Shown: positions 1-21,917 of the stretch, in pieces
How positions within the stretch are numbered: position 1 is the first letter of the stretch
Layout: every line of letters begins with the position of its first letter
The notes under the pieces: model-generated
Told to the model about the DNA's origin: nothing
Databases searched by the model: none
The model's input: the letters and a program-made list of their open reading frames with translations, nothing else
Virus record (IMG/VR): IMGVR_UViG_3300035698_001427
Location: 1 to 21,917 of that record
Source: a virus
Direction: 5' to 3' (one strand)
DNA length: 21,917 nt
Made by a program: the position numbers and the translations under genes

Positions 1-366
1 AATCTTGCTTACAGTGGCACTCATTGACATTGTTGTGTCAAGTATGGCTGCGTGATTCTTTAATGCATCTGCAACTAATGTGCTGCCACCAAACGCTTCA
101 AAGTTTGCATCTGCTTCAACTATCTTGCCAATACTAATGGCCATAGTAGTTGCAACACCTAAGGCTCCATAAGCTTCTCTTACTTGTCCTGCACCTTCAT
201 AGAAATCGTCATCAATATAACCTTCAAGAATGTAACCATTGGTATCAGCAATTATTACACTGATAGAGGCTGTAAAAGCACTGCCCATGTTGACTTGTGC
301 TTCTACTACTATGGTATAGTAACTTGCGTCTATGTAACCTTCTTCAATGTATAATTGATCAGTCAT
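1..366 (-). CDS. Tail fibre-region protein, 3' end cut by window edge
   Basis: An open frame of 122 codons starts with ATG at 366 and runs off the left edge without a stop, so only the N-terminal part is visible. The start is supported by an AAGGG ribosome-binding site about 8 bases upstream, in the 32-base gap after the LamG gene. I do not recognise a family. The visible part holds two copies of a short motif, YIEEGYIDASYY (residues 6-17) and YILEGYIDDDFY (residues 45-56), separated by beta-prone sequence, followed by an Ala/Thr/Ser-rich stretch. Its place at the end of the tail module, after two fibre-type genes, suggests a fibre or receptor-binding component; this is inference from position. 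No signal peptide or membrane segment is seen. Confidence 0.75.
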   Translation of the reverse strand, partial: MTDQLYIEEGYIDASYYTIVVEAQVNMGSAFTASISVIIADTNGYILEGYIDDDFYEGAGQVREAYGALGVATTMAISIGKIVEADANFEAFGGSTLVADALKNHAAILDTTMSMSATVSKI

Positions 367-398
367 AAATTATCCCTTATGCGTTGTTACGATATTCA

Positions 399-2231
399 TT
401 ATGACATATCTCTAATATAAAGTTGTGGATAATTGCTGGTGGTATCATCAATTAGCGCTACAAATAACGCGCCTTGACTACTGCTAGCCCAGCAAGCCGC
501 GTTTGATTCGCTGCCAAGCCCCCAATTAGTTGTAGTAATATTAACATCAAGCACGGTTCCTTCGCTTATGCTAGTGCCATTGGCAGTAAGGGGTCTTATT
601 TGCCATCCGTTAGTGGAATGTTTGTGCATAATGTAAAGTGTGTCATTAACACGATCACTTGCTCCACAGAAGCTACTGCTCCAATTAGTTTGGTCACTAA
701 AGTTGTGTGCGCTACCATTAGATAAAGATGGTGATCCGCTTGAAGGCCAAGTAATAGTTGAAGCAAGTGCTTGAGCATTAGCTCCGCTGCGGGCTACTGT
801 AATTATTTTGTTATAGTTAATTTCAAACGGTTCAGTTCGTGCAAGCCCAGCAGTTAAAATATTAGCATTTACACTGCCTTGTGCAGTAGTCCCGGCAAAC
901 CATCCAGCGCCGTGTTCGTTACTATTACCGTTTGCACTCATCCAACGATAATCATTGTCGTTTTGATATTCAACTCCGTAAATGCCTTGATAAACGCCAT
1001 CGCCATAAGACTCAATCTGTTCGCTACTGCTTACAGTTATTGAAGTTGGTCCAACTTGCGCTATTGCTGTGCGTATACCGGCAGATCTGTAACCAACACC
1101 AAATCGTCCATTACCAAGATATGTAGTGTAACCAAATCCAGCACTTGAACTTATGTTGTTCCAATGTATAATAGAATATGTTGTACCAAGTGTTAGGTTG
1201 TCTAGATCAATCCGGTTAACATACGTGTCTAATTTAATAACTCCACTAACTCTGTATGTTACTGTGGTTACACCTACTGGATTGCCACTAGTGTCAAATC
1301 CGCATTCACCTTGTGCTTCAAATCTTTCATCAGTTGATTTAAGCGACTTAACCGTGCTTTCACTTGTGGTGCCGTCATTGTTGCGTTTAATTAAACTGCA
1401 AACAAAGTCGCCACTAGTGTTTCTCATACCAACAAAGAATACTGGTTGACCGCTTGAATCATCACCAGCATAACTTATTTTAGGTATTTGATAAGATCTT
1501 GCATTGTATGTCAAGTTACTAAAACTGTAAATTGATTCAGTGGCAAGACTACCACCAGGCACTGGCGTGATGTCATCAGTGAATACAGTTGAGCCATTAG
1601 TACCATCCATGTGCAACAACAAAACGGTGTCAGCATCATTGACAAATGGCACTGTTGAGGGTGTAAAGCCTGATATAGAATATCGTGCTATATCTGACAC
1701 ACGGAATTCATCAAGATAACCGTTCATATCTTGATCGTTTGTGTTCTTACATCCTAAAATCATACTTCCGCTAAAACTTGTAGTTTTAGTAACAGAAACT
1801 TCTAAATTACCGTCTACAAATAATCTAACTACATTGTCACTACTTCTTTGCCATACTAAGTGATACCAGGTATTTGTAGACAGTGTAGTGGTGCCAGTGG
1901 CACCACTGCCATCATAATATGCAATTTTTCCTGCACTTGTTACATAAAAGGCTTTGCCGCTCATATACATTATAGCATTTGTGCTTGTAAAACTATCTGC
2001 TCTATACCAAGACTCAACAGTAAATTCGCCTGTTCCAATGCCGTCAGCGGCGTCTACAGCATATAATCTTTGGTCTGATGCTGCAGAATTAAAGTAAGCA
2101 CTTGCACTACCAAATTTACTTTGTGTAGTTGATATACTAACGGCACTTCCAGGTGCATACAATTCTATCTTGGTCCTTGCTACACTGGCTTGAAACGCTA
2201 ACAATGTTAGTCTTGCTGCTCCTAATGGCAT
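399..2231 (-). CDS. LamG-domain tail/receptor-binding protein (610 aa)
   Basis: This is probably a host-surface-binding structural protein at the tail tip. Residues about 35-200 form a laminin-G/concanavalin-A-like jelly roll: KFGSASAYFN, then FTVESWYRAD, the core strand WYHLVWQRS, a FVDG turn and the closing GYLDEFRVSDIARY. These are hallmarks of LamG domains in marine phage structural proteins. It is followed by DTVLLLHMDGTNGSTVFTDD (201-220), a segment that often precedes a further LamG unit, but no second unit is apparent. Residues 230-610 are beta-rich with many Ser, Thr and Asn and no family I recognise. The ATG at 2231 has a strong AAGGAG site 6 bases upstream. The gene sits 9 bases after the preceding fibre gene. 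The bound ligand cannot be told from sequence. Confidence 0.85.
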   Translation of the reverse strand: MPLGAARLTLLAFQASVARTKIELYAPGSAVSISTTQSKFGSASAYFNSAASDQRLYAVDAADGIGTGEFTVESWYRADSFTSTNAIMYMSGKAFYVTSAGKIAYYDGSGATGTTTLSTNTWYHLVWQRSSDNVVRLFVDGNLEVSVTKTTSFSGSMILGCKNTNDQDMNGYLDEFRVSDIARYSISGFTPSTVPFVNDADTVLLLHMDGTNGSTVFTDDITPVPGGSLATESIYSFSNLTYNARSYQIPKISYAGDDSSGQPVFFVGMRNTSGDFVCSLIKRNNDGTTSESTVKSLKSTDERFEAQGECGFDTSGNPVGVTTVTYRVSGVIKLDTYVNRIDLDNLTLGTTYSIIHWNNISSSAGFGYTTYLGNGRFGVGYRSAGIRTAIAQVGPTSITVSSSEQIESYGDGVYQGIYGVEYQNDNDYRWMSANGNSNEHGAGWFAGTTAQGSVNANILTAGLARTEPFEINYNKIITVARSGANAQALASTITWPSSGSPSLSNGSAHNFSDQTNWSSSFCGASDRVNDTLYIMHKHSTNGWQIRPLTANGTSISEGTVLDVNITTTNWGLGSESNAACWASSSQGALFVALIDDTTSNYPQLYIRDMS

Positions 2232-2240
2232 ATTGTCTCC

Positions 2241-2831
2241 TTAGGCTACAAAGCCAGTTGCGATTGATGCCCAGTAGGTTGTGCCATCATAAAAAATACT
2301 GATTACTGACTTGGTAGTTAGTGTTTTATTGCCCCCTGCGAATACATAAGCACCTGTGCCAGTTGCTGCGCCTGTGCCACTTACTAATAAGGTAACACTT
2401 TGTCCTGCGGCTGCATCAGCAAACCCTGGTAGTGCAAGACCGCTGGTTATTGTTACTGACTGCACATTACCATTTGCTATGGTAATAGTTGGAGCATTAT
2501 TACTTCCAATACTGTAAACAATCTCAGCGTAGTCTTTAAACACTGAATTAGAAATTATATTGCCTTGAGCATCCAATGCACCACCTAGTTGTGGAGTTGT
2601 GTCTTCTACAACATTGCTGATGCCTGCTGAGGGAATCACTGGTGGTGTATATGAGAATACACCTGTGCTGTTGTTATAAGCAATAGCACCATCACCTGAT
2701 GCTGTGCCTTCTGCACCTACACTTAGGTTAGTTAGTTCTATTTTGTCAGCGTTTAGGTTAGTGAAGTTTGCATCACCTTCCGTAAAGGTTAACGCAGAAC
2801 CTTTGGTATTTCTTAATACTATTGTACTCAT
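2241..2831 (-). CDS. Tail fibre-like protein with DTTPQLGG motif (196 aa)
   Basis: The N-terminus (LRNTKGSALTFTEGDANFTNLN, split here as residues 6-17 and 18-27) is a conserved opening found in many cyanophage and other marine phage tail fibre or structural proteins. The segment ISNVVEDTTPQLGGALDAQG (71-90) is the equally common fibre motif. The C-terminal 90 residues are Gly/Thr/Ala-rich beta sequence ending in TTYWASIATGFVA, which resembles the small C-terminal modules that trimerise or cap fibres. It is short for a fibre, so it may be an adaptor or a compact fibre. The ATG at 2831 follows a strong AAAGGAG site. A hairpin lies in the short gap upstream. The role as a fibre component is a family-level inference. 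Confidence 0.8.
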   Translation of the reverse strand: MSTIVLRNTKGSALTFTEGDANFTNLNADKIELTNLSVGAEGTASGDGAIAYNNSTGVFSYTPPVIPSAGISNVVEDTTPQLGGALDAQGNIISNSVFKDYAEIVYSIGSNNAPTITIANGNVQSVTITSGLALPGFADAAAGQSVTLLVSGTGAATGTGAYVFAGGNKTLTTKSVISIFYDGTTYWASIATGFVA

Positions 2832-2854
2832 ATCAATCTCCTTTAAGTAAGATT

Positions 2855-2883
2855 AGGGTGCCTACCGTTGTTGCAGACACCCT
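2855..2883 (-). repeat. Hairpin in fibre-gene leader
   Basis: On the minus strand AGGGTGTC and GGCACCCT can pair as an 8-bp stem around a 13-base loop. One pair is a T-G (U-G in RNA) wobble on this strand but a C-A mismatch on the other, which favours the minus-strand transcript. There is no T-tract after it, so it is not a normal intrinsic terminator. It lies between the 135-aa and 196-aa genes, about 25 bases upstream of the ATG at 2831, and may shape translation or mRNA processing. Confidence 0.4.
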
Positions 2884-2892
2884 GGCTATTAA

Positions 2893-3300
2893 TTAAGCTA
2901 GGCTGATTGTTAGGTTACCGCTTGATACCTGGAATGTATCGCCATTTTCAATAGTTTTAGAAGTTGTAACCGCGCCCCAGAACAATACGTTGCCTGCTGC
3001 TGATGCGTCCATAACAGCCACGTGGGTAATTGTTCCCCAGTTGCCTGTTGCCGCAGTAAATGTTACAGTAGAGTTAGTAGCCGCTGATCCACCACTTGCT
3101 CCTGCAAATGTTACTGTTTGACGTGAATAACTGTAGCCGGAAATTTCGTCTGTCAATGTGCCGGCTTCTAAATTAGATGCCGCGTTTGTTGAATCATTTG
3201 TAAATAATCCAAGGTAAAGTGTTGTTGCTGGAGTGTAATTTGCTCCTCCTAGAACATGGTTTAGTACTGCGTTTTCTGTGTAGTTTGATGCTGCTGACAT
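2893..3300 (-). CDS. Small phage structural protein (135 aa), fibre-associated
   Basis: The true start is most likely the ATG at 3300, giving 135 aa. It has an AGGAG site 6 bases upstream, while the longer frame starting at 3342 has no such site and adds 14 unlikely residues. The protein matches a widespread small phage structural family: opening NYTENAVLNHVLGG, then LYLGLFT, a SYSRQTVTFAG strand, NWGTITHVAVMDASAAGNVLFWGAV, and a closing strand GDTFQVSSGNLTISLA. Members are encoded beside tail fibre or hub genes and are thought to be virion components; their exact place in the particle is not well defined. The protein is all-beta, has no Cys, and lies just after the hub and before the fibre gene. 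Confidence 0.8.
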   Translation of the reverse strand: MSAASNYTENAVLNHVLGGANYTPATTLYLGLFTNDSTNAASNLEAGTLTDEISGYSYSRQTVTFAGASGGSAATNSTVTFTAATGNWGTITHVAVMDASAAGNVLFWGAVTTSKTIENGDTFQVSSGNLTISLA

Positions 3301-3334
3301 AATAATCTCCTGGTTGTAGTCTGCTTTTTTAATT

Positions 3335-3352
3335 ACAGACAATGCTGTCTGT
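3335..3352. repeat. Perfect inverted repeat ACAGACA-ATGC-TGTCTGT
   Basis: Seven-base perfect arms lie around a four-base loop in the 112-base gap upstream of the 135-aa gene. On the plus strand the repeat is followed by TTTTATT, so it could act as a weak terminator against rightward transcripts. On the minus strand it would form a hairpin in the leader of the fibre genes. It could also be a protein-binding site. Confidence 0.45.
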
Positions 3353-3361
3353 TTTATTCTG

Positions 3362-3374
3362 CAATGTATTTAGC
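3362..3374 (-). promoter_or_regulatory. Candidate late-promoter-like element GCTAAATACATTG
   Basis: On the minus strand this 13-mer nearly repeats the element at 12939-12951 (TGCTAAATACAATG); the core TGCTAAATACA is identical. Both lie in front of gene groups in intergenic DNA. The core resembles the T4 late -10 consensus TATAAATA with changes at the first two positions. This is a motif match only. Confidence 0.3.
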
Positions 3375-3412
3375 AAAATCTTAAATAATCATTGAAAAAA
3401 GGTAAAAAAAGG

Positions 3413-5257
3413 TTAATATCCTCTTAATACAGTTGTTGTGCCTGTAATTCTTGTGTTAGGATATTGCGAAGGTGTGTCAAACGATGTAATTATATTTACA
3501 TCAGTTCCACTTTGTCCGCTAGTTGTGTCAACATTAACTGTTGAACCAACAACAATTGCCGCACTACTTGTTCCTGCTCCTGTAACAGTTACTGCTGAAG
3601 GTACTGCTGTGCCACCTGCACTTGCTAATGCAAATGTCATTGTGCGTACTGAACTTAAACTTTTAAGATAGTTAGTGCTTGGGTCGTAACTTCCACACCA
3701 AGCAACTGGAACTGTTACTGTCCGGCAAGTGTTGTCAGGTGCTACATATGGTGGTGCACTTTCGTCATCAGCAACACTAATATCGGCAGTAAGATCTGGT
3801 GGACTAATTGCACACGGATCTTGATAGCCAGGGTCAAGTGTAAATGTTAAACTTTGTCCGCCTGTGTATACACCGTCATTGTTTGTTGTAATATCTATTG
3901 TTGCGCCACCGCTAGTAATTGTTACTGTGCCTGACAGTGATGGACTTGTTACTTTGCTACTTGCACTTCCGCTAATTGTATACGGAACAGTTGTGCCATC
4001 AGCAATGCCGGTTGTTGCAATTGTAATTGTTGATGTGCCACCTTCTGTAGTTGCTGTTGGATTTGCTGTTACACTGTCATATGTAAATGCCTTAGGTGAT
4101 TGGATAACAACATTGCTAGAGTTTTCACCACAAGTAAATGTTAATGTTTCGTATGTTATGTCACTATCTTCTGTAAGATCAAAAGCAATTGATCCTGTTT
4201 TACTTGTTATTTGCACTACCCCGGTTAACGGAATGCTAATGTCACTTGCGTCTATGCCTGTAATTGTATATGGGTATTCATAGTCTGGAGTAACAAAGTA
4301 ACAAGACTCACACTCATCTGTAAAGTTAATTGTTACACTGCCACCTTCGCATAATGCTGTTGTACTTGCACTATGTGTTAACGGTGGTTTCTTTGTGCTA
4401 CTTAAGAATTCTGTTAACTTTTCTGCTTCCTTAACTTCATCTGCTGTAAGTGCGCCTTCTGCTGTTGGATCTCCAAACAAACTTCCAAGCAAACTGTTAA
4501 ACATCTTAGCGGCGGCATTGGCTAATAGTAAACGACCAATACTTGCACCTGCGTCAATGTCATCACTTGCTTGTGCTTCTTCGTTCATTATTTTAGGAAC
4601 AATGCCATTGCGCTTGGTTCTTAGATCTCTTGTTAGATTTGATACATATACATCTGCATCATATTCTAATGCAGTAATGCTGTAGATTATTGCACCATCA
4701 TTATCGTCTTCTTCTTCAATTTGTATTACTCTAAACAATTTATTTGTGTAGTCATACATGATAGCAGTTACATCTATTAAATCACCTGCTTTTATACCGT
4801 TTGATGTAAAGTCACTTGCAAACTGTATAATTTTATCAACACGGTTTTGTTTAAGTTCTTGAGTTGCAATAATTTGTGCTTGTACTGGATCATTAATGCA
4901 AGTAAGTTTAATGTTTAATTGGTTATCAAGTTCCTCAGCAAATCTATCAGCAGTAGGTGTTGCTAAAGTAAGATAGTCAGTTGCGTCTCTAAGATCTCTG
5001 TGTGGATATTCTATTAGAACACTGTTGTATAATACATTAACTCCACTGCCGCCAACATTAATACTACCAAGTATATTTGAGTCATCAAAACTCTTAACGC
5101 TTGCACTTGGTTCATTAACAATAACAGCCCATTGTCCTAGACTAGGATCCCAAGTAACAAAGCACCCGGCACTAGTTGCTAGGAGTTCAATGTTGTCTAA
5201 TACATTATTGCTTGTATCTATAACACCGTTTATTTCAAATTTATTCTTACTAGCCAT
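3413..5257 (-). CDS. C-terminal part of J-like central tail hub with Calx-beta-like repeats (614 aa)
   Basis: Residues 6-50 (KFEINGVIDTSNNVLDNIEL, then FVTWDPSLGQWAVIVNEP) match the middle of J-like central tail/host-specificity proteins, where this segment normally follows the N-terminal hub domain in the same polypeptide. Residues 60-225 look like the next hub region (NVLYNSVLIEYPHRDLRD, QELKQNRVDKIIQF, GIKAGDLIDVT). After a linker (225-300), residues 304-376 and 404-496 look like Calx-beta or Ig-like repeats, each opening with an EGG strand, and 510-614 may be a third. The ATG at 5257 has an AAGGA site 7 bases upstream. No N-terminal hub domain is present here; it lies in the 255-aa gene, on the other side of the 826-aa gene. 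It probably assembles at the tail tip with both. Confidence 0.8.
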   Translation of the reverse strand: MASKNKFEINGVIDTSNNVLDNIELLATSAGCFVTWDPSLGQWAVIVNEPSASVKSFDDSNILGSINVGGSGVNVLYNSVLIEYPHRDLRDATDYLTLATPTADRFAEELDNQLNIKLTCINDPVQAQIIATQELKQNRVDKIIQFASDFTSNGIKAGDLIDVTAIMYDYTNKLFRVIQIEEEDDNDGAIIYSITALEYDADVYVSNLTRDLRTKRNGIVPKIMNEEAQASDDIDAGASIGRLLLANAAAKMFNSLLGSLFGDPTAEGALTADEVKEAEKLTEFLSSTKKPPLTHSASTTALCEGGSVTINFTDECESCYFVTPDYEYPYTITGIDASDISIPLTGVVQITSKTGSIAFDLTEDSDITYETLTFTCGENSSNVVIQSPKAFTYDSVTANPTATTEGGTSTITIATTGIADGTTVPYTISGSASSKVTSPSLSGTVTITSGGATIDITTNNDGVYTGGQSLTFTLDPGYQDPCAISPPDLTADISVADDESAPPYVAPDNTCRTVTVPVAWCGSYDPSTNYLKSLSSVRTMTFALASAGGTAVPSAVTVTGAGTSSAAIVVGSTVNVDTTSGQSGTDVNIITSFDTPSQYPNTRITGTTTVLRGY

Positions 5258-5270
5258 CTGTTAATCCTTA

Positions 5271-7751
5271 TTATTGTCTACGCACAATTTGCGTTTTAGA
5301 CTCTGTATTTAATTCCGGTGTAACTACATTATAATCAAGTCTTACATTGTATAAACTATTACTTGGAGTTGTTATTGTCATTGTTTCAATATCTTGATTA
5401 ACTTGCGACTTTGTTCCGGTTATTGTTAGTTTCTTTGTTGCTAGATCAAAATCTGCAGGCTTTGGTCCATATGAATGTATTTCCCACCCGTTAACATCAT
5501 CGCCAATTAAATATTTAGTACCGTCATTGTTTAGTGTAATGGATAACCCACTTGGTCCGAAGTTAGTTGGAGTAAAACTTCTAACATAAGTTAGTGTGTG
5601 TGTTGACTGATCAAAACTGTGTTCTTCAATTATTTCGTTTCCAAGACTGCGAATTAACACTGTTGATCCGTCATCACTTATTCGCATTTGGTATCCAAAC
5701 CTAGCATTATTTTCAGGCACCTGTGCTACAATTTGTGTAGATGAGCCCCATGAGCCACCGCTGTAATTGTATTGAAGTATTGCTCCGTCCTCAGTATATG
5801 ACACGTCTTTTCTTTCGTTAAATTGCCATAGTGTATTACTGTCTGCAGATAATAACACACTGCCTTGACCTACATTATTTGGTAGAGCTGGAATTGTATG
5901 TTCATAAGCCCAACTTGCACCGTTACGTTTGTAAATTTTTGTGTACCCATAACTACTAATGCCATCGTAATACGATGTTAGTGCAAATCTATTTCCGTTA
6001 GCAGAAACAGTTATGTCTTTCCATTGGTCAAACAGTACAGAACTGCCGTTAAATGTATTATCAACATTTACTACTGCAATGCGACTATAACTGCCACTAC
6101 CTGTTCTGGTCCACATCTCAGCAGTCATTTCATATGATCTATCCACGCCGTCTCCTCCGCTTCCGCCGCTACCAGCCTGGTTTACATGATTTGCAATTAC
6201 TAGTAGATCACCGTCTTCACTACTGTCCATCCTCCATCCAAACAAACCAGTATACCTGCCACTGCTATCTTGCCAACTAGTTTGACCAACTAGTGTTTGA
6301 TCTAAACTCCAAGTATTTAGTACAATATTTTTTTTGTATATGTAAACTCGTCCTGCACTATTTTCGGCACTGGGTGCGCCAATTATTAATGTGTTGTCAT
6401 CTGCAAATCTAATATTTTGACCAAAAGAGCTGCCTGCTGAACCAGTCAAGGTGTGTGTTTTAATCCAAGCACCGCTTTGTAAATTCCATATATCTACTTT
6501 ACCTTGGACATAACCGTTTACTAAATTAAACTGCCAACCAACTGCCACAAAGTCACTTGTGCTATTAAACACAAAACACGAGCCCTCACCCTCATCTTCT
6601 TCTCTAGAGTATAGTAGATCGCTAAAGGATTGATCTTCTCCCCATCTAATGATACCAGTAGTGGACATATTTGTTATTTGTGAAGGAGTAGTAGGAGTAG
6701 CTGTGTAAACATAATTTCCAGCGTTTATATAATCTGGATCTAATATGTTTGGAGCAACTGTGCCAAACACTGTTGGTACTCCTGGAGAATGGTATGCTAT
6801 TCCTCGTTGCTCAGACAAATAATCTATGTTTGAACAGTTGGCAGTATGTGTTGCCTGGTAAGCTCTATTTGTTAATTCTGTTGCGGTAGAAGTTGCTACA
6901 TAAGTTAACACAAAGTCTTCTTTTACTGACAAGTTAATCATTGACATATTATTAAGATGATAATTAACTTGTGTAAACGTTCCGCTAATTGTTAATACTT
7001 TAGTGGTGTTATTAAATCCAACACTGCCGCCACTAACTGTACTTGCTAATGTATCAATTATATTAATATTACTCGGAGTTACGGTTACTGTCCATGTTTC
7101 AGAATCTGTGTTTTCATAAATTAACTGCGGAGCACCTGTGATTTGATTGGTAGCATTTGCAAGCCAATCAACAGTAGTTGTGTCTGTAAATCCGCTTCTT
7201 GTTAATATTGCTTGATTAATAGTAAATGCACCTGTAAATGCTTGCTGTATCCCTGTAATTTTATTTGCGGTGATTGTACACAAAGATGTTGTTTCCATAA
7301 GTGAATCAGGAACAAACACTCCTATAGTCCATTGTTCTTGTAGATTTGATTGAGTATCAGTATCATATACAATTGATGGATTGTAATACACACTGCCAGC
7401 AAATCCAGCAGTTAGTGTTATTAATGGACTTTTAACAGCGTCCCAATCACTTACACTGTCTATACCGTAGAATGTATAAGTGTTTCCGCTTCTTATTAAT
7501 GTTACACCGGCAGGTAAAGACGGTAGAGTTACAGTGGCATATGTACTACCTACTTCAATTTGGTAGCGTATATTTGGATTGCCAATTATTTCAATTATGT
7601 TAATGCCTACAATAACATTGAACGACAGCGAAGTATCTGTAAACGTCTGATCTTTTGCTCTTGGTCTATCAAATATAACATTTGAAGGACGGTTGTCTGT
7701 AAACGACACAACTGTGTCACTTATTCCATTTAAGTAACTTAGACTATTCAT
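5271..7751 (-). CDS. Predicted beta-propeller tail-tip protein inserted in the hub locus (826 aa)
   Basis: I see no standard family over the full length. Residues 1-20 (MNSLSYLNGISDTVVSFTDN) read like the natural continuation of the 255-aa hub fragment. Residues 30-300 are beta-sandwich sequence. Residues about 380-762 hold FG-GAP-like blades: SSFGQNIRFADDNTLIIGAP with GRVYIYKK, GLFGWRMDSSEDGDLLVIA, ITVSANGNRFALTSYYDG, RFGYQMRISDDGSTVLIRS, and LSITLNNDGTKYLIGD. A repeat unit flanks the propeller: KVLTISGTFTQVNYHLNNMS at 251-270 and KKLTITGTKSQVNQDIETMT at 773-792; 92-112 may be a diverged third copy. The ATG overlaps the upstream stop as ATGA and has its own GGGGAG site. A receptor-binding role is inferred from fold type and position. 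Confidence 0.7.
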   Translation of the reverse strand: MNSLSYLNGISDTVVSFTDNRPSNVIFDRPRAKDQTFTDTSLSFNVIVGINIIEIIGNPNIRYQIEVGSTYATVTLPSLPAGVTLIRSGNTYTFYGIDSVSDWDAVKSPLITLTAGFAGSVYYNPSIVYDTDTQSNLQEQWTIGVFVPDSLMETTSLCTITANKITGIQQAFTGAFTINQAILTRSGFTDTTTVDWLANATNQITGAPQLIYENTDSETWTVTVTPSNINIIDTLASTVSGGSVGFNNTTKVLTISGTFTQVNYHLNNMSMINLSVKEDFVLTYVATSTATELTNRAYQATHTANCSNIDYLSEQRGIAYHSPGVPTVFGTVAPNILDPDYINAGNYVYTATPTTPSQITNMSTTGIIRWGEDQSFSDLLYSREEDEGEGSCFVFNSTSDFVAVGWQFNLVNGYVQGKVDIWNLQSGAWIKTHTLTGSAGSSFGQNIRFADDNTLIIGAPSAENSAGRVYIYKKNIVLNTWSLDQTLVGQTSWQDSSGRYTGLFGWRMDSSEDGDLLVIANHVNQAGSGGSGGDGVDRSYEMTAEMWTRTGSGSYSRIAVVNVDNTFNGSSVLFDQWKDITVSANGNRFALTSYYDGISSYGYTKIYKRNGASWAYEHTIPALPNNVGQGSVLLSADSNTLWQFNERKDVSYTEDGAILQYNYSGGSWGSSTQIVAQVPENNARFGYQMRISDDGSTVLIRSLGNEIIEEHSFDQSTHTLTYVRSFTPTNFGPSGLSITLNNDGTKYLIGDDVNGWEIHSYGPKPADFDLATKKLTITGTKSQVNQDIETMTITTPSNSLYNVRLDYNVVTPELNTESKTQIVRRQ

Positions 7752-8515
7752 TGACTGTAAATCTCCCCTGTACTGATGCCGGCGCCGTATCGTGTATTGG
7801 TCATATAATCAAACAATACATCTCCTGGCTTCTTCATTGTATTAGATACCTTAAATTGCAAATTACCTAATCCTGTAATTTTATTCTTGGCATTGTATTC
7901 TACTTTAACTAAGCAAAAGATTAAGTCGTTCATGTTATGGTTAGTAGTCCAATTAGGAAACAAGTTGTAAGCCGCTGTTGAGTTTCCTCCATTTTCAGTT
8001 GTTAACTGTGCTGGTGAATCGCTATTGCCATTAAATGGATAAACTTTTAATAATCCACTCCATTTGTCAGTGCTGTTGGCTTCTTCGTCATATGCAAGAT
8101 CAACAGTAACGCCGTCGCTTTTGAAGTCTAGTCTAAGGCCGTCCATGTAAACTTCTTTAAAGCTAAATGCACTAGCAGTACCGTCAATAAGGTTGCCTGT
8201 CTTTTCACTAAGTGTTACACAGAACCACATATGTGTATTGTTACCAATAAGTTCTGCATCTGTAACAACTCCGCCAACAAAAGCATCACCATATATTACT
8301 GGTACACTATTAGTTGTGTCTGGACTAACTGTTACACGACTGCCTGTATCTGCGGCTGCTTGTGCGGCATCTGCACTTTTTCTAATACTGTCACTAACCT
8401 TCTTTAAGGCTAATCCGTATAGTGCTGTTTTGGCTAAACTTGATCCAAGGCTATTACTTTTTAAGAAGCCACCAACGCCTTTTGCTATGCTGCCTAATGT
8501 ACTTAAGAAACTCAT
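7748..8515 (-). CDS. N-terminal part of J-like central tail hub (255 aa)
   Basis: This looks like the front third of a J-like central tail protein. After an Ala/Ser-rich start, residues about 60-105 carry the family signature (VSPDTTNSVPVIYGDAFVGG, VVTDAEL, then MWFCVTLSEKTG), followed by FKEVYMDGLRL. The end (MKKPGDVLFDYMTNTRYGAG) is where J-like proteins usually run straight on into the next hub domain, but here a TGA stops the frame at 7748. The ATG at 8515 overlaps the preceding stop as ATGA and has a GGAG site. The downstream gene starts at the stop in an ATGA overlap. The expected C-terminal two thirds is encoded by the 614-aa gene about 2.5 kb further on. A sequencing indel alone would not explain the separation. 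Confidence 0.8.
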   Translation of the reverse strand: MSFLSTLGSIAKGVGGFLKSNSLGSSLAKTALYGLALKKVSDSIRKSADAAQAAADTGSRVTVSPDTTNSVPVIYGDAFVGGVVTDAELIGNNTHMWFCVTLSEKTGNLIDGTASAFSFKEVYMDGLRLDFKSDGVTVDLAYDEEANSTDKWSGLLKVYPFNGNSDSPAQLTTENGGNSTAAYNLFPNWTTNHNMNDLIFCLVKVEYNAKNKITGLGNLQFKVSNTMKKPGDVLFDYMTNTRYGAGISTGEIYSQ

Positions 8516-9111
8516 TGTGGTGCTCCAAAGTTAAAGGATGCATCTTTTAAGTTAGGTACTCTATCAAAGCTAACATCTGTTGAATAGTATTGTTTCATAC
8601 TTTGTGGATTTGTCTTTCGTCCTGCTATCTTACTACTTAATATATCCACGTTTGACAAGCACTCAATCTGGAGACTGTTTGAAGCAGTTCTTGCACCAAC
8701 GTCATACTCTTCATCAAGACTGTAATTGTTAACAGTGCCAATGTAACGTCCTTGTGTTGTTCCAATTTGTGTGCCACTTGTTGCATGGAAGTATGCACGG
8801 TAGATCTTAACCGGTGAACCTTTAATTTTACTGTAAATTATTTCAGCAATGCTACTGTCTGGAATGCCGCTGAGTGTAATTGTAATTGTATTTGAACTTG
8901 ATCTAAGTTCACTTGAACTTGATGTAATGTTTAATAAACTTCCAATTGGAACATATGATTCTGCATCAATAGTAAATGTTGCGTCATGGTCACTAAATGT
9001 TAACACTTCGTTTGCAAACGATGCGCCAGTTGTTGCTTTGTATTCAGCAACGTCAATTCTAACAAATAGTGATGTTCTAACTGCTTGTGAACTTGTTAAG
9101 TCTACACTCAT
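8512..9111 (-). CDS. Minor tail protein, gpL/DUF2163-like tail tip protein (199 aa)
   Basis: The order tape measure, 126 aa, this gene, hub corresponds to the lambda order H, M, L, (K, I), J. The beta-rich body (LTFSDHDATFTIDAESYVPI, SNTITITLSGIP, a YRAYF strand and a GRYIGTVNNYSLDE hairpin) fits tail-tip proteins of the gpL or DUF2163 type, which join the tail tube to the central hub. The C-terminus (SFDRVPNLKDASFNFGAP) has the VP-x-L ending followed by a Gly-aromatic segment seen in that group. I see no Cys cluster of the kind that binds an iron-sulphur cluster in lambda gpL. The ATG at 9111 has a GAGGTG site within the end of the previous gene. Assignment is by context and motif. Confidence 0.6.
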   Translation of the reverse strand: MSVDLTSSQAVRTSLFVRIDVAEYKATTGASFANEVLTFSDHDATFTIDAESYVPIGSLLNITSSSSELRSSSNTITITLSGIPDSSIAEIIYSKIKGSPVKIYRAYFHATSGTQIGTTQGRYIGTVNNYSLDEEYDVGARTASNSLQIECLSNVDILSSKIAGRKTNPQSMKQYYSTDVSFDRVPNLKDASFNFGAPQ

Positions 9112-9112
9112 G

Positions 9113-9493
9113 TTACACCTCTACAAACACAAAGGGGCCGCCCCAACTAACTTGATCTCTTGCAAATATTGTCCATTCTGGGAAGCTAATGCAGATTACA
9201 TTATAAGTTTCAGCACTGCCACCAGGGTCAACATTTCCGTAATACCAGGGGAAGTTTGCGTATGATAGTGTTATTGAAGCAGATGTAACTTTGTCTAAAG
9301 ATTCAGCCAACAAAATATTACTTCTAAGATCAGTCCAACGTGGACCGTCTGGTAGTTTAACAGTAAACACCTTCTTAGCAGTACCTCTTGACGTTGCTCT
9401 TACAGTTCCGTCTCTTGCTGTAGTGCTTGCAACTACTTGCTTTCTATTAATGCTAAGTGTTTCAGCATTGTCAACTATCCATTGGAAGCTCAT
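9113..9493 (-). CDS. Minor tail protein downstream of tape measure (126 aa), gpM-like position
   Basis: A small beta-rich protein with no catalytic motif. It begins MSFQWIVDNAETLSINRKQV and ends with aromatic strands (FPEWTIFARDQVSWGGPFVF). The position right after the tape measure is that of lambda gpM or a distal tail protein, and the size (126 aa) is close to gpM (109 aa). The ATG at 9493 has an AAGGAG site formed from the last codons of the tape-measure gene (its stop TAA lies between the site and the ATG), so the two genes are translationally coupled. The function is inferred from order; the sequence match itself is weak. Confidence 0.6.
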   Translation of the reverse strand: MSFQWIVDNAETLSINRKQVVASTTARDGTVRATSRGTAKKVFTVKLPDGPRWTDLRSNILLAESLDKVTSASITLSYANFPWYYGNVDPGGSAETYNVICISFPEWTIFARDQVSWGGPFVFVEV

Positions 9494-9499
9494 ATCTGT

Positions 9500-11920
9500 T
9501 TATCTCCTTCTTGGTGACGCACTTGCGCCCTTGTTTGCTACTGCGTGTATAAAGCCTGGATCGGCTGCAACTAACTCCTTAAAGCTTCTTGCATCAACAG
9601 CATTAATATTATATGTAACTGCACCGCTGCCTAAATTAGGTGTTACATTTGCAGGACCACTTACTAGTTCAGGTCCATTTTCTCCAACAACACCAAAGCG
9701 TCCTGGAGGTATCATTCCGCCAGTTGCAAAGAAGCCTCCAAACAATCCACCTCCTTGACTACCAACTGTTCCTGTTCCGCCACCTAGTGCTGGTAGTTGG
9801 AATATACTTGCCATACTCTGTTGTATCTGTGCTCTAAGTAAATCCTCTAATAGACTTGCAACAAAGCTCTTAAATTCAAACTTACCAGTTTTAGCAAAGT
9901 TAACAATCATGTCCTCCATGCCCTTGGTTGTTTTAGCAAATACTTGTTCAGCACGTTTGGCTGCATTAGTTGCATTGTCTTCGTATTCTTCAAACGCTTT
10001 CTTCCAACCACTGCTAAATGTGCTTTGTGATTTTATTTCTAAATCAATTGCTTCCTGTGTCTGTTTGGCTGCTTGTTGTCTTGCAGTAATAGTTGAACGT
10101 GCTGTTACTTCTACACTAGCAAGTGCGTCTTTTAACTTTGTAGCATCAGCATCGCCAAATTGTGTTTTAATGCGTTCTTGTGCTGTACGCATTAATTTTA
10201 ATTCGTCTAATTCAATTTGTTTTAGTTGACGACTAATGCCGGTTAATCCAGCAAGACTTACATCATTAAATGCATCTGTAACACGTTCTACTGCACTAAC
10301 TGTGTTTTGATTTAAGTAATCTGTAAGTTCTGTTGAAGTTTTATTAACAGCGTCTAGTGTATTGTTTAGTCGCTGCATTGCGGCTTCATACACTTCTGGG
10401 GCAATCTTACCTTCTGCAAATGCCACACTTAATTTTTCAACAGCCCGTTGAGCAAAGCCTAATTCATTTACACTAGATTGTGCATCTTTAATTAGATTGT
10501 CATAAAATCCTTGAGCTGTTGAAGTTTTAGTAACAGCCTCTCCTAATTTTTTAACTTGTTCAGTTAACTGTTCATGACGTGTTTTTGCAGTTGCAATTTT
10601 TTCATTTAAGTCTGGAATAAAGGATCCAGCATAAGTGCCAGTTAATGCTGTTAATTCTTCTAGTGCTTTCTTAGCGGCTGTTTGTGCTTCAGTTGCTTTA
10701 ACTAAAGAACTTTTGCCACGTTCATTAGCTTTGACCATTTCATCAATACTTGCTAACAAGTCTTTATACGGTTTTAATGTTGCCTCTGTAACTTTTCTTT
10801 TTTCTTCTAACTGTTTAAGTTCTAATTTAGTTGATTCTCCTAATACATTTTGTTGGCGAACTTGTTCTTGTAATGCTGAAGAATAATTATTGTATTGTTC
10901 AATCGTTAGACCTAATAGTTTTAATTGAGCTTTTAGAGTGTTATTGTGTCCTGCAAGTCTAAGACCAAACACGTCAGTTGCGTCGCCGGATTGCAACTCG
11001 TTAATTTTAGCAAGTAACTTTACGGCTGCTTCTGTGTCAATATTAAATTCTTTAAGTCTTTCAATTGCAGTGCCAAGGCTTTCGTCATTAACTAAGTTTT
11101 CAAAACTAGCGGCTTCTAAACTAGTGCTTGCTCCAGCCACTTCGCGCATTCCACGTGCAAGGTCTTCTAATACACTTCTATAAAGATCTGCCGCACCTGA
11201 GTTTTCAGCAAATACTACTAGTAACTTACTAAATGCATCACTAACTTCTTGTTCAAGTTGTGTAATTGTTTTGCTAGTTGCTTGAAATGCCGCTTGTATT
11301 GCTTCACTTCCTTCAACCATCTTAAAGAACGATTCAGCAGTTAACTCACCGGCTTGTGACATCTTACGAAGTTCACCAACTGTTATACCACTCTCACGTG
11401 CCATAATAATTAACGCTGGGCCTAGTGCTTCAACAATACTATTAAATTCATCACCACGCACTGTGCCTGATGCCATTGCTTGACCAAACTGTCTAATAGC
11501 GCCTGCGGCAGTGCCAGCATCAGCACCAGATATAGCAAGTGCTTTCTGGAAGTTGCCTGTAACTTTTAATACTTGGTCTTGACTAACACCTAGTTCTTCA
11601 GTTGCAAGTGTTAATTTAGTATACAAGTCAATTGTGTCACCAAAGGCAGCACGGTTGGCAACTGCGGCATTGTTTAACTTCTGCATTGTATCAGACAGTT
11701 CTTGTTGACTGTCTGTAATTAAACTTAAACTATTGCGATAAGATTCAAATTCACCTGTTGCGTTTTTCATTGCCCCGGCAAACTTTGTTATGGCTGCAAT
11801 GCTAAATGCCGCAGCCATTAATGGACCTAAGCCTTTAAGACTTGTTGCAAATCCACCAACACCGGCTGTTGCGCTCTTGGTGTCAACTATTAACTTATAT
11901 CTGTCTATTGTTGTTGCCAT
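9500..11920 (-). CDS. Tail tape measure protein (806 aa)
   Basis: It sets tail length and is probably involved in DNA delivery. Residues about 60-230 match the tape-measure N-terminal domain: FESYRNSLSLIT, then AISGADAGTAAGAIRQFGQA, MASGTVRGDEFNSIVEALGP, and LTAESFFKMVEGSEAIQAAF. The middle (about 230-690) is long alpha-helical, coiled-coil sequence rich in Ala, Glu, Lys and Gln. The C-terminus is of lambda gpH type: EFKSFVASLLEDLLRAQIQQ, a Gly-rich hinge (GGGLFGGFFATGG, 723-735), and PPGRFGVVGENGPELVSGPA (738-757). A hydrophobic segment near residues 30-50 may be membrane-active. By the usual scaling of about 0.15 nm per residue, 806 aa suggests a tail of about 120 nm. The ATG at 11920 has an AAGGT site. 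Confidence 0.95.
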   Translation of the reverse strand: MATTIDRYKLIVDTKSATAGVGGFATSLKGLGPLMAAAFSIAAITKFAGAMKNATGEFESYRNSLSLITDSQQELSDTMQKLNNAAVANRAAFGDTIDLYTKLTLATEELGVSQDQVLKVTGNFQKALAISGADAGTAAGAIRQFGQAMASGTVRGDEFNSIVEALGPALIIMARESGITVGELRKMSQAGELTAESFFKMVEGSEAIQAAFQATSKTITQLEQEVSDAFSKLLVVFAENSGAADLYRSVLEDLARGMREVAGASTSLEAASFENLVNDESLGTAIERLKEFNIDTEAAVKLLAKINELQSGDATDVFGLRLAGHNNTLKAQLKLLGLTIEQYNNYSSALQEQVRQQNVLGESTKLELKQLEEKRKVTEATLKPYKDLLASIDEMVKANERGKSSLVKATEAQTAAKKALEELTALTGTYAGSFIPDLNEKIATAKTRHEQLTEQVKKLGEAVTKTSTAQGFYDNLIKDAQSSVNELGFAQRAVEKLSVAFAEGKIAPEVYEAAMQRLNNTLDAVNKTSTELTDYLNQNTVSAVERVTDAFNDVSLAGLTGISRQLKQIELDELKLMRTAQERIKTQFGDADATKLKDALASVEVTARSTITARQQAAKQTQEAIDLEIKSQSTFSSGWKKAFEEYEDNATNAAKRAEQVFAKTTKGMEDMIVNFAKTGKFEFKSFVASLLEDLLRAQIQQSMASIFQLPALGGGTGTVGSQGGGLFGGFFATGGMIPPGRFGVVGENGPELVSGPANVTPNLGSGAVTYNINAVDARSFKELVAADPGFIHAVANKGASASPRRR

Positions 11921-11924
11921 AATG

Positions 11925-12206
11925 TTACCTTACTATTTTTCTAACTTCGTTTCTTATGAAGTCAATTGTAGGCTCTGTCATGCCGTTTCTTGCTTGCTTA
12001 CTACTGCCTTCATTTAATTTATTAGCGTAGTTGTAGTTTCCACTAATAGTATCAGTTCCATTAAAGTCTGTCTTTCTTTTAGCATTGCCGGTTCTAATTG
12101 GCGTCACTGCCTTAAACTTCATATGAGCATTTTTAGGTATGGCATCAAGCAACTTCTGAGTTCTATCAAGTCTTGGACTAATATTATTTGTTAACTTCTT
12201 TATCAT
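11925..12206 (-). CDS. HK97-gp10-like tail completion protein (93 aa)
   Basis: The core TPIRTGNAKRKTDFNG, an ISGNYNYANKLNEG strand-turn and the ending GMTEPTIDFIRNEVRKIV match the pattern of HK97 gp10-type minor tail/head-tail proteins: an RTG-N-A basic strand, a YA-x-x-x-x-EG turn and a C-terminal P-x-x-x-x-IR helix. It is short for the family (usually 110-150 aa). It lies between the chaperones and the tape measure rather than beside the head-tail joining genes, which is less usual. Its ATG at 12206 overlaps the end of the frameshifted chaperone extension by 23 bases, and a GAGG site sits about 10 bases upstream. It is probably needed to finish or cap tails. Confidence 0.65.
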   Translation of the reverse strand: MIKKLTNNISPRLDRTQKLLDAIPKNAHMKFKAVTPIRTGNAKRKTDFNGTDTISGNYNYANKLNEGSSKQARNGMTEPTIDFIRNEVRKIVR

Positions 12207-12453
12207 TCTTGTGTGCCCTCGCTGTATTTAACATTTCTTGCATTTGCTCTTCAGTTAAGTCTTTTGGTGTACCTGGCTCTTTCTTACTTAAATAATTCTC
12301 ATATTGCAATGCAAAGTTTGCAATCTTTACGTCTACGCTTGACCCATCTCTTAGTACTTCAGTTGGCAACTTTCCATAACGCTTGGCAACAAAGTCTAAT
12401 GTTAACCAAGCATATGAACTAGCTGTTAACTTGCTGAAGTCGGGGTCATTAAG
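12184..12453 (-). CDS. Tail assembly chaperone, -1 frame extension (T part of G-T fusion)
   Basis: This frame encodes 89 residues if entered by a -1 shift at the slippery site 12453-12459. On its own the only possible start in the main part is TTG at 12369, with no ribosome-binding site, but the frame stays open back through the end of the upstream gene, as expected for a lambda G-GT arrangement. The product would be a fusion of 99 residues of the upstream protein plus these 89, about 188 aa. The extension contains SSYAWLTLDFVAKRYGK, an acidic/basic helix (YENYLSKKEPGTP) and a Lys-rich tail. In the lambda family the longer protein recruits the tape measure and the tube subunits during assembly. 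Confidence 0.8.
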   Translation of the reverse strand, partial: LNDPDFSKLTASSYAWLTLDFVAKRYGKLPTEVLRDGSSVDVKIANFALQYENYLSKKEPGTPKDLTEEQMQEMLNTARAHKNDKEVNK

Positions 12454-12749
12454 TTTCCCAAGTGGGTTATCACTTTCTCAACTGTTTTAATTGTTAAGTC
12501 CATTGGTAACACTTCTCCATCACCAAGTACTAGTTTGCCTTTTTCATCCATAATCAATCCGGCAACTACTTTAGCAATGTCACTAAATTGACTGTTACCT
12601 TCAAGTGACGCAAGACTCATAAATGTGTCCATGTTTTGTCTGTCGTAGACGTGGAATTCAACTGCTTCACCATAGGTGGCAATAATATCCTTATCGTCAA
12701 TAGTAATTTTAATTAGTTTTGGTTTGCTTGCGAGTGCTTCTAGTTTCAT
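12426..12749 (-). CDS. Tail assembly chaperone, short form (G part, 107 aa)
   Basis: This lies in the canonical place between the major tail protein and the tape measure. The protein is small, acidic and likely mixed alpha/beta (KLIKITIDDKDIIATYGEAV, then IAKVVAGLIMDEKGKLVLGD, and TIKTVEKVITHLG). A slippery heptamer sits nine codons before its stop, so most ribosomes make this 107-aa form and a minority make the fusion. In lambda-like phages both forms hold the tape measure in an assembly-ready state and are absent from the finished virion. The ATG at 12749 has an AAGGA site made from the last codons of the preceding 57-aa gene; its stop TAA lies 3 bases before the ATG. Confidence 0.85.
   Translation of the reverse strand: MKLEALASKPKLIKITIDDKDIIATYGEAVEFHVYDRQNMDTFMSLASLEGNSQFSDIAKVVAGLIMDEKGKLVLGDGEVLPMDLTIKTVEKVITHLGNLMTPTSAS
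12453..12459 (-). other. Programmed -1 frameshift slippery site GGGAAAC
   Basis: On the minus strand the zero frame reads TTG GGA AAC TTA. The heptamer G GGA AAC fits the X-XXY-YYZ rule and allows re-pairing to GGG AAA in the -1 frame. It is close to the lambda G-T site GGGAAAG. The -1 frame is open from here to 12184. A weak AACTT/AAGTT pairing exists downstream; no strong stimulatory stem is obvious by eye. Confidence 0.85.
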
Positions 12750-12752
12750 CTG

Positions 12753-12926
12753 TTAATCCTTTTTTCTGTTAATCAAAGTGTTCGCAAGAACTAGAAGAAA
12801 TTCTAGTCTGCTATTTGCTTTTGTTAAGTCACGCTGGGCGCAACCTAATTCGTTCTTTGCTTTTGCTGCCTCTGCAACAACGCTCAGATATATCTCGTGG
12901 TCTGTCTTTTTATCTATTGGGTCCAT
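12753..12926 (-). CDS. Small helical protein between tail tube and chaperone genes (57 aa)
   Basis: An ATG at 12926 with an AGGAAAG ribosome-binding site opens a 57-codon frame ending with TAA at 12753, three bases before the chaperone ATG. The protein starts MDPIDKKTDHEIYLSVVAEA and continues as one long amphipathic helix rich in Ala, Lys, Asn and Leu, ending in INRKKD; a coiled coil is likely. I do not recognise a family. Its spacing, its ribosome-binding site and the fact that its 3' end supplies the next gene's ribosome-binding site argue that it is real. It could be a further assembly factor, but no function can be assigned. Confidence 0.65.
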   Translation of the reverse strand: MDPIDKKTDHEIYLSVVAEAAKAKNELGCAQRDLTKANSRLEFLLVLANTLINRKKD

Positions 12927-12938
12927 TAATCTTTCCTA

Positions 12939-12951
12939 CATTGTATTTAGC
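12939..12951 (-). promoter_or_regulatory. Candidate promoter-like element GCTAAATACAATG after terminator
   Basis: On the minus strand GCTAAATACAATG lies between the terminator at 12957-12988 and the ATG at 12926. It shares the core TGCTAAATACA with the element at 3362-3374 and resembles the T4-late octamer TATAAATA. A promoter here would restart transcription of the chaperone and tape-measure genes after the terminator. No good sigma70 -35 box is seen. Confidence 0.35.
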
Positions 12952-12956
12952 ACTCG

Positions 12957-12988
12957 CAATAAAAGGGGGGCGTAAACCCCCCTTTTAT
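12957..12988 (-). terminator. Strong rho-independent terminator after the major tail protein gene
   Basis: A 12-bp stem containing six G-C pairs (AAAAGGGGGG / CCCCCCTTTT plus two A-T pairs) surrounds a 6-base loop. On the minus strand the 3' arm ends in TTTTATT, giving the T-tract. It is nearly symmetrical and could work both ways. It lies 22 bases after the tail-tube stop and would hold the highly needed tube mRNA apart from the genes downstream. Confidence 0.85.
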
Positions 12989-13009
12989 AGTGCCCTCACG
13001 CTCTACTTC

Positions 13010-13468
13010 TTAGCTTACGGTGTATTCGCCGTTTACTGTGATAGTAACAGGAGATACCCAAACTGGGCTGTCTGCTGATACGCTTGGTGCTAGACCAGTA
13101 ACAAATCCTGCACCAGACAACGTTTTATCACCAATGTTGATGCTAAATGTTACTGCTGTTTTATCGTTACTTAGACCTAAAAGGCCTAATGTGTCTGCGG
13201 CACCAACTGATCCACCTGAATCACCAAAGAACAACGTACCGTCAACAACCAAGTTAGTACTAATACTGTTGGTTGAAGTTGTAGCGATCTGTAGTTTTGC
13301 AGCCTGATCTAATTGTGTCCATGTAAACACATCGTTTGCACTGTTAATGGTCACGTCCTGGAGACCTGGTAATACTAAATCGCCTGAAACAGATGATGTT
13401 AGTGTTAAGATTGGTGGACTAGCAGAAGTTCCTGTTGTTCCACCTGGACTAGTAATGTATGTAGCCAT
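13010..13468 (-). CDS. Major tail (tube) protein (152 aa)
   Basis: The tube subunit is assigned by position (after the head-tail joining genes, before the terminator and chaperones) and by composition: 152 aa, all-beta, rich in Ser, Thr, Gly and Val, with no catalytic motifs. The segment LDQAAKLQIATTSTNSISTN and the strand pairs around VVDGTLFFGDSGG and TAVTFSINIGDKTL are compatible with a tube fold. The C-terminus (SPVTITVNGEYTV) is a typical final strand. The ATG at 13468 has a good AAAGGA site. The strong terminator directly behind it fits a gene needed in large amounts. Confidence 0.7.
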   Translation of the reverse strand: MATYITSPGGTTGTSASPPILTLTSSVSGDLVLPGLQDVTINSANDVFTWTQLDQAAKLQIATTSTNSISTNLVVDGTLFFGDSGGSVGAADTLGLLGLSNDKTAVTFSINIGDKTLSGAGFVTGLAPSVSADSPVWVSPVTITVNGEYTVS

Positions 13469-13478
13469 GCTTTTTCCT

Positions 13479-13871
13479 TTATGTTAGCTTACTAAATGTA
13501 TAGTCTATTTGCGTTACTAATAAGTCATTGACGTAATCGCTTTGAACTTCAACAGCACGACTATTATATCCTGATGTTGTATTTACGTTCTTGCCTAATC
13601 TTAAACTTTGTATTAACGTGTTATAGTTTGCTGGTATTGTTTTTGCATCCGCAGTAAAGTAGATACTTACAGTTGTTGATTCTGAGTGGATACCAAGTCC
13701 GTCTAGTGTTTGTATTAAAGGTTCCTCTGAATACTGTTCTCTTTCAACATATATTCGTTTTGGATGCTTTATGTACATCATTAGTCCGGATTCTTCTCTT
13801 GGCAGTTCATCACTTACAGTGAAGCTTCCCAAGCTAAGTGTTTTGATATAATTTAAAATATCTTCTCTCAT
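13479..13871 (-). CDS. Head-tail joining / tail terminator-like protein (130 aa)
   Basis: The position between the connector protein and the tail tube protein is that of the tail terminator (lambda gpU, HK97 gp10-gp11 area). The sequence is mixed alpha/beta: an N-terminal helix (MREDILNYIKTLSLGSFTVS), the strand KRIYVEREQYSEEPL, the strand STTVSIYFTADAKTIPANYN followed by a helix (LIQSLRLGK), and a C-terminal strand LLVTQIDYTFSKL. This order fits the small terminator/completion fold. The ATG at 13871 overlaps the previous stop in an ATGA junction with an AAGAGGG site, so it is translationally coupled. No family is firmly recognised. Confidence 0.6.
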   Translation of the reverse strand: MREDILNYIKTLSLGSFTVSDELPREESGLMMYIKHPKRIYVEREQYSEEPLIQTLDGLGIHSESTTVSIYFTADAKTIPANYNTLIQSLRLGKNVNTTSGYNSRAVEVQSDYVNDLLVTQIDYTFSKLT

Positions 13872-14377
13872 CGCACCCTCTTCAAGTTAATGGCTCCAGG
13901 TGACTTCTCAGATGATACAATAGTACCGTCATTATCAAAGTCATACCAGTCACCTGCACCTAGCAGTTCAGCCATTAAGGCCGCTGCTTTAGTAGTGTAA
14001 TATCCCATCTTCTGTCTTTCAGCGTCTTCTTCATTACCAAAGTCAGCAACCATGGGTAATATGAATTCACTTAGGGCAGTGTAAACGCACAAGTCTGTGA
14101 AGTCGTTTTGTCTTGCAACAATACGATCCACATCAAGTGCTGGAACATCAGCTACAGTGCGGTAGGACTGATTACTAGATCTTGCGACATAATAATCAGT
14201 CCACCAAGCACTTGAGCGTATCTTAGATAATATACGCTCAGTAGCTCTAATTAAAGAAGTTTCTACAACATCGTCAGTAAGGCTTTCATTGGAATCAAAT
14301 AGTCTTTGATCCCTTGCGATAACATCATCATATTCAGCAAAACTGATTACGGTTGAGTTTTCTCTTATAAAAGCCAT
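13868..14377 (-). CDS. Head-tail connector/adaptor protein (169 aa)
   Basis: A helical protein directly after the major capsid gene: SFAEYDDVIARDQRLFDSNE, then a helix ending in SLIRATERILSKIRSSAWW, YRTVADVPALDVDRIVARQN, and a long helix (FTDLCVYTALSEFILPMVAD). The helix pattern, with an early DD/LT segment and a middle TERI helix, fits the head-tail connector (gp6/gp15-type adaptor) group that docks on the portal. The C-terminal 30 residues (WYDFDNDGTIVSSEKSPGAI) look flexible. The ATG at 14377 has a TAGGAG site in the 13-base gap after the capsid gene. The assignment rests mainly on position and helical content. Confidence 0.65.
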   Translation of the reverse strand: MAFIRENSTVISFAEYDDVIARDQRLFDSNESLTDDVVETSLIRATERILSKIRSSAWWTDYYVARSSNQSYRTVADVPALDVDRIVARQNDFTDLCVYTALSEFILPMVADFGNEEDAERQKMGYYTTKAAALMAELLGAGDWYDFDNDGTIVSSEKSPGAINLKRVR

Positions 14378-14390
14378 TCTATGTTACTCC

Positions 14391-15230
14391 TTAGGCTACT
14401 AGATCAACGTTCATGATGAAGCCATGAGTTGCTTGTAGCACACCTGCACCAGCAACGCCAGTAAGCACTATATCAGTAGCACGTCCGGCAGCTTGACGCT
14501 GTTGTTCCATAGTAATTGATCCACGCATTGCATGACCAATTGCAGAACCTGCAAATATAGCACAAGTAGCAACTCCAGTACCGGCATTATATGGAACCAA
14601 AGCAGATTCAATTATGCGGCATCCAGCAAGCTGACCAACAAAGTAGTTAGCAAGGATGCTGTCAGCAACTGAACCTGAAGCGGCATAGTTGTCTGAAGCA
14701 GTCAAGGCTTTCTTGATTGCGTTAGCTGCTGTTGGGTGAATAACAGCGTAGAAAGGACCAGTTAGTTTGTTTGCTCTTAGATCAGAAACACGATCCATGA
14801 TGTCGTCTTTACCAAAAGCGGCAAGTGCGATAGCAGTAGCAGATCCACCTAAGTTAGTGAATTCAGCAAATGCTTGTTTGTCCATTGCTTCAGCAATAGC
14901 ACGACCTGATTGGTCACCAAGTTGAGTCATAACATTGCTATAAGCACTGTCACGTAACATATCAGTTACTTTGTGGAATACAACGTGCTCACTCAAAGTG
15001 ATTGTAGCAGAAGTTGTGTTAGTGTCAGCAGCAACAGCCGCTGCTTCGTTCGCAATTGTTTCAGCAATTACTGCTGACCATACTGGAACTGTTAGTACTT
15101 TACCAGCGTTTGCTGGAGCGTCAAATACCGTCATCATCTGACGTGCTACTGACTGTTCGTAAGCCGCAAACTGTGCCGCGGTTACAAGGGGAGCGAATAA
15201 TTCGCTGTTAATTGATGTTGTGTTAGACAT
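14391..15230 (-). CDS. Major capsid protein, HK97-fold (279 aa)
   Basis: The gene follows the scaffold-like gene and precedes the connector gene. Features of the capsid fold are visible: an Ala-rich N-terminal arm, the E-loop region (AGKVLTVPVWSAVIAETIAN), the spine helix around VTMLRDSAYSNVMTQLGDQ (read as VTDMLRDSAYSNVMTQ), a GKDDIMDRVSDLRANKL helix, the P-domain strand GPFYAVIHPTAANAIKK, and a C-terminal A-domain with GCRIIESALVPY and a final strand GFIMNVDLVA. The protein is short (279 aa) and has no long N-terminal delta domain, which fits the separate scaffold gene upstream. The ATG at 15230 has a TAGGAG site. The exact subfamily was not determined. Confidence 0.85.
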   Translation of the reverse strand: MSNTTSINSELFAPLVTAAQFAAYEQSVARQMMTVFDAPANAGKVLTVPVWSAVIAETIANEAAAVAADTNTTSATITLSEHVVFHKVTDMLRDSAYSNVMTQLGDQSGRAIAEAMDKQAFAEFTNLGGSATAIALAAFGKDDIMDRVSDLRANKLTGPFYAVIHPTAANAIKKALTASDNYAASGSVADSILANYFVGQLAGCRIIESALVPYNAGTGVATCAIFAGSAIGHAMRGSITMEQQRQAAGRATDIVLTGVAGAGVLQATHGFIMNVDLVA

Positions 15231-15256
15231 TGATTATCTCCTAAGTTGTCTATATA

Positions 15257-15937
15257 TTATATTTTGCCTTTGGCTCTTGCCTCGGCATATAGTTTTCTGT
15301 GGGCCGGGTTGCTCATATCTAATTTAGAGACATCAAAGCTATTACCTAAGTCACTTCCGTAACTGCTTTTAGTGTTGGCTGTTGACGCAGTTGGTTGTAC
15401 AAAGTGCGGATTGGAATCTAAGAATTCACGCACAAGATCATCAACACTTAGAACACTTCCGTTATCTGTGTAACGAACTGCTCCTTTAGCATCAACTACT
15501 TCAACTTCACCGTCTTCATTAAGTCTTACATTTGAAGCTAATAACGCTTTAACTTGCTCTGGATTAACTGCACGATTATTTGCAGCTGAACTTAGCAATG
15601 GCGTATTAACTTTGTATTCCTTAATAACACTGTCTCGTTTTTGGATTTCAGCATCCTTTTTAGAAGCTAATTCTTTTAGAACAGTTTCAAATTCACCACG
15701 CTTTAATGCTTCCTCTTGCTTTAATTGTTCAGCTTGAGATTTCATATTGCGAAGTTCATCTACGTCACCTAGTTCTTCATATGGCTTTAATAGTTTTTTC
15801 TGAAGACTGCCTTTCATGCGAGCCATCATATTATCTACTTCTTCCTGTGAATAAGATTTTGCTTCTATAGCCTGATTTTCAACTGCTAGAGTGTTCGCAT
15901 CAGTCGCGCTTTCATTTACCAACGTATTTTCTGACAT
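15257..15937 (-). CDS. Scaffold-like head assembly protein (226 aa)
   Basis: Directly upstream of the capsid gene is a highly charged helical protein: SQEEVDNMMARMKGSLQKKL, the coiled coil ELRNMKSQAEQLKQEEALKR, and FETVLKELASKKDAEIQKRD. This GP20/DUF4355-like layout is typical of scaffolding proteins that line the procapsid and leave before packaging. Residues 115-180 are a less ordered Asp/Glu/Val region. The tail (DMSNPAHRKLYAEARAKGKI) is a short basic helix of the kind that binds coat protein, and NPAHRKLY-A-R is a recurrent ending in such proteins. The ATG at 15937 has a GGGAGG site about 10 bases upstream. No protease motif is seen. Confidence 0.75.
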   Translation of the reverse strand: MSENTLVNESATDANTLAVENQAIEAKSYSQEEVDNMMARMKGSLQKKLLKPYEELGDVDELRNMKSQAEQLKQEEALKRGEFETVLKELASKKDAEIQKRDSVIKEYKVNTPLLSSAANNRAVNPEQVKALLASNVRLNEDGEVEVVDAKGAVRYTDNGSVLSVDDLVREFLDSNPHFVQPTASTANTKSSYGSDLGNSFDVSKLDMSNPAHRKLYAEARAKGKI

Positions 15938-15981
15938 TGTAGCATCGCCTCCCTTTAAGAGTTTGTATTTTATTATATTAT

Positions 15982-15989
15982 TATTTATA
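15982..15989 (-). promoter_or_regulatory. T4-late-like promoter octamer TATAAATA before scaffold/capsid genes
   Basis: On the minus strand TATAAATA, an exact match to the T4 late -10 octamer, lies 45 bases upstream of the scaffold ATG in an 85-base AT-rich intergenic stretch. A promoter here would drive scaffold and capsid, the most heavily needed products. In DNA this AT-rich a few copies of any A/T octamer are expected by chance, so location is the main support. Confidence 0.4.
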
Positions 15990-16022
15990 TAAGTTGTCTA
16001 ATTTTTGGTTTAAACACGGTAG

Positions 16023-16085
16023 TTACTTCTTCTTTGTGCCTTTGCCTCTACCTTTACTTTTAGGTTTCTTTTTTATATAAGTCAT
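16023..16085 (-). CDS. Very small lysine-rich basic peptide (20 aa)
   Basis: An ATG overlaps the MuF-like gene stop in a TAATG junction, preceded by an AAGGA site 10 bases upstream. It opens a 20-codon frame ending in TAA. Ten of the 20 residues are Lys or Arg, the middle holds KSKGRGKG, and the end is KKK; there are no acidic residues. Such a charge pattern suggests nucleic-acid or capsid-interior contact. Its size is below ordinary gene-calling limits. It may simply be a coupled leader-type ORF. I do not recognise a named family. Confidence 0.55.
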   Translation of the reverse strand: MTYIKKKPKSKGRGKGTKKK

Positions 16086-16792
16086 TATACTGTTTCCTTT
16101 ATTGGTACAAATATATGACGACAGTTGTATCCACCCCGGACCACAAACGGAGAGCCTGGTGCTTTACCACCCCAACTTCCACGCCATATTTTATTAATTT
16201 CTTTGACTGTCATTACTTGCCCATCATGACTGCTACAGAAGCGTCTTGAAGTCTTAATCAATCCACCTACATAACGATATTTGTCAATCCCGGCAATGCT
16301 ACCCCTAAGGATAGTTACTGCTCCATCAAAGTTTCTTACAATGGTGTTAAAGGTATTAGTAATAGTTCTAATACTTTTATTCACTATGGCCCGGAGGTCC
16401 TTGAGGATTACGCCTATAGCGGCACCTGTTAGGCCTCCAAGCACAACACTATTAATAACAGTGTTCTGCTGAGTCTCTAGTGTCTTTTGCACATTGAATA
16501 ATGTTTCTTGCATTATACTTTCAGTGTCTAAACTTGTTATACTAGAGTCAATTACGTCAGCATTCATTGCAATGTTGCTTGCATATATTTCATTAAGCAA
16601 CTCTCTCTGATTTGCAACATATGCACGGATAGGGGCAAATAATGCCAACACTTGTGTCCTGGAAGGATTAGATCCAAGGAATGCAATTTCAGTTACTAGG
16701 CTAGTAAATAATGGACGCAATCCTTTACCAAAGCTAATACTAAGTTTATCTATTAGTGCATCGTGTGCATTTATCTGGAATTCAGTTGCCAT
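16085..16792 (-). CDS. MuF-like minor head protein (235 aa)
   Basis: A head morphogenesis protein of the Mu gpF/SPP1 gp7 type, which associates with the portal and is present in few copies inside the head. The N-terminal 110 residues are helical; 113-175 contain a Gly/Ala-rich hydrophobic segment (SVVLGGLTGAAIGVILKDL) then helices. The C-terminal signature is clear: TSRRFCSSHDGQVMTVKEIN (181-200), with C186 and H189, then VRGGYNCRHIFVPI with C224 and H226, a probable metal-binding set. It overlaps the portal stop by one base (TAATG), with only a weak ribosome-binding site, so it is probably coupled to portal translation. It is shorter than many family members, which carry extra C-terminal domains. 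Confidence 0.85.
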   Translation of the reverse strand: MATEFQINAHDALIDKLSISFGKGLRPLFTSLVTEIAFLGSNPSRTQVLALFAPIRAYVANQRELLNEIYASNIAMNADVIDSSITSLDTESIMQETLFNVQKTLETQQNTVINSVVLGGLTGAAIGVILKDLRAIVNKSIRTITNTFNTIVRNFDGAVTILRGSIAGIDKYRYVGGLIKTSRRFCSSHDGQVMTVKEINKIWRGSWGGKAPGSPFVVRGGYNCRHIFVPIKETV

Positions 16793-18282
16793 TAGACTGC
16801 TTCAACCCATCCTTGTGATTCAAGTAACTCATGCTGTTCCATTGTACTTACTGTGCGAACATCACCAGTCTCTGGATTCATCATATCGTGTGCTTCCATC
16901 ATCATGTTTTCAACACCATTAGGCTGTGCTTCAATTTCATCTACAACTGCTTGCATTTCACTCTCGTCTTCAACGATAAGTTTAGCAATTTCTTTCTGTA
17001 AAACTTTATTGAATGTTTTGCTATTAATGTTTGCTGTTGATGCTTTTAAGTACAAGTCTAGGTCATTGTGGTTGTCGCGAATGTTAAAGCTGTCTGGATA
17101 GTTAATTACCCCGTTCCATACTTTGCCCATGTACCGGGACCATAGTATCCATATCTGTTCTTCAGCTAATTCTAATGCGCTACCTTTTTCAGCCAGGCGA
17201 GCATTAAGTAAACTAAATTCAGTTTGCATTGCAACGCCACTCATTGTACGACTTTCAACAGCACGGATTGCTCCAGTGTTAGCCATCTTGTCAATACTTT
17301 CAATTGTATGTTCAATTGCTGATAGTATCTTGTCAATGCTTGCACCACTAAACTCTAAGATGTAAGGCTTTAGTCCAGGGTCCAAGTTCTCAGGCATGTG
17401 TATTAAACTACCAGCACCAATGCCAGCATTGGTTTCTAAAGTCTTGACTAAACTTGGGTGGGAGTCTAGTCTAATACTTTGATCTATTTCACTTGTGGCG
17501 TTATAGATAAACTTCTGTGCATCAGCTATGTCGCCAATGTCACTAATACCAATGCCTCTAATTGTTGAGCGTTTGTTGTACACACATACAACCGGAACTG
17601 TTCCAAGTTGATTAGGTACTTGCTCATCACTAATTAACACATCGTCTGTTGTATTGATTGTCATTGTCCGAACTGTTTCCATAGTCCATTCTTTGACAAC
17701 ACTTACATCACCATTTACGTCTTCAACATAACGAATGTATTCTAAGTGATAACGTCCGCTTGGTGCTCTTGCATAACGCCAGTCTAGAACAACTAATGGA
17801 GTAAGTAAACTTAGATATGGACGAACACCTTGTGCTAACTCGTCTGCTCTTGTAGTTGCCCCAATGTCTGGCTTTGCTACTACAACCCAAGCATGACCAA
17901 ACACACTTGCCCAAGTTGCCGCATCTTTCATGAAGCTGTTTAAACTGCGTCCATCAAAGTCTGCATCATTAAGAAAGTCTTCAAGTTCAGGCATATTCTT
18001 AACACTACCAAACGATCGTTGTGGTTGTTGTCCAAACAAGAAACTGTTGTATACACTAATAACACTTGAACAATGGTTCTGTAGTGGAGTAGTATCTAAA
18101 CGGTTCTGGTATTCACCTTCTGTTTCTAATTGATATTTTACAAGGTGTTCAGCGTTTTGATATTCCATGCCGCCCATGTATGATTCCATCATGTAGCGCC
18201 ATTGGCTTTTATAACCTTCGTATATGGTATTGCCACTTACTGCTTGTGCTACTTCTGTTGTTAATAATTGTATTGCGTCCAT
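16792..18282 (-). CDS. Portal protein (496 aa)
   Basis: The dodecameric portal forms the capsid vertex where packaging and tail attachment happen. It lies between the large terminase and the MuF gene, and its length is normal for an SPP1/DUF4055-like portal. Visible family features are the N-terminal helical region ending in DTTPLQNHCSSVISVYNSFL, a stem/clip region with GRYHLEYIRYVEDVNGDVSV, the strand GTVPVVCVYNKRS, IGDIADAQKFIYNATSEIDQ, and the crown helices (SAIEHTIESIDKMANTGAIR and FSLLNARLAEKGSALELAEE). The C-terminus is acidic and Met-rich. The ATG at 18282 has an AAAGGA site about 9 bases upstream, inside the short gap after the terminase. Confidence 0.9.
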   Translation of the reverse strand: MDAIQLLTTEVAQAVSGNTIYEGYKSQWRYMMESYMGGMEYQNAEHLVKYQLETEGEYQNRLDTTPLQNHCSSVISVYNSFLFGQQPQRSFGSVKNMPELEDFLNDADFDGRSLNSFMKDAATWASVFGHAWVVVAKPDIGATTRADELAQGVRPYLSLLTPLVVLDWRYARAPSGRYHLEYIRYVEDVNGDVSVVKEWTMETVRTMTINTTDDVLISDEQVPNQLGTVPVVCVYNKRSTIRGIGISDIGDIADAQKFIYNATSEIDQSIRLDSHPSLVKTLETNAGIGAGSLIHMPENLDPGLKPYILEFSGASIDKILSAIEHTIESIDKMANTGAIRAVESRTMSGVAMQTEFSLLNARLAEKGSALELAEEQIWILWSRYMGKVWNGVINYPDSFNIRDNHNDLDLYLKASTANINSKTFNKVLQKEIAKLIVEDESEMQAVVDEIEAQPNGVENMMMEAHDMMNPETGDVRTVSTMEQHELLESQGWVEAV

Positions 18283-18295
18283 TATTTTTTTTCCT

Positions 18296-19537
18296 TTATG
18301 CTAATGCAATGCCCCAGCGTTGCGGTTGTTGGCTGTCAGGATCTATGTCCCGTGTTAGTGGGAATAGATATGCTATGCAGTATGACGCCGCATCAAACAT
18401 ATGATCGTATCCGCTATCTTTGTCAGGCACTTGTGTACCTTCCTTAAATGTAAATTTATCAAGACTTTCTATTGTATATTTAGCAGTGCTACTTATATAA
18501 AGGTTATTAATGCCGTCTGCGGAACATAACCGAGCATTGTAAGCATTAATTCTGTCTCTTACCGGATCATGTTTGCGGGGGGCTTTAACAACAAATCCTG
18601 CGTTAGATAATATAGTATGGTCTGTCATGCCCCCGGCACTTGTGCGTCTTTGGTTGCCACTAGGGTCAGGATAAACAAATATCTTGCTCCTAGGATATCG
18701 TGTTTTAATTTCTGTAACTAATTCGTTGGTGTTTGATGAGTACATTAGTATTTCATCTATTTGGTACATCTTTGCATTATCCTTAACAAAGATAGCGGCT
18801 GTTGCAGGTGATACGTTAAAGTCCATACCAATGTGTATGATACTGTGGTCAATATAGTCTGGTGCTTCGCGAACATTGTCATCTCTAATAAACGCCCAGG
18901 CAACTCTGTTTTCTGTTGTTTCAAATGTTGCTTCAAACTCTTGACGGAATTGTTTTAGGCTCATGTCAGCACGAGCTTGTGTTATTTCTTCTTGATCAAC
19001 AAAGCCACCTTCAATGGTTGTGTACTGCCAACTGCGCCATATGTTAGGTTGTTGTTTTTCTATTAGATACAAGTCGTAGAGCCAGTTGCTTTTGCCTTTG
19101 GGTGTACCAATGAACATTGCTCCGCCCCTTTGATCAGCAAGTGCCGGACGTATAACACTAATCCATAAGTCTGTATCAACATCTGCAACTTCATCTATTA
19201 CTACATAACTTAAACTTGTACCGCGTAAACTGTCTGGATTCTCTGCACCTTTAAGACTTATTACACTGCCATTCTTGAGTGTGATGCTTAGTTCGCTTTC
19301 ATTAACCTTGACTACCCATTTTAAACTTAGCAAGCGTTCTTTAAGAGGCTTCCACACAATCATCTTTGCTGCCCGGTAGGAACTTGTGATGTAAAAGATG
19401 TTCTGATTAGGCATCCTTGCATGGTAACACAACTGTCGTATTGACAGAAAAGTTTTGCCAAAGCGTCTACCGGCTACAACTACCTTAAAGCGATGTTTGT
19501 CATTTGCAATAGATTGTTGGGGACTACTCAGAATCAC
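18296..19537 (-). CDS. terL: Terminase large subunit (413 aa)
   Basis: The DNA-packaging ATPase and nuclease. Walker A is VVAGRRFGKT (20-29), Walker B is YVVIDE (111-116), and the coupling motif is GTPKG (145-149). The nuclease domain has acidic residues in place: D239 in HIGMDFNVSP, D291 in VYPDPSGNQRR, and D382 in YDHMFDAASYC. The length is normal for a compact terminase. The start is GTG at 19537: the codon just before it in this frame is TAA, and residues 2-20 already fit the family. It overlaps the 76-aa gene by 14 bases, and no strong ribosome-binding site is seen, so it is probably translated by coupling. It works with the portal and a small subunit. Confidence 0.95.
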   Translation of the reverse strand: MILSSPQQSIANDKHRFKVVVAGRRFGKTFLSIRQLCYHARMPNQNIFYITSSYRAAKMIVWKPLKERLLSLKWVVKVNESELSITLKNGSVISLKGAENPDSLRGTSLSYVVIDEVADVDTDLWISVIRPALADQRGGAMFIGTPKGKSNWLYDLYLIEKQQPNIWRSWQYTTIEGGFVDQEEITQARADMSLKQFRQEFEATFETTENRVAWAFIRDDNVREAPDYIDHSIIHIGMDFNVSPATAAIFVKDNAKMYQIDEILMYSSNTNELVTEIKTRYPRSKIFVYPDPSGNQRRTSAGGMTDHTILSNAGFVVKAPRKHDPVRDRINAYNARLCSADGINNLYISSTAKYTIESLDKFTFKEGTQVPDKDSGYDHMFDAASYCIAYLFPLTRDIDPDSQQPQRWGIALA

Positions 19538-19754
19538 TTAATAACTCATTTAAGGCTTGACTAACCAATACTATCTGTTTGCGGTCTACATCATGCTCGT
19601 GTCTAAGAAAGTTGTTTTGATTTTGTAGAGCAATCATCTTTTGTTCGTGTTTATTGTGTGCTCGTACTATTTCTTCAAGTAATCGTGCCTGCGAATTAAC
19701 TGTTTCAACTAACTGCATCATTATACTGTAAGGATCAAAGTCTGGATCAATCAT
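19524..19754 (-). CDS. Small coiled-coil protein in the small-terminase position (76 aa)
   Basis: The protein is almost entirely predicted helix with heptad-like spacing (IMMQLVETVNSQARLLEEIV and KMIALQNQNNFLRHEHDVDR). No helix-turn-helix is apparent. It sits directly upstream of the large terminase, where small terminase subunits usually lie, and overlaps that gene by 14 bases. Many small subunits are larger (100-200 aa) and carry a DNA-binding N-terminus, so this one could be a reduced small subunit, supplying only the oligomerisation part, or another packaging factor. The ATG at 19754 overlaps the previous stop in an ATGA junction. Confidence 0.6.
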   Translation of the reverse strand: MIDPDFDPYSIMMQLVETVNSQARLLEEIVRAHNKHEQKMIALQNQNNFLRHEHDVDRKQIVLVSQALNELLSDSE

Positions 19755-20110
19755 TTTCTGTCAGACAACTTTATGCCACTATAATGTGTTTTGCGAACTA
19801 TTATTTCTACGTTGTCTATGTTCCATCCAACACTGCGATCAAGTTGCACAAGACAAACACTGTCAGGACCTTTTCCACGACGCAAGAACAGTTCGTGTGG
19901 CCAAAGACTTTCCCATTGATCCCAAGTTAATTCATAATCTTCTTTGCGATAAGTTGCTTGACTACGGTGTTTAAGCCAGGCATAATACTTGTCGTGACAA
20001 ATACGGTCTGGACCTTTAATCCATTTGTCAGGATTAATAGTCCGCCCTGGACCTTTAGCCGGACTTGTTCTTGTATTGTTTAATGCGTATTTGAATTCAT
20101 AATTGTCCAT
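19751..20110 (-). CDS. Small GW-x-x-DN protein upstream of terminase (119 aa)
   Basis: A basic, Trp- and Tyr-rich protein with the segments RTINPDKWIKGPDRICHDKY, YAWLKHRSQATYRKEDYELT, TWDQWESLW, and LVQLDRSVGWNIDNVEIIVR. The ending (LDR-x-x-GW-x-x-DNVEIIVR) is reminiscent of the last part of AP2/HNH-associated phage proteins (LDR-x-x-x-x-GY-x-x-x-NCRW), but no HNH catalytic histidines are obvious. The neighbouring 96-aa protein shares the pattern. DNA binding is a reasonable guess given charge and pattern. The ATG at 20110 has an AGGA site 12 bases upstream in a 42-base gap. The stop overlaps the next gene as ATGA. Confidence 0.65.
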   Translation of the reverse strand: MDNYEFKYALNNTRTSPAKGPGRTINPDKWIKGPDRICHDKYYAWLKHRSQATYRKEDYELTWDQWESLWPHELFLRRGKGPDSVCLVQLDRSVGWNIDNVEIIVRKTHYSGIKLSDRK

Positions 20111-20152
20111 AATAATATTTATCCTATTAGTACAAATATGGTGACAAAACGG

Positions 20153-20443
20153 CTAGTAATCCTTAGGACTGATTCGTTGTTGATAACTTGCTTTAGCGTA
20201 TCCATACACTCTATTACGTCCAAATGGCATTGAGCGCCAACCGGCATTATCAGGTGTCCAACCTTTAGTCCAGTCATCTCTACAGAATTGATCCGTGGGG
20301 TTCTTTCTTGGACCAAGTTCATTAAGCCAAACAGCAAAGTGTTGCCAGTCAGGATGTATGTAAGTTTTTAGTTCACGTGCTTTGTTAAACGCATTATACC
20401 ATATACGCCATTCATCTAAGTATTCTTGCCTTAAGGTTTTCAT
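20153..20443 (-). CDS. Small GW-x-x-DN protein, first gene after terminator (96 aa)
   Basis: A Trp-rich, basic protein: LDEWRIWYNAFNKARELKTY, HFAVWLNELGPRKNPTDQFC, and DDWTKGWTPDNAGWRSM. It shares with the downstream 119-aa protein a GP-x-x-n-C-n-D-n-GW-x-x-DN layout, so the two may be diverged paralogues. I do not recognise a named function. The ATG at 20443 has no ribosome-binding site: only five bases separate it from a TATAAATA octamer. If that octamer is the -10 element, the transcript would start at or within a few bases of the ATG and be leaderless. No other ATG lies near the N-terminus. Confidence 0.6.
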   Translation of the reverse strand: MKTLRQEYLDEWRIWYNAFNKARELKTYIHPDWQHFAVWLNELGPRKNPTDQFCRDDWTKGWTPDNAGWRSMPFGRNRVYGYAKASYQQRISPKDY

Positions 20444-20448
20444 ATAAG

Positions 20449-20456
20449 TATTTATA
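20449..20456 (-). promoter_or_regulatory. T4-late-like promoter octamer TATAAATA before packaging genes
   Basis: On the minus strand TATAAATACTTAT, with an exact TATAAATA octamer, lies between the terminator at 20478-20500 and the ATG at 20443. T4 late promoters have TATAAATACTATT here, so the match extends to TATAAATACT. No sigma70 -35 box at a useful distance is seen. Confidence 0.45.
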
Positions 20457-20477
20457 CAAAGGCATTATTTACTCATG

Positions 20478-20500
20478 AAAAAAGACTCCTAAGAGTCTTT
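20478..20500 (-). terminator. Rho-independent terminator closing the small-gene cluster
   Basis: An 8-bp perfect stem AAAGACTC/GAGTCTTT with loop TTAG on the minus strand is followed by TTTTTT. It lies 25 bases after the stop of the 74-aa gene and would stop transcripts from the promoters at 21225-21253 and 21456-21483 before the packaging genes. Confidence 0.85.
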
Positions 20501-20524
20501 CGTGTTAGCTGAATAGTCTAAGAC

Positions 20525-20749
20525 TTATTCATTGCCAGAGTGTAATTCAACTTGAATCCAACGTTCAACTTTACCAGCACTACTACCAACTACACTAGCA
20601 TAACCTTCACCATCCCACCGTATGTGTCGTCCAGCAGGATGTCCACTGTAGGTATTCCAATTAGGTCCTGACTGTTCAAGTTTAAGCAAATCTAATGCAA
20701 GTAGTTTTCGCATCTCTGCGGCTGTTGCTACATGATGGCTACTCATCAC
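20525..20749 (-). CDS. Hypothetical small protein (73-74 aa)
   Basis: A Trp/Gly/His-containing protein of unknown family. The N-terminal half is a helix (AEMRKLLALDLLKLEQSG); the C-terminal half is beta-like with NWNTYSGHPAGRHIRWDGEG and VERWIQVELHSGNE. The start is either the GTG at 20749 (GTGA overlap) or, one codon later, the ATG at 20746 (TGATG overlap with the previous stop). The ATG with its TGATG reinitiation junction is the more usual choice, giving 73 aa. Coupled to the 142-aa gene, it is the last gene before a terminator. No function is assigned. Confidence 0.6.
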   Translation of the reverse strand: MMSSHHVATAAEMRKLLALDLLKLEQSGPNWNTYSGHPAGRHIRWDGEGYASVVGSSAGKVERWIQVELHSGNE

Positions 20750-21174
20750 GCTGTCAGCATACTGCTGTAGGTGGTTGCATACTGCTCTAAATTAGGCAGA
20801 CTCATTGCAATCATTTCACGGCAAGAGTATTGCGTGTCGCCGTTAATTGAAAGTGCTTGATCCATTTCATGGAAATTGATCACAAAACCCCTATCAGTCT
20901 TTTCAGACTTCAGCTGTTCCATAATTTGATAACTGTTTGTTTGCAACAGGTATTCTGCAATATATTCAACTGGTGGAGTCTGAAGCCAATCTTTCAAACA
21001 GATTTCACGCAACAAGAAATTCTTGTTGTTGAGCCGGTTGGGAGTCAGTTGCACGTGTGCCCTAACCACTTCAGAAAGGCCATCTTGATGATGACGGATT
21101 GCAAAGAAATGCACGGTTTTTGGTGCGGCTTTGCATGCGGCTATCTCTGCACTGCGTTGTTTTGCTTGTCCCAT
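20746..21174 (-). CDS. Hypothetical protein with MGQAKQR start (142 aa)
   Basis: The N-terminus MGQAKQR is a recurring opening of hypothetical proteins in phages and bacteria, but the rest is not a family I can name. Residues 20-60 are mixed (KTVHFFAIRHHQDGLSEVVR, AHVQLTPNRLNNKNFLL), and the centre and C-terminus are helical with Tyr/Gln/Glu-rich stretches (PVEYIAEYLLQTNSYQIMEQ). There are no membrane segments. The ATG at 21174 has only a weak ribosome-binding site (GAAAG about 12 bases upstream). A consensus promoter lies 51-79 bases upstream. It is co-transcribed with the 74-aa gene. It is probably an early accessory gene, by its promoter type. Confidence 0.65.
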   Translation of the reverse strand: MGQAKQRSAEIAACKAAPKTVHFFAIRHHQDGLSEVVRAHVQLTPNRLNNKNFLLREICLKDWLQTPPVEYIAEYLLQTNSYQIMEQLKSEKTDRGFVINFHEMDQALSINGDTQYSCREMIAMSLPNLEQYATTYSSMLTA

Positions 21175-21224
21175 TTGGAAGTGTCTTTCTGTGTGTTACA
21201 CCGCTGAATTGCTGTGTATGTGTT

Positions 21225-21253
21225 ATTATAGCACACAAGTGCTGGGCTGTCAA
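21225..21253 (-). promoter_or_regulatory. Perfect consensus sigma70 promoter TTGACA-17-TATAAT
   Basis: On the minus strand TTGACA (21248-21253) and TATAAT (21225-21230) are separated by exactly 17 bases, with TGC before the -10 (extended -10). All 12 consensus positions match. It lies directly after the stop of the 51-aa gene and points at the 142-aa gene. Confidence 0.9.
21230..21243. repeat. Inverted repeat AGCAC-ACAA-GTGCT inside the promoter spacer
   Basis: Perfect five-base arms around four bases lie between the -35 and -10 boxes of the promoter at 21225-21253 and touch the first base of the -10. A site placed here could block RNA polymerase, so it is a candidate operator. The arms are short, so chance is possible. 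Confidence 0.4.
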
Positions 21254-21254
21254 A

Positions 21255-21410
21255 TCAAACAGTATCAGATGTGGAGTTTATGCCACAGAGAGTGTTGTAG
21301 TCATTCTCACTTTGGATAGTGTCTTCGTCCGTTTCACCGTAGTGCTCTAAGCAATATTCATAATGCTCTAGTGCTTGATCACGGTCTAGAATAAGTTGTT
21401 CTATTGTCAT
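21255..21410 (-). CDS. Small acidic hypothetical protein (51 aa)
   Basis: The ATG at 21410 opens a 51-codon frame ending with TGA at 21255. The start has a modest AAGG site about 11 bases upstream, and a near-consensus promoter lies 46-73 bases upstream. The protein is acidic: a helical start (TIEQLILDRDQALEHYEYCL) leads into HYGETDEDTIQSEND and a polar tail; there are no membrane segments. I do not recognise a family. The gene fills the space between two strong promoters exactly, which supports it being real. Confidence 0.5.
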   Translation of the reverse strand: MTIEQLILDRDQALEHYEYCLEHYGETDEDTIQSENDYNTLCGINSTSDTV

Positions 21411-21455
21411 TACGCTGTGCCTTTTGTTTGCCTAAGCATTATTGCCTATACATTA

Positions 21456-21483
21456 AGTATAGCACCAATACACAGTTTGTCAA
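21456..21483 (-). promoter_or_regulatory. Near-consensus sigma70 promoter TTGACA-16-TATACT
   Basis: On the minus strand a perfect TTGACA (21478-21483) is followed after 16 bases by TATACT (21456-21461), with TGC in front (extended -10). It points at the 51-aa gene start at 21410. The region upstream of the -35 is AT-rich with a tandem repeat. Confidence 0.8.
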
Positions 21484-21506
21484 CCTTTATAAATCCCTTA
21501 TAAATC
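21484..21506. repeat. Tandem direct repeat CCTTTATAAATC / CCTTATAAATC
   Basis: Two adjacent near-identical 12- and 11-base units, differing by one T, abut the -35 box of the promoter at 21456-21483. They could be an AT-rich UP-like element or a pair of protein sites. Confidence 0.45.
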
Positions 21507-21555
21507 AAGAGGTTACGTGTCCAGGCTTGCTAAGTCATTGATATCATTGAGGAAT

Positions 21556-21917
21556 TTATTTTATCCCATTTGCATTTATTCTACAACTAATGAACTCATT
21601 GTAGTAGGTGTCATCGTACAACACGTTTAAGTCAAATTGCAGTTTGGTTTCCCAATATGCCATCATTGTCTTGTTTGCACATAAGTGCAGGATCTCTCGT
21701 GTTATTGTATGTGGTTCAAGTTTCTCAATGTCTGCACTGAGTCTCTTGCTGCTTCCATAATACCCTTGCCAATTGGTTTCCACACGACTATGTCGCTTAT
21801 TAGACTTACCTTTGAGGGGTTTGCGTTTGAGGATGCTCCACAAGTTCTTCTTACCTATATACTTCATTCCTGTTGAAGTGTTAGTAATGCAATAAACAAA
21901 CCCTTGATATTCTTCAG
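21556..21917 (-). CDS. GIY-YIG-type nuclease, 5' end beyond the window
   Basis: The frame is open through the right edge of the window. Although an ATG exists at 21867, the codons before it (21868-21915) encode EEYQGFVYCITNTSTG, and reading through gives GFVYCITNTSTGMKYIGKK, the GIY-YIG core (VY...YIG). The ATG is therefore internal and the real start lies outside. After the core come a Lys-rich segment (KRKPLKGKSNKR), WQGYYGSSKRLSADIEKL and the conserved region TREILHLCANKTMMAYWETK with the Glu expected for the GIY-YIG active site. Similar compact proteins are common free-standing nucleases in T4-like and other marine phages, often called Seg-like homing endonucleases. Whether this one homes or does other DNA work cannot be told. 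Confidence 0.85.
   Translation of the reverse strand, partial: EEYQGFVYCITNTSTGMKYIGKKNLWSILKRKPLKGKSNKRHSRVETNWQGYYGSSKRLSADIEKLEPHTITREILHLCANKTMMAYWETKLQFDLNVLYDDTYYNEFISCRINANGIK

Follow-up and report, generated by a model that had tools for sequence, protein, structure and literature searches.

The locus raises the question of why a large adhesin-like gene should lie between two genes that each resemble part of a baseplate hub, and whether the three products could belong to a single structure at the tail tip. The window, i.e. the whole stretch of 21,917 bp analyzed here, is an IMG/VR record that covers part of a siphophage-like genome, the structural genes of which are on the minus strand. 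The gene order is that typical of hubs: an 806-aa tape measure protein (9500-11920; PF20155, PF09718), a 126-aa protein in the distal tail position, a 199-aa tail protein of the lambda L-like or hub attachment type (8512-9111; phrog_2048, 1.6e-18; PF09931 at 23.5 bits, under the cut-off of 26) and then the three genes in question, termed A, B and C. A (255 aa; 7748-8515) is the N-terminal part of the hub, with a hydrophobic N-terminus followed by the hub region, and ends just past an RYGAG motif. B (826 aa; 5271-7751) is the inserted adhesin-like protein. C (614 aa; 3413-5257) supplies the rest of the hub, with the hub core in its residues 1-226 (4580-5257; alignment A5) and a C-terminal β-rich region. 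All of these features, and those within B and at the gene junctions given below, are on the minus strand.

A profile of 517 positions built from intact hubs matches A at positions 1-262 and C at positions 279-506: the two matches are adjacent and do not overlap. The same tiling is seen in 15 other split records, and a search with this profile for a further hub copy in the window and these 15 records found none. In the isolated phage P19250A the A- and C-like regions both lie, in order, within one protein of 1099 aa, which matches A residues 58-252 and then C residues 2-204 with 25 residues between them. The proposal of the preliminary description that the 255-aa and 614-aa proteins are parts of one hub is thus borne out, and the uninterrupted relatives that it called for exist in the form of P19250A and some 70 single-ORF viral contigs. 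All three frames, A, B and C, are under purifying selection. Approximately 16 hub positions, comprising a helix and a strand, are present in neither A nor C.

To which hubs these parts belong is indicated by profile A6, made with the intact relatives, which in the PDB matches T5 pb3 (6.7e-20, over pb3 264-718) and the DT57C hub (8.7e-20); since A and C are homologous to the intact relatives, this match relates both of them to a solved hub. A model of the intact relative L121 (residues 1-520) likewise retrieves with Foldseek the hubs of T5/DT57C (pb3), lambda (J), T1, RcGTA, Chi and JBD30 (8hqz, 1.7e-22; 7zhj, 3.8e-22; lambda 8k35, 2.3e-19). A, the N-terminus of B and C together are a hub of the T5 pb3/lambda J type, with a fold predicted from the L121 model. 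The T5 pb3/lambda J core is a single polypeptide, whereas here it is distributed over three ORFs; because lambda and RcGTA have their hubs cut at other places, we regard this core as a variant of the type rather than as a non-member.

Profile scans with A listed at least about 150 relatives of the hub among viral contigs; these are at most the best 80 loci of each scan (328 relatives were matched in one of them), and hence the locus counts that follow are not estimates of abundance. Among the matches listed, A and C lie in a single ORF at 75 loci and in different ORFs at 53, with 27 more loci ending before C. The A-C spacing of the single-ORF loci is 20-32 residues in 74 of the 75. The exception is Pelagibacter phage Kolga EXVC016S (L009, 3839-8008), whose hub has some 300 residues inserted in cis; we rejected it as a case of the insert in cis, as the insertion is elsewhere, before a DYLTNKVYG motif. 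At 50 of the 53 split loci, the window included, 550-1364 aa separate A and C. The other three (L067, L130 and L148) are split without an insert, in the arrangement A followed by linker plus C: the second gene opens with the linker, at profile position 257-259 in L067 and L148, and continues straight into C in L130 and L148. Named relatives are Methylophilaceae and Pelagibacter phages for A and, weakly, Providencia and Salmonella phages for C. Searches for members of the split group in GTDB genomes and, with three A queries, among isolates found none; a single-sequence scan with B gave no match, and a tblastn search of phages with B yielded nothing beyond a weak propeller match, in Vibrio phage nt-1. 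Two loci (L106:10944-12968 and L126:8078-9970) have an extra in-frame insertion of ~200 residues in C near hub-core position 50, which from these sequences appears to be a second insertion site. At L015:9472-11370 C is in two broken frames in a contig with ambiguous bases, probably a sequencing error.

The segment absent from A and C is found at the N-terminus of B, whose residues 1-20 (MNSLSYLNGISDTVVSFTDN; 7692-7751) constitute what we term the hub anchor. In the L121 model the A-C linker forms a helix (258-268) and a strand (272-276), after which the chain turns into the opening strand of C (280-284). B proteins open with M-x-S-L-x-x-L-N-x-(Y/F) at the A stop, with the conserved L-N in the same register as in the intact hubs (L in 100% and N in 92% of the intact hubs; 97% and 100% in B). 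A linker profile built solely from intact linkers was scored on ORF starts with matched controls: the 71 B N-termini have a median of 11.9 bits, with 47 of them at 8 bits or more, compared to -1.1 bits for 923 other ORF starts and -0.8 bits for shuffled B starts. Two of the 923 reach 8 bits, both of them second inserted genes with their own anchor (L118 and L014). Scored on 15,579 ORFs over their full length, a linker profile had too little power (E<0.01 in 12 of 80 loci). The N-terminus of the window's own B scores a modest 6.1 bits; hence, the earlier suggestion that the first 20 residues of B are the missing hub linker holds by virtue of the family and not of the window sequence alone. Directly after the anchor strand, B proteins have a D-N-R-P-x-x-V-x-F-D-R motif absent from intact hubs, which probably marks the point where the stalk leaves the hub. 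Constraint on B is strongest in residues 1-25 (dN 0.05-0.07, dS 0.8-1.0). The N-terminal helix has a pLDDT of ~60 in a model of the window B, as would be expected of a piece modeled without its partner, and is no proof of the pairing. At three loci (L014:2751-4390, L118:1312-4085 and L154:6627-7993, the last in a contig that ends before C) A is followed by two inserted genes in succession, both of which have an anchor of their own; the first is short (133-144 aa).

The AlphaFold2 model of the window B (mean pLDDT 79) has a short helix, Ig-like sandwiches, a propeller and closing Ig strands. This suggests a hub anchor followed by an Ig-like β-sandwich stalk (approximately residues 24-380; 6612-7682) and a β-propeller head (approximately residues 390-769; 5445-6584) predicted to be nested in the last Ig-like domain, the closing strands of which would map to 5274-5444. 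In the model the head has about seven blades by strand count, with a four-stranded blade pattern at residues 392-769. Solved propellers are the top structural matches of B (Foldseek TM to target 0.73 with Sec12); against PF14312 (FG-GAP_2) the window head scores 20.9 bits with a cut-off of 23, and the homologous head of L143 168.6 bits. A Foldseek search of B against viral models recovered many proteins with a propeller and Ig domains and no match on a hub. The description of the insert as an 826-aa propeller therefore stands for its head but not for the whole of B, which in addition has the anchor and the modeled stalk. At L110:1450-5532 a B of 1360 aa has segments matching the stalk of the window B more than once.

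The first ~120-200 residues are common to the window B and most B proteins, and the distal parts differ: the head domains in 42 B proteins include FG-GAP_2 (12), Gly_rich_2 (12), DUF285 (4) and Laminin_G_3 (4). The hubs of L094 and L096 are 87% identical in A and 96% in C, with B alike over residues 1-171 only and a glycine-rich head in one against a propeller in the other; in L083 and L091 B is alike over residues 1-177 only; and L144 and L150, with hubs ~90% identical, have nothing detectable in common in B. Near-identical hubs with unrelated heads (L094/L096, L144/L150) confirm that the inserted module is swappable, as had been supposed, and judging from these sequences the exchange seems to have been recent in places. 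Between the window and L001 the DNA identity is 93-94% in A and C against 76% in B, and within B change is slow in the first 25 residues (dN 0.07, dS 0.82) and rapid in the head (dN 0.34). Mapped on the hub tree, head class shows no significant clustering: it changes 14 times, compared to a mean of 16.2 after shuffling, and 33 of 300 shuffles give as few changes. B is an exchangeable adhesin-type protein, and its position, fast evolution and head exchange suggest that it binds a receptor.

The reading that we favor, and hold to be probable, is that A, B and C make up one hub in separately started chains that co-assemble, with the N-terminus of B filling the gap in the hub and so presenting an exchangeable adhesin. 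Its basis is the homology, the adjacency, the missing segment, its conservation and the exchange of heads documented above; we infer from the whole the co-assembly itself, translational restart, co-folding, trimer stoichiometry and receptor binding by the head. Translation of A would end at its stop, with ribosomes restarting at B via the overlapping codons and SD-like motifs, and C would be translated from its own site. A would give the N-terminal part of the hub and the first ~20 residues of B the helix and strand between A and C; B would then exit the hub at the tip of a β-hairpin and run on as the Ig-like stalk with its exchangeable head, here a propeller, with C re-entering at the next strand to give the remaining hub. 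In this manner A, the B anchor and C would co-fold as a pseudo-monomer, three of which would form the hub at the tail tip, with the stalks and heads of B pointing outwards from the hairpin tips. As the anchor of B would complete the hub, we propose that B is held noncovalently, with no peptide bond.

The gene junctions bear on whether the chains are indeed separate. The A stop and the B start share an ATGA overlap (7748-7751) that is found in most relatives, others having TAATG or 8-nt overlaps and L118 a short gap. AGGGGAG, a possible ribosome-binding site of B, lies within A (7763-7769), and AAGGA, the ribosome-binding site of C, lies 7 nt ahead of its ATG (5265-5269); that there is such a site at either junction had been pointed out in the preliminary description. 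SD-like motifs precede B at 60 of 66 loci and C at 46 of 50 starts, as against 17% of random ATGs, and B and C are kept apart by a stop and an intergenic gap. It is very unlikely that programmed frameshifting or read-through instead yields one chain, with a large domain built covalently into the hub: a -1 shift at the ATGA overlap would restore the hub register, but no slippery heptamer was found at the A/B junction of the window, and we reject this mechanism because the slippery site is absent and the junction geometry varies, with the SD-like motifs and the separation of B from C also speaking against it. The oddness of the locus might by itself evoke a hub gene in decay or an artefact of sequencing or assembly, but the chance of this is close to negligible, as dozens of independent contigs, at identities as low as ~40%, show the same arrangement, with A, B and C under purifying selection. 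The same selection, along with the independent contigs of L001, L002 (94% in A) and L003 (~50%), which have the same three ORFs and junction as the window, excludes the assembly error at the stop at 7748 that had earlier been considered.

An improbable alternative would make B an ordinary separate tail fibre in a split hub, with A and C complete alone and the linker-like N-terminus of B left over. Fibre genes often adjoin hub genes, the outer parts of B are typical adhesin domains and some genomes have two B genes. However, by the dN and dS given above nothing in B is under tighter constraint than the supposed remnant, which conserves the residues that the intact hub conserves, in matching register, and which both inserted genes of L014 and L118 have. 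The contrast between a tightly constrained anchor and a rapidly changing head favors co-assembly of the three chains. On the other side, the anchor of 20 residues is short, and the two-insert loci L014, L118 and L154 can be reconciled with one slot per protomer only by a further assumption. It is conceivable, albeit doubtful, that the hub has an open slot fillable by any protein with the anchor M-x-S-L-x-x-L-N-x-Y ... T-D-N-R, for which the two cassettes of these three loci would compete; this would amount to a noncovalent plug-in system for tail-tip adhesins, in which phages with two cassettes would have tips of mixed composition and might use more than one receptor. If the co-assembled hub is the correct reading, a phage would be able to replace the entire gene for its host-binding module at the center of the tail tip, with the hub not rebuilt, by means of ~20 residues that complete it in trans. 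The succession of A, anchor-bearing B and C would then be a sequence handle for the adhesin in hundreds of uncultivated phages, and hub assembly by complementation becomes directly testable.

The entry of a large module had been thought to split the hub gene into three separately started proteins. Three separately started genes are what is found, but the split is not tied to the insertion: the insert-free split hubs (L067, L130 and L148) imply that the cut at the anchor start and the cassette are separable events. The hub gene may have been split first with the cassette coming later, or the cassette may have been lost in the insert-free loci. In a quick tree the intact hubs form a large outside group, and the window's group of 46 hubs has 36 split with an insert, three split without and seven intact. 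That the split arose only once is not rejected (p-AU 0.467); with the seven intact hubs nested among the split ones, gain and loss are not orderable.

Compared to T5 pb3, which has the same core and fold in a single chain (PMC10038345), the window hub has its core divided among three genes, and an adhesin-like protein would exit at the hairpin between the parts. The closest precedents for a hub that is divided among genes and has another gene between its parts are lambda, in which gpL, gpI and gpJ together correspond to pb3 and gene I is at the place of the plug domain, and RcGTA, in which a pb3-like hub is similarly spread over g13, g14 and g15 (PMC10721106, PMC7296036). The window cut is further downstream than that of lambda, inside the single chain of lambda J, and the protein between the parts differs in being large, variable and adhesin-like and in itself carrying a hub helix and strand. 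The nearest isolated relative of A and C, the host specificity protein J of Methylophilaceae phage P19250A (KX815270), is unsplit and without an insert, with the linker in cis. A hub over several genes is thus already known, and what is new is the position of the cut and the kind of protein between the parts; no description of this cut was found in the literature searched, which was mostly outside subscription papers.

In phages that infect Gram-positive bacteria, Dit/Tal tail-tip proteins have carbohydrate-binding insertions in their loops. These too are binding modules in tail-tip loops, but, unlike B, they are part of the same chain. A propeller is the host-binding head at the siphophage tip in the staphylococcal phages phi11 and 80alpha (PMC4901313, PMC7048315); these propellers are separate receptor-binding proteins, and the likeness to B considered here is one of head type and proposed place.

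Other genes of the window deserve mention. The tape measure protein is exactly 806 aa in both the window and L001 (4596-7016), with the C-terminal ~180 residues near-identical and most of the N-terminal half unalignable, a pattern that in these sequences looks like mosaic exchange with the length kept. A SegE-like GIY-YIG endonuclease (21556-21915; PF19835, 2.3e-30) is cut off by the window end. A Gp80-like protein (2893-3342; PF23140) is listed from a TTG, with an internal ATG (MSAASNYTENAVLNH) being the likelier start. A 610-aa protein (399-2231) has a Laminin_G_3 domain (PF13385); since this domain is also the head of some inserted B proteins, heads may be common to fibre genes and the hub cassette.
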